Positions 1 through 64,000 of a stretch of 64,000 bases of DNA are shown one piece after another; positions within the stretch are counted from its first letter, which is position 1; each line of letters starts with the position of its first letter. A program made the position numbers and the translations under genes. The DNA is from Candidatus Corynebacterium gallistercoris (GTDB taxonomy: Bacteria > Actinomycetota > Actinomycetes > Mycobacteriales > Mycobacteriaceae), in contig DXFZ01000057.1 of NCBI GenBank assembly GCA_019114175.1, positions 1-64,000 of the forward strand, written 5' to 3'. Under the pieces are notes generated by a model, which did not search any database, was not told the origin of the DNA, and was given only the letters and a program-made list of their open reading frames with translations.

Positions 1-2078
1 ACACCCAGCTCGTAGCCCTCGTCCTTCAGCGCCGCCAGCACCTGCATGCCGTTGCGGGCGGCCTCGATGCTGGTGACGTCCGCGTTCCGGTTGCTCACGG
101 TATCGCTGAGCTCGTTGAACTCGGAGTAGCACATGTGGGTGTGGATCTGAACCTCCTTCGGCGCGCCGGAGGTCGCCAGGCGGAAGCTGCCCACGGCCCA
201 CTCCAGATACGCGGGCTGGTCCTCCTTGCGCAGTGGCAGAAGCTCACGAATCGCTGGTTCGTCCACCTGCACTACGCGGGCGCCAGCATCCACGAGATCA
301 TCGATCTCATCGCGCAGGGCGAGGGCGACCTGATCGGCCGTCGCCCCCAAAGGTTGATCATCGCGGACGAAGGACCACGCGAGCATCGTCACAGGACCGG
401 TCAGCATGCCCTTCACAGGCTTGTCGGTGAGCTCCGCGGCGGCCTTGTACCACTCCACGGTCATTGCGGCGGGGCGGGAGACGTCACCAAAGATGATCGG
501 CGGGCGCACGCAACGGGAGCCGTAGGACTGCACCCAGGCGTGCTCGGTGGAGAGGTAGCCATCCAGCTGCTCGGAGAAGTACTGCACCATGTCATTGCGC
601 TCCGGCTCGCCGTGGACCAGCACGTCCAGGCCGAGTTCCTCCTGGCGGCGGATGACATCGGCGACCTCATCACGCATCGCCTTCTCGTAGGCCGTGGCAT
701 CGATCTCGCCCTTGCGGAACTTCGCGCGCGCCTGGCGGATCTCCGTGGTCTGCGGGAAGGAGCCGATCGTGGTGGTGGGAAGCGGTGGCAGGTTGAGTTC
801 GGCGGCTTGGGCCTCGCGGCGTTCCGCGATGGAATCGCGGTTTCGGTGCGACGGCGCCACGTTCTCCTGGCGCTCACGAACAGACGCGTTGTGGGTCAGG
901 TCAGAGTCCTTGCGGGACTGGATCGCCGCCCGGGTGTCCTCCAGCAGCTTCTCATCCTCGGCAGTCGCCTGGCCGGCGAGGGCGCGGGAGAGGGTGGCTA
1001 CTTCCTGGATCTTTTCCGCGCCGAAGGCGAGCCAGGTCTTGACCTCCTCGTTGAGGTTGGTCTCCGGGGTCAGGGAGTAGGGAACGTGCAGCAGGGAGCA
1101 GCTGGTGGAGACGCCGACGGGGCCGCGTGCGGCGAGAGCCTTCAGGGTCTCCAGGGCTGCGTCCAGGTCGGTGCGCCAGACGTTGCGGCCATCGACCACG
1201 CCCGCCAGCAGCTCTTCTTCGCCGGTCCAGCTGGGCAGCTCCGTGCCGCCGTAGACGAGGTCCACGCCGAAGGCGGCCACACCGGTGCCGCTGAGGAGCT
1301 TGATGGCCTGGTCGCCATCGCCGAAGTAGGTCTGGATGAGGATCTTGAGGTCCGTGGCGGCGGCGAGCTTCTCGTAGCCGGCGCGGGTGCGGTCCAGGGC
1401 GTCCTGGGCGACCTCGGTGACGAGCACGGGCTCATCGATCTGCACCCACTCCACGCCACGGTCAGCGATGCGGCGCAGCAGGCGGGTGTAGGCCTCGAAC
1501 ACGTCCTCGAGGTGGTCCAGGGCATCGGAGCCATCGGTGGTGCGGGCGAGGGACAGGTAGGTCAGCGGGCCGACGAGCACGGGGCGGACCTTCGTGCCGG
1601 TGCGGGTGACCTGGTCGCGGATGTCCTCCAGGAAGGCGGAATCATCGAGTTCCACGCGGGATGCGGCGGAGAGTTCCGGGACGATGTAGTGGTAGTTGGT
1701 GTCAAACCACTTGGTCATCGCGGAGGCCGGGAGCTCGGAGGTGCCGCGGGCGGTGGCGAAGTAGCGGTCGATGTAGCGGGGGAGGCCATCATTATCGTGA
1801 TCGGCCACGTCAGCCACGCGTTCTGGGAGTAGACCAAGCAGTGCGGTGGTGTCCAGTGTGGCGTCATAGAAGCTGCGGCCGGAGAAGGCGGCGGAATCCA
1901 GCCCGGCGGCCAGCGCTACGTCCGTGTAGTCGTTGACGAGGCGGGTGGCGGTGTTGGCCAGGGCGCGGCCGGTGGAGCTATCTTTCCAGTAGGTTTCCAG
2001 GGCTTTCTTCAGCTCGCGGTCCGGGCCGATGCGCGGCACGCCCGCCACGGTGGCGGCGATGGTAGGGTTGGCAGTCAT
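1..2078 (-). CDS. metE: Cobalamin-independent methionine synthase MetE (3' end outside window)
   Basis: MetE transfers the methyl group of 5-methyltetrahydropteroyltriglutamate to homocysteine, the last step of methionine synthesis, in the cytosol. The start at 2078 gives an N-terminus MTANPTIAATVAGVPRIG followed by RELKKALE, typical of the family. About 692 residues are visible; the family is usually about 750, so roughly the last 60 residues lie before position 1. The frame is open throughout. Near positions 120-145 the motif HTHMCYSEF is encoded, carrying the His and Cys zinc ligands (HMC); the last zinc cysteine is outside the window. A McbR-like operator sits upstream at 2124-2139. No cobalamin riboswitch is apparent. 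Confidence 0.96.
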   Translation of the reverse strand, partial: MTANPTIAATVAGVPRIGPDRELKKALETYWKDSSTGRALANTATRLVNDYTDVALAAGLDSAAFSGRSFYDATLDTTALLGLLPERVADVADHDNDGLPRYIDRYFATARGTSELPASAMTKWFDTNYHYIVPELSAASRVELDDSAFLEDIRDQVTRTGTKVRPVLVGPLTYLSLARTTDGSDALDHLEDVFEAYTRLLRRIADRGVEWVQIDEPVLVTEVAQDALDRTRAGYEKLAAATDLKILIQTYFGDGDQAIKLLSGTGVAAFGVDLVYGGTELPSWTGEEELLAGVVDGRNVWRTDLDAALETLKALAARGPVGVSTSCSLLHVPYSLTPETNLNEEVKTWLAFGAEKIQEVATLSRALAGQATAEDEKLLEDTRAAIQSRKDSDLTHNASVRERQENVAPSHRNRDSIAERREAQAAELNLPPLPTTTIGSFPQTTEIRQARAKFRKGEIDATAYEKAMRDEVADVIRRQEELGLDVLVHGEPERNDMVQYFSEQLDGYLSTEHAWVQSYGSRCVRPPIIFGDVSRPAAMTVEWYKAAAELTDKPVKGMLTGPVTMLAWSFVRDDQPLGATADQVALALRDEIDDLVDAGARVVQVDEPAIRELLPLRKEDQPAYLEWAVGSFRLATSGAPKEVQIHTHMCYSEFNELSDTVSNRNADVTSIEAARNGMQVLAALKDEGYELG

Positions 2079-2123
2079 AGTGATCCTTGTCATGTAGCTG
2101 TCAGGGTTGTTTCTATTCAAGAA

Positions 2124-2139
2124 TAGACAGCTTGGTCTG
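2124..2139. promoter_or_regulatory. McbR-like operator between metE and the ECF operon
   Basis: TAGAC-AGCTTG-GTCTG matches the corynebacterial McbR consensus TAGAC-N6-GTCTA at 9 of 10 fixed bases. McbR is the TetR-type repressor of sulfur and methionine genes that responds to S-adenosylhomocysteine. The site is about 45 bp upstream of metE and about 120 bp upstream of the divergent ECF transporter operon, so it may control either or both. The rest of the 180-bp intergenic region shows no other structure I can support. Confidence 0.75.
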
Positions 2140-2258
2140 TCAAGTGGTTCGGGGGTAATTTGACCAATCCACCCGTTTTCGCCACGATTAACCACTGAGT
2201 AACTCCCGTGCATGCCGAGGTGACATAGGCAGCCCCCACACCACGCAAAGGTTTTCCT

Positions 2259-2993
2259 GTGTCCAAAATCTCCTACGCTCTCCTCAGCCTGTCCAGCGTC
2301 ATGATCGTGGCCACCTGGCTCACCCTCGTCATCTGGCAGCCCACCGATTCCTCCTGGGACTCCCTGGCGGATTCCCGCAGCTCCACCATCGCCCTCATCG
2401 GGTTCACCGTGCCCGCCATCCTGGCGCTCATCGCCGTGATTCCGCGCCTGCCCGTGCGCACCCTCACCCTCATGCCCGTGGCACTGGCGCTGAATGTCAT
2501 CCTGGGCCAGGTCGTGGGCACCATGGGGCTGCCCCTGCCGCTGTACCTGGATTCCCTGGGTACCGTGCTGGTCGGCGCCCTGGCCGGCCCCTGGGCGGGG
2601 TTGGTGACCGGCGTGGTCTCCGCGCTGGTGTGGTCCACCTTTAACCCCACCATCATCCCCTTCGCCGCCGCTTACGCCTTCGTGGGCGTGTGCGCGGGCC
2701 TGCTGCGCACGTGGTGGATCGGGCCGTACTGGCGCATCGCGCTTTCTTCGGTGGTGGTCGGCTTCTTCACGGCCCTGCTCTCCGCGCCGGTGGCCTCCTT
2801 CATCTTCGGCGGTACCGCCGGCACCGGCACGGGCCTGCTGGTGAGCTTCTACCGCTCGCTGGGCTTCGAGCCCATGACCGCCGTGTTCCTCCAGTCCTGG
2901 ACCTCAGACCCGCTGGATAAGCTCATCGTCTTCACCGTCATCTACCTCGTCATCCGCGCTATGCCCCAAAGGACGCTGCGCACCTTCGCATGA
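2259..2993 (+). CDS. ECF transporter substrate-specific (S) component
   Basis: A 244-residue hydrophobic protein with about six membrane segments, the size and topology of the S component that captures the substrate in energy-coupling-factor importers. It begins with GTG at 2259. A hydrophilic loop follows the first membrane segment, and a GPWAGLVTGVVSALVW-type segment near residue 110 resembles vitamin S components. It starts a three-gene operon with T and ATPase subunits, which confirms the system type. The substrate is not readable from sequence. The shared intergenic McbR-like site with metE suggests a methionine precursor or sulfur-related compound. A vitamin such as a thiamin precursor remains possible. 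Confidence 0.8.
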   Translation: MSKISYALLSLSSVMIVATWLTLVIWQPTDSSWDSLADSRSSTIALIGFTVPAILALIAVIPRLPVRTLTLMPVALALNVILGQVVGTMGLPLPLYLDSLGTVLVGALAGPWAGLVTGVVSALVWSTFNPTIIPFAAAYAFVGVCAGLLRTWWIGPYWRIALSSVVVGFFTALLSAPVASFIFGGTAGTGTGLLVSFYRSLGFEPMTAVFLQSWTSDPLDKLIVFTVIYLVIRAMPQRTLRTFA

Positions 2994-3655
2994 GCTCGCT
3001 GAACCCGCTGACTCCGCTGACCCTGGCCGCCTGCGGCATGGTGTTCGTCCTCGTGGCGGACAACCTCTACGTCTCCGCCGCGGCCTGGATCCTCGCGGTC
3101 GGGATCAGCCTCACCGGCCGGCGTGCCCGGCGCGCCCTCGTCACCGCCGCGGTGATCTCCACCCCGCCGGCGGTGGGGTTCATGCTCATGTACGCCCCCT
3201 TCGAGGGCATCCCCGTGGCCTTCACCCTCGCGCTGCGCTTCCTCGCCGCCACCAGCATCGCGCTGGTCTTCGGCAGCTTCGTCAGCCTGGATGAGCTCAT
3301 GCGCACCCTCCAGACCCGCGCGCCCGCCAAGCTGGTCTACATCGTCGGCTCCACCGCCCGGCTGTACCCCATGGCCACCGAGCGCCTGGCCACCATCCGT
3401 CAGATCCGCCGCACTCGGGGGCTGCCGGTGCGCGGCTTCAAGGCCAACTGCGCGCTGGTGTTGCCGCTGGTGGTGGGGCTCGTCGATGACGCCGCACAGC
3501 GCTCCCGCCCCCTCCAGCGCACCGGCATCGGCATCCCCGGCCCGCGCACCGTCCTCAACCCCGTGTCGGACACGCGGGCCGATCACGCCATCCGTATCGC
3601 CGCGCTGCTCGCCACCACCGCCGGGACCGTGTGGGCCATCGGCGCACTAGGATAG
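2990..3655 (+). CDS. ECF transporter transmembrane (T) component, CbiQ/EcfT family
   Basis: A 221-residue integral membrane protein that would couple the ATPase to the S component. It has N-terminal hydrophobic segments and a cytoplasmic region with RQIRRTRGLPVRGF near residue 140, corresponding to the first Ala-Arg-Gly-type coupling motif of EcfT. The second motif (around QRSRPLQRTGIG) is degenerate. The ATG at 2990 overlaps the TGA of the S gene by 4 bp, indicating translational coupling. The ATPase gene follows after 6 bp. Confidence 0.82.
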   Translation: MSSLNPLTPLTLAACGMVFVLVADNLYVSAAAWILAVGISLTGRRARRALVTAAVISTPPAVGFMLMYAPFEGIPVAFTLALRFLAATSIALVFGSFVSLDELMRTLQTRAPAKLVYIVGSTARLYPMATERLATIRQIRRTRGLPVRGFKANCALVLPLVVGLVDDAAQRSRPLQRTGIGIPGPRTVLNPVSDTRADHAIRIAALLATTAGTVWAIGALG

Positions 3656-3661
3656 GGCTCC

Positions 3662-4756
3662 ATGCCGGTTACACAGTTCATCTGGGGCCCATCCGGCTCC
3701 GGGCTATCGGAGCGCGCGTGGGCGCTGGCGGAGGAGACGGGCGCCGCCTGGGTCGGCAACAACGCCGCTGCGCACATCTCCCTGCTCCGCTCCACCGTCG
3801 CCGAAGAGCTCGCCGTGCCCATGGAGCAGCGCGGCGTGTCCGCCGACCAGATGCGCCGCGCCATCACCGAGGCCCTCGATCTCTGGGAGCTGCCCGCCGA
3901 TCAGGACCCCTCCACGCTCTCGACGGGGCAGACGCGCCGCGTGGCCATCGCCGCCGCGCTGCTGGCGGGCCCGGACGCGTTGGTGCTGGACTGCCCCGTC
4001 GATGGCCTGGACGCGCAGGCCATGTCCACCCTCCGCGCCGCGCTGGATCGGTTTCCTGGTGAGGTTACGGTGTTTGATCGTGTCTGGTCCCCTCTGGCCG
4101 ACGCCGCCGCGGATGCCCCCATGCCCCACATCCCAGAGCGGCCTTTAGCCGCGTCAGCCGGGCCTGCGCTCATCGCACAAGATGTGGTGGTGCGGCGGGG
4201 GCGTGGTGGCGTCGGCCCCATAAACCTCACCAGCAACTACGGCGAGGTGACCCACCTGGCCGGACCCAACGGCAGCGGGAAAACGACGCTGTTCCTCGCC
4301 GCGTTGGGGTTGGTGGAGCACGAGGGGAAGCTGCGGGTGCCGGAGCGGCTCGGGTGGGCGCCGACCGCGATGGATTCTGTGATGACGCAGAAGACGGTGC
4401 TGCAGGAGGTAGCGCTGGGAGCCGATCGCGAGCGCGCGGAGGCGGCGCTGGAGTTTGCGGGCGTGGCGGATGTTGCGGGGATGCACCCGCTGGACGTGCC
4501 GAGTTCGCAGCGGCGGCTGGTGCTCGTGGCCGCGGCGTTGGTGCGCGCGCCCGAGCTGCTGCTGCTGGACGAGCCGACCGTGGGGTTGGATGCCGCCGGC
4601 TACGGGCGGTTGGGCGAGGTCATGCACGGTTTCGCGGCCGGGGAGTTCCACCGTCTTATTGGGTGCGACGGCCCCGCGGGCGTCCTATGGACCTGCCACG
4701 ACGGGAGCTTCGCGGGGGCGGTGAGCCACGCGAGTCAGGAGATCGAGATTTCCTGA
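3662..4756 (+). CDS. ECF transporter ATPase with two fused ABC domains
   Basis: A 364-residue protein carrying two ABC ATPase halves, replacing the separate EcfA and EcfA' subunits. Half 1: P-loop GPSGSGLS at residues 9-16, with Leu15 in place of the essential Lys; signature LSTGQ at 86-90; Walker B ALVLDCP at 106-112, with Cys111 in place of the catalytic Glu. Half 2: intact P-loop GPNGSGKTT at 201-209; degenerate signature (PSSQRR) near 280; intact Walker B LLLLDEP. In the head-to-tail dimer, one site would therefore combine the good P-loop of half 2 with the good signature of half 1, and the other site would be inactive. It ends 22 bp inside the convergent Rieske gene. Confidence 0.88.
   Translation: MPVTQFIWGPSGSGLSERAWALAEETGAAWVGNNAAAHISLLRSTVAEELAVPMEQRGVSADQMRRAITEALDLWELPADQDPSTLSTGQTRRVAIAAALLAGPDALVLDCPVDGLDAQAMSTLRAALDRFPGEVTVFDRVWSPLADAAADAPMPHIPERPLAASAGPALIAQDVVVRRGRGGVGPINLTSNYGEVTHLAGPNGSGKTTLFLAALGLVEHEGKLRVPERLGWAPTAMDSVMTQKTVLQEVALGADRERAEAALEFAGVADVAGMHPLDVPSSQRRLVLVAAALVRAPELLLLDEPTVGLDAAGYGRLGEVMHGFAAGEFHRLIGCDGPAGVLWTCHDGSFAGAVSHASQEIEIS
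4653..4675 (+). repeat. Dispersed T-tract/GGTGCGACG repeat, copy in ECF ATPase
   Basis: GTCTTATTGGGTGCGACG followed by GCCCC, lying in the ATPase coding sequence near its C-terminus (residues LIGCDGP). It belongs to a family of short repeats in which an AT-rich tract abuts GGTGCGACGCCACC; this copy departs from the consensus at the 3' end. A weaker inverted copy lies at 4205-4226 in the same gene. Confidence 0.5.
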
Positions 4757-5124
4757 CCGCTGACCTCCACGTTCTTCGCAGGCGTCATGGGCTCGCGGGA
4801 GGGGCCTTCGAGGACATCGCCGGTGTTGATATCGAACTTGCTCATGTGCTTGGGGCACACGGCGGCGGTGGTGCCATCCACGTCCTCGAAGTGATCGATG
4901 ATGCCGCCGGCGTGGGGGCAGGTGGTGGAAAAGGCGCGGAATTCGTTCTCGGCGGGGTGGGAGACAACCCAACCATCGATGATGGTGGCCTCGCCAACCG
5001 GGATGTCCGTGGTGGACGCGGCGGTGACGGCATCCTCGCTGGCACACGCGGCGAGGAGCGCGCCGGCGGCGGTGGTGGCGGTGGCGACGAAGAAGGTGCG
5101 ACGGGAGCAGGAGAACTGTGTCAT
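4735..5124 (-). CDS. Rieske [2Fe-2S] protein, Tat-exported lipoprotein
   Basis: A 129-residue protein with a twin-arginine signal (SRR at residues 7-9), a hydrophobic stretch and a lipobox LAAC ending at Cys27, so it is probably exported folded and anchored outside the membrane. The Rieske ligands are visible as CPH (Cys69, His71) and CPKH (Cys90, His93). Both extra cysteines that form a disulfide in high-potential Rieske proteins are absent (CPHAGG, CPKHM), so a low-potential cluster is likely. The ATG at 5124 is chosen because it places the Tat motif at the N-terminus; upstream in-frame sequence is not protein-like. The redox partner is unknown. Confidence 0.85.
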   Translation of the reverse strand: MTQFSCSRRTFFVATATTAAGALLAACASEDAVTAASTTDIPVGEATIIDGWVVSHPAENEFRAFSTTCPHAGGIIDHFEDVDGTTAAVCPKHMSKFDINTGDVLEGPSREPMTPAKNVEVSGQEISIS

Positions 5125-5225
5125 GACCAGTATTATCCCGCCATCCGTGGTGTCCGTGCACCCAAGGTAGCGCTGGCTAAGCGGGTACTGGAGTGGAGTG
5201 GTTAGAAAAAAGTTTTGAAATACTC

Positions 5226-5255
5226 TTGACGGGTGTCTCAAGGGGTGTGTATGGT
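5226..5255 (+). promoter_or_regulatory. Candidate sigma-A-type promoter for the HNH gene
   Basis: TTGACG (5226-5231) and TATGGT (5250-5255) are separated by 18 bp in an unusually AT-rich stretch. The 297-bp gap 5125-5421 also holds a short direct repeat of CCTAGGTGA (near 5305 and 5333) and no ORF that I trust. Transcription from here would leave a leader of about 160 nt before the ATG at 5422. Confidence 0.35.
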
Positions 5256-5421
5256 CTTATTTTACAGAGTTGGGGTGGGGCTGTGTCGGCCCCATGGGTG
5301 GACCTAGGTGAGGATAGAAAGCGGGCTTAGCCTAGGTGATCAGTCGCAAGCCCAGTGGGGGAGCGGCCACTCGCAAAGACAAGTGTTGTGATGACAGTGC
5401 GCCGTATTCGGGAGGGAAGAA

Positions 5422-6648
5422 ATGGCCACTCCAAGCTATAGAATAAGTGATCCAACAGACCCGGTAAGTGTGGCGACAGTCACGCTGAATAAGCAGCAAC
5501 TCGTGATAGCGCAGATGTGCACGCCTGACCCTGATGATTACCTGCCGGATACCGCCACGCGCTTCGCCGTGCGCATGGGCATCACCGCGCACCAGGCCAC
5601 CGTCTACTGCGAAGTAGGGCTGTTCCTGCAGCGCTTCCCACGCGTGGCGGAACAACTGTGGATAGGGGCCTTCAGCTGGCAACTGGTGCGCAAGATCCAC
5701 GATGACCTCGCGGCGGTATCGGATGAGCACGTGGAGGAGGTGGATGCCGCCGCAGCGGAGGCGCTCAAACCCACGCGGGAGAACCAGGCTATCCCGGCGC
5801 GGTACACCGTCCACTACAAACTCAAGAAACTGGTGCGGAAACTGGACGCGGCGGCCGAGCCGCTCGATGAGGGCGAACAGCCGCGAGGAACCCCAGCGCT
5901 GGACCCGAGCGAGAAACCAGTCCTGGACATCGATAGGAGGGCAGACGACCACATCACATTCAGGGTGATGCTGCCGATGCTTGATGGCGTCGAGCTAGAA
6001 AAAATCCTCAACAATGTGGCCGCGAAAGAGAAATGCACCCTCGGCGAGGCGCTGATGAAGGTGGTGCGCGGGCAGGCGAGCGCCGAGGTGGTGTTGAACC
6101 TGTACCGCAACGTGGCGCACGAGGGGGAGGAGCTGTTCGCGGAAGGCTCCTGGCTGTCAGAGATGGCCAGCGAGGAGTGGATGGCCAAGGTCACCCACCT
6201 GGCCGCGCCGGGATACGCGGAGAACAACGGGTACGCGGCAGGGGCGGACATCACCTCCGCCGTGGTAGGCCGCGATGGCACCTGCCGCGCCCCCGGATGC
6301 ACCCAGCCGGCGTACCGCTGCGATAAAGACCACGTCCAGCGCTACGACCACGACAATCCGGAGGAAGGTGGACCCACCTCCTCGGCGAATATGCACCTGC
6401 TGTGTCGCTTCCACCACAAGCAGAAAACCGCCGGGGTATGGGACGTGGAGCTGCACTCGGACGGCACCGAAGTGTGGACCAGCCACGGGGACGGGCACAC
6501 GGTCATCACCACGCCGAACGGGCCGCTTGGGCGGGAAACCTTCAAGCATCGGGCGGTGCGCAAGGCCCGGGTGGTGCGGCGGCACAATGAAGACTTAGGA
6601 GAGGGCCGGGGACGCAAGGGTAAGGGGGATAGTGATGAAAACAGGTAA
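5422..6648 (+). CDS. DUF222/HNH endonuclease-like protein
   Basis: A 408-residue protein of the DUF222-HNH family, which is abundant and often multicopy in actinobacteria. An N-terminal alpha-helical DUF222 region is followed by a C-terminal HNH nuclease fold: VVGRDGTCRAPGC, then KDHVQRYDHDN, then NMHLLCRFHHKQK. These provide the paired cysteines and the His and Asn/His residues of the beta-beta-alpha metal site. A basic tail follows. Members are sometimes encoded in mobile elements or inteins, but their role as free-standing genes is not established. The start and upstream DNA are more AT-rich than the neighbours, which may reflect transfer. purT starts 11 bp downstream. Confidence 0.85.
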   Translation: MATPSYRISDPTDPVSVATVTLNKQQLVIAQMCTPDPDDYLPDTATRFAVRMGITAHQATVYCEVGLFLQRFPRVAEQLWIGAFSWQLVRKIHDDLAAVSDEHVEEVDAAAAEALKPTRENQAIPARYTVHYKLKKLVRKLDAAAEPLDEGEQPRGTPALDPSEKPVLDIDRRADDHITFRVMLPMLDGVELEKILNNVAAKEKCTLGEALMKVVRGQASAEVVLNLYRNVAHEGEELFAEGSWLSEMASEEWMAKVTHLAAPGYAENNGYAAGADITSAVVGRDGTCRAPGCTQPAYRCDKDHVQRYDHDNPEEGGPTSSANMHLLCRFHHKQKTAGVWDVELHSDGTEVWTSHGDGHTVITTPNGPLGRETFKHRAVRKARVVRRHNEDLGEGRGRKGKGDSDENR

Positions 6649-6659
6649 AGTGTCAGGTT

Positions 6660-7877
6660 ATGTATACCCCCGAGGCAATCGGCACGCCACTGACACCATC
6701 GGCACTCAAGGTACTGCTCCTCGGCTCCGGGGAGCTGGGCCGAGAGCTGGCGATTTCCCTGCAGCGGCTAGGCGTGGAGGTGCATGCGGCTGACCGATAC
6801 GCCGGCGCGCCCGCGCACAACGTGGCGAACAAGGCGCACGTGCTGAATGTGAATGATGGCCAAGAGGTCCGCGAGCTCATTGAGTACGTGCGGCCGGACT
6901 TCGTGGTGCCGGAAATGGAATCCATCGCGGCGGAGATCTTCCAGTCCATCGAGGATGAAGGGCTCGCGACGATCGTGCCCACCGCGCTGGCCAACCGGCT
7001 CACCATGAACCGGGAGGGCATCCGCACCCTCGCGAACGACAAGCTGGGGCTGCCCAACAGCAACTTCCGCTTCGCCTCCACCTTTGAGGACATGGCCGCC
7101 GCAGCCGAGGAGATCGGTTTCCCCTGCGTGGTCAAGCCCGTGATGAGCACCTCCGGGCAGGGGCAGAGCTACGTCGCCAGCGCGGATGAGCTGCGCGAGG
7201 CCTGGGTGCACGCCACCGATCACGCGCGGCACAACGTGCACCGCGTCATGGTGGAGCAGTACATCCCCTTCGACTATGAGGTGACGCTGCTGACGGTGCG
7301 CTCCATAGACCCAGAGACCGGGCGGGATGCCACGTGGTTCTGCGAGCCCATCGGCCACCGCCAGGATCGCGGGGACTACGTGGAGTCTTGGCAGCCTGCC
7401 TACATGTCCGAAGAGGCGATGGATAACGCCCGCTCCGTGGCTGCGCGGATCGTTACGGCCATGGGCGGCCGGGGTGTGTTCGGCGTGGAGATGTTCGTCA
7501 AGGGAAACGACGTGTACTTCTCCGAGGTCAGCCCGCGCCCCCATGACACCGGCATGGTGACCCTCGGCACCCAACGCTTCAGCGAGTTCGACCTGCATGC
7601 CCGCGCGATCCTCGGCCTGCCGATCGACACCACGCTCATCTCCCCAGGAGCCTCCGCAGTGATCTACGGCGTGGACTCTGACCAAGACGTGGAGTACGCG
7701 GGCCTGGACGAAGCCATGGCGGGGGAGGAGACGAACGTGTACATCTTCGCCAAGCCCCGCTCCTACGCGCGCCGCCGCATGGGCGTGGCCATCGCCACCG
7801 CGGAGACCACGGATGAGGCCAGGGACCGCGCCAACCGCTCCGCCCAGGCGGTGCAGGTGCGTGCGGTTTCCGACTAG
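6660..7877 (+). CDS. purT: Formate-dependent phosphoribosylglycinamide formyltransferase PurT
   Basis: PurT makes formyl-GAR from GAR, formate and ATP in purine synthesis, an alternative to folate-dependent PurN. The 405-residue protein has the expected pre-ATP-grasp N-terminus ([21 protein letters not shown]), the ATP-grasp domain with [14 protein letters not shown], and the metal-binding segment [25 protein letters not shown]. Length agrees with the family (about 390-400). A start a few codons downstream is possible because the first residues before ALKVLLLG are poorly conserved in the family. Confidence 0.95.
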
Positions 7878-7900
7878 GCGGCCGGATACAATCACAAGTC

Positions 7901-8809
7901 ATGGGCCATAGCGCAACTGACTTAAGAGAATCCCGAATCCTGCTGTACTACTTCTTCACCCCCATCGCGGATCCGAAGGCGGTGATGCTGTGGCAGCGCA
8001 CCCTGTGCGAGATGCTGGAGCTCAAGGGGCGCATCATCATCTCCGAGCACGGCATCAACGGCACAGTGGGCGGCTCCCTCGCGTCCTGCAAGCAGTACGT
8101 CCGCCGCACGAAGGAGTTCTTCAAGGGCATCGAGTTCAAGTGGTCGGAGGGTGGGGCAGAGGACTTCCCCCGTTTGTCCGTGAAGGTCCGCGATGAGATC
8201 GTGTCCTTCGGCGCGCCGGGGGAGCTGAAGGTGGATGAGGGCGGTGTCGTTGGAGGCGGCGTGCACTTGAAGCCGGAGGAGGTCAACGAGCTAGTCGAAT
8301 CCCGCGATGACGTGGTCTTCTTTGATGGCCGCAACGCGTTCGAGGCGCAGATCGGCAAGTTCAAGGGCGCGATCGTGCCGGATGTGGAAACTACCCATGA
8401 CTTCATCGCGGAGCTGGAGTCCGGCAAATACGACCACCTCAAGGACAAGCCTGTCGTGACCTACTGCACCGGCGGCATCCGCTGCGAGGTCTTGAGCTCG
8501 CTGATGAAGAACCGCGGGTTCGAGGAGGTCTATCAGATCGATGGCGGCATCGTCCGCTATGGCGAGAAGTTCGGAGACTCCGGCCTGTGGGAGGGGTCGC
8601 TGTACGTGTTTGACAAGCGCATGCACATGGAATTTTCGTCCGACGCCGCCACCATCGGCCAGTGTGCAGTCTGCGACCGTCCTACAAACGAGTTCTATAA
8701 CTGCGGGGATGGGGACTGCAGAAAGCAAACACTGCTGTGCGAGGACCACGCCCGCGAGCCGTGGTGCCTAGAGCACCAGCCGCATGCGAACGTGGGGGAC
8801 TCCGTCTAG
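7901..8809 (+). CDS. trhO: tRNA uridine(34) hydroxylase TrhO (rhodanese family)
   Basis: TrhO hydroxylates U34 of certain tRNAs to 5-hydroxyuridine (the YceA family). The 302-residue protein has an N-terminal acylphosphatase-like region, a rhodanese domain with the active-site loop YCTGGIRCE (two cysteines), and a C-terminal cysteine-rich segment (CAVCDRP, then CGDGDC, then [10 protein letters not shown]) that probably binds zinc. It is monocistronic and convergent with the GNAT gene, overlapping it by 42 bp. Confidence 0.93.
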
Positions 8810-9247
8810 GTCGAACTCTTCGCCTTCGGCCTGGAAGCCGTAATCGGCGTAGAAGTCCTGGATGTAGGTCTGCGCCTCCAGGGTGACCTGCGCGGTCTGC
8901 GTCGTGGGGTCGAGGGCGGCAGCGCGCGCCCGGCAGACCTCTAAGGCCTCGTCCATGAGCTTGGACGCGATGCCCTGCCGGCGGAAGTCTTTGTGCACGC
9001 ACACCCGGCCGATATGCTGGTCCTCCGCCGGTCCAAACACGCGCGCGGTGCCCACGAGCGTCAGCGGCGGGCTGGAGTACGCCAGCAGGTGATGCGTGCC
9101 CGGGTGTGGGTCAACATCGTCGATCTCGGCGTACGGTGCCTGCTGCTCGTTGACGAAGACGTCCACCCGCAGCTTGTAGAGGTCGTGAATCTGCTGGGCC
9201 GGCATGTTCAGCAGCGCGCGGCCGGTCACATAGAGGCTAGATCCCAT
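8768..9247 (-). CDS. GNAT N-acetyltransferase, ElaA-like
   Basis: A 159-residue single-domain GNAT protein. The N-terminal part, [16 protein letters not shown], and the central [18 protein letters not shown] acetyl-CoA loop (R-x-x-G-I/A) match the ElaA subgroup, whose substrate is not settled. The start at 9247 overlaps the end of fpr2 by 11 bp on the same strand, so it is probably co-transcribed behind fpr2. A start at Met15 is possible. Confidence 0.85.
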
Positions 9248-10652
9248 GGGAGCGGTTAACCATCTCTTTCCACTCGCGGACCTTCTTGCGCTCGCGGCCC
9301 TCGGCCTCGCCGAGTTCGCGCTCGTGCTTGTCCAGGTTGTACCAGCCTTCCCAGGTGGTGGCCTTGATGCCCTTGTCCGCCAGGAAGGCGTCCACTGCCT
9401 CGAGGTCCGGCTGGGCAGGGTCGAAGCCGATCCCGTTGGCGGCGTCTTCTAGTAGGTTGGCGACGGCCTCGTTAGCATCGCCCTTGGTATTGCCGATCAG
9501 ACCGACCGGGCCGCGTCGGATCCAGCCGGTGGCGTACACGCCGGGGAGCCGCTCGCGCTTTTCAGCTTCTGGGTCGGCGGAGCCGGGTACGCCCGCGATG
9601 CCGTCTGCGGTGGGCCCTTCGGTGAGCACGCGGCCGCCGACGTTGGGCAGCACGTTCTGGCGCTCGTCCCACGGCAGGTGGTTCTGCTGGTCGGACTTGT
9701 AGCCCACGGCACGGTATACCGCGCCCACGGGCCACTCGGTGAGCTTGCCGGTGCCGCGGACGGAGCCGTCGCCCGTCAGCTCGGTGCGCTCGGTGACGAA
9801 GGCGGTGACGTTGCCCTCATCGTCCGTCTTGACCTCCACGGGGGACTCGAAGAAGTGCAGGTATAGCTTGTGCGGGGCGCCCTTGGGGTCGGCGATGGCG
9901 TACTGCTCCAGCAGGGTGCAGACCATGTCCTGGATCTTGGAAGCGCGGCGTGCCTGCTCGGAGCCTTCGTCGTAGTCGATGTCCTCCGGATCCACCACGA
10001 CCTCGATGGTGTCCGAGTGGTTGAGCTCTTTGAGCTCTAAGGGGGTGAACTTGGCCTGGGCGGGGCCACGGCGGCCGAAGACGTGGACTTCCTTGGCGCG
10101 GTTGGTCTTCAGGGAGTCGTAGACGTTGTCCGGGATTTCGGTGGTGAGGAGCTCGTCGCCTGTCTTCGCAAGCACCCGGGCGATGTCAAGGCCCACGTTG
10201 CCGACGCCGATGACGGCGACACTTTCGGCGTCGAGGTTCCAAGAAGGTTCGAAGTCCGGGTTCGCATCGTAGAACCCCACGAACTCACCGGCGCCGATGG
10301 TGTGTTCGCCGCCGGGGATGTTGAGATCCCGATCGTCGGTGGCTCCCGTGGCGTAAATCACGGCGTCGTAGAAGCCCTTGAGGTCATCGAGGGTGATGTC
10401 CTCGCCCACATTGACGTTGCCGAACAGGCGGATCTGTGGCTTGTCCATGACCTTGTGGAGGGACTTAATGATGCCTTTGATGCGCGGGTGGTCGGGGGCC
10501 ACGCCGTAGCGGATGAGGCCGAAGGGGGCCGGCATGCGCTCGAAGATGTCTACGGAAACGTCCACGTTAGACTTGGTTAGTGCGTCGGACGCGTAGATGC
10601 CGGCGGGGCCGGAACCGATGACGGCGATGCGGAGAGGTCGATTCTCGGGCAT
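9237..10652 (-). CDS. fpr2: Ferredoxin/ferredoxin-NADP reductase Fpr2 (FprA type)
   Basis: A 471-residue adrenodoxin-reductase-like flavoprotein. FAD motif GSGPAGIYASDAL lies at residues 13-25, and the NADP motif GVGNVGLDIARVL near residue 150; GWIRRGPVGLIGNTKGDANE near the C-terminus is the family signature. It should supply electrons from NADPH through ferredoxin to the sulfite reductase encoded divergently. Three McbR-like sites lie in the shared intergenic region, so fpr2 and cysI are probably co-repressed. The same fpr2/cysI pairing is known in C. glutamicum. Confidence 0.93.
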   Translation of the reverse strand: MPENRPLRIAVIGSGPAGIYASDALTKSNVDVSVDIFERMPAPFGLIRYGVAPDHPRIKGIIKSLHKVMDKPQIRLFGNVNVGEDITLDDLKGFYDAVIYATGATDDRDLNIPGGEHTIGAGEFVGFYDANPDFEPSWNLDAESVAVIGVGNVGLDIARVLAKTGDELLTTEIPDNVYDSLKTNRAKEVHVFGRRGPAQAKFTPLELKELNHSDTIEVVVDPEDIDYDEGSEQARRASKIQDMVCTLLEQYAIADPKGAPHKLYLHFFESPVEVKTDDEGNVTAFVTERTELTGDGSVRGTGKLTEWPVGAVYRAVGYKSDQQNHLPWDERQNVLPNVGGRVLTEGPTADGIAGVPGSADPEAEKRERLPGVYATGWIRRGPVGLIGNTKGDANEAVANLLEDAANGIGFDPAQPDLEAVDAFLADKGIKATTWEGWYNLDKHERELGEAEGRERKKVREWKEMVNRSHGI

Positions 10653-10710
10653 AGATGTCCTTTACGTTGTTTAGGGTACGTTGCTCTAGATTAGCGTATG
10701 TCCCAAACTC

Positions 10711-10726
10711 TAGACAGAGTGGTCTA
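10711..10726. promoter_or_regulatory. McbR operator, fpr2-proximal
   Basis: TAGAC-AGAGTG-GTCTA is an exact match to the fixed positions of the McbR consensus. It lies 58 bp upstream of the fpr2 start and is the first of three such sites between the divergent fpr2 and cysI genes. Confidence 0.85.
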
Positions 10727-10754
10727 TAAAATTCAACACCAGGCTTGCGTGCGA

Positions 10755-10770
10755 TGAACCGATCGGTCTA
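10755..10770. promoter_or_regulatory. McbR-like operator, middle site
   Basis: TGAAC-CGATCG-GTCTA has a perfect right half-site and a degenerate left one. Almost the same variant (TGAAC-AGATCG-GTCTA) recurs upstream of cysH at 17087-17102, which supports it being a real element. Confidence 0.6.
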
Positions 10771-10777
10771 TATTGAG

Positions 10778-10793
10778 CAGACAGATCAGTCTG
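10778..10793. promoter_or_regulatory. McbR-like operator abutting the cysI ribosome binding site
   Basis: CAGAC-AGATCA-GTCTG is a self-consistent inverted pair with one mismatch to consensus in each half. It ends at the first base of the GGAGG Shine-Dalgarno (10793-10797), 8 bp before the cysI ATG, so a bound repressor would block the promoter-proximal transcript. Confidence 0.65.
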
Positions 10794-10801
10794 GAGGAAT
10801 A

Positions 10802-12447
<1,646 letters not shown>

Positions 12448-12451
<4 letters not shown>

Positions 12452-12660
12452 GCGAACCGGATCATGACAGCCTGCCGAGTGTGAATTCAGTCATGGGTGG
12501 CCGCGCCGGACACTCCAACGGGCGCCGGGCCACGGTGAACAACTGCCCATACTGCATGAGCGAAAGCCTCTTCCCACGTGCAGATACGGACAACGCGTGG
12601 GAGTGCCGGGAGTGCCGCCGGGCGTTCTCAGTGAAGTTCCACGGGCACATCACCGCCTAG
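12448..12660 (+). CDS. cysX: CysX, small zinc-ribbon/ferredoxin-like protein
   Basis: A 70-residue protein whose ATG overlaps the cysI stop (ATGA). Two CxxC pairs, CPYC and CREC, spaced about 20 residues apart, form a zinc ribbon or iron-binding knuckle. The corresponding C. glutamicum gene is called cysX and described as ferredoxin-like, but the four cysteines here look more like a rubredoxin or zinc-ribbon site than a [2Fe-2S] or [4Fe-4S] ferredoxin. It probably assists electron delivery to CysI. Unlike in C. glutamicum, cysH does not follow directly. Confidence 0.85.
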
Positions 12661-12704
12661 CTCACTCATTGAGGAATGTGTGGGGGGAGTCGTAGGCTCA
12701 GGTT

Positions 12705-13421
12705 ATGAGCACGAAAGCAACCCCGCACATCAATCCCAACGGCAAAGAGATCGCCGAGACCGTCCTCATGCCAGGCGATCCGCTCCGCGCGAAGTTCATC
12801 GCGGAGACCTACCTGGACAACGTGGAACAGTTCAACGAGGTCCGCAATATGCTGGGCTTCACCGGCACCTACAAGGGCACGAAGGTGTCCGTCATGGGCT
12901 CCGGCATGGGCGTTCCCTCCATCGGCATCTACTCCTACGAGCTGATGAATTTCTTTGACGTCAAGCGCGTCATCCGCATCGGCTCCATCGGCGCCCTGCA
13001 GAAGGACATCCCCCTGTATGACGTGATCGTTGGCGCCTCCGCCTCCACGGACTCCAACTTCCTGTCCCAGTACAACCTGCCCGGCACCTACGCCCCCACG
13101 GCCAGCTGGAACCTGCTCAAGGGCATCACGGATGAGGCCGAGCGCCAGGACGTGCCCGTCCACGTGGGCAACATCCTGAGCTCTGACATCTTCTACAACG
13201 CGGATGAGACCGCCAATGACCGCTGGGCCCGCATGGGCGTGCTCGGCGTGGAGATGGAATGTGCCGCCCTGTACGCCAACGCGGCCTACGCGGGCGTGGA
13301 GGCGCTGGGCCTGTTCACGGTCAGTGACAACATTGTCACCGGTGAGCGCGCCACCGCCGAGGAGCGGCAGAACGCCTTCACCCAAATGATGGAGCTCGCG
13401 CTCCCCATGGCAGCGCTGTAG
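12705..13421 (+). CDS. deoD: Purine nucleoside phosphorylase DeoD
   Basis: DeoD splits purine (deoxy)nucleosides with phosphate to base and (deoxy)ribose-1-phosphate. The 238-residue protein has VLMPGDPLRAKFIAETYL near residue 20, a phosphate-binding SGMGVPS loop, RIGSIGAL, and the substrate segment GVEMECAALY with the SDNIVTGE loop carrying the catalytic Asp, all typical of the hexameric DeoD type. It begins a four-gene run (deoD, MFS, deoC, phosphopentomutase) with 2-bp spacing or overlaps, so it is the promoter-proximal gene of a nucleoside-use operon placed between cysX and cysH. Confidence 0.95.
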   Translation: MSTKATPHINPNGKEIAETVLMPGDPLRAKFIAETYLDNVEQFNEVRNMLGFTGTYKGTKVSVMGSGMGVPSIGIYSYELMNFFDVKRVIRIGSIGALQKDIPLYDVIVGASASTDSNFLSQYNLPGTYAPTASWNLLKGITDEAERQDVPVHVGNILSSDIFYNADETANDRWARMGVLGVEMECAALYANAAYAGVEALGLFTVSDNIVTGERATAEERQNAFTQMMELALPMAAL

Positions 13422-13423
13422 CC

Positions 13424-14803
13424 ATGTCTGCGGTAGCTAGCTCCACGGCCCCCAACGCTAAGGCCACCAACGCCAAAGCGGCCGTCCCGATCCTGCTGTT
13501 CACCTTCGTCTTCTGCCTGATCATTGACAACGGCTTCAAGACGATGACCGGCCCCATGGCAGAGGGCCTGAACATTGACCCGAACGTGGCCTCCCTGCAG
13601 GCCTCGCTGGCGGGCATTATCATCGGCGTGGGCGCGGTGGTCTACGCCGCCCTGGCCGATGCCATCTCCATCCGCAAGCTCACCCTCATGGGCATCGGCC
13701 TAGTGGTCGTGGGCTCGCTGATGGGCTTCCTGTTCTCCGGCTCATGGCCCATGGTGCTCACCGGCCGCCTCATCCAGACCGCCGGCCTCGCCGCCGCGGA
13801 GACGCTGTACGTCATCTACGTCACCAAGCACCTCCCCGCGGAGGATCAGAAGACCTACCTGGGCTTTTCCACGGCCGCTTTCCAGGCCGGCCTGCTCGTC
13901 GGCGCGCTGACCTCCGGCGCGATCTCCACGTTCGTCAGCTGGACCGCGATGTTCCTGGTTCCGCTGGTGCTGGTCCTGGCCGTGCCCTTCGTGCTGAAGT
14001 ACGTGCCAGAGGATGAGGCCGTGTCCTCCTCCCTGGACGTCGTCGGCCTGCTGTTGGTCACCATCTTCTCTACGTCCCTGATCATGTTCATGCAGGACTT
14101 CAAGTGGTACTGGGTGGTCTTCGGCGTCCTCGGCATCATCGCTTTTGCCGCCTACGTGGCCAAGGGCCGCAAGCCCCTCGTCCGCCCGGAGTTCTTCACC
14201 AACGGCCGCTACGTGTGGGCCCTGGTGCTTGTGCTGATCGTGTACTCCACGCAGCTGGGCTACATCGTGATGATCCCGTTCGCCGCCAAGTACTTCCACG
14301 GGCTGAACCAGTCCGATGCCTCCCTGCTCATGGTGCCCGGCTACATCTGTGCCGTGCTGGTGGGCGTCTACTCCGGCAAGATAGGCAAGTTCCTCTCCTC
14401 GCGGACCACCATCTTCTCCGCACTAAGCCTCATCATCGGCGCCCTGGTCTTCGGTGCGCTGACGATCCAGATGAGTGTGATCGCCCAGGTCATCTCCATC
14501 GTCGCCTTCGCCTCCGGCTTTGCGCTGCTATACGCCCCGCTGGTGAACACGGCGCTGTCCAACATCCTCCCGGAGAAGTCCGGCATCGCCATCGGTTTCT
14601 ACAACCTGACCATCAACATCGGCATCCCCCTGGGCATTGCCTACACCTTCCAGTTCATGGACCTGCTGCCCAGCTACAACGCGGTGCTGTGGACGCTCGC
14701 GGCCATCGGCTTGGCCGGTGCCGCCGTCTACTTCTTCGCTGACCGCTGGATGCTGAAGAACGAATCAACCACCCAAGGAGTGACTCATGACCGAGTTGGC
14801 TAA
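13424..14803 (+). CDS. MFS transporter, probable nucleoside uptake
   Basis: A 459-residue major facilitator protein with 12-14 hydrophobic segments. It has an early acidic FCLIIDNGF segment and a motif-A-like DAISIRKL between TM2 and TM3. By sequence alone it resembles DHA2-type exporters. Its place between deoD and deoC, 2 bp after deoD and overlapping deoC by 17 bp, argues for (deoxy)nucleoside import. The substrate is inferred from context only. Confidence 0.78.
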
Positions 14804-15428
14804 CCTCATCGACCACACGCTGCTGAAGCCTGAATCCACGGCGGAGAACGTCGCCGCCCTCGTGGCAGAAGCCAAGGAGCTGGGAGTCTACGCCGTGTGC
14901 GTTTCGCCTTCCCAGCTTCCCCTGGACAACACTGGGGACGTGCACGTCGCCACCGTCGTGGGCTTCCCGTCCGGCGCGGTCAAGCCCGCCATCAAGGCCG
15001 CGGAGGCCAAGCAGGCCGTGGCCGATGGCGCCGAGGAGGTGGACATGGTCATCAACGTTGGCTGGGCCAAGGAGCACAAGTTTGACCAGACCCAGGCGGA
15101 AATTGCAGAGGTCCGCGCCGCCATCCCGAACGCCCTGCTGAAGGTCATCATCGAATCTGCCGCCCTGACGGACGAGGAGATCGTCGCCACCTGTGAGGCT
15201 GCGGAGAAGGCCGGCGCGGACTTCGTGAAGACCTCCACCGGCTTCCACCCCGCCGGCGGCGCCTCCGAGCACGCCGTGGCGCTCATGCGCAAGACCGTGG
15301 GCGACCGCCTCGGCGTCAAGGCCTCCGGCGGCATCCGCACCCCCGAGGCCGCCGAGGCCATGGTCACCGCCGGCGCCTCCCGCCTCGGCCTGTCCTCCTC
15401 CGCCGCCATCCTGAAGGGATCGAACTAA
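14787..15428 (+). CDS. deoC: Deoxyribose-phosphate aldolase DeoC
   Basis: DeoC cleaves 2-deoxyribose-5-phosphate to acetaldehyde and glyceraldehyde-3-phosphate. The 213-residue TIM-barrel has [10 protein letters not shown] at the N-terminus, [10 protein letters not shown], the Schiff-base lysine in DFVKTSTGF, and the second conserved lysine in [12 protein letters not shown]. It overlaps the transporter gene by 17 bp and shares one base with the next start (TAATG). Confidence 0.96.
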
Positions 15429-17038
15429 TGGATCTGCTGGAAAAGGCACGCCACTGGGCCGATCACGACCCGGACCCCGAGACCGCCCGCCAGATCCGCG
15501 AGCTCGTGGAGGCCGACGATCTCGTGGCGCTGGGGGAGGCCTTCGCCGGGCCGCTCACCTTCGGCACCGCGGGCTTGCGCGCCGCTATTGGCCCCGGCGA
15601 GTCCCGCATGAACCGTGCGGTGGTTATGAGGGCGACGGCGGGGCTGGTCACGTGGCTGAAGTCCAAGGTCGAGGACCCGGTTGTTGTTATTGGGTGCGAC
15701 GCCCGCCACGGCTCATCCCAATTCGCTCGCGACGCCGCCGGCGTGGTCAGCGCCGCCGGGGGAACGGCACTCGTGCTGCCGGAGCAGAATCCCACGCCGC
15801 TGACGGCCTTTGCAGTGAAGCTCCATGGCGCTGATGCGGGCATTATGGTCACGGCATCGCACAACCCGCCGCAGGACAACGGCTACAAGGTCTACCTGGG
15901 CGGGCGCGTGGCCACAGGGGAGGCCGAGGGCGTGCAGCTCGTCTCACCGGCCGACAAAGAGATCGCGGAGGCCATCGCGGGTATGCCGATGGCGGATGAG
16001 ATTGAGGTGGCGTCGCACTATAAAAACATTGACCCGAGGGACGAGTACGTCCAGCGGGCGGTGAGCTTGGCCGGCGACGAGACGGACGTGACGATCGCGT
16101 TGACCGCGATGCACGGCGTGGGTGCGCAGCTGGGCAAGCGGGTGCTGGAGGAGGCTGGGTTCACGGTGTCGCTGGTGCCGGAGCAGGCCGAGCCGGACCC
16201 GGAGTTCCCCACTGTGGCGTTCCCGAATCCGGAGGAGCCGGGCGCGTTGGACTTGGCGAAGGCGCACGCGGAGAAGGTCGGCGCGGACGTGATCATCGCG
16301 TATGACCCGGACGCGGACCGGTGCGCGGTGGCGCTGGGGGACCGGCAGCTCACCGGCGATGAGACCGGGGCGCTGCTGGGTGACTACCTGGCGCGGCGCG
16401 GGGTCGGTGGCGCGATGGCTAACTCGGTGGTCTCCAGCCGTTTGCTGGGCAAGGTCGCTGCAGGTCACGGGCTGGATCATGCGACGACGCTGACGGGGTT
16501 CAAGTGGATCGCGAGGACCCCGGAGTTGAGCTTGGGCTATGAGGAGGCCATCGGCTTTTGCTGCGACCCGCAGGCCGTGGCGGACAAGGACGGCGTGGGC
16601 ACCTCGGTTGTCTTGGCGAGCCTCGTGGGCGAGCTGAAGGCGCAGGGCAAGACGCTGCTGGACGCGCTGGACGACCTGGCGCGGGAGCACGGGCTGTACC
16701 AGACGGCGCCGCTGACGTTCAGGGTGGCAGACCTGTCCCTCATCGCGAAGGGGATGGAGACGCTGCGGGTGAACCCGCCGAAGGAGCTGGCGGGGTCCGC
16801 GGTGGCGCAGGTGCTGGACCTGGCTGAGGATCCGTTGGGCATTGGGGCGACCGACGGGATGATGTTTGTCACCGAGGCGAATGACCGGGTGATCTGTCGG
16901 CCGTCTGGGACGGAGCCGAAGTTGAAGTGCTACCTGGAGGTTGTGCTTCCGGTGCAGGGGGATGAGGTGCCACGTGAGGAGGCGGAGGCGCGCCTAGGGG
17001 TTATTTCCGCGGAGCTGCGGAAACACCTCGGAATGTAG
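15428..17038 (+). CDS. Phosphohexomutase family protein, probable phosphopentomutase (PGM2-like)
   Basis: A 536-residue alpha-D-phosphohexomutase. Landmarks in order: FGTAGLRAAIGPG; the phosphoserine loop TASHNPPQDNGYK; the magnesium loop DPDADRCAV; the sugar-specificity loop GYEEAIGFC; and the phosphate-binding CRPSGTEPKLK. It resembles the PGM2 branch, whose members can act on pentose-1-phosphates. In the operon it sits where deoB would be, so converting deoxyribose-1-phosphate to the 5-phosphate for DeoC is the most economical role. Phosphomannomutase or phosphoglucomutase activity cannot be excluded. Its stop codon lies within a perfect 26-bp palindrome that is also a McbR site. Confidence 0.85.
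   Translation: MDLLEKARHWADHDPDPETARQIRELVEADDLVALGEAFAGPLTFGTAGLRAAIGPGESRMNRAVVMRATAGLVTWLKSKVEDPVVVIGCDARHGSSQFARDAAGVVSAAGGTALVLPEQNPTPLTAFAVKLHGADAGIMVTASHNPPQDNGYKVYLGGRVATGEAEGVQLVSPADKEIAEAIAGMPMADEIEVASHYKNIDPRDEYVQRAVSLAGDETDVTIALTAMHGVGAQLGKRVLEEAGFTVSLVPEQAEPDPEFPTVAFPNPEEPGALDLAKAHAEKVGADVIIAYDPDADRCAVALGDRQLTGDETGALLGDYLARRGVGGAMANSVVSSRLLGKVAAGHGLDHATTLTGFKWIARTPELSLGYEEAIGFCCDPQAVADKDGVGTSVVLASLVGELKAQGKTLLDALDDLAREHGLYQTAPLTFRVADLSLIAKGMETLRVNPPKELAGSAVAQVLDLAEDPLGIGATDGMMFVTEANDRVICRPSGTEPKLKCYLEVVLPVQGDEVPREEAEARLGVISAELRKHLGM
15680..15707 (+). repeat. Dispersed T-tract/GGTGCGACG repeat, phosphomutase copy 1
   Basis: GTTGTTGTTATTG followed by GGTGCGACGCCCGCC in the coding sequence (residues VVVIGCDAR). 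Part of this peptide is conserved in the enzyme family, so selection on protein could explain some of the match; the cysteine is atypical for that motif. Confidence 0.55.
16006..16030 (-). repeat. Dispersed repeat, phosphomutase copy 2 (inverted)
   Basis: Reads GGTGGCGTCGCAC then TATAAAAACATT on the plus strand, the reverse complement of the family. It encodes EVASHYKNI, a segment that does not belong to a catalytic motif. It lies about 300 bp from the opposite-orientation copy. Confidence 0.6.
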
Positions 17039-17056
17039 ACCAGCTGGTCTACATTC
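17031..17056. promoter_or_regulatory. Perfect 26-bp palindrome containing a McbR operator
   Basis: The 13 bases GAATGTAGACCAG are followed directly by their exact reverse complement. The core TAGAC-CAGCTG-GTCTA (17036-17051) is a perfect McbR consensus. The palindrome covers the stop codon of the phosphomutase gene and lies about 100 bp upstream of cysH. As RNA it would form a 13-bp hairpin without loop or U-run, so operator function is favoured over termination. Confidence 0.85.
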
Positions 17057-17086
17057 AGGGGGATTTGGGGGTTCTCATTGCGTAAG

Positions 17087-17102
17087 TGAACAGATCGGTC
17101 TA
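17087..17102. promoter_or_regulatory. McbR-like operator, middle site upstream of cysH
   Basis: TGAAC-AGATCG-GTCTA has one perfect and one degenerate half-site and closely matches the middle site of the cysI promoter (10755-10770). Confidence 0.6.
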
Positions 17103-17111
17103 TGGTTTGTA

Positions 17112-17127
17112 TAGACCGAACAGTCTG
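17112..17127. promoter_or_regulatory. McbR-like operator proximal to cysH
   Basis: TAGAC-CGAACA-GTCTG matches the McbR consensus at 9 of 10 fixed bases. It ends 25 bp before the cysH ATG and is the third site of a three-operator arrangement parallel to that at cysI. Confidence 0.75.
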
Positions 17128-17152
17128 TTCGCTAGAGAAGAGAGGACGCGCA

Positions 17153-17929
17153 ATGGAACCCCTGCTTGGCAACAACGCGCAGTTCCGCGACCCAGAAGTC
17201 AGCCCAGAAGGCGCCGCCACCAGCGCCGAACCGTTGAGTGACTCCCAGCGGAAAGCCAACGAGGCCCTGGTGGCCGAGTGGAACGCGCGGCTGGAAAGTG
17301 CCAGCGCCGAAGAGATCATCGACTGGGTGAATGGCCACGTGGACGGTGCTGTCGCCGTGACCATGTCCATGCAGGACACGGTGCTGGCAGAACTCACCGA
17401 TGGGCGGCTGGACAACGCGGAGATGGTGTTCTTGGACACCGGCTACCACTTCCCCGAAACCCTGCAGACCAGGGACAAAGTGCAGCAGCGCTACCAACTG
17501 CCGCTGCGCAACATCCACCCCACCTTGAGCCGCCAGGAGCAGGATGCCGAGTACGGCCCCCGCCTGTACACGCGCAACCCCACCGCGTGCTGCCGCATGC
17601 GCAAGGTTGAGCCCCTGGCCAGGATGTTGACCCCCTTCACTGCCTGGATCACCGGCATCCGCCGGGCCGATAGCGCCCTGCGCGCCAACACCCCCGTGCT
17701 GGAGGTCGACCGCACCGGACGGTTGAAGATCAACCCGCTGGTGCAGTGGTCAGACGAGGATGTGGAGGCCTACATCGAGGATCACGACCTCATCATCCAC
17801 CCCCTCACCCAGCAGGGATACCCCTCCATCGGTTGCGAGACCTGCACCCTGCCAGTCGAAGAAGGTCAAGACCCACGCTCCGGCCGCTGGGCCGGGTCCA
17901 CCAAGACAGAATGCGGACTTCACACATGA
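17153..17929 (+). CDS. cysH: APS reductase CysH ([4Fe-4S]-containing)
   Basis: CysH reduces adenylyl sulfate to sulfite with thioredoxin. The 258-residue protein has four cluster cysteines, Cys146-Cys147 (TACCRMRK) and Cys228/Cys231 (GCETC), which mark it as an APS rather than PAPS reductase. The catalytic Cys254 lies in KTECGLH at the C-terminus. The ATG at 17153 follows an AGAGGA-type ribosome site; upstream in-frame codons overlap the McbR operators and are rejected. The stop overlaps cysD (ATGA). Confidence 0.95.
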   Translation: MEPLLGNNAQFRDPEVSPEGAATSAEPLSDSQRKANEALVAEWNARLESASAEEIIDWVNGHVDGAVAVTMSMQDTVLAELTDGRLDNAEMVFLDTGYHFPETLQTRDKVQQRYQLPLRNIHPTLSRQEQDAEYGPRLYTRNPTACCRMRKVEPLARMLTPFTAWITGIRRADSALRANTPVLEVDRTGRLKINPLVQWSDEDVEAYIEDHDLIIHPLTQQGYPSIGCETCTLPVEEGQDPRSGRWAGSTKTECGLHT

Positions 17930-18846
17930 GCACAGTGACTACACAACAATCAGCCCTTTCCCCGCACCTCGCCGCCCTGGAGGCCGAGGGCATCGAGATC
18001 CTGCGCGAAGTCGCCGGGCAATTCGACAAGCCAGCCCTGCTGTTTTCCGGTGGCAAGGACTCCGTGGTGGTGCTAGAGCTGGCCAAGCGCGCCTTCCACC
18101 CGGCACCCGTCCCCTTTGAGCTGGTGCATGTGGACACCGGCCACAACTTCCCGGAAGTCATCGAGTTCAGGGACAAGATCGCCGCGGACCCCAAGGTCAC
18201 CCTGCACGTGGCCCACGTCCAGGACTGGATCGATAGCGGTGCCGTGCAGGAACGCCCCGATGGCACCCGCAACCCCTTACAGACCGTCCCGCTGGTGGAG
18301 ACCATCCAGACCCGCGGCTATGACGCGGTGCTCGGCGGGGCGCGCCGGGACGAGGAGAAGGCCCGCGCCAAGGAGCGCGTGTTCTCCGTCCGCGATAGCT
18401 TCGGTGGCTGGAACCCCCGCCGCCAGCGCCCCGAGCTCTGGGGCCTGTATAACGGCCGCCACCAGGTGGGCGAAAACATCCGCGTGTTCCCCATCTCCAA
18501 CTGGACCGAGGCGGATGTGTGGGATTACATCCGCGACCGCGGCGTGGAGGTGCCCCAGATCTACTACGCCCACCAGCGCGAGGTGTTCAACCGCGGCGGC
18601 ATGTGGCTCACCCCGGGCGAATGGGGCGGCCCCGCCGAAGGTGAAGAGCTGGTGGAAAAGACCGTCCGCTACCGCACGGTGGGGGACATGTCCTGCACTG
18701 GCGCGGTGCTCAGCCAGGCCGGCACCATCGCGGAGGTCATCGACGAGATCCGCGGCTCCACCACCACCGAACGTGGCGCCACCCGCGCCGACGACAAACT
18801 CAGCGAGTCCTCCATGGAAGACCGCAAGAAGGAAGGGTACTTCTGA
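17926..18846 (+). CDS. cysD: Sulfate adenylyltransferase small subunit CysD
   Basis: CysD forms APS from sulfate and ATP together with the GTPase CysN. The 306-residue protein has the PP-loop FSGGKDSVVVLELA near residue 45, then VHVDTGHNFPEV, GGARRDEEKARAKERVFS and a C-terminal YFxxxREV-type region. The ATG overlaps the cysH stop, and its own TGA shares a base with the cysN ATG, so cysH-cysD-cysN are translationally coupled. Confidence 0.96.
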   Translation: MSTVTTQQSALSPHLAALEAEGIEILREVAGQFDKPALLFSGGKDSVVVLELAKRAFHPAPVPFELVHVDTGHNFPEVIEFRDKIAADPKVTLHVAHVQDWIDSGAVQERPDGTRNPLQTVPLVETIQTRGYDAVLGGARRDEEKARAKERVFSVRDSFGGWNPRRQRPELWGLYNGRHQVGENIRVFPISNWTEADVWDYIRDRGVEVPQIYYAHQREVFNRGGMWLTPGEWGGPAEGEELVEKTVRYRTVGDMSCTGAVLSQAGTIAEVIDEIRGSTTTERGATRADDKLSESSMEDRKKEGYF

Positions 18847-20060
18847 TGACTGAGCTTCTCACCCAGCTTCCCACCCTGCGCCTGTGCACCGCCGGTTCCG
18901 TGGATGACGGCAAGTCCACCTTCGTCGGCCGCCTGCTGCATGACACGAAGTCCATCCTGGCCGACCAGTACGAGTCCGTCGCCCGCGCCTCCAGCGCCAA
19001 GGGCCTAGAAAACCCGGACCTCTCCCTGCTGGTCGATGGCCTGCGCGCCGAGCGCGAACAGGGCATCACTATTGACGTGGCCTACCGCTACTTCGCCACC
19101 GATAAGCGCAGCTTCATCCTGGCCGATACCCCCGGGCATGTGCAGTACACCCGCAACACCGTCACCGGCCTGTCCACCTCTGAGCTGGTCATCGTGCTCG
19201 TGGACGCCCGCAATGGCGTGACGGAGCAGACCCGCCGCCACCTCACCGTCGCGGCGATGATGAAGATCTCCCACGTCATCGTGGCCGTCAACAAGATCGA
19301 TGCCGTGGACTACTCCGAGGAGGTCTTCAACTCCGTGGCGGCGGACATCCGCGGCCTCGAGCTGGACTTGCCAAACATCGACATCGTGCCCACCAGCGCC
19401 CTGCTGGGGGACAACGTGGTCGAGCGCAGCACCAACACGGCGTGGTACACCGGCCCCAGCGTCCTGGAGATCCTGGAGACCGCCCAGCCGGCCCAGCACT
19501 CCACCTCCACCGCCCGCTCCCTGCGCTTTCCCATCCAGGTGGTGCTGCGGGATCACGCCACGGATTACCGCGGGTACGCGGGCCGCGTCGCCGCGGGCCG
19601 GGTTGCGGTGGGCGATGCTGTCAAGGCTGGCGGTTGGGATGCGGTTATCTCAGGTATCGACGGCCCCGCCGGCTCCCAGGACCACGCCGAGCGCGGGGAG
19701 TCCGTCACGCTTCTGCTGGATCGCGAGATTGACCTATCCCGGGGTGACCTCATCGCCGGCGAGGACGCGCCTCAGCCGCGGCAGCAGTTCACCGCCACCG
19801 TCTTCCACCTCTCCGACACTCCGGTGCAGCTGCGCGGGACGGTGCTGGTCCGGTACGGCTCCGCCCTCGTCCGCGGCCGCGTGGACGCGATCAGCGAAGG
19901 CCGGGATTCCCTGCAGCTCAATGACATCGCCACCGTGACCATCACCGTGGCGGAGCCACTGCCGGTGGAGCAGTACCGCCGCGGCGGCAAGGTGGGCAGC
20001 CTGCTGCTCATCCACCCCGCCAGCGGCGATACCCTCACCGCCGGATTGGTGGAGGGATAA
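18846..20060 (+). CDS. cysN: Sulfate adenylyltransferase large subunit CysN (GTPase)
   Basis: A 404-residue EF-Tu-like GTPase that drives APS formation. G1 is GSVDDGKST, G3 is DTPGH (ILADTPGHVQYTRN), and G4 is NKID. Two C-terminal beta-barrel domains follow. Length excludes a fused APS kinase (CysC), consistent with the APS-reductase route. Confidence 0.95.
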   Translation: MTELLTQLPTLRLCTAGSVDDGKSTFVGRLLHDTKSILADQYESVARASSAKGLENPDLSLLVDGLRAEREQGITIDVAYRYFATDKRSFILADTPGHVQYTRNTVTGLSTSELVIVLVDARNGVTEQTRRHLTVAAMMKISHVIVAVNKIDAVDYSEEVFNSVAADIRGLELDLPNIDIVPTSALLGDNVVERSTNTAWYTGPSVLEILETAQPAQHSTSTARSLRFPIQVVLRDHATDYRGYAGRVAAGRVAVGDAVKAGGWDAVISGIDGPAGSQDHAERGESVTLLLDREIDLSRGDLIAGEDAPQPRQQFTATVFHLSDTPVQLRGTVLVRYGSALVRGRVDAISEGRDSLQLNDIATVTITVAEPLPVEQYRRGGKVGSLLLIHPASGDTLTAGLVEG

Positions 20061-20064
20061 GCCC

Positions 20065-20706
20065 ATGAGCCTTCCCATCGTGTGCCTGGCCCACGGCTCC
20101 CGCCACCCGCGCGCGGACGACGCGGTGGCCGAGCTCTGCCAGGCGCTCGGTGGGCACGCGCAACCGGCGTACCTAGACTTCAACCCCCGCACGCTCACCA
20201 ACGTCGCGCACCTCTTGGCGGCGCAAGGTCACGCGGAGGCCGTGGTGGTCCCGCTGCTGTTCACGGACGCGTTCCACATGCGCCACGACGTGCCGGAAGC
20301 CATCGCGGAGGCCGAAGCCGCCACTGGGGTCACCCTGCACCTCGCCCGGGGCCTCGGCACCGGCGGGGACATGGTGGAGATCGCCGCGGCCCATACCCGG
20401 GAGCACCTGCGCCGCGAGCACACCCAACTGGCCGTGTTCAACGTGGGCAAACCCGTGCCGGACTTCGCCCGCGCCCTCGCCGACGCACTCGGGCTGGACC
20501 GCGGCCGCAGCTTCTCCTTCGGCCAGGAGGACCAGCTCCTTGACTTCGCCGACCCCACCACCACCTGCGTGGTCCCCCTCTTCGTGTGCCCGGGAATCCT
20601 GTGGGACGGGCTGTGTCACCGAATGCCCAGCGGACTGGCCCGTGCGCCGCACCTCGGTGCGGCGATCGCGCCAGCCGTCCACGCCAGAGCCGAATCCGCA
20701 CGTTAG
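20065..20706 (+). CDS. cysY: CysY, CbiX-type sirohydrochlorin ferrochelatase
   Basis: A 213-residue chelatase of the CbiX/SirB type that would insert iron into sirohydrochlorin for the siroheme of CysI. Metal-binding motifs are LAHGSRHPRADD near residue 8 and PLLFTDAFHMRHDVPE near residue 65. It lies 4 bp after cysN in the sulfate-reduction operon, the position occupied by cysY in C. glutamicum. Confidence 0.88.
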   Translation: MSLPIVCLAHGSRHPRADDAVAELCQALGGHAQPAYLDFNPRTLTNVAHLLAAQGHAEAVVVPLLFTDAFHMRHDVPEAIAEAEAATGVTLHLARGLGTGGDMVEIAAAHTREHLRREHTQLAVFNVGKPVPDFARALADALGLDRGRSFSFGQEDQLLDFADPTTTCVVPLFVCPGILWDGLCHRMPSGLARAPHLGAAIAPAVHARAESAR

Positions 20707-20718
20707 GACACACACCCC

Positions 20719-21660
20719 ATGAAGCTTCTCATTTTCGCCCTCGTTGGGCTCGCCGCACAGCTGGTCGATGGCGCCCTAGGCATGGCCTTCGGCGTCACCG
20801 CCACGACCCTCCTCATCTTCTCCGGCCTGGGCCCCGCCCACGCCTCCGCCGCCGTGCACTTCGCGGAAGTCGGCACCACCTTATTCTCCGGCCTGAGCCA
20901 CTGGCGGCTGCGCAACGTGCACTGGCCCACCGTCATCGCCCTAGGCCTCCCCGGCGCTGCCGGCGCATTCACCGGCGCGTACGTGCTCTCCAACCTGTCC
21001 ACCAAGGCTGCCGAGCCCGTGGTCTCCACCATCCTGGTTCTGCTCGGCGCTTACGTGCTCGTCCGCTCCGTCGCCGTGCCGTGGCGGGGCGTGAAGGATG
21101 TTCAGCCCGCTAGCTCCACCCGCCGCTCCCGCGCCGGGCTGGCCGCCCTGGGCCTGACTGGCGGCTTCCTGGACGCCTCCGGCGGTGGCGGCTGGGGCCC
21201 GGTGACCACCTCCACGCTGATGAGCGTGGGCAAGGCGGAGCCGCGCCGCATCATCGGCACAGTCAACACGGCGGAGTTCCTCGTGGCCGTGGCTGCCTCC
21301 GCAGGCTTCTTGTTCGGCATGGGTGACGAGCTCGTGCAGTCCTGGCAGCCGGTGGTCGGGTTACTCGTCGGAGGGGCGATCGCCGCTCCTGTGGCGGCGT
21401 GGGCTGTCACCGTCATCAAGCCAGAGGTCTTGGGCGGGGTGGTCGGCGCGCTGCTCATGTTCTTGAACTCCACGCGGTTGATCAACTACTTCGGCTTCGC
21501 AGGGGTCATCGCGGTGATCGTGGTGGGCCTGGCCGTGATCGTCGCCCTGGTTCTCGTTCGCAAGCGCAGCCTGCTGGAGCGGTCCATCGTCGGCGATGAG
21601 GGTGGGGAAGGGGAGGTGCGGGGTGGCGTCGCCGAAAAAGAAAAGGAGAAAGTGAGGTAG
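20719..21660 (+). CDS. cysZ: CysZ, TauE/SafE-type sulfate permease
   Basis: A 313-residue membrane protein with eight or nine hydrophobic segments and the duplicated TauE/SafE (DUF81) pattern: QLVDGALGMAFGV at the start of the first half and TGGFLDASGGGGWGPV at the start of the second. It probably imports sulfate and ends the cys operon, as in C. glutamicum. This CysZ is unrelated in sequence to the E. coli protein of the same name. A charged tail (REKE-type) carries a copy of the dispersed repeat. Confidence 0.9.
   Translation: MKLLIFALVGLAAQLVDGALGMAFGVTATTLLIFSGLGPAHASAAVHFAEVGTTLFSGLSHWRLRNVHWPTVIALGLPGAAGAFTGAYVLSNLSTKAAEPVVSTILVLLGAYVLVRSVAVPWRGVKDVQPASSTRRSRAGLAALGLTGGFLDASGGGGWGPVTTSTLMSVGKAEPRRIIGTVNTAEFLVAVAASAGFLFGMGDELVQSWQPVVGLLVGGAIAAPVAAWAVTVIKPEVLGGVVGALLMFLNSTRLINYFGFAGVIAVIVVGLAVIVALVLVRKRSLLERSIVGDEGGEGEVRGGVAEKEKEKVR
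21622..21646 (-). repeat. Dispersed repeat at the 3' end of cysZ (inverted)
   Basis: GGTGGCGTCGCCG followed by AAAAAGAAAAGG. It encodes the non-conserved charged tail GGVAEKEKEK, in a different reading frame from the VAS-encoding copies. Confidence 0.55.
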
Positions 21661-21688
21661 TTCACTGATATTGCTGGGTGAATAATGG

Positions 21689-21704
21689 TGTGTTTCAAGG
21701 CACA
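21689..21704. promoter_or_regulatory. GlxR(CRP)-like site upstream of pta-ackA
   Basis: TGTGT-TTCAAG-GCACA resembles the GlxR consensus TGTGA-N6-TCACA with one mismatch per half. It lies 55 bp before the pta start. Carbon-source regulation of pta-ackA by GlxR, RamA and RamB is known in C. glutamicum; this particular site is my inference. Confidence 0.35.
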
Positions 21705-21758
21705 ATGGTGGGTGTGAACGATACAGCCCCCAAAGAAAATACTGAAAGGTTGGAATAA

Positions 21759-23177
21759 GTGCCCAGCAGTGCCACTATTAAGGCCATCATTTCCCCCATC
21801 GCCAGCGCGGCAGCCAAGCGCGCCAGCATCTTAGAGCAGGTGGGGGCAGTGGACATCTTTGACCACATCCGCCCCTCCGTGCCGGACTTCTCGGACGCGC
21901 TCGAGGCCGCCTACGGTGCCAGCGAGAACGCCGTGGTTGGTACCGGGGAGATCACTTTCGATTCTCGCCTCGCTGCCGCGACCGGTGCGGCGCACTTCCT
22001 CGTTGCAGGTGAGGAGGAGGATGCGACGGCACTCCAGCTCGCGTGCGGCCAACTCGTCCGCTCCGGGCGCACCCCGCGTGGCATCTGCGTTCTCGATGCG
22101 CCAACCGGGCTGTCCAACGCGCTCGAGGCAGAGGGCGTGGCCATCAAGTATTTGCCGCTGGATGAGGTCACCAGCGCCGAGCGCAAGTCCCCGGTGATCG
22201 GGCCGGAGCTGTTCGAGCGCAACCTCATCGCCAAGGCGCGCGCGAAGCAGGCGCACATCGTGCTGCCGGAGGGTGACGATGACCGCATCCTTACCGCCGC
22301 CCACCAGCTGCTGGAGCAGAAGGTGTGCAAGCTGACGATCCTGGGTGACCCGGACGCGATGGCCAGCCGCGCCAAGGAGCTGGGCCTGGACCTCTCGCGC
22401 GCCACCCTGACTGATCCCACCCAGGGCAACCAGCTGGAGGACTTCGCCGAGGAGTTCGCGGAGCTGCGCAAGCACAAGGGCGTGACGCTGGACGATGCGC
22501 GTGAGACGATGAAGGACATCAGCTACTACGCGACGATGATGATCCACAAGGGCCTGGCCGATGGCATGGTCTCCGGCGCGGCCCACACCACCGCGCACAC
22601 CATCAAGCCTTCCTTCCAGATCATCAAGACCGCCCCCGGTTCCACCGTGGTGAGCTCCATCTTCCTCATGGTCATGGACGGGGTGCTGTGGGCCTTCGGC
22701 GACTGCGCGGTGAACCCGAACCCCACCAGCGAGCAGCTAGCGGAGATCGCCGCCGTGTCCGCGAAGACCGCCGCGCAATTCGGCATTGAGCCGAAGGTGG
22801 CGATGCTGAGCTATTCCACCGGCACCTCCGGCGCCGGTGAGGACGTGGAGGCCGTGGCCGCCGCGGTGAAAAAGGCCCTGGAGGACAACCCTGACCTGCT
22901 GCTGGATGGGCCGCTGCAGTTCGATGCCGCCGTGGTGGAATCCGTGGGGCAGAAGAAGCTGCCGGGTTCTGACGTGGCCGGTAAGGCAACCGTGTTCATC
23001 TTCCCGGACCTGAACAGCGGCAACATCACCTACAAGGCCGTGCAGCGCACCGCCGATGCCCTGGCCGTGGGGCCGATCCTGCAGGGCCTGAACAAGCCCG
23101 TCAATGACCTCTCCCGCGGCGCGACCGTGCCGGACATTGTCAACACAGTGGCCATCACCGCCATCCAGGCCAGCTAA
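21759..23177 (+). CDS. pta: Phosphate acetyltransferase Pta
   Basis: Pta interconverts acetyl-CoA and acetyl phosphate. The 472-residue protein starts with GTG at 21759 behind an AAAGG site. It has a shortened N-terminal regulatory region and a complete C-terminal catalytic domain: [59 protein letters not shown], and [16 protein letters not shown]. The next gene, ackA, starts 20 bp later, giving the usual reversible acetate pathway. Confidence 0.96.
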
Positions 23178-23197
23178 AGAAAGGACTGACAGCTTTC

Positions 23198-24402
23198 ATG
23201 TCTGACAACACCCAGTACGTGCTGGTGCTCAACTCCGGCTCCAGCTCCATCAAGTTCCAGGTGCTAGACCCCAGCGCTGATGCTTCCGAGCCGCCGTTCG
23301 TCAGCGGCATCGTGGAGCGCATCGGTGAGGAGCGCGGCCACATCAAGATCAAGACCGGCGGCGAGGTCGCGGAGGATTCCCACCCGATCCGCAGCCACTC
23401 CGTGGGCCTGGAGCGCGCCTTCGGCATGATGGGCCGCATGGGCGTGGGGCCGCAGGACCTGAACCTGGTGGCAGTGGGCCACCGCGTGGTGCACGGCGGC
23501 AACACCTTCACCGAGCCGGTCATCATCGACAAGGACGTGTTGGCGAAGCTGAAGGAGCTCATCCCGCTGGCGCCGCTGCACAACCCGGCGAACATCGATG
23601 GCATCGAAAACGCCCACGCGCTGCTGGAGGACATCCCGCACGTGGCCGTGTTTGATACCGCGTTCTTCTCCACCCTCCCGGAGGCGGCGGCGAACTACGC
23701 CATCAACAAGGAAGTCGCCGAGGAGCACAACATCCGCCGTTACGGCTTCCACGGCACCAGCCACCACTACGTGTCCGACAAGGTGCCGGGCCTGCTGGGC
23801 AAGCCCGCTGACGAGGTCAACCAGATCACCCTGCACCTGGGCAACGGTGCCTCCGCCGCCGCGATCAAGGGCGGCCGGGCCGTGGACACCACGATGGGCC
23901 TGACCCCGCTGGCCGGCCTGGTGATGGGCACCCGCTCCGGTGACATTGACCCGGGCATCATCTTCCACCTGCGCCGCTCTGCCGGCATGAACGTCGATGA
24001 GATTGACACCCTGCTCAACCGCCAGTCTGGCTTGAAGGGCGTGGCCGGTGTCAATGACTTCCGCGAGCTGGATAAGCTCGTGGAGCAGGGCAACGAGGAC
24101 GCGAAGCTGGCCTACGATATCTACATCCACCAGCTGCGCCGCTTCATCGGCTCCTACATGCTGATCCTGGGCGGGGTGGATGCCATCACCTTCACCGCCG
24201 GCGTGGGTGAGAACGCGGTGAACGTGCGCCGCGATGCGCTGGCTGGGCTGGAGAAGTTCGGCATCGTCATTGACGAGGCGCGCAATGAGAACCGCGAGGG
24301 CGTGGAAGGCGCCCGGGAGATCTCCACGGATGACTCTGACGTGAAGGTCTTCGTGGTTCCCACCAACGAGGAGCTGGCCATCGCCCGCCAGGCCGCGGAG
24401 CT

Positions 24403-24409
<7 letters not shown>
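23198..24409 (+). CDS. ackA: Acetate kinase AckA
   Basis: AckA makes ATP and acetate from acetyl phosphate, or the reverse during growth on acetate. The 403-residue protein has [11 protein letters not shown] at the N-terminus, [61 protein letters not shown] and FTAGVGENA. It is convergent with pknG, 8 bp separating the stops. Confidence 0.97.
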
Positions 24410-27739
<3,330 letters not shown>

Positions 27740-27740
27740 A

Positions 27741-29114
27741 TCAGAGGAACTCCTGCAGACGAGGGCGCGTGCCCAGCACCACGCACAACGCGGAAATGAC
27801 GGTCAGCAGCAGCACCAAGTTGGCCACGCGGCCGGCGGCGGTGCGGCCCTCCACCAGGAGGTTGCGCAGGTCCTTGCGGGTGTCATCGATCATGGCGGAG
27901 AGCTGCCGATCCAGGGTGTCAAAGCTGCGGGTGCCGCCCTCTGCATCGGTCGTGGTGGCCAGCGCGGTGTTGAGCGCCTCCGAGTAGCGCCCGTTCTGCA
28001 GCTGGGAGACCATGATTGAGTGGGCCTTGTCCCACTGCAGCACGGCCTCCCGTGCCGCGTCGATGCGCTCCGGGGAGCCCACCGTGCCGCGCAGGTCATC
28101 CAGGGTGGAATCGAGGCTGGCCATCGTGTCAGAGAACGCGGCCTGGCGCTCCGAATCATAGTCCCGCTCAATGAGGCCCAGCGCCTCCTGGGTGCGGGCC
28201 TGCTGGACTTGGATACGGGCCTGGGTGAGGCTTTCCAGGGGCTGCACGGATTCCTGAACATTCTGGTTGCCCGCGTTCCACAGCATGACCGAGGACACGG
28301 AGGTCCACAGGAGGGCGAAGACCATGAGACCGGTGGCGGTGAGGTAGCCCACGTTGAGCCGCCGGTTGGTCATCGCCGCCAGCCAGAACTGGGCCAGGAT
28401 GAGCATGATGACCGCCGCCACTAGGCCGGACAGTGGGAACCACATGGGGGTGACCAGGCGGGATTGCTGGTCCGAGACGCGCTTGGAGGTGCGCTGGTAG
28501 AGCTCTTCTGCCGCCGGCAGCATGGTCTCCTGCATGAGCGCTGAACCCTGGGAGAGGTAGGAGGCGCCCACGGGGTTGCGCAGCCGGTCGTTGGTCTGTG
28601 CGTTGGAGATCAGCTGCACGTATTCCGGCAGGGCCGTTTGAATCTTGATCACCAGGTGCATCTCCCGCGAGTCCGGGTCATCGATGCCGCTGGTGGCGCG
28701 GATGACGGCGGAGGAGGCATCCTGCATGGCCTCATGATACGCCGCCACGGAGGAGTAGTCCCCCGTGTTCTTCTGCAGGAAGCTCGTGGTGGCCACGGAA
28801 TCCGCCACGGACAGGGAGTTGAACAGCTCCTGGGAGGCGTTGGAGAGCGGCTCCGTGCGGGAGACCAGGCCATTGAGTTGGTCCTGGCGGCTTTCCGAAC
28901 TGATGACCATGGCCCCACCGGCGGCCAGGATGGCGATGACCAAGATGGTGGAGACGATGGAGAGCTTGCCGGGGGAGGTGCGGGCGAAGCGCAGGAAACG
29001 CCGCGGGGCCTCCAGGGCGGGGCCAACGAGACCGCGGAACGAGCGCCCGCGACCGGCTGGCGAATCATCGCGATCCAACCACCGGTCGGCCTCGAACGTG
29101 GACACTGGGGGCAT
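27741..29114 (-). CDS. glnX: GlnX, transmembrane signalling protein of the PknG pathway
   Basis: A 457-residue membrane protein with four clear hydrophobic helices: near residue 52 (SIVSTILVIAILAAGG), two close together in the middle (about 230-280), and one near the C-terminus. Large extracytoplasmic helical regions lie between them, resembling chemoreceptor sensor domains. It is first in the glnX-glnH-pknG order on the minus strand, with 1-bp and overlapping junctions, so the three are co-transcribed. It is expected to pass the GlnH ligand state across the membrane. Confidence 0.9.
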   Translation of the reverse strand: MPPVSTFEADRWLDRDDSPAGRGRSFRGLVGPALEAPRRFLRFARTSPGKLSIVSTILVIAILAAGGAMVISSESRQDQLNGLVSRTEPLSNASQELFNSLSVADSVATTSFLQKNTGDYSSVAAYHEAMQDASSAVIRATSGIDDPDSREMHLVIKIQTALPEYVQLISNAQTNDRLRNPVGASYLSQGSALMQETMLPAAEELYQRTSKRVSDQQSRLVTPMWFPLSGLVAAVIMLILAQFWLAAMTNRRLNVGYLTATGLMVFALLWTSVSSVMLWNAGNQNVQESVQPLESLTQARIQVQQARTQEALGLIERDYDSERQAAFSDTMASLDSTLDDLRGTVGSPERIDAAREAVLQWDKAHSIMVSQLQNGRYSEALNTALATTTDAEGGTRSFDTLDRQLSAMIDDTRKDLRNLLVEGRTAAGRVANLVLLLTVISALCVVLGTRPRLQEFL

Positions 29115-29123
29115 GGGGCGATT

Positions 29124-29140
29124 ATATACGTTTTGTATAT
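29124..29140. promoter_or_regulatory. Inverted repeat in the glnX/ABC divergent promoter region
   Basis: ATATAC-GTTTT-GTATAT is a perfect 6+6 inverted repeat, 10 bp from the glnX start and about 35 bp from the ABC gene. Its size fits a dimeric repressor such as a GntR/YtrA- or PadR-type protein, but no such gene is in the window. It may instead be an AT-rich promoter element. Confidence 0.4.
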
Positions 29141-29175
29141 GTTAGGAATGATTTATCTGTGGCACACTGGTGGTT

Positions 29176-30135
29176 ATGATTAAAGTCAGCTCACTGACAA
29201 AATCCTATGGCTCCACCACAGTGGTGGATGACCTAGACTTTGAGGTCAGGCCCGGAATTGTTACCGGATTTTTGGGGCCCAACGGCGCCGGAAAATCCAC
29301 CACTATGCGCATGATCGTGGGGTTGGATGATCCCACGAGTGGTTATACGCGCATCGATGGAAAGCACTATTCCGAATACAAGCGCCCCCTGGAGAAGGTG
29401 GGGACTCTCCTGGACGCGAAGTGGATCCACCCTAACCGCTCCGCCGCGGCGCACCTGAAGTGGATCGCCGCGGCCAATGGCATTTCCACCAAGCGGGTGG
29501 ATGAGGTGCTGGGCCTGGTGGGCTTGAGTGACGTGGCCGGCCGCAAGGCGGGCCGCTTCTCCCTGGGCATGGGGCAGCGCCTGGGGTTGGCCGCAGCCCT
29601 GCTGGGGGACCCTGAGGTGCTCATCTTGGACGAGCCGGTCAACGGCCTGGATCCGGAGGGCATCCGTTGGGTCCGTGACTTCGTCCGCGCGCTCGCCGCT
29701 GAGGGCCGCACCGTGATGGTGAGCTCCCACCTGCTCAGCGAGATGGCGCTGACCGCCGATCACCTCATAGTGATTGGCAAGGGCAAGCTGGTGGCCAATT
29801 CCAGCACGCACGAGTTCATCAAGAACGCCTCTGAGGCCACCACGGTGGTGCGCAGCGAACACATGGCTGAGCTGCGCAGCGCGCTGCAGGAGGAAGAGGT
29901 GGAGTTCACCACCGATACCGATGCCGATGGGCGCGAGATCATCCAGGTGCCCAACAAGGACTCCGACTGGGTGGGGGCCTTGGCCTACACCTACGGGCTG
30001 CTGCTCCATGAGCTGACGGAGAAGCGCCCCAGCCTGGAGGACGCCTTCATGCGCATGACTGGCCACGCCGTGGAGTACCACGCCGATGCCCCGGCTGCCC
30101 CGATCATCCCAACCGCAGAGGAGACCAATGCTTAA
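29176..30135 (+). CDS. ABC-2 exporter ATP-binding protein
   Basis: A 319-residue ATPase: Walker A GPNGAGKST, a Q-loop region around GTLLDAKWIHPN, signature FSLGMGQRLGLAAALLG, Walker B VLILDEPVNGLDPEG and the switch His in VSSHLLSEM. A C-terminal extension of about 90 residues matches the BcrA/DrrA-like group. The ATG at 29176 is preferred to the GTG two codons upstream. The stop overlaps the permease gene by 8 bp. The substrate is unknown; related systems export peptides or confer bacteriocin or antibiotic resistance. Confidence 0.9.
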   Translation: MIKVSSLTKSYGSTTVVDDLDFEVRPGIVTGFLGPNGAGKSTTMRMIVGLDDPTSGYTRIDGKHYSEYKRPLEKVGTLLDAKWIHPNRSAAAHLKWIAAANGISTKRVDEVLGLVGLSDVAGRKAGRFSLGMGQRLGLAAALLGDPEVLILDEPVNGLDPEGIRWVRDFVRALAAEGRTVMVSSHLLSEMALTADHLIVIGKGKLVANSSTHEFIKNASEATTVVRSEHMAELRSALQEEEVEFTTDTDADGREIIQVPNKDSDWVGALAYTYGLLLHELTEKRPSLEDAFMRMTGHAVEYHADAPAAPIIPTAEETNA

Positions 30136-30937
30136 CGTCATCCGCTCCGAAAGCATCAAGCTCCGCAGCACCAAGGCCATCTGGTGGACCAGCGCGCTCA
30201 TCGTGCTGTTCTCCCTGGCCTGGGCGCTCCTCATGGGGCTCGCCTCCTCCTCCGGCATCAAGAGCGCACAAGAAAGCAATGACCCGGAACTGTACGCTTC
30301 GCTCGTCGCCGGGGTGAACAACGATGGCGCGCTCGCGGGGTACCTCTTCTTCGGCCTCATGGTCGTCATGATCCAGGGCGTGATGCTGGTGACCAGCGAG
30401 TATGGCACCAACACCTCCAAGACCACCCTCCTGGCCACCCCGACGCGCTGGCAGGTTCCGCTGGCAAAGTACGTGGTGTACGGCGTCATCGCCAGCGTGC
30501 TGAGCCTCATCTCCGCCGTGGGGTCCATCCTCATGTTCCGTTGGTCGCTGAGCTGGGGCCTCGATGATGAGGAATTGCTCAGCAGGGTTTCTTTTTCGGG
30601 CGACGCCTGGACCGTCATCGGGCTCATCGTCCTCTATACGGTGCTGACCGTGGGCGTGGCGATCGGCGTGGGATACCTCGTCCGCCACACCGCGGGCGCC
30701 ATCGCGACACTGCTGTTGTGGAACCTCGTCATCGAAGGCGCGCTGGTGCCGATGCTGCCCAAGGTGCGGGACTGGCTGCCGCCCTACATGCCCTTCAATA
30801 ACGCCACCCACGCCGTGCGCTTGAACGATGTGGCCGACGCACCCTGGGGGCACACCGGTTCCATGGTGTACTTCGCCGCATGGGCGCTTGTCATCTTCCT
30901 CGCCGGTCTGATCGTGCTCAAGAAGCGCGATGCCTAA
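30128..30937 (+). CDS. ABC-2 exporter permease
   Basis: A 269-residue membrane protein with six hydrophobic segments, starting MLNVIRSESIKLRSTKAIWWT, a common N-terminus of ABC-2 permeases encoded beside BcrA-like ATPases. It overlaps the ATPase gene by 8 bp upstream and the MFS gene by 8 bp downstream. A copy of the dispersed repeat lies at 30587-30607. Confidence 0.88.
   Translation: MLNVIRSESIKLRSTKAIWWTSALIVLFSLAWALLMGLASSSGIKSAQESNDPELYASLVAGVNNDGALAGYLFFGLMVVMIQGVMLVTSEYGTNTSKTTLLATPTRWQVPLAKYVVYGVIASVLSLISAVGSILMFRWSLSWGLDDEELLSRVSFSGDAWTVIGLIVLYTVLTVGVAIGVGYLVRHTAGAIATLLLWNLVIEGALVPMLPKVRDWLPPYMPFNNATHAVRLNDVADAPWGHTGSMVYFAAWALVIFLAGLIVLKKRDA
30587..30607 (+). repeat. Dispersed repeat in the ABC permease gene
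   Basis: GTTTCTTTTTCGG followed by GCGACGCC, encoding VSFSGDAW in a loop of the permease. The T-tract stands out in otherwise GC-rich coding DNA. Confidence 0.5.
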
Positions 30938-32108
30938 GGCGGCCGGACTCTCCCTGGCAACACTGTTAGGCCTGGCGCTGCTGGCAGCCGCCGGGCCTTT
31001 AGGCATGGACATGTTCCTGCCTTCTTTGCCGGAAATCACGAGGGAGTTTGAGACGACCGCGCCCACCACCCAGCTGGGCATCACCTCCTTCATGGTGGGG
31101 ATGGGGCTGGGGCAGCTAATCATCGGGCCGATGTCTGACCGGCTTGGCCGCAAGAAGCTCCTCATCGGCGGTGCCGTGGTGGGGCTGGGTGCGTCCCTGG
31201 TCTGCGCCACCGCGCCCACCGTGGGCGTGTGGATCATCGCCCGAGGGTTCCAGGGCGCGGCCGGCGGCACCGGCGTGGTGCTGGCCCGCGCGATGGTGGC
31301 GGACCGCAGCGAGGGCACTCAGGCCGCCAAGGCGTATTCGCTGATGATGACAATCGTGGGTGTCGCCCCCGTGCTCGCACCACTCATCGGTGCTGCCGTG
31401 GCGGGCATGAGCGGCTGGCGGGGAGTCTTTTGGCTCCTCGTGGCCATCGCCATCGCCCAATTGGCCGTGGCTGTGTGGCTGCCGGAATCCCACCCGGAGG
31501 ATCAGCGCACAGCGGGCGGCCCGGCCACTACGATCCGCGCGATGGGCAGTTTGCTGCGCATGCCCGCGTTCGTGGGGCACGCCATGGTCTTCGGACTGGG
31601 CTTTGGCGCGATGTTCGCGTTCATCGCAGGCTCCAGCGTGGTGCTGCAGGAGCAGCTGGGCTTGAGTGCCGCGGCCTATTCCGTCATGTTCGCGATGAAC
31701 GCCTCCGCGCTCATCCTCACCAACGTGGCAGGTGCCCGGCTGGTCAACCGCTTCCGCCCGCAGGCGCTGCAGCGCGCCGGGGTGATCCTCGTGAGCAGCG
31801 GCGCGGCCGCTCTAGTTGTGGTGACGTTCGCCGTGCCTGCGGCACCTGCCGTGGTTGCCTGCACGTTCGTTCTCACCAGCGGGACCGCGCTGTGCATGGT
31901 GCATAGCACCGCCCTGGCCCAAGGGCTTGCCCATGGGAAGCAGGGGGCAGCATCAGCCCTGTTGGGCGCGGTGCAATTTGCGGTGGGCGGATCGGTAAGC
32001 CCCGCCGTCGCCCTAGGAGAAAACACATTGCTCACCATGGCGATCGTGATGGCTGTGTGCGCAGCCGGCGCCGTGGCAGGAAGGTTGTTGGTGGCTGCGC
32101 GGGGCTAG
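30930..32108 (+). CDS. Bcr/CflA-type MFS multidrug transporter
   Basis: A 392-residue, 12-TM transporter. The N-terminus GPLGMDMFLPSLPEI and the loop GPMSDRLGRKKLLIGG (motif A) are typical of Bcr/CflA drug:proton antiporters. It overlaps the ABC permease by 8 bp, so it is co-transcribed with the exporter, and it is convergent with a MarR regulator, overlapping it by 4 bp. Confidence 0.88.
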   Translation: MPKAAGLSLATLLGLALLAAAGPLGMDMFLPSLPEITREFETTAPTTQLGITSFMVGMGLGQLIIGPMSDRLGRKKLLIGGAVVGLGASLVCATAPTVGVWIIARGFQGAAGGTGVVLARAMVADRSEGTQAAKAYSLMMTIVGVAPVLAPLIGAAVAGMSGWRGVFWLLVAIAIAQLAVAVWLPESHPEDQRTAGGPATTIRAMGSLLRMPAFVGHAMVFGLGFGAMFAFIAGSSVVLQEQLGLSAAAYSVMFAMNASALILTNVAGARLVNRFRPQALQRAGVILVSSGAAALVVVTFAVPAAPAVVACTFVLTSGTALCMVHSTALAQGLAHGKQGAASALLGAVQFAVGGSVSPAVALGENTLLTMAIVMAVCAAGAVAGRLLVAARG

Positions 32109-32656
32109 TTCTTGTAGTCCTGCTCCGGGGTCTCCCGCTGCATGTCCTCAATGAGGGTCTCGGCGGCGATGGAGAGGTTGCGCAGGGCCGGCACACCGCG
32201 GCGGAGCTTGGCGATATCGCGCGCGTCCATGCGTTGGGTGGCGCGGGCGATGAGCAGCGCCCACTCATCGGTGATGGAGTTCATCATCTCCACCCCGTCC
32301 TCGGTGAGGTAGAGGTCCTGGGCGCGCTTATCGTGATCGTTGGCCTGGCGCTGCACCAGCGAGCTGTTGATGAGGCGGCGGACGGTGGCGGAGACATTGG
32401 ACGCGCGCAGGAAGCGCAGGCGGGCGATGTCTGACACGCCGCAGCCGGGGTGCTGGGCGATGAACTGGAGGACCTCGATCTCTGACTGAGAGATCTCTAG
32501 CGCCTGGTTGGGCCGCTCCATGAGGCGGCGCGTGGCGGAGAGGAAATCGTAGACGCTGGCGGCAATCTCCGCCACATCCACTTCTGGCAACATTTCCGGT
32601 GCCCGGCGGCCACGGATGGGTTGCTGCGCGGTGCTGGGCTGGGAGTCGTCATGCAT
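32105..32656 (-). CDS. MarR-family transcriptional regulator
   Basis: A 183-residue protein with a winged-helix domain in the middle: EIEVLQFIAQHPGCGVSDIARLRFLRASNVSATVRRLINSSLVQRQ, then the wing DHDKRAQDLYLTEDG. It likely controls the adjacent drug pump or its own promoter. The upstream DNA holds GTCAG direct repeats (near 32684-32700) that could be part of an operator. Confidence 0.87.
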   Translation of the reverse strand: MHDDSQPSTAQQPIRGRRAPEMLPEVDVAEIAASVYDFLSATRRLMERPNQALEISQSEIEVLQFIAQHPGCGVSDIARLRFLRASNVSATVRRLINSSLVQRQANDHDKRAQDLYLTEDGVEMMNSITDEWALLIARATQRMDARDIAKLRRGVPALRNLSIAAETLIEDMQRETPEQDYKN

Positions 32657-32732
32657 GGCGTGTCCTTGCGTGTCCTAGGAACTGGTCAGTCAGTAAGTCA
32701 GAGAAAAGTTGTGAAACTAGATTAACGGACAT

Positions 32733-32780
32733 GGCCCCAGGTAAGGATCATTAACGCGAATAAAGGCTTCAACTGGGGCC
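32733..32780. other. Inverted repeat GGCCCCAG/CTGGGGCC downstream of the lipase
   Basis: Two perfect 8-bp arms (32733-32740 and 32773-32780) enclose 32 bp. It lies between the MarR start and the lipase stop and could be a weak transcript-end hairpin for the lipase, though the loop is long and a U-run is lacking. Confidence 0.3.
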
Positions 32781-32813
32781 GCGGGGGTGAATCTGGATTC
32801 AATATTCCAGGCG

Positions 32814-33806
32814 CTAGGAGGATCCTTGGGGTCCGCCGAAGGGGTAGACGCGGGTACAGGGCTGCGGGGTGCGCTGCCCGTAGGAGGGGTCCAGGGCGTT
32901 GAGAACGTACCACTGGGCACGGGGGCTGTAGAGTATGGACAGGTGATCGGACGTGTCCTGCTCGCACCCGTCCTGCAGGCGGATGTTGTTTACCGAGTGC
33001 CCCGGGGTTTCCGTGAGGTACTGGGAGTTAAAGGGGCTAACCACCAGGTCATACTGGGTGGCGATGACCGTGTGATCGATGCCGGCGAAGGTCTCTCCCG
33101 TGCGGTTGAGCTTCTCCCACAGCGGCTGGCCCACGGACTGCTGCACGCCCGCCTGGCCCAGCGGGATGCCCGCGACGTCCAGCACCGGCACGCCCAGCTG
33201 CTGGATGGCGCTGCCGAGCGCGGCAATGCCCGCCAGCGTGGTGCCGTGGTTGTTGGGGCCCAAGCCGATGAGCGAACGGACCTTGTCCTGCCCGCCGTGC
33301 AGATGCACGTAGGAGCGCAGCTGCGTGCCGCCTTGGGAGTGGCCCACGAGGTTCACCTTGTTGGCCCCGGTGCGGGCGAGGACATCATCGATGAAGGCGG
33401 CGACTTCCGCGCCGGAGGCCTCTAGGTCTTGGGTGCCGTACACGCCGGGGACGAGGCCCATGCCGGAGCCGGACTCATCGCCATAGTTCAGGGCGAACAC
33501 GCAGTAGTCTTCCGCTAGCAGCTGCTGGGTCAGCGGGGTCCAGCTGGACTCCGCGTTGGCCCACGTGCCGTGGACCAATACCACGGGCTCCGGGTGGGTC
33601 TCGGACTGGCAGGAATAGTCATTGACCCCGGCGGGCATGCGGCCGGGGTTCTGGACGGAGGCGGCCCAGGCGCTCATGAACCCCGTGTGGACGGGGGCGG
33701 TGCCGGTGGGCGGGACCGTGCGGGCTTCAGCTGCCGGGGCGGCGATGGGGGCGGCGAACAAGGTCAGGAAGGCGGCCAGGAGGGCCGTCAGGGAGCGGGT
33801 TCTCAT
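32814..33806 (-). CDS. Secreted triacylglycerol lipase/esterase (alpha/beta hydrolase)
   Basis: A 330-residue exported hydrolase. The signal peptide runs to about residue 29 (cut after AEA). The oxyanion segment is VVLVHGTWAN near residue 76, the nucleophile elbow GHSQGG has Ser157, and a late SDHLSILYS segment carries the likely catalytic His. Paired cysteines fit an extracellular protein. It resembles the class 2 lipases of corynebacteria and propionibacteria. It is a single-gene unit. Confidence 0.9.
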   Translation of the reverse strand: MRTRSLTALLAAFLTLFAAPIAAPAAEARTVPPTGTAPVHTGFMSAWAASVQNPGRMPAGVNDYSCQSETHPEPVVLVHGTWANAESSWTPLTQQLLAEDYCVFALNYGDESGSGMGLVPGVYGTQDLEASGAEVAAFIDDVLARTGANKVNLVGHSQGGTQLRSYVHLHGGQDKVRSLIGLGPNNHGTTLAGIAALGSAIQQLGVPVLDVAGIPLGQAGVQQSVGQPLWEKLNRTGETFAGIDHTVIATQYDLVVSPFNSQYLTETPGHSVNNIRLQDGCEQDTSDHLSILYSPRAQWYVLNALDPSYGQRTPQPCTRVYPFGGPQGSS

Positions 33807-33861
33807 GAGTTGAGACCCTAACCGGGGCGAGGGGCGGAGCGGGGAGGAATCGGAAAACTAG

Positions 33862-35385
33862 TTACTGGAGTGCACTCGTCAGGCGCGCCACGTTATCCGC
33901 GTACTGCTTGTACCACGCGCGCTGCTCCCATTCCTCCTTGGTCAGCACGGAACTGACCCGCCGATACTGCGCCGCCACATCAGAGAGCGCATCCAGCACA
34001 TCGCCCGCGCCGACCATCATGGAGATCTCATAGTTCAGGCCGAACGAGCGCATGTCCATGTTGGAGCTGCCCATCACCGCGATCTCGCCATCGGCCAGGG
34101 CGAACTTCGCGTGCAGCACCTTCGGGGCAGGGTAGCGGTACATCTTCACCCCGGCCTTGAGGAGCTCGTGGTAGTAGGAGGACTGGGCGTGCCCCACCAG
34201 CGCCTGATCCGACTTCTCAGAGACGTACAGCTCCACCTTCACCCCGCGGTAGCAGGCGGTAGTGACTGCTTCCATGAGGGACTCATCGGGGATGAAGTAG
34301 GGGCTGACCAGCTGGAGCTTCTCCTTGGCGTGGTGCGCGATGGACGTGAACAACCGCAGGTTCGGCTCCGTGGTGAAACCCGGGCCGGAGGGTACGATCT
34401 GCATGAGCTCCTTACCGGTATCCCGGTCATGCTCATCCAGGTACGTCTTCAGCTTCGCCGGAGCCATGAGGTCCAAGGACTCATCGGTCTCCGTGTACCA
34501 GTCCACGGCGAAGACCGAATTGATGGTGGTCACCACCGGGCCGCAGACTTCCGCCATGATGTCCACCCACTGGCGGCCGATCTCATGGTTCTTTTTCTGC
34601 TCATACTCGGACTCGATCATGTTCTGGCTGCCGATGAAGGCTACTCGGCCATCAACGACCACGAGCTTGCGGTGATTGCGCAGATCCGGCCGGCGGAAGC
34701 GCCACTTCCACGGCTGCAGCGGTAGCATGACGGCCCACTCGATGCCCGCGGCCGTGAGGCGCTTGCCCAGCTTTTTGTTGCCCTTGTATTTGTGGGAGCC
34801 AAGGTGGTCCCACAGCACGCGCACCGTCACCCCGCGTGCGGCGGCGGCCTCCAGCGCGCGGAAGAACCCGTCCGTGGTGGAGTCCCACGCCATGATGTAG
34901 ATCTCCACGTTGACGTAATCCTCGGCCTCGTTCACCGCCTTGGTCATGGCAGCAATGGAGGCATCGTAGTCGGAGTGCATCCGAATCAGAGTCCCGTCCA
35001 CGGCGGGGATGGCGGTGAGTTCACGGTTGAGGTGAATCATGCTGCGCAACTCGTCATTGACTTTGTTGCCCTTCGGCACGTCCGGCTCGTCGGCGCTCAC
35101 CGTGCGGATGAGCTCATTGGCCTCATTCTGGATCCGGTGGCGCTGCCGGTTGATGTACGGCGAGCCCATGAGGAAGAACAGCAGCAGGCCCACGAAGGGG
35201 ATGAGGAAGATCGCCAGCAGCCATGCCATGGCGCTGGTGGGCCGGCGATCCGCCGGGACCCAGCCCAAAGCGATGATCTTCAGGGTGTAGTCCAGCGCGA
35301 TCAGCGCGATCTGCCACCACTGCAGATCCGCCGCCATGTTCATCACGATGTCAAATACGTTGGGAAACGGCACGGCTACCCACAA
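33862..35385 (-). CDS. cls: Cardiolipin synthase
   Basis: A 507-residue phospholipase-D superfamily enzyme that joins phosphatidyl groups to make cardiolipin at the membrane. Two N-terminal membrane helices (residues about 22-42 and 52-72) precede two HKD motifs: NHRKLVVVDGRVAFIGSQN and HAKFALADGEIAVMGSSNMD. Its start is 3 bp after the xthA stop. A shorter start at MNMAADL is possible. Confidence 0.93.
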   Translation of the reverse strand: MWVAVPFPNVFDIVMNMAADLQWWQIALIALDYTLKIIALGWVPADRRPTSAMAWLLAIFLIPFVGLLLFFLMGSPYINRQRHRIQNEANELIRTVSADEPDVPKGNKVNDELRSMIHLNRELTAIPAVDGTLIRMHSDYDASIAAMTKAVNEAEDYVNVEIYIMAWDSTTDGFFRALEAAAARGVTVRVLWDHLGSHKYKGNKKLGKRLTAAGIEWAVMLPLQPWKWRFRRPDLRNHRKLVVVDGRVAFIGSQNMIESEYEQKKNHEIGRQWVDIMAEVCGPVVTTINSVFAVDWYTETDESLDLMAPAKLKTYLDEHDRDTGKELMQIVPSGPGFTTEPNLRLFTSIAHHAKEKLQLVSPYFIPDESLMEAVTTACYRGVKVELYVSEKSDQALVGHAQSSYYHELLKAGVKMYRYPAPKVLHAKFALADGEIAVMGSSNMDMRSFGLNYEISMMVGAGDVLDALSDVAAQYRRVSSVLTKEEWEQRAWYKQYADNVARLTSALQ

Positions 35386-35388
35386 ACC

Positions 35389-36150
35389 CTAGATGTCGTA
35401 ATCCACGATCACGGGGGCATGGTCAGACGCGCCCTTGCCCTTGCGTTCCTCCCGGTCCACGCGGGCCTCTGTAGGCGTGATGCCGCGGCAATACTGCAGG
35501 TCAATGCGGATCCCCTCATTCTTCTGGAAACGCATCGCCTGGTAATCCCAGTAGGTGTACTTATCTTTCACCAAGTCCGTGGCCGCGGTCAGGCCCGCGC
35601 CCTCCAATGCCTGAAGCCGCTGGCGCTCCCGTGGCGTGACGTGAGTCTTGCCATTGAAGTAGCTGCGGTCCCACACGTCCTCATCCCGCGGGGCAATATT
35701 GAAATCCCCCACCAAGCAGAGCTTCTCCGGCCCATCGGCAGCATAGGCAGCCAGCGCATCCAGCCAGCGCAGCTTGTACGTGTAGTGGGGATCGGAAATC
35801 TCCCGCCCGTTGGGAACGTACAGGCTCCACACCGTCACGCCGCCGCAGTTGGCGCCGAGAGCGCGGGCCTCCAAGGCCTGCTTCGCGCCCAAGTCCTTGT
35901 TGAATCCCGGCTGGCCGAAGTCCTTGGAGACCTCATCCAGACCCACGCGGGAGAGGATCGCCACACCATTGAAACTGTGCAGGCCGAAGTGGGCCTGGGC
36001 GTACCCGGTATCGGAGAAGTCCGGGAACTGCTCATCCTTGCACTTCGTCTCCTGCAGGCAGAGCACGTCCACATCGGAGCGTTCAAGGAGGTCCCGGACA
36101 CGCTGCTCCCGGGTGCGGACACTGTTGATGTTCCAGGTGGCGATACGCAT
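35389..36150 (-). CDS. xthA: Exodeoxyribonuclease III XthA
   Basis: A 253-residue AP endonuclease/3'-exonuclease of the EEP fold for base-excision repair. Motifs in order: ATWNINSVRTR, LQETKCKDEQFP, YVPNGRE, GDFNIAPRDEDVWD, FQKNEGIRIDLQYC and the terminal SDHAPVIVDY. It is transcribed just ahead of cls. Confidence 0.95.
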   Translation of the reverse strand: MRIATWNINSVRTREQRVRDLLERSDVDVLCLQETKCKDEQFPDFSDTGYAQAHFGLHSFNGVAILSRVGLDEVSKDFGQPGFNKDLGAKQALEARALGANCGGVTVWSLYVPNGREISDPHYTYKLRWLDALAAYAADGPEKLCLVGDFNIAPRDEDVWDRSYFNGKTHVTPRERQRLQALEGAGLTAATDLVKDKYTYWDYQAMRFQKNEGIRIDLQYCRGITPTEARVDREERKGKGASDHAPVIVDYDI

Positions 36151-36159
36151 GGATCTAGG

Positions 36160-37197
36160 CTAGCCCACCGTGAGACTGCGCCGCCTATGGTGCTCACCGA
36201 AACCAAGGCCGTGATACAACGCACGCCCCGCGGTGTTGGTCGTGATCACCTCCAGATAGGCAGCCTCCGCACCGTGGGCGTGGCCCCAATGCAGGACGTA
36301 CTCGCCCAGCAGCGTGCCCAAACCCCGCCTCCGGAAGGCGGGCGCCACCTCCACCGCGGAGTACCCCAGCCACTGCTTATCCCCGCCAGTGGTGATCGTG
36401 GCCCTGGTGATTGCGGCCAGCTGGCCATCCACCGTCAGGCGGGCGAACCCCAGCGTGCCATCGATGCGCGCCGCCAGCAGCTCCAGCGCTTCCTCCGGCA
36501 GCGGCTGTCCGCGGAAGTGATACATGGAATACCACTGCTCACTTGGCGCCTCGTCCACCGCAATCTCCACACCCGCGGGCAACGCGGGCTCCGGGGCCTC
36601 GCCCAAGGGACGGGTCATCACGATGATCTCCGGGCCGCGGGCGCCGGGGATGTTCTCCGCGGCTCGCCCGATCCGGTCCGGCAGCAGAAGCTGGACCGGC
36701 TGGCCGTGGCTGGAGTAGAACTCACGCAACGGCTCCAGGGGTACCAGCCCGGTGGACGCTGTTGGACCAATCGGAACGGCGGAGTTGGAACGCTCGGTAA
36801 TGCCGTCGCCCACCCTGGCGAACCAGCCGCCACACCACGCATTGTGCTTGCCCGGGAACGCAGCCGCCGCGGCCTGCTCCACCGCGCGGATATCGCGGTT
36901 GCGCACGGGGGCGGGGCTCAAGGTCTTGAGCACCACAACATCGCGGGCGGCGATCTCCCGCTCCGGGCCATCGGCGGGGCGCACCCGCAGCGGGGACACG
37001 CTGACCAGCTGGCCGATCACGTCCGTGACAGCATTCGGGTTCGCAGGGTCTGCCGGGTCTGCCACAGCGCAGCGCACGATGACGCGCACGCCGGGGCGCA
37101 CGCTCACGGGGTCGGTGCGGCGGGAGAGCGGGAAGTCGAACCCATCCACGCGCCGGGCGCCGGCGGCCGCGGCGGTGCGGGAAGTGTTAGTCGTCAT
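36160..37197 (-). CDS. GNAT acetyltransferase with N-terminal extension
   Basis: A 345-residue protein starting MTTNTSRT at 37197. The C-terminal 150 residues form a GNAT domain with [21 protein letters not shown] and [21 protein letters not shown]. The N-terminal part has a small beta-rich region ([13 protein letters not shown]) and an intermediate GNAT-like segment. The corresponding gene next to def is conserved in corynebacteria, but its substrate is unknown. It overlaps def by 11 bp. Confidence 0.82.
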
Positions 37198-37816
37198 GGC
37201 CGAAAGGGTCGGCATCCACGCCGGGAGTCCACGTGTTGCCGGCGGTCTTCCACCCCTCGGCCTTGAAAGTCTTCTTCGCCGCGCGTTTCCAGCGGCCCAG
37301 CAGCATGTCCGTGTACAAGAAGCCATCCAGGTGGCCCACCTCGTGCTGCAGGCAGCGGGCGAAGAAGCCGTAGCCTTCGATGGTGGTGGGCTCGCCGTGT
37401 TCGTCCAGGCCGGTGACGCGGGCCCAGTCGGCGCGGCCGGTGGGGTAGGAGTAGCCGGGGACGGACAGGCAGCCTTCCTCATCGGCCTCCTCGTCCGGCA
37501 TGGTCTCCGGGATCTCGGAGGTCTCCAGCACGGGGTTGATCACGCAGCCGCGGCGCATGGGGCCACCGTTGGCCTCGATCTGCTCGTCGGTGAGCCGCTC
37601 GCCGCCGGGGCCCTCGATATCCGGACAGTTGTAGACGAACAGGCGCTTGTTGATGCCCACCTGGTTGGCGGCCAGGCCCACCCCATGGGCGGCGTCCATC
37701 GTTTCGTACATGTCCGCGATGAGGGTGGCGAGCTCGGCGGAGGTGGGATCCTCCACCGGCTGGGTTGGATTGTGCAGGACCGGATCACCGGCGATGACGA
37801 TTGGCATGATGCTCAT
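37187..37816 (-). CDS. def: Peptide deformylase
   Basis: Def removes the formyl group from nascent protein N-termini. The 209-residue protein carries all three motifs: [18 protein letters not shown] with the metal cysteine, and QHEVGHLDG with the HExxH histidines. A C-terminal extension ([14 protein letters not shown]) is typical of actinobacterial forms. Confidence 0.96.
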
Positions 37817-37841
37817 GGGTTACAGTCTAGAATCTTGAACC

Positions 37842-38057
37842 ATGTTGACGGACCGAGACATCCGCATGTTGGATTTTGAGCGGCGCTGGTGGAGGGATGC
37901 GAGCGCGAAGAAGGAGGTCATCCGCCGCGAGTTTGGGGTGACTCCGGTGCGGTATTTCCAGCAGCTCGCTCACCTCATTGAGCGCCCGGAGGCGCTGGAT
38001 TATGACCCAGTGCTGGTCCGGATGTTGCTGCGCCGCCGGGATGGAGACGCGAGTTAG
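37842..38057 (+). CDS. DUF3263 small DNA-binding-like protein
   Basis: A 71-residue protein (MLTDRDIRMLDFERRWW) of the DUF3263 family, conserved in corynebacteria and mycobacteria. A short helix-turn-helix-like pattern (KKEVIRREFGVTPVRYFQQL) is visible. Function is not established. It is divergent from def with 25 bp between starts. Confidence 0.8.
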   Translation: MLTDRDIRMLDFERRWWRDASAKKEVIRREFGVTPVRYFQQLAHLIERPEALDYDPVLVRMLLRRRDGDAS

Positions 38058-38103
38058 GGCGCGTCGCATTTGTTACAGATGTGACGAGAGTTAATATTGT
38101 GGC

Positions 38104-38862
38104 GTGACTGAATCAAACCGCCCACGCCACGCACTCGATGACGATTACACGTCCGGCTATGACGGCTACGATGAAGCCTTCGCCTTCGACGAACCAGAAG
38201 CGCCCGCCGCAGCCGCCAGCACGTCCGATACCCAAGGCCTTCCCCTGCGCGGACTCGCCATGATCTTGCTCGCCGTGGCCGTCATCCTCATCGGCTGGGG
38301 TGGTTACACACTTCTTGGGGGCGACGCCGATAACGACCCAGCGAACAACGCCTCAGACTCGTCTACAACCCAGACCCAGGGTGAGGCCGCACCACCAGCG
38401 GACAACCCTGAGGCCGCGGACGCCGAAGGTGCCCCCGCCCCCGCGGACGAAGCACCCGCCGCAGAGGGCGAGGACGCGCAAGCTCCAGCACCCGCGCCGG
38501 GTCAGGGGGCTGGCGCGCAGGGTGGCGTCGATAAAAATAATGAATACATCGCCGTGCTCAACAACTCACCCATCCAAGGACTCGCAGGTGACGTGGCTGG
38601 CAAGCTGCGCGACCAGCAGTGGAAGGAGACCGGCGTGGGCAACCTGCCGGACCAGGCGGGCACCTTCCCCGAGTCCGTAGTGCTTTACCCCAAGGGTGAC
38701 GCGGCTGCGCAGGCAGCAGCGGAGAAGGCCGCCGCGGAATTGGGCGTGCAGGCCCGCGAGCGCACTGCCGCCATCGACCGCGCGCTCGCCGGTGCTGACA
38801 TGCTGGAAGGCCCAGCGCCCGCGAAGGTCGTGGTGGTCACGACCAACAACATGCCGCGGTAG
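38104..38862 (+). CDS. Membrane-anchored LytR_C domain protein
   Basis: A 252-residue protein starting with GTG. A cytoplasmic tail is followed by one membrane helix (about residues 48-70), then a low-complexity Ala/Pro/Glu-rich linker (residues 75-140), then a LytR_C domain (EYIAVLNNSPIQGLAGDVAGKL and later VVLYPKGDAAAQAAAEKAA). Similar proteins in mycobacteria (VirR type) affect the cell envelope and vesicles. A dispersed-repeat copy sits at the linker/domain junction. Confidence 0.82.
   Translation: MTESNRPRHALDDDYTSGYDGYDEAFAFDEPEAPAAAASTSDTQGLPLRGLAMILLAVAVILIGWGGYTLLGGDADNDPANNASDSSTTQTQGEAAPPADNPEAADAEGAPAPADEAPAAEGEDAQAPAPAPGQGAGAQGGVDKNNEYIAVLNNSPIQGLAGDVAGKLRDQQWKETGVGNLPDQAGTFPESVVLYPKGDAAAQAAAEKAAAELGVQARERTAAIDRALAGADMLEGPAPAKVVVVTTNNMPR
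38521..38544 (-). repeat. Dispersed repeat in the LytR_C gene (inverted)
   Basis: GGTGGCGTCG followed by ATAAAAATAATGAA, encoding GGVDKNNE exactly at the end of the low-complexity linker. A weak opposite copy lies near 38311-38330. Confidence 0.55.
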
Positions 38863-38926
38863 AAGAAAACCCCACTCACCGCGTATAGTTATGCGCGGAT
38901 AAAAATTCGCCTGAGAGATCCCGGCA

Positions 38927-40132
38927 ATGAACAGTGAGGCACACACCATGGACTTCCCCGGCTCCGGACCCACTGTTGGCATTGAATGGGAAGTCGCGCT
39001 CGTGGACCCCGAAACCAAGGACCTGGTCCCGCGCGCGCCGGAACTCGTGGACGCCCTTGACGCCGCCCACCCCGGCCACCGCATCACCCGCGAATTCCTG
39101 GCGAACACCGTGGAAATGGTCACGGGCGTGCATGACACCGTCCCCGCCGCCGTGGAGGACCTCACAGAACAGCTGGGGCAGCTGTTTGCGGCCGCCGATG
39201 AGATCGGCGTGGAGCTCTTCTCCGCCGGAACCCACCCCTTCGCCCACTGGGGCGACCAAGTCTTGAGCGGCAAGTCCAGCTACCAAGAGATCATCCAGCG
39301 CACCCAGTACTGGGGCCGCCAAATGCTGATCTGGGGTATCCACGTGCACGTGGGCGTGGGTTCCAAAGACAAGGTCTGGCCCATCATCAACGCGGTGATG
39401 ACGCACTACCCGCACGTGCTCGCGATGTCCGCCAGCTCGCCCGCCTGGGAAGGGCTGGATACCGGGTACGCCTCCAACCGCACGCTGCTCTACCAGCAGC
39501 TCCCCACCGCCGGGATGCCCTACCAGTTCACTAGCTGGGAGGAGTGGGAGCAGTTCAACCGGGACCAGGACAAGTCCGGCGTGATCAACCACACCGGCTC
39601 CATGCACTTCGACGTGCGCCCCAGCAAATACGGCACCGTGGAAGTGCGCTTCGCCGATGCCACCATGGAAGTCTGGGCGCTCGCCGCGATCTGCGCCTAC
39701 CTGCACTGCCTCGTGGTCTACTTCGAGCGCCAATGGGACGCAGGCCAGGAGCTGCCGATCCTGCAGCAGTGGCACGTGGCGGAGAACAAGTGGCGGGCCG
39801 CGCGCTACGGCCTGGACGCGCTCATCGTGACGGACAGGGATACCAACGAGGAGCTGGTCACCGATGAGATCCGCCGCTGGGTAGACACCCTGGCTCCCAT
39901 CGCCGAGGAGCTGGGATGCGCAGCCGAGCTGGCGGACGTGGAGCGTCTCCTCGCCCGCGGCGGGGATTACGCCATCCAGCGGGAGGCCGCCCGCGCGGCC
40001 GGGGCGGCGCTGGAGCCCGGCACCCGCACCCGCGGCGATGCCGGGGCGGAGTCCGGTTTCACCCAGCCCGAGGCGTGGGTGGCGGCCGTGCAGGTGACCG
40101 TGGACCGGCTGCGGCAGTCAGCGCAGAGGTAA
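38927..40132 (+). CDS. YbdK-type glutamate-cysteine ligase (GCS2 family)
   Basis: A 401-residue carboxylate-amine ligase of the GCS2/YbdK family. Landmarks: [11 protein letters not shown], the [17 protein letters not shown] segment, GIHVHVGV, and the late [18 protein letters not shown]. Such proteins have weak gamma-glutamyl-cysteine ligase activity in E. coli. Corynebacteria rely on mycothiol, so the real product is uncertain. The next ATG, 7 codons downstream (MDFPGSG), is an alternative start. Confidence 0.88.
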
Positions 40133-40134
40133 AA

Positions 40135-40167
40135 CACCCCACGCCAGCGGGGTTGGGGCGTGGGGTG
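40135..40167 (-). terminator. 11-bp hairpin terminator between convergent genes
   Basis: Perfect arms CACCCCACGCC (40135-40145) and its complement (40157-40167) with an 11-nt loop. On the minus strand it is followed by TTTTAC, so it best terminates the LeuA-like gene; it can also form behind the YbdK gene. Confidence 0.7.
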
Positions 40168-40187
40168 GCGTCGCAATAAAAAACAAC
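40164..40187 (-). repeat. Dispersed repeat at the end of the LeuA-like gene (inverted)
   Basis: GGTGGCGTCGCAAT followed by AAAAAACAAC. It is noncoding, touches the LeuA-like stop codon and runs into the terminator hairpin, so here the motif is free of any protein constraint. Confidence 0.65.
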
Positions 40188-40804
40188 TACATGTGCAAGC
40201 GGCTCGCCGCATTGCATAGCGCGTTGGCGATGGACAGGTCGCGATCCGCGCCGAAGCCCACGGCCCAGACGCGCTTGGACTTGTGGACGGTGTAGAGGAA
40301 CGTCACGGTCGCCTCAAAGATGCTGTACTGGTGGAACTCCAGGGTCTCGACGGGGAAGCCGTGATCGGCCAGGATTTCGGTCATCGCGCTGGAGGCACCC
40401 ATGGCCTCAATCTCCACGCGGGTGCCCTGCCCGTCGGCGCGCAGGCCCGTCATGGCCAGGGTGAACGCGTGCTTGCCCAGGCTGAGCTTGCGGACCTGCA
40501 GGCTCTCCACGCGGATCGTGGCGGGGGCGTAGGTGCGGATGAACTGCTTCCACTCCATGCCGCGGGCCTCCTGGCGCATGCCTGCGGGGAGGCGCTGGCC
40601 GAAGCGCGCACGGAACGGGTCCTCGGCGAAGGTGCGGGTGCGCTGGCGGCGCTTCTCGATGCGCGTCGGCGTGGTGTTCGTGAACGTCTTGGCCGTGGAT
40701 CGGCGCAGGCGGGGCTCCGCGGTGTAGGTCGCGCGCGGTTCGTCTGGCCGGGCGAAGCGGATGAGGGTGGTGGAGTTCATGGTGCTTTCAGAGTCAAAGT
40801 TCAT
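40187..40804 (-). CDS. Stand-alone LeuA regulatory (dimerisation) domain protein
   Basis: A 205-residue protein with no catalytic HMGL barrel. After a basic N-terminal half, residues about 105-205 follow the leucine-sensing LeuA_dimer pattern: VRKLSLGKHAFTLAMTGL, GQGTRVEIEAMGASSAMTEILADHG, HQYSIFEATVTFLYTVHKS, VWAVGFGADRDLSIANALCNAASRL. In 2-isopropylmalate synthase this domain binds leucine. No leuA is nearby. A role as a free leucine sensor or as a partner of LeuA is inference. The leader upstream looks attenuator-like. The start at 40804 has AAGGGA nine bases before it. Confidence 0.75.
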   Translation of the reverse strand: MNFDSESTMNSTTLIRFARPDEPRATYTAEPRLRRSTAKTFTNTTPTRIEKRRQRTRTFAEDPFRARFGQRLPAGMRQEARGMEWKQFIRTYAPATIRVESLQVRKLSLGKHAFTLAMTGLRADGQGTRVEIEAMGASSAMTEILADHGFPVETLEFHQYSIFEATVTFLYTVHKSKRVWAVGFGADRDLSIANALCNAASRLHM

Positions 40805-40808
40805 GGCT

Positions 40809-40860
40809 GTTGGTCCCTTGGCAGGTCTCGCTGATGGTTGCGGTGTGCTGGTGGACCAAC
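40809..40860 (-). promoter_or_regulatory. Stem enclosing the LeuA-like gene's ribosome binding region
   Basis: On the minus strand GTTGGTCC (40860-40853) pairs exactly with GGACCAAC (40816-40809), the second arm overlapping the Shine-Dalgarno AAGGGA just before the start. The pairing could hide the ribosome site. A smaller AAGCG/CGCTT hairpin lies just upstream. Confidence 0.45.
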
Positions 40861-40881
40861 TCTTAAAGCGGTAGGCGCTTC

Positions 40882-40924
40882 ACCCCGGTGTGGAGGGGTT
40901 AGCCCTAGCTACCTCCACCCGGGT
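40882..40924 (-). promoter_or_regulatory. GC-rich leader hairpin overlapping the leader peptide
   Basis: Arms built from CCCGGGTGGAGG and CCTCCACACCGGGG (minus strand), with a small bulge, form a strong stem whose 5' arm is the end of a 15-codon leader reading frame. A ribosome pausing on or finishing that frame would change the folding. Confidence 0.45.
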
Positions 40925-40952
40925 TGGGTACTCGCTTCAAGATAATGCTCAT
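40905..40952 (-). CDS. Candidate leader peptide upstream of the LeuA-like gene
   Basis: A 15-codon frame reads MSIILKRVPNPGGGS and stops with TAG. It has no Shine-Dalgarno, but its ATG lies 8 nt after a -10-like TACATT, as expected for a leaderless transcript, which actinobacteria commonly use. The adjacent Ile-Ile-Leu codons near the start could sense branched-chain amino acid supply. It overlaps the GC-rich leader hairpin. Confidence 0.4.
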   Translation of the reverse strand: MSIILKRVPNPGGGS

Positions 40953-40960
40953 GACATAAC

Positions 40961-40990
40961 AATGTAATCCGCATCACCCGGGGTTGGCAA
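40961..40990 (-). promoter_or_regulatory. Candidate promoter of the LeuA-like gene
   Basis: On the minus strand TTGCCA (40990-40985) and TACATT (40966-40961) are 18 bp apart, a reasonable housekeeping promoter that would start transcription at or just before the leader-peptide ATG (40952). Confidence 0.45.
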
Positions 40991-41010
40991 ATATTTCTAG
41001 AACTATTTTC

Positions 41011-41035
41011 CTGTTATTTTTGGTGCGACGCCGCC
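41011..41035 (+). repeat. Dispersed repeat at the 3' end of the M20 peptidase gene
   Basis: CTGTTATTTTTGGTGCGACG followed by CCGCC. On the minus strand it encodes the last residues VAASHQK and includes the TAA stop. With the copy at 40164-40187 in opposite orientation it brackets the LeuA-like gene and its leader. Confidence 0.65.
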
Positions 41036-42423
41036 ACGCGCGCCAGGAACAACAGCTCTGCCGCCGCGATATCGCGTATTTCGCTGGGGGCCACGGACTC
41101 ATCGGCGGAGTGAATGCGGCACAGGGGCTCCTCGATGCCGTACAGCGCCAGCTCCGCGCCTGGGAACTGGGAGAGCAGCTTGTTGGTCAGCGGGATGGAG
41201 CCGCCGGAGCCGACCTCGATGGTCTCCTTGCCATAGACATCGCTTAGGGCTTGTGTGAGGCCGCGCAGGTACGGGCCGGAGGTGTCCGCGCTGAAGGCTT
41301 CGGCCAGGCTGACGCGCTCGATCTCCATCTGCGCGTTGACGTTCTTTTCTTGTTTCTGCTTTTCCAGGTGAGCGATGAGCGTGTCCTGGGCCTCCTTGGG
41401 GTCCATTCCCGGTGGCACGCGCAGGCTCACCACCGCGCCGGCGTATCCGGGCACGGAGTTGATGGAGTCCGCCACGGAGAGCGAGTCCAGTCCGGTGATG
41501 GTGATGGAGGGGTTGGTGACGGTGAGGTCGTTGGGTGCCCAGCCGGAGTCCTGGCCGAGGACATCCACGCCTTCGAGGACGCCCGCGTTGTCCCGGAACG
41601 TGGCCTCATCGGGGCCCACGCCCTGCCAGCGGGTGGTGGGGGTGAGGCCCTCCACGGCCACGAGGCCCTGGTCATCGTGCAGGGTGCCGAGCAGCTTGAT
41701 GAGCTCCACCAGGGCATCCGGTGCGGCACCGCCGTATTGGCCGGAGTGCATGGGCTGGGCGATGGTCTTGAGCTTCACGATCACGGGGGCGGAGCCGCGC
41801 AGGGCGGTGCAGATGCTGGGCTCGCCTAGGGCATCGTTGCCGGAGTCCGCGATCATGAACAGGTCGGCTTCGAAGAGCTCGGGTTGGGCTTCGAGGAGGT
41901 CCTCGAGGCCGTAGCCGCCGCGCTCTTCGGAGCCTTCCACGATGACGCGGATGCCGAGCTTGCCCAGCTCCGGGTGTTCTGCTTGGAGCTGCTTCATAGC
42001 CTCCAGCACGGCCACGTGCATGACCACGTGCCCCTTGCAGTCCGCGGCGCCGCGGCCGTACCAGCGGCCATCGCGTTCGGTGAGGGTCCAGGGGTCATTG
42101 GTCCACTCGGCGGCGTCGCCTGCTGGTTGGACATCGAAGTGGCTGTAGAGCAGCACGGTGGGGAAGCCCTCTGCGGCCTCGCGGTGGCCCACGATGGTGG
42201 TGGAGCCATCGGTGGTTTCGATGCCTTCAACGCTGATGCCGGCGGCGCGGTAGGTGTCAATGGTCCACTGCGCTGCCCCGGCGTTGTGCTCTTCTAGTCC
42301 GGGAGTGGAGTGGACGGACTGGAAGGCCACGAGTTCTTTGAGGTTGTCAAAGATCTGCGGCATGCGTTCCTCGATGAGGGAGAGTACCTGTGCTTTGTCT
42401 ATTGCCTTGTCCATGGTGTTCAT
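41014..42423 (-). CDS. M20-family metallopeptidase (dipeptidase)
   Basis: A 469-residue zinc peptidase. Motifs: VLLYSHFDVQPAGD (first metal His/Asp), GRGAADCKGHVVMHVAVL with the bridging Asp, EGSEERGGYGLEDLL with the catalytic Glu pair, a dimerisation domain in the middle, and a late SGGSIPLTNKLL. The start at MNTMDKAID (42423) is chosen because the upstream in-frame stretch covers the CIRCE operator. Likely role is dipeptide hydrolysis in the cytosol. Confidence 0.9.
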   Translation of the reverse strand: MNTMDKAIDKAQVLSLIEERMPQIFDNLKELVAFQSVHSTPGLEEHNAGAAQWTIDTYRAAGISVEGIETTDGSTTIVGHREAAEGFPTVLLYSHFDVQPAGDAAEWTNDPWTLTERDGRWYGRGAADCKGHVVMHVAVLEAMKQLQAEHPELGKLGIRVIVEGSEERGGYGLEDLLEAQPELFEADLFMIADSGNDALGEPSICTALRGSAPVIVKLKTIAQPMHSGQYGGAAPDALVELIKLLGTLHDDQGLVAVEGLTPTTRWQGVGPDEATFRDNAGVLEGVDVLGQDSGWAPNDLTVTNPSITITGLDSLSVADSINSVPGYAGAVVSLRVPPGMDPKEAQDTLIAHLEKQKQEKNVNAQMEIERVSLAEAFSADTSGPYLRGLTQALSDVYGKETIEVGSGGSIPLTNKLLSQFPGAELALYGIEEPLCRIHSADESVAPSEIRDIAAAELLFLARVAASHQK

Positions 42424-42485
42424 GGTCTTCCACTCTAACGCTTCGGCCGGTGCGGGCCGGGCCACACCTTGCAGCCGCTGGGGTG

Positions 42486-42530
42486 GAGTGCTAAAAACGA
42501 GACTTAGCACTTGGATAAACAGAGTGCTAG
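42486..42530. promoter_or_regulatory. CIRCE operator with a third half-site (HrcA control of groEL)
   Basis: TTAGCACTT (42504-42512), 9 nt, GAGTGCTAG (42522-42530) is a CIRCE element, the HrcA binding site for heat-shock repression. A further half-site, GAGTGCTAA (42486-42494), lies exactly 9 nt upstream of the first, so three half-sites alternate in orientation with constant spacing. It is 120 bp upstream of groEL and close to the divergent peptidase start. Confidence 0.88.
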
Positions 42531-42632
42531 ATAAAAACACCGTCAGATGCAGTGAGGGTGGGCGCCGCGACATTCGCCCATCCGGCCGTCGCGGGCGCTG
42601 GGTCTGAGCCGTACGTGTCGCGCCAACTCTAA

Positions 42633-44294
<1,662 letters not shown>

Positions 44295-44314
44295 GCTCCC
44301 TTGCTGCCTCTTCA

Positions 44315-44347
44315 CCCCTGCGGTCTCCCGCGGGGGTTTTCTTTTTT
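44315..44347 (+). terminator. Rho-independent terminator of groEL
   Basis: CCCCTGCG (44315-44322) pairs with CGCGGGGG (44329-44336), with a 6-nt loop, followed by TTTTCTTTTTT. The U-run is at the same time the T-tract of a dispersed-repeat copy. Confidence 0.88.
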
Positions 44348-44364
44348 GGGTGCGACGTCACCCC
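44336..44364 (+). repeat. Dispersed repeat fused to the groEL terminator
   Basis: GTTTTCTTTTTTGGGTGCG followed by ACGTCACCCC in noncoding DNA. It uses the terminator's U-run as its AT-rich half. Confidence 0.6.
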
Positions 44365-44687
44365 GCCTCCAACCCCTTTGGTTAACAGAAGGTGAACAAG
44401 GTAACCCATATGGGGGTAGAAAAAGGGAAGCTGAAAGATGCGGCGTGCGTGACGGATGTGCTCTAAAAATCGCCCATGACCTGCATGTTAGGCTGTACTT
44501 GCTCAGGAGCTGTGTGAATTTCTGGCAAACAACTGGAAAAATCTGTCATTTGGGGTTGTGCTTCGCTGGCAGTTGATTAAAGTAGTGCCCAGACGGCCTC
44601 GAGACAGGGGCGTCGCAGTAATCAAACACCACTAGCTAGCGCTCCTCACAGCGCGCTGGCGCCTCTGACTCTTAAGGGAGAATCATC
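44348..44687. other. 340-bp AT-richer region upstream of the porin gene
   Basis: No convincing ORF is present; an in-frame stretch to 44576 lacks a ribosome site and protein-like composition. It contains spaced GTTAAC / GTGAAC / GTAACC boxes (44383-44406), which resemble direct-repeat response-regulator sites, and probably the promoter and a long leader of the porin mRNA. A small inverted repeat (GCGC-type) lies just before the ribosome site. Confidence 0.4.
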
Positions 44688-44819
44688 ATGGATCAAGCAC
44701 TCGAGATCATCAAGCAGCTGGACGCTTTCTTCGGCGGCTTCAAGGACATTTTCTCCGGCCTGGGTTCCGTTCTGGGTACCATCGCTGAGTGGGCAGGCCT
44801 GAACAAGAAGGAAGACTAA
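44688..44819 (+). CDS. PorA-like cell-wall channel peptide (43 aa)
   Basis: A 43-codon gene reading MDQALEIIKQLDAFFGGF, then KDIFSGLGSVLGTIAEWAGL, then NKKED. It has no signal peptide, is amphipathic and mostly helical, and matches the size and style of corynebacterial PorA/PorH porins that oligomerise in the mycolate outer membrane and may be O-mycoloylated on serine (Ser23 or Ser27 here). Location between groEL and ppk2 is the known porin locus. The ribosome site AGGGAG lies 8 bp upstream, and a strong terminator follows. Only one porin gene is seen where C. glutamicum has porH and porA. Confidence 0.8.
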   Translation: MDQALEIIKQLDAFFGGFKDIFSGLGSVLGTIAEWAGLNKKED

Positions 44820-44842
44820 TCTTCTTCTGCTGAACCGCATGT

Positions 44843-44866
44843 AACCCCGGCTCCGGCCGGGGTTTT
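44843..44866 (+). terminator. Rho-independent terminator of the porin gene
   Basis: CCCCGGC (44845-44851) pairs with GCCGGGG (44856-44862) across a 4-nt loop, with AA before and TTTT after. It isolates the porin gene as its own transcript. The remaining gap to ppk2 (44867-45083) is AT-rich and probably carries the ppk2 promoter. Confidence 0.9.
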
Positions 44867-45083
44867 GCATGTGTGCCCCATTGCTGCTCGGTAGCAGAAT
44901 TACTTCAAAAGACTGCAGGGTTAATGTGCAAAAATTGCGAAAACGGGCAATAAGTCTGTAGTGAAGTATAGTAGATGTGCTACTTTTCGGTGCTGGTGCC
45001 ATACCCCCGCTAGGGCAGCCGATTCCGGGCCGCCGGACTAGACTGAAGGGTGTTGAACAACCCCGATAGGAGCCCTGCAGCGG

Positions 45084-45995
45084 ATGAGCGATAACAGCGT
45101 TAACACTGACCAAGACGATTTCCACATCGTGGACCTGGCCGCCACCGAAGGCTACCTGGTGGACGATTCCGACGAGGACGATCCCACCCTCATCACCCCG
45201 GACGGGCACCGAGTAGACACCTGGCGCGATGGCTACCCCTACGACGAGCGCATGAGCCGCGAGGAGTACGAGACCACGAAGCGGGCCCTGCAGATCGAGC
45301 TGCTGAAGTGGCAGAACTGGACCAAGGACACCGGCCAGAAGCACATCATTCTCTTCGAAGGCCGGGACGCCGCCGGTAAGGGCGGCACCATCAAGCGCTT
45401 CAACGAGCACCTGAACCCCCGCGGCGCGCGCACCGTGGCCTTGGAGAAGCCCAGCGAGCGTGAATCCACCTCCTGGTACTTCCAGCGCTACATCCAGCAC
45501 TTCCCGGCGGGCGGGGAGATCGTCTTCTTTGACCGCTCCTGGTACAACCGCTCCGGCGTGGAGCGCGTCATGGGCTTTTGCACCAACGATCAGCACGCGG
45601 AGTTCCTCCGCGAGGTTCCCATGCTGGAAAACATGATCATGGGCTCCGGAATCTCTCTGACCAAGCTGTGGTTCTCCGTGACCCGCAAGGAGCAGCGCAC
45701 CCGCTTTGCCATCCGTCAGGTGGATCCAGTGCGTCAGTGGAAGCTATCGCCCATGGATCTGGCCAGCTTGGACAAGTGGGACGATTACACCCGAGCCAAG
45801 GAAGAGCAGTTCCGTTACACGGATACCAACGAGTCCCCGTGGATCACCATTAAGTCCAATGACAAGAAGCGCGCACGCATCAACGCCATGCGCTACGTCC
45901 TCTCCAAGTTCGAGTACTCCGGCAAGGATCACGAGATCGTGGGGGAGCCGGACCCGCTCATCGTCAAGCGGGGCCGGGATCAGATCGGGGACTAG
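45084..45995 (+). CDS. ppk2: Polyphosphate kinase 2
   Basis: A 303-residue PPK2 that transfers phosphate between polyphosphate and nucleotides. Walker A is EGRDAAGKGG at residues 92-101; then RYIQHFPAGGEIVFFDRSWYNRSGVERVMGF with the Walker B/lid Asp and Arg residues, and a C-terminal KWDDYTRAKEEQFRYTDT. Length fits the single-domain class I. It is convergent with the hypothetical gene, overlapping by 4 bp. Confidence 0.95.
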   Translation: MSDNSVNTDQDDFHIVDLAATEGYLVDDSDEDDPTLITPDGHRVDTWRDGYPYDERMSREEYETTKRALQIELLKWQNWTKDTGQKHIILFEGRDAAGKGGTIKRFNEHLNPRGARTVALEKPSERESTSWYFQRYIQHFPAGGEIVFFDRSWYNRSGVERVMGFCTNDQHAEFLREVPMLENMIMGSGISLTKLWFSVTRKEQRTRFAIRQVDPVRQWKLSPMDLASLDKWDDYTRAKEEQFRYTDTNESPWITIKSNDKKRARINAMRYVLSKFEYSGKDHEIVGEPDPLIVKRGRDQIGD

Positions 45996-46348
45996 CGAGC
46001 CTTTGCGCGCGCATTGATCTCGGTGGCTTGAGCTGCCGGTTTCTGCAAGGAAACGACGATGCGAGTGAAGCGCTCATTACGTAGCTCAATCACAACTGTG
46101 TCCTCGAAGCCGTCGACGTTCCAAAACTGGCGCTCACCCTCAGCATGAAAAGTTCCGGAGAGTTTTTGCCTGAATCTCAAACCGGGTCCACGCCACCCTT
46201 TGGGCTCGGTTTTCATCCCTGGGTCATGTGTTGCTCCTCGCACGTGATCCCAAGGAATATCAATTCGGCGGGTGAAGGACCAGAGTTTATCCAATCCTGT
46301 GGGTTCAATAGTGAGCGCGCCGTCAGACAGGGTAAGTACATTGCCCAT
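45992..46348 (-). CDS. Hypothetical protein, PH-like beta-rich fold
   Basis: A 118-residue protein starting MGNVLTLSDGALTIEPTG. Alternating beta strands (ITIEP, IDIPWDHVRGATHD, DTVVIELRNERFTRIVVSL) suggest a small bacterial PH-like domain; no catalytic motif is visible. It follows the TetR gene by 10 bp and is likely its co-transcribed target. The pair is visibly less GC-rich than the flanking genes. Confidence 0.6.
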   Translation of the reverse strand: MGNVLTLSDGALTIEPTGLDKLWSFTRRIDIPWDHVRGATHDPGMKTEPKGWRGPGLRFRQKLSGTFHAEGERQFWNVDGFEDTVVIELRNERFTRIVVSLQKPAAQATEINARAKAR

Positions 46349-46358
46349 TGTGGACTCC

Positions 46359-46754
46359 TCATGCTTTCTTTCGGTTGAATCTGGCCAGCAGGTGCTGGCC
46401 AATCTGTGTGGGATCGTCAGAGAAACAAAGTGCAGTTGCTCGTGTGATTAGATGCGATAATTCTTCATCGGGATTACTCATCTCCAGCAGGGATATGAGT
46501 ACGAAGTCCTTCGAATCGGAGTCAACATCGTGATCCAATGCGCGTTCACATACTTGTCTCAGAGCAGCGCGGGCAAGGCCATGCTTGGAACCGAAAATTT
46601 TGTAGAAGCTCGCTCGATTCATCTCTAGCGCGGCAAGGATTGCGTCAACTGATGCCGCGTCAAAGCCTTCTCGGCCGAAGAGTCGCGTTGCTCGGCGCAG
46701 AACTTCAACTTCGTCAAAGGTGCGTGGCCGTCCCATGAGTTTCATACTACCCAT
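46359..46754 (-). CDS. Short TetR-family regulator
   Basis: A protein of up to 131 residues with a standard TetR N-terminal HTH (GRPRTFDEVEVLRRATRLFGREGFDAASVDAILAA, then MNRASFYKIFGSKHGL). The ligand-binding domain is unusually short, about 70 residues against the normal 130 or more, so it is either a minimal or a truncated member. Start choices are MGSMKL (46754), MKLMG (46745) or MGRPRTF (46736). A perfect inverted repeat at 46754-46775 is the probable operator. Confidence 0.78.
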   Translation of the reverse strand: MGSMKLMGRPRTFDEVEVLRRATRLFGREGFDAASVDAILAALEMNRASFYKIFGSKHGLARAALRQVCERALDHDVDSDSKDFVLISLLEMSNPDEELSHLITRATALCFSDDPTQIGQHLLARFNRKKA

Positions 46755-46775
46755 TCTAGAATAATTTGTCTAGAA
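46754..46775. promoter_or_regulatory. Palindromic operator of the TetR gene
   Basis: TTCTAGA (46754-46760), 8 nt, TCTAGAA (46769-46775) is a perfect 7+7 inverted repeat immediately upstream of the regulator, as expected for TetR autoregulation. It sits between this gene and the end of the peptide synthetase gene. Confidence 0.65.
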
Positions 46776-46790
46776 CCTTCGGTGTGAAAA

Positions 46791-49700
46791 TCAGCCCCAG
46801 ACCTCGATCGGGTTGCCCTGCCAGCGCGTGGCGGTGGGCACCTGGTCGCCCCGCATCACCAAGGACGCCGGCCCCACCACGGCCGCATCTGACACGTGAG
46901 CAGACGGTAAGACTACTGAGTGGGGGCCGATGGTGGCGCCGTCGCCCACAACTACCTCACCCAAGCTCATGACGCGATCCTGGAACAGGTGCGTCTGCAG
47001 CACGCAGCCCGGCCCCACAGAAGCCCCGGCGCCGACCCGCACCAAGTCCGCCTCCGGCAGCCAATAGGAATCCAGCCAGGCACCGCGGCCCACCTTCGCG
47101 CCCAGGCAGCGCAGGAAAACGTTCAAGCTGCCCGTGCCGAGGGTGTGGGAGAGGAACCACGGGCCGGCGACGGTCTCCACGAACTGATCCTGCAGCTCAT
47201 TGAGCCACACGAACTTGCTCCACAGGACGTGATCGCCAGCGGCAATCCGGCCCACGCATAGCCACTTCACCGCCACGGTCAGCACGGCGGCCACCAGTCC
47301 GGCCGCCACGAGGATCAACCCGGAGGCCAGCAGCGCGCCCACCACACCGAAACGCATGAGCATCCCCTGCCACGCCCACACGCAGCCGCCCGCAATCGTC
47401 GCAGAGGCCATGGGGGCGGTCAGGCGGAGCGTCTCCACGGCACCGCGGGCGGCTTTCACGCCGAAGCCGGGGTTGTAGGTGCGGGCCTCGCTCTCGGTGT
47501 CCACGGTGGACCGGCGCAACCGCTCCGGTGGGGAACCGATCCAGTTGGAGCCGGACTTCGTCTTCGCCGGAGTAGAAGACAGCACAGCCACCAGGGAGTT
47601 CTTCTTCAGGTGACGTTCCGGGCCAGCGATGCCGGAGTTGCCCAGGAAGCTGCGCTTGCCGACCCGCGTGTGGCCGGTGCGCATCCAGCCGCCGGGGCCG
47701 AGCTCGTAGCCGCCGACCATCGTGTCATCGGCCAAGAACGCGCCCTCCTTCACCTCGGCGAACCGCGGCACCATCACGGCCGTGGAGATCTCCGCATCCT
47801 TGCCCACCTTCGCGCCTAGGGCCCGGAACCACAGCGGTGTTAGCTGCGCGGCATAGAGGGGGAACAGGTGGGTTCGGGCGGCGTCCATGAGGCGCTGGAT
47901 CGCCCACACGCGCCAGCCGGTGGCGCTGCGCACGGGCGTCACACCAGGAGTTAGACCCACGGAAAGCGCCCGCACCGCAAGGAACGTCAAACTCACATAC
48001 ACCCCGAAGGCGGCCAACCCAGCCACGGCCGATAGGCCCACCACGGCGGGGAGGGTTGGGGCGGTGGCGTCGCTATCAAGAACAACAAGAACCACCGCGG
48101 CGCCGCACAAGACAGCCAACCACGGCAGCGCGGCCAAAGCCACGGCCGTGGCGGCGAAGGCCCAGACCCAGCCGCGAACCCGAGGAGCAGGGGAATCGGG
48201 GAACGCGGAGCGGGCCTTACCCACCTTCTTCGCCGGAGAACCGGCCCACCGCTGCCGGGCCTTGACCTTGCCCATCACGGCGGAGCCGGGCTCCACGTAC
48301 GCCCCCGCGCCGATCCTCGTGCCCGGAAGCAACACGCTGCGCGCACCGACGGTGGCTCCGGTGCCGATGCGGATTTCGCCCACGTGCAGCACGTCCCCCT
48401 CCAGCCAGTGGCCGGAAAGATCCACCTCCTGCTCCACGGCGGCGGCCTCGCCCAAGCGCAGCAGGCCCGTCACCGGGGGCAGGGAGTGCAACTGTACGTC
48501 CTTGGCCACCGTTGCGCCCAACCAGCGCGCGTAGGTGGACATCCACACCGCGCCGGAAACGTCCAGGGCGCCGGAGGTATCGGCGATGCGCTCGGCGGCC
48601 CAGATGCGCAGGTGAACGCTACCGCCGCGGGGATAAGAGCCCGGCGTGATGCCGCGGGTGAGCAGGCGGATGATCGCCGCGGACAGGGGCAGGCGGCCAA
48701 GCGGGGTGGCGAACACCACCACCAGAAGAACGCACAGCCACACAGGCACCGCCACGGCCCACGCCACGCACGCCGCGGCGAGGAACGCGTTGGCCACGCA
48801 CAGCCACGTCACCCAGCGGGCGCCCGCCAGCGTGAGCGCCGGAACCTGCCAGGCTGCCTGTGCCAGCCGGGTGCGCCAGCCGACCGGCTGAGCGGGTTCG
48901 GAGGGTGCGGCGGCAGCCTGGCCAGCGCCGCGCAAGGAATCCACGTAGGCGGCGAAGGCTCCCAGCCGGGAGTGGTCGTACAGATCCCGCACGCTCACCG
49001 TGGGCACCTCCTGGCGCACCCGGCCAATAAGGGTGGCCGCGCCCAAGGACGTGCCGCCCAGGGTGAAGAAGTCCGCGCCCGCGCTGGTCACAGCGGTTCC
49101 CAGCGCATCGGACCACAGCCCCGCCAGCCAGGCCTCGGTCTCCGTATCGAAGTGCGCCTCCCCGCGGGAGGGCAGCGGCCACGGCAGGGCCTTCTTGTCC
49201 ACCTTGCCGCTGGTGGTCACCGGCAGCGAGTCCAGCGGGCAGAGCCTTGGCACCATGGCGGCGGGCAGGCGCGCGGCCAGGTCCGCTTGTGCTGCGGTGA
49301 CATCAAAGTCATCCGCACTCCCGGCCTCCGGGGAGACGTACCCCACCAGCACCTTGTCCCCGCCACCGGTGGTCTGTACCACCACGGCGGCGCTGCGAAC
49401 ATTATCCAGGGCGGCCAGCGCGGCATCGATTTCTCCCAGCTCAATACGCCGCCCGCCGATCTTCACCTGGTCATCCACGCGGCCCACGAAGTACAGGCCA
49501 TCGGCCTCCAGGCGGACGTGGTCGCCGGTGCGGTAGGCACGCTCCCAGCCGAGGGTCTCCATCGGCGCGAACTTCTCCGCGTCCTTGGCCGGGTCCAGGT
49601 AGCGGGCCAGGCCCACGCCGCCGATGATGAGCTCGCCGGTCTCACCAACGGCCACAGGCTGGTTGTCCCCGTCCACCACGGCCAGGTCCCAGCCATCGAG

Positions 49701-50630
49701 CGGCAGGCCGATGGACACCGGCGAGGCCCCGTCCATTTGCGCGCCGCAGGCCACCACGGTTGCCTCCGTGGGGCCGTAGGTGTTCCACAGCTCGCGGCCG
49801 GGGGTGGCCAGGCGGCGGGCGAGTTCCGGCGGGCAGGCCTCGCCGCCGAAGATGAGCAGCCGCACGGCGTCCAGAGCCTCGTCCGGCCAGAGTCCGGCCA
49901 GGGTGGGCACGGTGGAGACCACGGTGATGGACCGGGCGATCAGCCACGGGCCCAGATCCACGCCGGAGCGGACAAGCGCCCGCGGTGCCGGCACCAGGCA
50001 CGCGCCGTGCCGCCAGGCGAGCCACATTTCCTCGCAGGAGGCATCGAAGGCCACGGATAGGCCGGCGAGCACTCGGTCGCCGGGGCCGAGCGGCTGGTCC
50101 TGGCAGAACATGCGCGCTTCCGCGTCCACGAAGGCCGCCGCGGATCGGTGCGTCACGGCCACGCCCTTGGGCTTGCCGGTGGAGCCGGAGGTGAAGATGA
50201 TCCACGCGTCGGTCTCCAGGTCCGGGCCGGTGGTTGTTGTTTTTTGGTGCGACGCCACCCCCACGTACTCAAACCCCGCAGCCGTGAAGTGGCCGGCCAC
50301 GGCGGCCTCCCCGAACACGAGATCTGCGCGCTCTTGTGGGTCGTCAGCATCAACGGGAACGTAGGCCGCTCCAGCGGCGATGGTGGCGAGGATGCTGATG
50401 TATAGCTCCCGGTCGCCCGAGGGCATGCGGATGCCGATGCGGTCGCCACGCCTGATGCCTGCGGCGTGAAGGTCGGCGGCGCGCTCGGTGATGAGGCTGA
50501 TGAGCTCTCCGTACGTGACCACGCCCCGGCCATCGTCGATGGCTGGGGCGTCTGGGTGGTTGTCCGCGGTGGCGTGGAGGATGTCCAGCAGTGTGCGTGG
50601 GGCGGGGGCGTGGTCGCTGCGGAGGAACAT
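46791..50630 (-). CDS. Pls/PosA-type membrane nonribosomal peptide synthetase
   Basis: A 1279-residue A-T-membrane enzyme. The adenylation domain (1-480) has FTSGSTGKPKG at 146-156, NTYGPTE at 283-289, YRTGD at 366-370 and TSGKVDKKAL with Lys476. The carrier domain (about 500-560) has LGGTSL with Ser528 for phosphopantetheine. Three membrane pairs (about 600-650, 820-890, 1075-1125) alternate with three soluble blocks rich in left-handed hexapeptide repeats (about 700-800, 935-1035, 1170-1275). This is the layout of epsilon-poly-lysine synthetase, whose C-terminal blocks polymerise one amino acid. Pocket residues D196, A197, E200, S239, I260, G262, T284, V292, V293, K476 suggest a basic amino acid such as lysine. 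It is coupled to the MarR gene upstream. The C-terminal blocks differ from classical condensation domains. Confidence 0.9.
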   Translation of the reverse strand: MFLRSDHAPAPRTLLDILHATADNHPDAPAIDDGRGVVTYGELISLITERAADLHAAGIRRGDRIGIRMPSGDRELYISILATIAAGAAYVPVDADDPQERADLVFGEAAVAGHFTAAGFEYVGVASHQKTTTTGPDLETDAWIIFTSGSTGKPKGVAVTHRSAAAFVDAEARMFCQDQPLGPGDRVLAGLSVAFDASCEEMWLAWRHGACLVPAPRALVRSGVDLGPWLIARSITVVSTVPTLAGLWPDEALDAVRLLIFGGEACPPELARRLATPGRELWNTYGPTEATVVACGAQMDGASPVSIGLPLDGWDLAVVDGDNQPVAVGETGELIIGGVGLARYLDPAKDAEKFAPMETLGWERAYRTGDHVRLEADGLYFVGRVDDQVKIGGRRIELGEIDAALAALDNVRSAAVVVQTTGGGDKVLVGYVSPEAGSADDFDVTAAQADLAARLPAAMVPRLCPLDSLPVTTSGKVDKKALPWPLPSRGEAHFDTETEAWLAGLWSDALGTAVTSAGADFFTLGGTSLGAATLIGRVRQEVPTVSVRDLYDHSRLGAFAAYVDSLRGAGQAAAAPSEPAQPVGWRTRLAQAAWQVPALTLAGARWVTWLCVANAFLAAACVAWAVAVPVWLCVLLVVVFATPLGRLPLSAAIIRLLTRGITPGSYPRGGSVHLRIWAAERIADTSGALDVSGAVWMSTYARWLGATVAKDVQLHSLPPVTGLLRLGEAAAVEQEVDLSGHWLEGDVLHVGEIRIGTGATVGARSVLLPGTRIGAGAYVEPGSAVMGKVKARQRWAGSPAKKVGKARSAFPDSPAPRVRGWVWAFAATAVALAALPWLAVLCGAAVVLVVLDSDATAPTLPAVVGLSAVAGLAAFGVYVSLTFLAVRALSVGLTPGVTPVRSATGWRVWAIQRLMDAARTHLFPLYAAQLTPLWFRALGAKVGKDAEISTAVMVPRFAEVKEGAFLADDTMVGGYELGPGGWMRTGHTRVGKRSFLGNSGIAGPERHLKKNSLVAVLSSTPAKTKSGSNWIGSPPERLRRSTVDTESEARTYNPGFGVKAARGAVETLRLTAPMASATIAGGCVWAWQGMLMRFGVVGALLASGLILVAAGLVAAVLTVAVKWLCVGRIAAGDHVLWSKFVWLNELQDQFVETVAGPWFLSHTLGTGSLNVFLRCLGAKVGRGAWLDSYWLPEADLVRVGAGASVGPGCVLQTHLFQDRVMSLGEVVVGDGATIGPHSVVLPSAHVSDAAVVGPASLVMRGDQVPTATRWQGNPIEVWG
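48063..48086 (-). repeat. Dispersed repeat in the peptide synthetase gene, copy 1 (inverted)
   Basis: GGTGGCGTCGCTAT followed by CAAGAACAAC, encoding VLDSDAT in a variable stretch between membrane segments (near residue 852 on the minus strand). Confidence 0.6.
50233..50259 (+). repeat. Dispersed repeat in the peptide synthetase gene, copy 2 (best match)
   Basis: GTTGTTGTTTTTT followed by GGTGCGACGCCACC, the fullest copy in the window. On the minus strand it encodes VASHQKTTTT (about residues 125-134) between A-domain core motifs, where homologues normally have a short variable loop. Confidence 0.75.
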
Positions 50631-51085
50631 TAACTTTCGTCCCCGGCTTCCCCGGCGATGATGGATTTCGCCAGCTTGCGCAGGTGTTTCAGCTGTTTAG
50701 AGGTGGATTCGTCCAGCGCCTTGTCTTCGGCGGCGGTGACGATGGGCTTGAGCTCCGCGCGTGCCTTCGCGCCCTTTTTGGTGATGGAGATGATCTGGCG
50801 GCGGCGGTCTTTCGCGTCTTTCACGCGCTTGGCCAGGTTGCGCTTTTCCAGGGAGTCCACGAGGCGGACCATGTCTGAGCGGTCAACACCCAGGATCTCG
50901 CCCAAGGTGGATTGGCTGGCGGCATCCCCTTCCACCAGGCAGGTGAGGATCCAGTATTCGCGCAGGTTGTAGCCGTGCTCGGCGAGGTCGGCTTCAACGA
51001 ACTCGCGGGTGCGGCGGCGGAGCCTCTCCAGTTGAAAGGAGGGGGAGGACAGTAGCTCTGAGGGCAGCGGCGAAGTATCAGGCAT
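50630..51085 (-). CDS. MarR-family regulator coupled to the peptide synthetase
   Basis: A 151-residue winged-helix regulator: REYWILTCLVEGDAASQSTLGEILGVDRSDMVRLVDSLEKRNLAKRV, then the wing DAKDRRRQIISITKKG. Its TAA shares one base with the synthetase ATG (TAATG), so the two are translationally coupled and the regulator probably controls synthesis or response to the peptide product. Confidence 0.88.
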   Translation of the reverse strand: MPDTSPLPSELLSSPSFQLERLRRRTREFVEADLAEHGYNLREYWILTCLVEGDAASQSTLGEILGVDRSDMVRLVDSLEKRNLAKRVKDAKDRRRQIISITKKGAKARAELKPIVTAAEDKALDESTSKQLKHLRKLAKSIIAGEAGDES

Positions 51086-51139
51086 GCTTCAAAATATACC
51101 GCCGCCGCGATGGGGATGTCTAATGGTGGGGGGTTCCCA

Positions 51140-51457
51140 CTATTTGATTTCGTCCTCGCGGCGCCAGATTCCCAGGCCCTCATCGCGCCAGCCGGAGGTA
51201 CCATTCGCCACGTTCTTCGCGTCGATGCCGTTCATCTCCAGCCACTCTGCCGCCTTGGCGGAGCGCCCGCCGGACAAGCAGATGAGGTAGATGTCCTCAT
51301 TGAGGTCCAGCTCGGAGTAACGCACCTGCAGCTCGGAGAGCGGAATGTTCTTCGCGCCCACGGCGTGCCACTCGTTGAACTCATCAGCCTCACGCACGTC
51401 AATCAGCTGCGCATTGGCGGGAACATCGGTCGGTTGAACAGTCTCAAATTCGCTCAT
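51140..51457 (-). CDS. Single-domain rhodanese
   Basis: A 105-residue rhodanese starting MSEFETVQP. It has ANAQLIDVREADEFNEWHAVGAKNIPL and the active-site loop ICLSGGRSAKAAEWL with the persulfide-forming cysteine. It may serve sulfur transfer or act as a PspE-like protein. It lies 54 bp downstream of the MarR start on the same strand. Confidence 0.9.
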   Translation of the reverse strand: MSEFETVQPTDVPANAQLIDVREADEFNEWHAVGAKNIPLSELQVRYSELDLNEDIYLICLSGGRSAKAAEWLEMNGIDAKNVANGTSGWRDEGLGIWRREDEIK

Positions 51458-51532
51458 GCCAGCCCATTGTAGGTATCTACGCGGTCCCTCGCAGGAGCTC
51501 TCCACGGGGGCGGAGGAGTTAAATGGGAAACT

Positions 51533-53836
51533 GTGAGTACGAATCCCGCCCCGCAGGGGCTCAGCATCGCAGAAGTAGACCAGCGCACACGTGAGGGTAA
51601 AGCCAACACCCAAGCGCGCTCTACAGGGCGCTCCGTGGGGCAGATCCTGCGGGCGAACATCTTCACCCGGGTTAACGCCATCTTGGGCGTGCTGTGCGCC
51701 ATCGTGCTCTCCACCGGCTCGGTCATCAACGCTGCCTTCGGGTTGCTCATCATCGCCAACTCCGCGGTGGGCGTCATCCAGGAGTTGCGGGCGAAGAAGA
51801 CGCTGGACAACCTGCGGATCGTGGGGGAGGCCAAGCCGACCGTCATCCGGGACGGGGTTGAAACCACCGTGGAGCAGTCAGAGGTGGTAGAAGGCGAGAT
51901 CTTAAAGCTCGGCAGCGGTGACGAGATCGTAGTCGATGGCCGGCTCATTAAGGGCAACATCCGGGTAGATGAGTCCCAACTCACCGGCGAATCAGACGCG
52001 GTGGCCAAGCAGGAGGGAGAGGAGATCCTCTCCGGCTCCTTCGTCACCCAAGGCCACGGCTACATGGAGGCCACGAAGGTCGGCGCGGATGCCTACGCGG
52101 CCAAGCTCGCCGCCCAGGCGAGCGAGTTCTCTCTCACGGACTCCGTGCTCATGAGCGGCATCAACCAGATCCTCAAGGTCATCACCTGGCTGCTCATCCC
52201 CACCGGGCTGCTCACCATCTACACCCAGCTGGTCCGCTCCGGCACGGGGTGGAAGGAATCCATCCTCTCCATGGCCGCGGCCATCGTGCCCATGGTGCCG
52301 GAGGGCCTGGTGCTCATGACCTCCATCGCCTTCGCCGCGGGCGTCATCCGGCTCGGCAAATACAAGGCGCTCGTCAATGAGCTCGTGGCCATCGAGGGGC
52401 TCGCCAGGGTTAACACCGTCTGCACGGACAAGACCGGAACCCTCACCACCAACGAAATGGAGCTGGAGGAGATCCTGGACGCACACGGCACCCCGGCCGC
52501 GGACGAGGACCTGCAGCATCTAGCCAACCTGCTGGCCAGCCAAGAAGATCTCAATGACACCGCCCGGGCCATCCAACAGGGTCTGCAGGATCGCGGCATC
52601 ACCGGTACACCGTGGCAGGGCGAGGAGATCCCCTTCAACTCGCGGGACAAGTACTCCGGCTTCAGCACGGGTGGGGGCCGCTGGCTGCTCGGCGCGCCGG
52701 ACGTGCTGCTGGACTCCGGCCCCGCCGCCGAGCTCGCCAAAGAGAAGGGGGATCAGGGCAAGCGGATCCTCGTCTTCCAGCCCGCCGAGGCCGAACCCGT
52801 GCTCATCGTGTTGCGCCAGCAACTGCGCCCCGATGCCCGGGAGACCCTGGACTACTTCGCAGCACAGGACGTGGACCTCAAAGTCATCTCCGGGGACAAC
52901 GCGGACTCGGTCAAGGCCGTGGCCGCCCAGGCCACGGACCGGCCCCTCACCGCGGTGGACGCCCGCGAGCTGGCGGACCTAGACCAAGACTCCTTCGATG
53001 ACCGCATCGCCCAGGCCAACGTCTTCGGCCGCGTCACCCCGGAACAAAAGCAGCAAATGGTGGCCTCCCTGCACCGCCAGCACCGGACCGTGGCCATGAC
53101 CGGCGATGGCGTCAACGATGTCCTGGCTCTGAAGAAGGCGGACATCGGCGTGGCGATGGGCTCCGGGGCCCCGGCCACGAGATCCGTGGCGCAGCTGGTG
53201 CTGCTCACCAACCGTTTCTCAGCCCTGCCGGCCGTTGTGGCGGAGGGCCGTCGCGTCATAGGAAACATCGAACGCGTGGCCCACCTGTTCCTCACCAAGA
53301 CCGTCTACTCGGTGGTGCTGGCACTGGTCGTGGCCATCCTGGGCATTTCCTTTCCCTTCCAGCCCATCCACGTGACCATCACCGGCTGGTTCACCATCGG
53401 TATTCCGGCGTTCGTCCTCTCGCTCGCCCCGAACACGGAGCGCCCCCGGGATGGCTTCGTCCGCCGCGTGCTCTCCCTCGCGTTGCCCTCCGGCGTGCTA
53501 GTCGGCGGCATCAGCGTGATCTTCTGGCTGGTGATCTACCCCGGTGCGGACGTGCCGGAGATTCAGCGCCAGCAGGCGGGCACTGCGGTGCTGCTGGCGC
53601 TAATCGTGATGAGCCTGTGGGTCTTAAGCATCGTTGCCCGCCCCCTGAACGGGTGGAAGAGCCTGCTGCTCGCCTGCTGCGTCACCGGATACCTGGTGAT
53701 CTTCCTCGTCCCCTCACTGCGGGAGCTGTTGCTCCTGCACACCGGCAACACCCAGTTGATGCTGACCGGCCTGGCCGTGGGCGCCGGCGGCGCGGTCCTC
53801 ATCGAGGCCGCGCACCAGGTCACCCGCCGCCTTTAG
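51533..53836 (+). CDS. Cation-translocating P-type ATPase, CtpE-like
   Basis: A 767-residue pump starting with GTG. The actuator motif TGES is at 151-154, the membrane motif [10 protein letters not shown] near 255-264, phosphorylation site DKTGTLT with Asp299, and [17 protein letters not shown] in the hinge. Six C-terminal hydrophobic segments complete the P2-like topology. The PEGLVLMTS form is characteristic of the actinobacterial CtpE group, linked to calcium uptake in mycobacteria; the ion here is inferred. It is convergent with ppa, overlapping by 4 bp. Confidence 0.88.
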
Positions 53837-54315
53837 CCCTGGTAGCGCTCCACGGCCTCGTCTAGGATCTTCACGGCCTCGGCTGCGTTGCCCCAGCCGG
53901 ATCCGGAAACTTCCTTGCCGGGCTCCAGGTCCTTGTAGTGGACGAAGAAGTGCTCGATCTCGTCCTTGGTGAACTGGGAGATGTCATCAATGTCCTGGTA
54001 CTGGTCGAAGCGCACGTCATCCAGCACGCACAGCAGCTTGTCATCGCCGCCGGCCTCGTCGGTCATCTTGAACACGCCCACTGGACGGGCCTTGACGATC
54101 ACGCCGGGGAACAGCGGCTCCGGCAGCAGCACGAGGGCGTCCAACGGGTCGCCGTCCTCGCCCAGGGTGTGGTCAATGAAGCCGTAGTCCGCCGGGTAGG
54201 CCATGGGGGTGAACAGGTAGCGGTCCAGGTAGACCTTGCCGGACTCGTGGTCAACCTCGTACTTGTTGCGGGAGCCCTTGGGGATCTCGATGGTGACTTC
54301 GATCTTCTTGGTCAT
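53833..54315 (-). CDS. ppa: Inorganic pyrophosphatase Ppa
   Basis: A 160-residue family I pyrophosphatase. Motifs: [13 protein letters not shown], the signature [22 protein letters not shown] with the metal-binding aspartates, and KDLEPGKEV near the C-terminus. [14 protein letters not shown] at 54315 is chosen as the start by family length; upstream in-frame sequence is not conserved-looking. Confidence 0.96.
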
Positions 54316-54412
54316 CGATCCTGCCTTCTTCTCATCTGATTGTTCGGATAGTTTGCGTACGGGCACAAGTCTATAACCTGTGTTGTCCGCACGGTTAGCT
54401 AGTGTGTGGGGG

Positions 54413-55723
54413 GTGAGTAAAACTAAGTCCCTCAAAGCGTGGCTGATCTCCATCGCGGTGTTTGTTGTGGTGGTCGCGCTCGTCGTGGCCGGTGCGGTGT
54501 GGTGGGCTGCTCACAATCGCTACCATGTGGAGCCCGCACAGCCTTTGCCGGCGGTGGAGCAGGTCATGCAGGCGCCGGCGGGTCCGGCCCCGGACGTGGC
54601 CGCGGCGGTGGACCAGGCGGCCAAGGATCCGGCGCTGGGGGAGTTGGCGGGGTACGTCTATGACGTGGAGTCCGGCCAGGGCGTGTGGGGGCGTGAGGGG
54701 ATGCGGCCGATGGTTCCGGCCTCCTCCACCAAGGTCCTCACCGCTGCCGCAGCCGTGGCCACGCTGGATCTCGATTCCCGCGCCGTCACCCGCGTCTATG
54801 CCGGCGAGCCCGGCCAGCTGATCATCCAGTCCGATGGGGACGTGACCTTGAGCGCCGATGGCAGTGGCTTCTTCACGGATCCGGCGAGCATCAAGGACTT
54901 GGCCGCGCAGGTGTCCGAACACCTAGAAGGCCCCGTGACCAGCATTGTTGTGGATAATTCCATCCGCGCAGGCGAGGTGTTCAACCCCACCTGGGACGGT
55001 GAGGACATCGCCGGTGGCAACGTGGCGGACCTGGACGCGGTAATGCTCAACGCCGGTCGCCTGGATGCCAGCGAGTCCTACTCGCCCCGCTCCACCACCC
55101 CCGGCGAGGATGTCGGCCAGGCTCTCGCCGCCGCCCTGGGCACCTCGGCTGAGGTTTCTTTGGTGGCGACGGCACCCGCACCAGCCGGCGAACCCCTCGG
55201 AGTGGTCGAATCAGCCCCATTGGATGTGCGCTTGAGGGACATGATGGTGCACAGCGATAACCTGCTCGCGGAATCTATCGCCCGGCAGGTCGCCGCCGCA
55301 CGGGGCAAGCCCGCCACCTTCGCCGGCGCGACGGAAGCCACCATCGAGGTGCTCCAAGAGCAGGGGCTGGATACCACCGGCACGGTGCTCAAAGACAACT
55401 CCGGCATGAGCAAGGACAACCGCATCACCGCGGCCCTGCTGGCCAGCGTGCTGGGCACCAACCGCGCGCTGCTGGACCTGCTGCCGGTCTCCCACGCGGA
55501 GGGCACGCTGGCGGCGCGCTTCGGGGAGGGCTCCGGGGCCGATGCCGCCGCCGGGTGGGTGCGGGCGAAGACGGGCACGCTCTCCGGCGTGAGCGCCTTG
55601 GTCGGCACCGTGATGACAGAAGACGGCCGTGCCCTGACCTTCGCCTTCCTCTCCAACGGCTCGGAGGTGGGCGAGGCCCGCGCCGCCCTGGACCGGCTGG
55701 CCGCGAGCCTGCGGAAGGCGTAA
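54413..55723 (+). CDS. dacB: D-alanyl-D-alanine carboxypeptidase/endopeptidase (PBP4, DacB)
   Basis: A 436-residue penicillin-binding protein acting on peptidoglycan outside the membrane. A GTG start at 54413 gives a short cytoplasmic end and a membrane anchor (residues 10-32). Active-site motifs are SSTK at 104-107, DNSGMSKDN for the second box, and AKTGTLSG for the KTG box. The long insert between SxxK and SxN marks the PBP4 class. tilS starts immediately after the stop. Confidence 0.93.
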
Positions 55724-56716
55724 ATGAGCATCCACTCCATCGTCGCCGCCTGGCTGCGCCACCACCCGGTCAGCGAGGTTGTGGTGGGCCTGTCCGGCGG
55801 GGCGGACTCCCTGGCGCTCGTGCATACCGCACGCTACCACGGCCTCACCGTGCACGCGGTCGTGGTCGATCATCAACTGCAGGCCGGCTCCGCCGGCGTC
55901 GCCGCCACGGCAGCGGCCCAGGCGCGTCAGCTCGGTGCCACGGCGGAGGTCGTCGCCGTGTCACCCGCGCCAGGCGAAGGCCCCGCCCGCGAGGCGCGCT
56001 ACGCCGCCCTCGGCCGGGCCGCCGCCGGGCACCCCCTGCTGGTCGCCCACACCGCCACGGATAACGCGGAATCACTGCTGCTCGGGCTGGCGCGCTCCTC
56101 CGGCCTGGACGCGCTGGCGGGCATGCCACCGGTCACCTCGGAGCACCCGGCCGTGCGCGCCGGGGCCGCGTGGGTGGGCAGGCCCCTGCTGGCAGCGACG
56201 AGGGAGCAGACGCGCCACCACTGCGCACTCGCGGGCCTGGACTTCTGGGATGACCCGCACAACGAAGACGCGCGTTTCCTGCGCAGCCGCGTGCGGACCG
56301 AGCTGATGCCGGTGGCGGAAGAAGTGCTGGGCCGTCACCTGTCAGCGAACATGGCCCGCACCGCGGACCTGCTCCGGCAGGACTCCGAGGCGCTGAACGA
56401 GTACGCCACGGGTGTGCTGCGGCGGCTGACGGCGGTGGCGTCGCCCTCAAAAAACAGTACGCTGAGCTGCGGTGACCTCAAAGACCACCCTGCGGCGATA
56501 CGGCGGCGGGTCTACCAACAATGGCTGCGCGGACGCGCCGGGGAGCTCACCAGCACCCACCTGCACGAGATCGATGCGATGGTGGCGGACTGGAAGGGGC
56601 AAGCAGGTGTGGCGCTCCCGTGGCCTACAATGAACGGCATGCGCCGGACCCACCGGCTGGTGGTGCGGCGAATCGACGCAAAGTTGCAGTTAGACGCGAT
56701 AGAACGGAAGCCTTGA
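55724..56716 (+). CDS. tilS: tRNA(Ile)-lysidine synthetase TilS
   Basis: TilS converts C34 of the CAU-anticodon isoleucine tRNA to lysidine. The 330-residue protein has the PP-loop SGGADS at residues 24-29 and a short C-terminal region typical of actinobacterial forms. Directly adjacent to dacB and sharing one base with hpt (TGATG), it is in a dacB-tilS-hpt-ftsH run. A dispersed-repeat copy (VASPSKNS) lies in the C-terminal part. Confidence 0.93.
56434..56459 (-). repeat. Dispersed repeat in tilS (inverted)
   Basis: GGTGGCGTCGCCC followed by TCAAAAAACAGTA, encoding VASPSKNS in a poorly conserved segment of TilS. Confidence 0.6.
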
Positions 56717-57297
56717 TGCACAGCGAGAAGAACTATGATGTGCCCGCCAACCCCTACGGCGATGACCTTGAATGCGTGCTGATCGATGAAGAAACGCTGC
56801 ACGAGCGCATCCAAGAGATGGCGAAGGCCACGGCGGACCGCTTCCGCGATGAGGAAGAGGACCTGCTGCTCATCTGCGTGCTCAAGGGGGCGGTATTCTT
56901 CATTACTGACTTCGCCCGCGCCCTGGACATCCCGACCCAGCTGGAATTCATGGCCGTGAGCTCCTACGGAAACGCCTCCAGCTCCTCCGGCGTGGTGCGC
57001 ATCCTCAAGGACCTGGACCGGGACATCGAGGGGCGCAACGTAGTGATCGTGGAGGACATCATTGACTCCGGCCTCACCCTGTCCTGGCTGTGCAAGAACC
57101 TGCGGAACCGCAACCCCAAGTCCCTGTCTGTCGTCACCCTGCTGCGCAAGCCAGAGGCCGTGAAGGTGGACCTGGACCTCGATGACATCGGGTTTGATAT
57201 CCCCAATGAGTTCGTGGTGGGATACGGGCTAGACTTCGCGGAACGCTACCGCGACCTGCCCTACATCTGCGCCCTGCGGCCCAGCGTGTACTCCTAA
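56716..57297 (+). CDS. hpt: Hypoxanthine phosphoribosyltransferase Hpt
   Basis: A 193-residue purine salvage enzyme. The PRPP motif is [17 protein letters not shown], and [13 protein letters not shown] and EFMAVSSYG are family landmarks. Start MHSEKNYD at 56716 follows tilS directly. ftsH begins 18 bp downstream, the usual actinobacterial order. Confidence 0.95.
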
Positions 57298-57315
57298 ATT
57301 AGCCCCAAAGGAAAT

Positions 57316-59553
57316 ATGGACAAGAAGAAGGTATTGAGGATCGCCGGCATCGTCGCCGCGGTGCTCATCGTGATCTACACGTTCGGTCTGCTGACGGACT
57401 CCACCCGCGGCTATGACGAGGTCAACACCTCCGTGGCCCTAGAACAGCTGGACAAGAAGAACGTCTCCGAGGCCCAGATCAATGACCGCGAGCAACAGAT
57501 CCAGCTGAAGCTCAAGGACCCCATCGAGGTCGAGGGCAAGGACGGGATCGAGCAGATCATCGCCAAGTACCCCGCCCGGGTCTCCCCGGAGATCTTCGAC
57601 GGCGTGGCCGCGGCCGACGTGGAGAAGTTCAACACCAAGGTCACCGAGGAGAGCTTCCTGGGTTCCCTGCTGATGATGATGCTGCCGCTGCTGCTCATCT
57701 TCGGCCTGCTCATGTTCATGTTCAGCCGCATGCAAGGCGGCGGGGGAATGGGCGCGTTCGGCTTCGGCAAGTCGACCGCCAAGCAGCTGAACAAGGATAA
57801 CCCGGACACCACCTTTGATGACGTGGCTGGCGCGGACGAGGCCGTGGAGGAGCTGGACGAGATCCGGGACTTCCTCTCTGACCCGTCCCGCTACGAGGCC
57901 CTCGGCGCGAAAATCCCCCGCGGCGTGCTGCTGTACGGCCCGCCCGGCACCGGTAAGACGCTGCTGGCCCGCGCCGTGGCCGGTGAGGCCGGGGTGCCGT
58001 TCTTCTCCATCTCCGGCTCAGACTTCGTGGAAATGTTCGTGGGCGTGGGCGCCTCCCGTGTGCGTGACCTGTTCAAGCAGGCCAAGGAGAACAGCCCCTG
58101 CATCATCTTCGTTGACGAGATCGACGCCGTGGGCCGCCAGCGCGGCGCCGGCATGGGTGGCGGGCACGACGAGCGCGAGCAGACGCTCAACCAGCTCCTC
58201 GTGGAAATGGACGGCTTCGGTGACCGCGAGGGCGTGATCCTCATGGCCGCCACCAACCGTCCGGACATCCTGGACCCCGCCCTGCTGCGCCCGGGACGCT
58301 TTGACCGCCAGATCCCGGTGACCAACCCGGACCTGGCTGGCCGTGAGCAGATCCTGCGTGTGCACGCCAAGGGCAAGCCGATCGCCAAGGACGTGGACCT
58401 GAAGTCCCTGGCCAAGCGCACCGCCGGCATGAGTGGCGCGGACCTGGAGAACGTGCTCAACGAGGCGGCGCTGCTCACCGCGCGCGTGGATGGCAACGTC
58501 ATCACTGCCGACGCGCTGGAAGAAGCCACCGACCGCGTGGTCGGCGGCCCGCGCCGCAGCTCCACCATCATCAGCGAGCATGAAAAGAAGGTCACCGCCT
58601 ACCACGAGGGCGGCCACACCCTGGCCGCCTGGGCGATGAAGGACATCGACCGGGTGTACAAGGTCACCATCCTGGCGCGCGGCCGCACCGGCGGCCACGC
58701 CATGACCGCCCCGGAAGACGACAAGGGCATGTACAACCGCTCCGAGCTCTTCGCCCGCCTCGTGTTCGCCATGGGCGGCCGGGCAGCCGAAGAGCTGGTG
58801 TTCGGCAACCCCACCACCGGCGCATCCGCTGACATTGAGATGGCCTCCAACATTGCCCGGGGCATGGTCATGGAATACGGCATGAGCCCCGCCATCGGCG
58901 CAGTGAAGTACGGCCAGGAGCAGGGAGACCCGTTCGTCGGCCGCGGCGGTGGCGGTCAGGCCCAGCCCTCCCCGGACGTGGCGGCGAAGATCGATGAGCA
59001 GGTCCGCATGCTCATGGACAAGGCACAGCAGGTCGCCTACCAGGTCCTGCGCGAGCACCGCGAGTACCTGGACCGCCTGGCGGAGAAGCTGCTGGAGAAG
59101 GAGACGCTGCGCCGGCCGGACTTGGAGGCCATCTTCGAGGGCATGACCCCGCGCGAAGTCACGGACATCTTCCCCATGCAGGACGTGGACCGGCCCAAGG
59201 ACTTCCGCGAGCCAGTCAAGACCCCCGTGGAGATCGCCAAGGAGCGCGGCGAGGAGCCGCCGAAGCGCAATGACTTCTTCTCCGCCGCCCGCCGCGCCCG
59301 CATGGAGCGCCGGAAGGCAGAGCAGGAGCGCCAGCTACAGGAGGCCCGCGACGAGGAACAGCAGGAGAAGCAGGAGCGCGGCTTCCAGCTTCCCGACCAT
59401 GAGAAGACCGTGGTGCTGCTACGCGGGAAGTTCCCGGAGCAGGAGTTCCCGTGGGAGACGCAGGATGACGTCGCCGAAGAAAAACCCACTGGCAAGCACG
59501 CCAAGAAGGAGTCTCCCTACGACCAGTACCCGCTAGACGAGGAAGAGAAGTGA
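57316..59553 (+). CDS. ftsH: ATP-dependent zinc metalloprotease FtsH
   Basis: A 745-residue membrane AAA+ protease. Two membrane helices (about 8-26 and 117-136) flank a periplasmic domain. The AAA domain has Walker A GPPGTGKT at 208-215, Walker [12 protein letters not shown] and the second region [19 protein letters not shown]. The zinc motif is HEGGH at 430-434. A long charged, Gln/Glu-rich C-terminal tail (about 630-745) is typical of corynebacteria. The GTG start of folE overlaps the stop. Confidence 0.96.
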
Positions 59554-60122
59554 CCCAGTTTGACCAAGCCCGCGCGGAAGCAGCGATCCGCGAACTGCTG
59601 ATCGCCATCGGCGAGGACCCGGACCGCGAAGGCCTGCAGGAAACGCCGGCGCGCGTGGCCCGGGCCTACCGGGAGGCCTGCTCCGGGCTGTACGAAGACC
59701 CCACCGAGGTGCTGAAGAAGACCTTCAGCGAAGACCACCGGGAACTGGTGCTGGTGCGGGACATCACGTTTTACTCCATGTGCGAACACCACCTGGTGCC
59801 GTTCTTCGGCAAGGCGCACATCGGCTACATCCCCGGCGAATCCGGGAAGGTGACGGGCCTGTCCAAGCTGGCGCGGCTCATCGACGGGCTGGCGAAGCGG
59901 CCGCAGGTGCAGGAGCGGCTCACCAGCCAGGTGGCCGACGCGCTGGTGGATCGGCTGGACCCGGCGGCCGTGGTGGTCGTCATCGAGGCGGAGCACCTGT
60001 GCATGGCGATGCGGGGCATCCGCAAGCCGGGGGCCTCTACCGTGACCTCCGCGGTGCGGGGGCTGTTCCAGACGAACGCCAGCTCCCGGGCGGAGGCCAT
60101 GAGCCTCATCAGGGGACACTAA
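59550..60122 (+). CDS. folE: GTP cyclohydrolase I FolE
   Basis: First enzyme of tetrahydrofolate synthesis, making dihydroneopterin triphosphate from GTP. The 190-residue protein has [22 protein letters not shown] and [16 protein letters not shown], holding the zinc Cys/His ligands. It overlaps ftsH by 4 bp and shares one base with folP (TAATG). Confidence 0.97.
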
Positions 60123-60919
60123 TGACCAAGGTCATGGGGATCCTCAACGTCACGGAAGACTCGTTCTCCGATGGCGGGAGCAACCCGACCACGGCCATAG
60201 CGGTGGAGAACGCGAAGGCGATGGTGGCCGCGGGGGCGGACATCATTGACGTGGGCGGGGAATCCACCCGGCCAGGGGCGGTGCGGGTGGATGCCGGGGT
60301 GGAGGCGGCGCGGGTGGCCCCAGTTATCGCGGCGCTGGCTGCGGAGGGCATTCCCACCAGTGTTGACACGATGCGGGCGTCTACGGCGGAGGCGGCGCTC
60401 ACGGCCGGTGCCACGTATGTCAACGATGTCTCCGGCGGGCTGGCGGACCCGGACATGCTGGCGGTCTGCGCGGACTTTCGCGCCCCCGCGATCCTCATGC
60501 ACTGGAACCGCGGCGAATCCTTCGGCGCGGAAGGGCGGGCGGACCACGGCGAGGACATCGTGGAGCACGTGGCCGAGTGGCTGGCCGAGCGCGCGGAGGC
60601 GGCCCACGCGGCGGGCGTGCGGGAGGTCATCCTGGACCCCGGCATCGGGTTTGCCAAGTCCGCGGAGGATAACTGGGCGCTGCTGGGCGGAATGGACCGG
60701 CTGACTTCGCAGGGGTACCCGCTGCTCATCGGCGCCAGCCGGAAGCGATTCCTGGCCGCGCTGAACCCCAACACCGTTGATGAGGCCACCGCGGCGGTCT
60801 CCACTTTGGCCGCGGCGGGTGGCGCGTGGGCCGTGCGGGTGCATAAGGTGGCACCATCGAGGGCCGCCGTGGACGTGGCGGCTCAGTGGACCGCGCACAG
60901 GAGGAGAGCCCATGGCTGA
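60122..60919 (+). CDS. folP: Dihydropteroate synthase FolP
   Basis: Joins hydroxymethyl-dihydropterin diphosphate to p-aminobenzoate; the sulfonamide target. The 265-residue TIM barrel has VMGILNVTEDSFSDGG, DIIDVGGESTRPGA, YVNDVSGG, and a final VRVHKV-type strand. It overlaps folE by one base and folB by 8 bp. Confidence 0.96.
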   Translation: MTKVMGILNVTEDSFSDGGSNPTTAIAVENAKAMVAAGADIIDVGGESTRPGAVRVDAGVEAARVAPVIAALAAEGIPTSVDTMRASTAEAALTAGATYVNDVSGGLADPDMLAVCADFRAPAILMHWNRGESFGAEGRADHGEDIVEHVAEWLAERAEAAHAAGVREVILDPGIGFAKSAEDNWALLGGMDRLTSQGYPLLIGASRKRFLAALNPNTVDEATAAVSTLAAAGGAWAVRVHKVAPSRAAVDVAAQWTAHRRRAHG

Positions 60920-61274
60920 CAGGATCGAGCTAATGGGGGTGGAGGCCTTTGGCCACCACGGTGTCTTCACGGCGGAGAAGGACACGGGCCAGAAGTTCGT
61001 GGTGGACATGGTGCTGTGGACGGACTTCGCGGCGGCTGCGGCCAGCGATAACCTCGCGGACACCATCAACTATGTGGAACTGGCGGACATCGCCGTGGAG
61101 GTTATTCAGGGCCCCAGCTTTGACCTCATTGAAAAGGTCGCCAGCACCATCGCGGATCGTGTGAAAGAGAAGCAGGGTGTGTACGCCGTGGAGGTCACGG
61201 TCCATAAGCCGCAGGCCCCGATTGACTATCCCTTCGCTGACGTGCGGGTGGTGGCGCGGAGGTCCAACCGGTGA
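60912..61274 (+). CDS. folB: Dihydroneopterin aldolase FolB
   Basis: A 120-residue aldolase: MADRIELMGVEAFGHHGVF, then NYVELADIAVEVIQGPSFDLIE with the active Glu and Tyr, and AVEVTVHKPQAPI with the catalytic Lys. The stop overlaps the folK GTG start. Confidence 0.95.
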   Translation: MADRIELMGVEAFGHHGVFTAEKDTGQKFVVDMVLWTDFAAAAASDNLADTINYVELADIAVEVIQGPSFDLIEKVASTIADRVKEKQGVYAVEVTVHKPQAPIDYPFADVRVVARRSNR

Positions 61275-61786
61275 TTGCGTATCTGGGGCTCGGCAGCAAC
61301 GTCTCCGGTGACGTGGACTCCCCGGAGGCCCAGATCATGCGCGCCTGCGAGATGCTGGAGATGCACCCGGCCATCACCATCACCGCCCGCTCCCGGGTGT
61401 TCCGCACGCCGCCGTGGGGCGGGGTGGAGCAATCCGAGTTCCGCAATGCGGTGATCGCCGTGGACACGAGCCTGTCCCCGCTGGCGCTGCTGCATCACTG
61501 TCAGTTTGTGGAGGCGTACGGCAACCGCACCCGCGAGGTCCGGTGGGGTCCGCGCACCATCGATGTGGATGTTTTATTTTGCAGCGACGGCCCCGTGGAG
61601 ATCTCCTCCAACAATCAATGGGGTTTCGAGCTTGTGCTGCCACACCCGTACGCCCACGAGCGTGGATTCGTGTTGCTGCCGTGGTTGGACATCGCGCCGG
61701 ATGTGACCCTGCGGGGGCGAAGCATCGCTGACTGGGCGGCCGAGTTGGACGCGGAGGAGACCGCGGGGATCGAGCCGGTGTCATGA
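61271..61786 (+). CDS. folK: Hydroxymethyl-dihydropterin pyrophosphokinase FolK
   Basis: A 171-residue HPPK with AYLGLGSNVSGD, WGGVEQSEFRNAVIAV, RWGPRTIDVDVLF (metal-binding Asp pair) and LPHPYAHERGFVLLPW. The GTG start at 61271 gives IAYLGLGSN at the N-terminus. It overlaps the next gene by 4 bp. Confidence 0.96.
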   Translation: MIAYLGLGSNVSGDVDSPEAQIMRACEMLEMHPAITITARSRVFRTPPWGGVEQSEFRNAVIAVDTSLSPLALLHHCQFVEAYGNRTREVRWGPRTIDVDVLFCSDGPVEISSNNQWGFELVLPHPYAHERGFVLLPWLDIAPDVTLRGRSIADWAAELDAEETAGIEPVS

Positions 61787-62241
61787 AGAAGGTAGACGTG
61801 CGGGCGCTGCTGCTGGCCGGGGTGGCCGCGGGGCTCATCGCGTGGGTGACCGCGCTGGGCTTCTATGGGGATTTCCCGCCGATCAAGCCCATCGCCTCCA
61901 CCCTGCTGTGGATCTTCGCCGCCGTGTGCGCGGTGGCCGGATACGTCATCCGGCGGCGCATCGCCGGAGGCGAGGTGGGGATGGATACCTCGCAGCTCAA
62001 CCCGGTGGTGGTCGCGCAGTGGCTGATCCTAGGCCAGGCCGTGGCGTGGATCGGCGCGGTGCTGGCGGGGGTTTATGTGGGCATCGGGGCGTACGTACTG
62101 CCGCACGCGGGGGACCTGGTGGCCGCGGAGCAGGACGTTCCGGGCGTGATCGCCGGGGCCTTGGGAGCCGTGGCGGCGGCTGTGGCAGGGGTGTGGCTGG
62201 AACGCGGATGCGAGGCACCCCCGCCAAATGCCGCGATGTAG
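61783..62241 (+). CDS. DUF3180 membrane protein
   Basis: A 152-residue protein with four hydrophobic helices and the conserved N-terminal pattern of DUF3180. It is regularly found at the end of actinobacterial fol operons. The segment MDTSQLNPVVVAQWLILGQAVAWIGAVLAG is typical. Function unknown. Confidence 0.85.
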   Translation: MKKVDVRALLLAGVAAGLIAWVTALGFYGDFPPIKPIASTLLWIFAAVCAVAGYVIRRRIAGGEVGMDTSQLNPVVVAQWLILGQAVAWIGAVLAGVYVGIGAYVLPHAGDLVAAEQDVPGVIAGALGAVAAAVAGVWLERGCEAPPPNAAM

Positions 62242-62288
62242 TGGGTTGTGCCACGGATTCCGGGCGATAGTTGGGTAGGGTTGAACGC

Positions 62289-63035
62289 ATGAGTTTCCAC
62301 GAGCAGCCGAGTTCCCGTTCCCGCAGTGGATCCGAAGGGTCGATGGGCCGAATCCTCATGTTCGCCCTCTTCGCCCTCGCGCTGGTAGCCAGCGTGCTGA
62401 TGCTGTTTGTGGATTCAGAGGTGTGGTCCAAGGTGGCGGTCATCGCCGCGCTGTGGGCCGCCTTCATCGGTGCAGTGCTGGTGACGCGCTACTCCGGGGC
62501 CCTGAAGGCGGAGCGGGAGCGCGTGCGCCAGATCGATGGCGAGCACCGCGCGGAGCTGGAGCGGGAAAAGTCCCAGTTCATGCAGCGGGAAGCCACGCTG
62601 GAATCTGACTATAATAAGCGCCTCCAGGCTGCCCGCGACGAGCACCTCGACCAGCTGCGGGCTGAGCTGGCGCAGATGCGCCGCCAGCTCGCGGAGCTGT
62701 CCGGCCGGGACCTGGGTGAGGAAGACCAGCGTGCAGTGCGCGCCCGAGCGGAGCGCATCCGCGAGCTGGAGAATGCCGCGAAACCGGCACAGCAGCCAGC
62801 CCAGCAGCCAGCCCACGGCAAGCACGAGTCCCGTCCGCAGTTCAGCACGGGCAGCTTCCATACCGTGCAGTGGACCGGCCAGGACTCCCAGGAGACCTCC
62901 CAGCTGCCACTCATCGTGGACACCACCGCCATGGACGCCCCGGCCGAGGAGCCGAAGCGCGGCCGTCGCCGCGCCGATGAGTCCAGCGAGGGGCTGACCG
63001 TGGCAGAACTGATGAAGCGCTTCAAGAGTGAATAA
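62289..63035 (+). CDS. Coiled-coil membrane protein (DUF6779-like)
   Basis: A 248-residue protein with two membrane helices (about 24-44 and 52-68), a charged coiled coil (about 75-160), a Gln/Pro-rich linker and a basic C-terminus ending LTVAELMKRFKSE. The same gene lies between the fol operon and panC in other corynebacteria; its role is unknown. A scaffold at the membrane is plausible from the architecture only. Confidence 0.75.
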   Translation: MSFHEQPSSRSRSGSEGSMGRILMFALFALALVASVLMLFVDSEVWSKVAVIAALWAAFIGAVLVTRYSGALKAERERVRQIDGEHRAELEREKSQFMQREATLESDYNKRLQAARDEHLDQLRAELAQMRRQLAELSGRDLGEEDQRAVRARAERIRELENAAKPAQQPAQQPAHGKHESRPQFSTGSFHTVQWTGQDSQETSQLPLIVDTTAMDAPAEEPKRGRRRADESSEGLTVAELMKRFKSE

Positions 63036-63891
63036 TCTGACCGTTGGCGTCATCTCCGCTGGGGCGGTGGGGCTGGCGGTGGCCGAAGCCTTTGGCCGCG
63101 CCGGGCACAACGTATCCGCCGTGTATGCCCATTCGGCGGGGAGTGCGGAGGTGGCGTCGCAACGAATAACAACAGTGACCCGTGACCTGGCCGAAGCTGC
63201 CGCGGCGCCCCTGGTGATCCTCGCCGTGCCGGACCCGGTGCTGCCGGAGGTGGCCGAGCAGGTCGCGGAGCACGCGCGGCCCGGGCAGATTGTGGCGCAC
63301 ACGTCTGGGGCGAACGGGTGCGCGGTGCTGCAGCCGGTGACGGACACCGGGGCGCTGCCGCTGGCGCTGCACCCGGCGATGACGTTCACGGCAACCAGCG
63401 AGGACACCGACCGGCTGCGCGGCTGCGCCTGGGGTGTCACGGCGGACTCAGACCAGGGGATGGCCGTGGCGGAGGTGCTGGTCAACAGCATCGGCGGGGT
63501 CGCGGTGCCGGTGCCAGAGGACAAGCGCCCCGCCTACCACGCGGCGATGGCGCACGCGGCAAACCACCTGGTTACGCTGCTCTCCGACGCGCAACGGATG
63601 ATGGACCACGTGCTCGCCACCAACCTGCCGGCACACAACCCGTACAGCGCCGCGCTGCTGCGCAACCTGGCCCACGCCGCGGTGGATAACGCGCTGGAGC
63701 TGCGCATGGATGGCCTCACTGGCCCGGTGGCGCGCGACGATGCCCCCGCGGTGCTGCGCCACCTGGCCGCGCTGGAGGACCTGGGCGTGGACCCGGCCCC
63801 GTACCGGCAGATGGCGGAGCGCACCGCGCAGCTGCGGCACGCGATAGAGGTGGAGCGGGTGCTGGCTACTAAACTGGGCGGCTATGAGTAA
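63028..63891 (+). CDS. Rossmann-fold/DUF2520 protein next to panC
   Basis: A 287-residue protein with an N-terminal NAD(P)-binding fold (LTVGVISAGAVGLAVAEAFGRAGH, then ILAVPDPVLPEVA and AHTSGANG) and a C-terminal helical DUF2520 domain (YHAAMAHAANHLVTLLSDA). It resembles ketopantoate reductase-like proteins, and its coupling to panC (8-bp overlap) suggests a link to pantothenate synthesis that is not proven. The canonical GxGxxG is altered to SAGAVG. Confidence 0.85.
   Translation: MNNLTVGVISAGAVGLAVAEAFGRAGHNVSAVYAHSAGSAEVASQRITTVTRDLAEAAAAPLVILAVPDPVLPEVAEQVAEHARPGQIVAHTSGANGCAVLQPVTDTGALPLALHPAMTFTATSEDTDRLRGCAWGVTADSDQGMAVAEVLVNSIGGVAVPVPEDKRPAYHAAMAHAANHLVTLLSDAQRMMDHVLATNLPAHNPYSAALLRNLAHAAVDNALELRMDGLTGPVARDDAPAVLRHLAALEDLGVDPAPYRQMAERTAQLRHAIEVERVLATKLGGYE
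63150..63175 (-). repeat. Dispersed repeat in the DUF2520 gene (inverted)
   Basis: GGTGGCGTCGCAAC followed by GAATAACAACAG, encoding VASQRITT in a surface segment after the first Rossmann strand-helix unit. Confidence 0.65.
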
Positions 63892-64000
63892 CAAGTTCCA
63901 GCCGGGGGCGGCGAAGGTATACACGGAGATCGAAGAAATCGGCCAGCTCACCCGTGCTTTTCGCAAGGTGGGTAAGCCGGTGGTGTTGGTGCCCACGATG
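63884..64000 (+). CDS. panC: Pantothenate synthetase PanC (5' part only)
   Basis: The first 39 codons are present: MSNKFQPGAAKVYTEI, then a helix, then KPVVLVPTM at the window edge, which is the start of the family's VPTMGxLHxGH nucleotide motif. PanC joins pantoate and beta-alanine. It overlaps the DUF2520 gene by 8 bp. Confidence 0.85.
   Translation, partial: MSNKFQPGAAKVYTEIEEIGQLTRAFRKVGKPVVLVPTM

Follow-up and report, generated by a model that had tools for sequence, protein, structure and literature searches.

A Free-Standing LeuA Regulatory Domain behind a Branched-Chain Leader in Corynebacterium Is Probably an Old Partial leuA Duplicate

Herein, we describe a locus in a window of 64,000 nucleotides of Candidatus Corynebacterium gallistercoris that is probably an old partial duplicate of leuA, in which both regulatory ends, an attenuating leader and a C-terminal allosteric domain, would have been kept and the enzyme lost, giving a leader that may respond to branched-chain amino acids and a product that would act in trans. 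The candidate sensor protein is conserved in most sampled genera of the family of Corynebacterium, Mycobacterium, Rhodococcus, and Gordonia, and its leader would extend the poorly understood LEU element to a second target and to a new codon specificity. The branched-chain pathway is exploited for amino-acid production and has been considered for antibiotics. A literature search, in which subscription journals were thinly covered, turned up no account of this free-standing gene and its leader.

Results and Discussion

Architecture of the Locus

All features of the locus lie on the minus strand (Table 1). A sequence-only reading of this DNA had reported a promoter, a leader frame, a GC-rich hairpin, and a stem covering the Shine-Dalgarno sequence (SD), and all four were present where it had placed them. 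The two promoter hexamers are separated by an 18-nt spacer and formed the sole site found in the promoter scan, with 0.2 expected by chance. The GC-rich hairpin B spans 40923-40883 (-) and overlaps the leader ORF. Downstream of it, GTTGGTCC is complementary to GGACCAAC, a strand that takes in the last three bases (GGA) of the SD AAGGGA. A second complementary partner of GTTGGTCC, overlooked earlier, is the loop of hairpin B, GGGCTAAC. Since GGGCTAAC and GGACCAAC share this segment, the loop pairing and the stem over the ribosome site compete.

An M20-family dipeptidase gene lies directly upstream on the same strand (41014-42573). In many Corynebacterium loci its C-terminal motif, VEEP...IHSADESVDP, is again found 5' of the orphan gene; the neighbors differ in other genera. 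Farther away, the 1279-aa product of 46791-50630 (-) combines adenylation and carrier domains with hexapeptide repeats and may be a peptide synthetase of a single module.

Table 1. Features of the Orphan Locus in the Window
Feature	Position	Strand	Basis or remark
-35 hexamer TTGCCA	40985..40990	(-)	sequence; promoter scan
-10 hexamer TACATT	40961..40966	(-)	8 nt 5' of leader ATG; same spacing class in 57/59 relatives
Leader ORF MSIILKRVPNPGGGS-stop	40905..40952	(-)	Ile-Ile-Leu and Val codons ATT ATC TTG ... GTA; peptide conserved in relatives
Helix A 5' strand CTTGAAGCG	40933..40941	(-)	leader codons including Leu; native pairing better than swapped, 0/2000
Helix A 3' strand CGCTTTAAG	40862..40870	(-)	same swap test as 5' strand
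Hairpin B 5' arm CCCGGGTGGAGG	40912..40923	(-)	within leader ORF; compensatory changes
Hairpin B 3' arm CCTCCACACCGGGG	40883..40896	(-)	compensatory changes
C5, hairpin B loop GGGCTAAC, anti-sequestor partner	40898..40905	(-)	begins at last base of leader stop codon; 97.9% of cells pair (47 sequences); swap z = -5.2
Shared segment GTTGGTCC	40853..40860	(-)	partner of C5 (putative ON) or of ribosome site (putative OFF)
D3, sequestor strand GGACCAAC over SD	40809..40816	(-)	swap z = -2.8, 9/2000
SD AAGGGA	40814..40819	(-)	sequence; GGA paired in nested fold
Gene, free-standing LeuA linker subdomain II and regulatory domain (predicted), 205 aa	40187..40804	(-)	disordered basic N-terminus
Terminator-like hairpin and T-run 3' of gene	40136..40153	(-)	about 0.7 expected by chance

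The Product Resembles the LeuA Regulatory Domain

The orphan gene is a 205-aa ORF without the catalytic (TIM) barrel of LeuA, and a full-length leuA with its own leader, MITQPARALLLRRGGA-stop, is found on another contig of the same genome. No Pfam model was reached by the window protein, PF08502 (LeuA_dimer) included; its best relatives scored 18.8-19.3 bits against PF08502, below the curated cut-off of 24.9 bits. One NCBIfam LeuA model gave a weak match (E 0.059) between residues 85-202 and the LeuA C-terminus. Comparing a profile of 49 relatives with LeuA C-termini gave a probability of 97.5% (E 6.5e-12), and the only PDB sequence matches at E ≤ 1 were M. tuberculosis LeuA entries, with a best E of 0.0017. 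The AlphaFold2 model (mean pLDDT 82.9, and 88-98 over residues 61-205) showed a (beta3-alpha)2 fold. When this model was compared with 350,542 PDB chains by Foldseek, ranks 1-8 were M. tuberculosis LeuA (best E 1.5e-9) and ranks 9-12 the citramalate synthase regulatory domain. As modeled, the protein is a linker subdomain II joined to a regulatory domain, with no barrel. The likeness to the LeuA domain claimed earlier was thus borne out by profile, PDB sequence, and structure matches alike, and the proposed comparison of the predicted fold with LeuA placed LeuA first among all PDB chains. Foldseek matches to Pur-alpha and dsRBD proteins (TM 0.15-0.24) were not accepted as evidence of RNA binding.

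The leucine site was compared with the residue list published for LeuA (PMC2704214). In the orphans, Y554 and V551 have mostly given way to Phe and Ile, respectively, both conservative replacements; G531 is replaced by Ala, Ser, or Thr, and A558 mostly by Glu or Asp. Among L535, A536, V551, Y554, and A558, some residues are retained or conservatively replaced, and A565 and A567 align poorly. Of the "free-standing leucine sensor" in the earlier reading, the free-standing LeuA regulatory domain stands, and the leucine site itself is altered at G531 and A558. The partly changed ligand site and the failure to reach any Pfam family would fit the decay of a leuA remnant, or else a small generic protein with no sensing role. 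One apparently broken copy points the same way: at G043:C1:869953-870512 the orphan gene is matched in two pieces with an internal TAA. This reading is nevertheless very unlikely, as gene and leader are kept in about 26 of the 31 sampled genera of the family and G136, A140, W180, and G183 are invariant.

Gene and Leader Occur Together

The orphan gene was found in 97 of 151 sampled Corynebacterium genomes. A covariance model based on the hairpin (R1) gave a single match per genome in 86 of the 151, each just 5' of the orphan gene; the element was therefore present in 86/97 genomes with the gene vs 0/54 without it (Fisher p 2e-30). In the 11 remaining gene-bearing Corynebacterium genomes, including the C. 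jeikeium group, R1 found no recognizable element, which suggests from sequence that the leader was lost or changed there. Loci L004, L005, and L007-L010 of this group kept the gene without an R1 match, and L010 carries another hairpin (GGGCACCC...GGGTGCCC); the leader seems to have been replaced in this group, and control may have been lost or changed.

A wider profile detected free-standing homologues in most sampled genera of the family (about 26 of 31, full-length LeuA matches being left out of this count). Their open frames are mostly 150-280 aa long, and carriers include Gordonia, Rhodococcus, and Mycobacterium bohemicum. Other families of the order yielded LeuA itself only, mostly in open frames of 580-660 aa. 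In several genomes outside Corynebacterium (L208, L212, L217, and L220), the orphan gene adjoins a cluster of tRNA-Val, tRNA-Gly, and tRNA-Cys genes; of these loci, L208 matches the Rhodococcus record L168.

A Leaderless Peptide Rich in Branched-Chain Codons

Of 59 non-redundant relatives, 57 have a TANNNT hexamer that ends 6-9 nt 5' of a start codon (ATG or GTG) in the leader-peptide frame, compared with 3-7 relatives at other spacings and none for shifted frames. This conserved spacing argues that transcription starts at the leader start codon. It agrees with the leaderless frame proposed from the window sequence, and it appears to place the start at that codon rather than downstream of the leader, the position that had been named as counting against leader control.

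Ile, Leu, and Val make up 40% of the peptide residues that precede the last nine, vs 22% of those in window proteins (p 8e-24). Past the start codon, Leu occurs in 56 of 57 peptides and Val in all 57. Codon choice is also unusual: GTA accounts for 72/98 leader Val codons vs 15/372 in window genes, and CTT or CTA for 59/92 leader Leu codons vs 29/401. Such rare codons for branched-chain residues would suit a sensor of charged tRNA.

Alternative Pairings of the Leader RNA

Across 47 leaders, hairpin B together with the loop pairing gave 87.2% paired cells, compared with 80.0 in shuffled and at most 50.1 in slid controls. Doubly changed paired cells numbered 106 vs 38 in shuffles, a value that none of 500 shuffles reached. 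RNAalifold alone returned nine hairpin pairs, seven of them with compensatory changes. In a swap test on 59 leaders, native strands paired better than swapped partners for the loop:segment helix (z -5.2, 0/2000), for the base stem, helix A (z -5.6, 0/2000), and more weakly for the segment:SD helix (z -2.8, 9/2000); shuffle and swap controls leave shared ancestry in. A MAFFT alignment restricted to the 18 closest leaders showed no covariation because its sequences are too conserved and helix A is misregistered; the signal came with the wider set of 47. Alignment A4 places helix A out of register. A search of the window's own genome with the hairpin consensus pattern was swamped by chance matches. 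No leader matched an Rfam 15 riboswitch or T-box at the gathering score, and an Atu_C10 match in the Rfam E-value scan lay on the other strand at chance level and was rejected.

Two lineages vary the scheme. In the C. variabile/glyciniphilum subgroup (L016-L029), the shared segment has its partner in a nearby ACCGAC or CCGAC instead of the SD. Leaders of a longer class (L030-L169) carry an extra conserved helix below the hairpin, GGCTAC:GTAGTC, with compensatory changes to GGCCAC:GTGGTC and GGCTAT:ATAGCC; it is absent from the window's subgroup.

No intrinsic terminator with a U-run precedes the gene in the window leader, which points to control of translation rather than intrinsic termination. 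Control through transcription termination, intrinsic or Rho-dependent, as in the ilvB and trp attenuators, would have a precedent in M. tuberculosis ilvB1, which is so controlled and has an LVVI leader (PMC13236596). We regard it as quite unlikely here: the leader lacks a terminator-like site, a point that bears on intrinsic termination and not on Rho, and most relatives have the SD within the alternative pairing, which is stronger between native strands than between swapped ones.

Translation control has a difficulty of its own. The sequestor region of the window is calculated at -18.4 kcal/mol vs -9.4 for the loop helix alone, and the nested fold buries the GGA of the SD at every ribosome position modeled. 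With the sequestor fold stronger and the GGA hidden, an ON state would need a kinetic advantage or stacking outside the model. For the translation-coupled control put forward earlier, the comparative evidence thus favors the branched-chain-rich leaderless frame and the mutually exclusive pairings, and the nested fold that hides the GGA speaks against it. By comparative evidence, the RNA half of the sequence-only reading appears correct, as does its protein fold.

Kinship with the leuA Leader

The LEU element of actinobacterial leuA combines a leader peptide containing a leucine run with a pseudoknot (Seliverstov et al. 2005, PMC1262725). Outside Corynebacterium, the orphan leader peptide is typically MKRILVVHRRSGV-stop or MTRILVVRRRSGV-stop, and the leuA leader peptide of the same genomes is MQRALLLGCRGGV-stop or a near variant. 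Both are typically 13 residues long with an R-x-G-V-stop ending. A covariance model built from orphan leaders only (R2) matched 20 of 20 leuA leaders of the family (E 1e-13 to 4e-7), and within the family it usually found two places per genome outside Corynebacterium. R1 found nothing significant on leuA leaders, nor did R2 on the window leader and the other Corynebacterium leaders. The Corynebacterium leader has drifted too far for this comparison, so that its kinship with the LEU element rests on gene orthology and identical architecture. With a leuA counterpart for both the leader and the protein, a partial leuA duplicate is the simplest history.

Some genomes of the family, such as G238 and G340, have three or four R2 matches, representing extra LEU-type leaders. 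One of those in G238 lies 5' of a second full-length LeuA (C9), and the LEU-type element may have spread along with leuA copies.

The mode of action of the LEU element is disputed. In Streptomyces, leuA leader-codon mutations had results at odds with classical attenuation, and a bound protein was proposed (PMC1262725). By the same argument, the orphan leader could be a protein-binding site, perhaps for its own basic-tailed product, with the peptide a by-product and the switch reporting the level of protein or leucine rather than stalling. The small effect of codon mutations on the leuA element, the basic, disordered N-terminus of the orphan, and the conservation of much leader RNA sequence beyond the pairings all lend this some weight. 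We consider it unlikely since codon identity follows the gene family, with Leu runs before leuA and Ile-Leu-Val-Val before the orphan on the same hairpin; branched-chain codons are, moreover, enriched and drawn from rare synonyms, and the -10 box keeps the distance to the leader start that is expected of a leaderless transcript. With Ile-Leu-Val-Val naturally taking the place of a Leu run on one RNA scaffold, the dispute becomes directly testable.

Proposed Mechanism

For the preferred reading, a partial leuA duplicate with a leader that senses branched-chain amino acids, we suggest the following course. The conserved -10 spacing implies that the mRNA would start at the leader start codon, and a ribosome would enter the leader frame at once. 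Under a shortage of branched-chain amino acids, it would stall at the Ile/Leu/Val codons and leave hairpin B free to form. The hairpin loop would then capture GTTGGTCC and open the ribosome site (ON); covariation supports this pairing, and its timing is conjectural. When these amino acids are plentiful, a ribosome arriving at the stop codon would mask the adjoining loop, and GTTGGTCC would pair with the ribosome site (OFF). The free-standing sensor is thus probably produced when branched-chain amino acids are scarce, as far as sequence comparison can tell.

The protein would act in trans as a regulatory subunit or a sensor of branched-chain amino acids, with LeuA perhaps its likeliest partner. 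Only tentatively do we suggest that it serves 2-isopropylmalate synthase as a separate regulatory subunit, or else binds LEU-type leader RNA, and that it is made only when branched-chain tRNAs are uncharged. If true, the orphan would join LeuA via the shared regulatory domain and retune leucine feedback, and one leuA duplication would have supplied mycolic-acid bacteria with a single unit that contains both a protein sensor and an RNA sensor.

Comparison with Known Systems

IlvN, the separate regulatory subunit of acetohydroxyacid synthase, carries an ACT domain. By analogy, the orphan may likewise be a stand-alone sensor subunit of a branched-chain enzyme, although it has the LeuA fold rather than an ACT domain and its binding to LeuA is only conjectural. 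With the C-terminal domain of LeuA (PF08502; M. tuberculosis 1sr9/3fig), the orphan shares the (beta3-alpha)2 fold and linker subdomain II. It differs in having no TIM barrel, in scoring below the Pfam threshold, in a partly changed leucine site, and in its basic, disordered N-terminus.

Leader peptides have been reported in C. glutamicum and C. diphtheriae for trp, leuA, ilvB, and aroF, and the orphan leader is not among them in the available portions of those reports (PMC4046766, PMC3890552, PMC5784534). Attenuation by a leader peptide has experimental support for M. tuberculosis ilvB1 (PMC13236596). This ilvBNC attenuator, also found at C. glutamicum ilvB, resembles the orphan leader in its leaderless peptide and consecutive branched-chain codons; however, it ends in an intrinsic terminator, whereas the competing stem of the orphan covers the ribosome site.

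The LEU element of leuA shares with the orphan leader the leader peptide, a hairpin over its end, a pseudoknot between loop and downstream segment, and a base stem drawn from amino-acid codons, and homology of the leader sequences is detectable outside Corynebacterium. Several differences set the orphan apart. Its element, as matched by R1, precedes only the free-standing regulatory-domain gene and not leuA; its leader has mixed Ile/Leu/Val codons (Ile-Ile-Leu and Val in the window) in place of a Leu run; and whereas the base stem of the LEU element pairs codons with the SD, the window stem (40941-40933 : 40870-40862) lies upstream of the SD.
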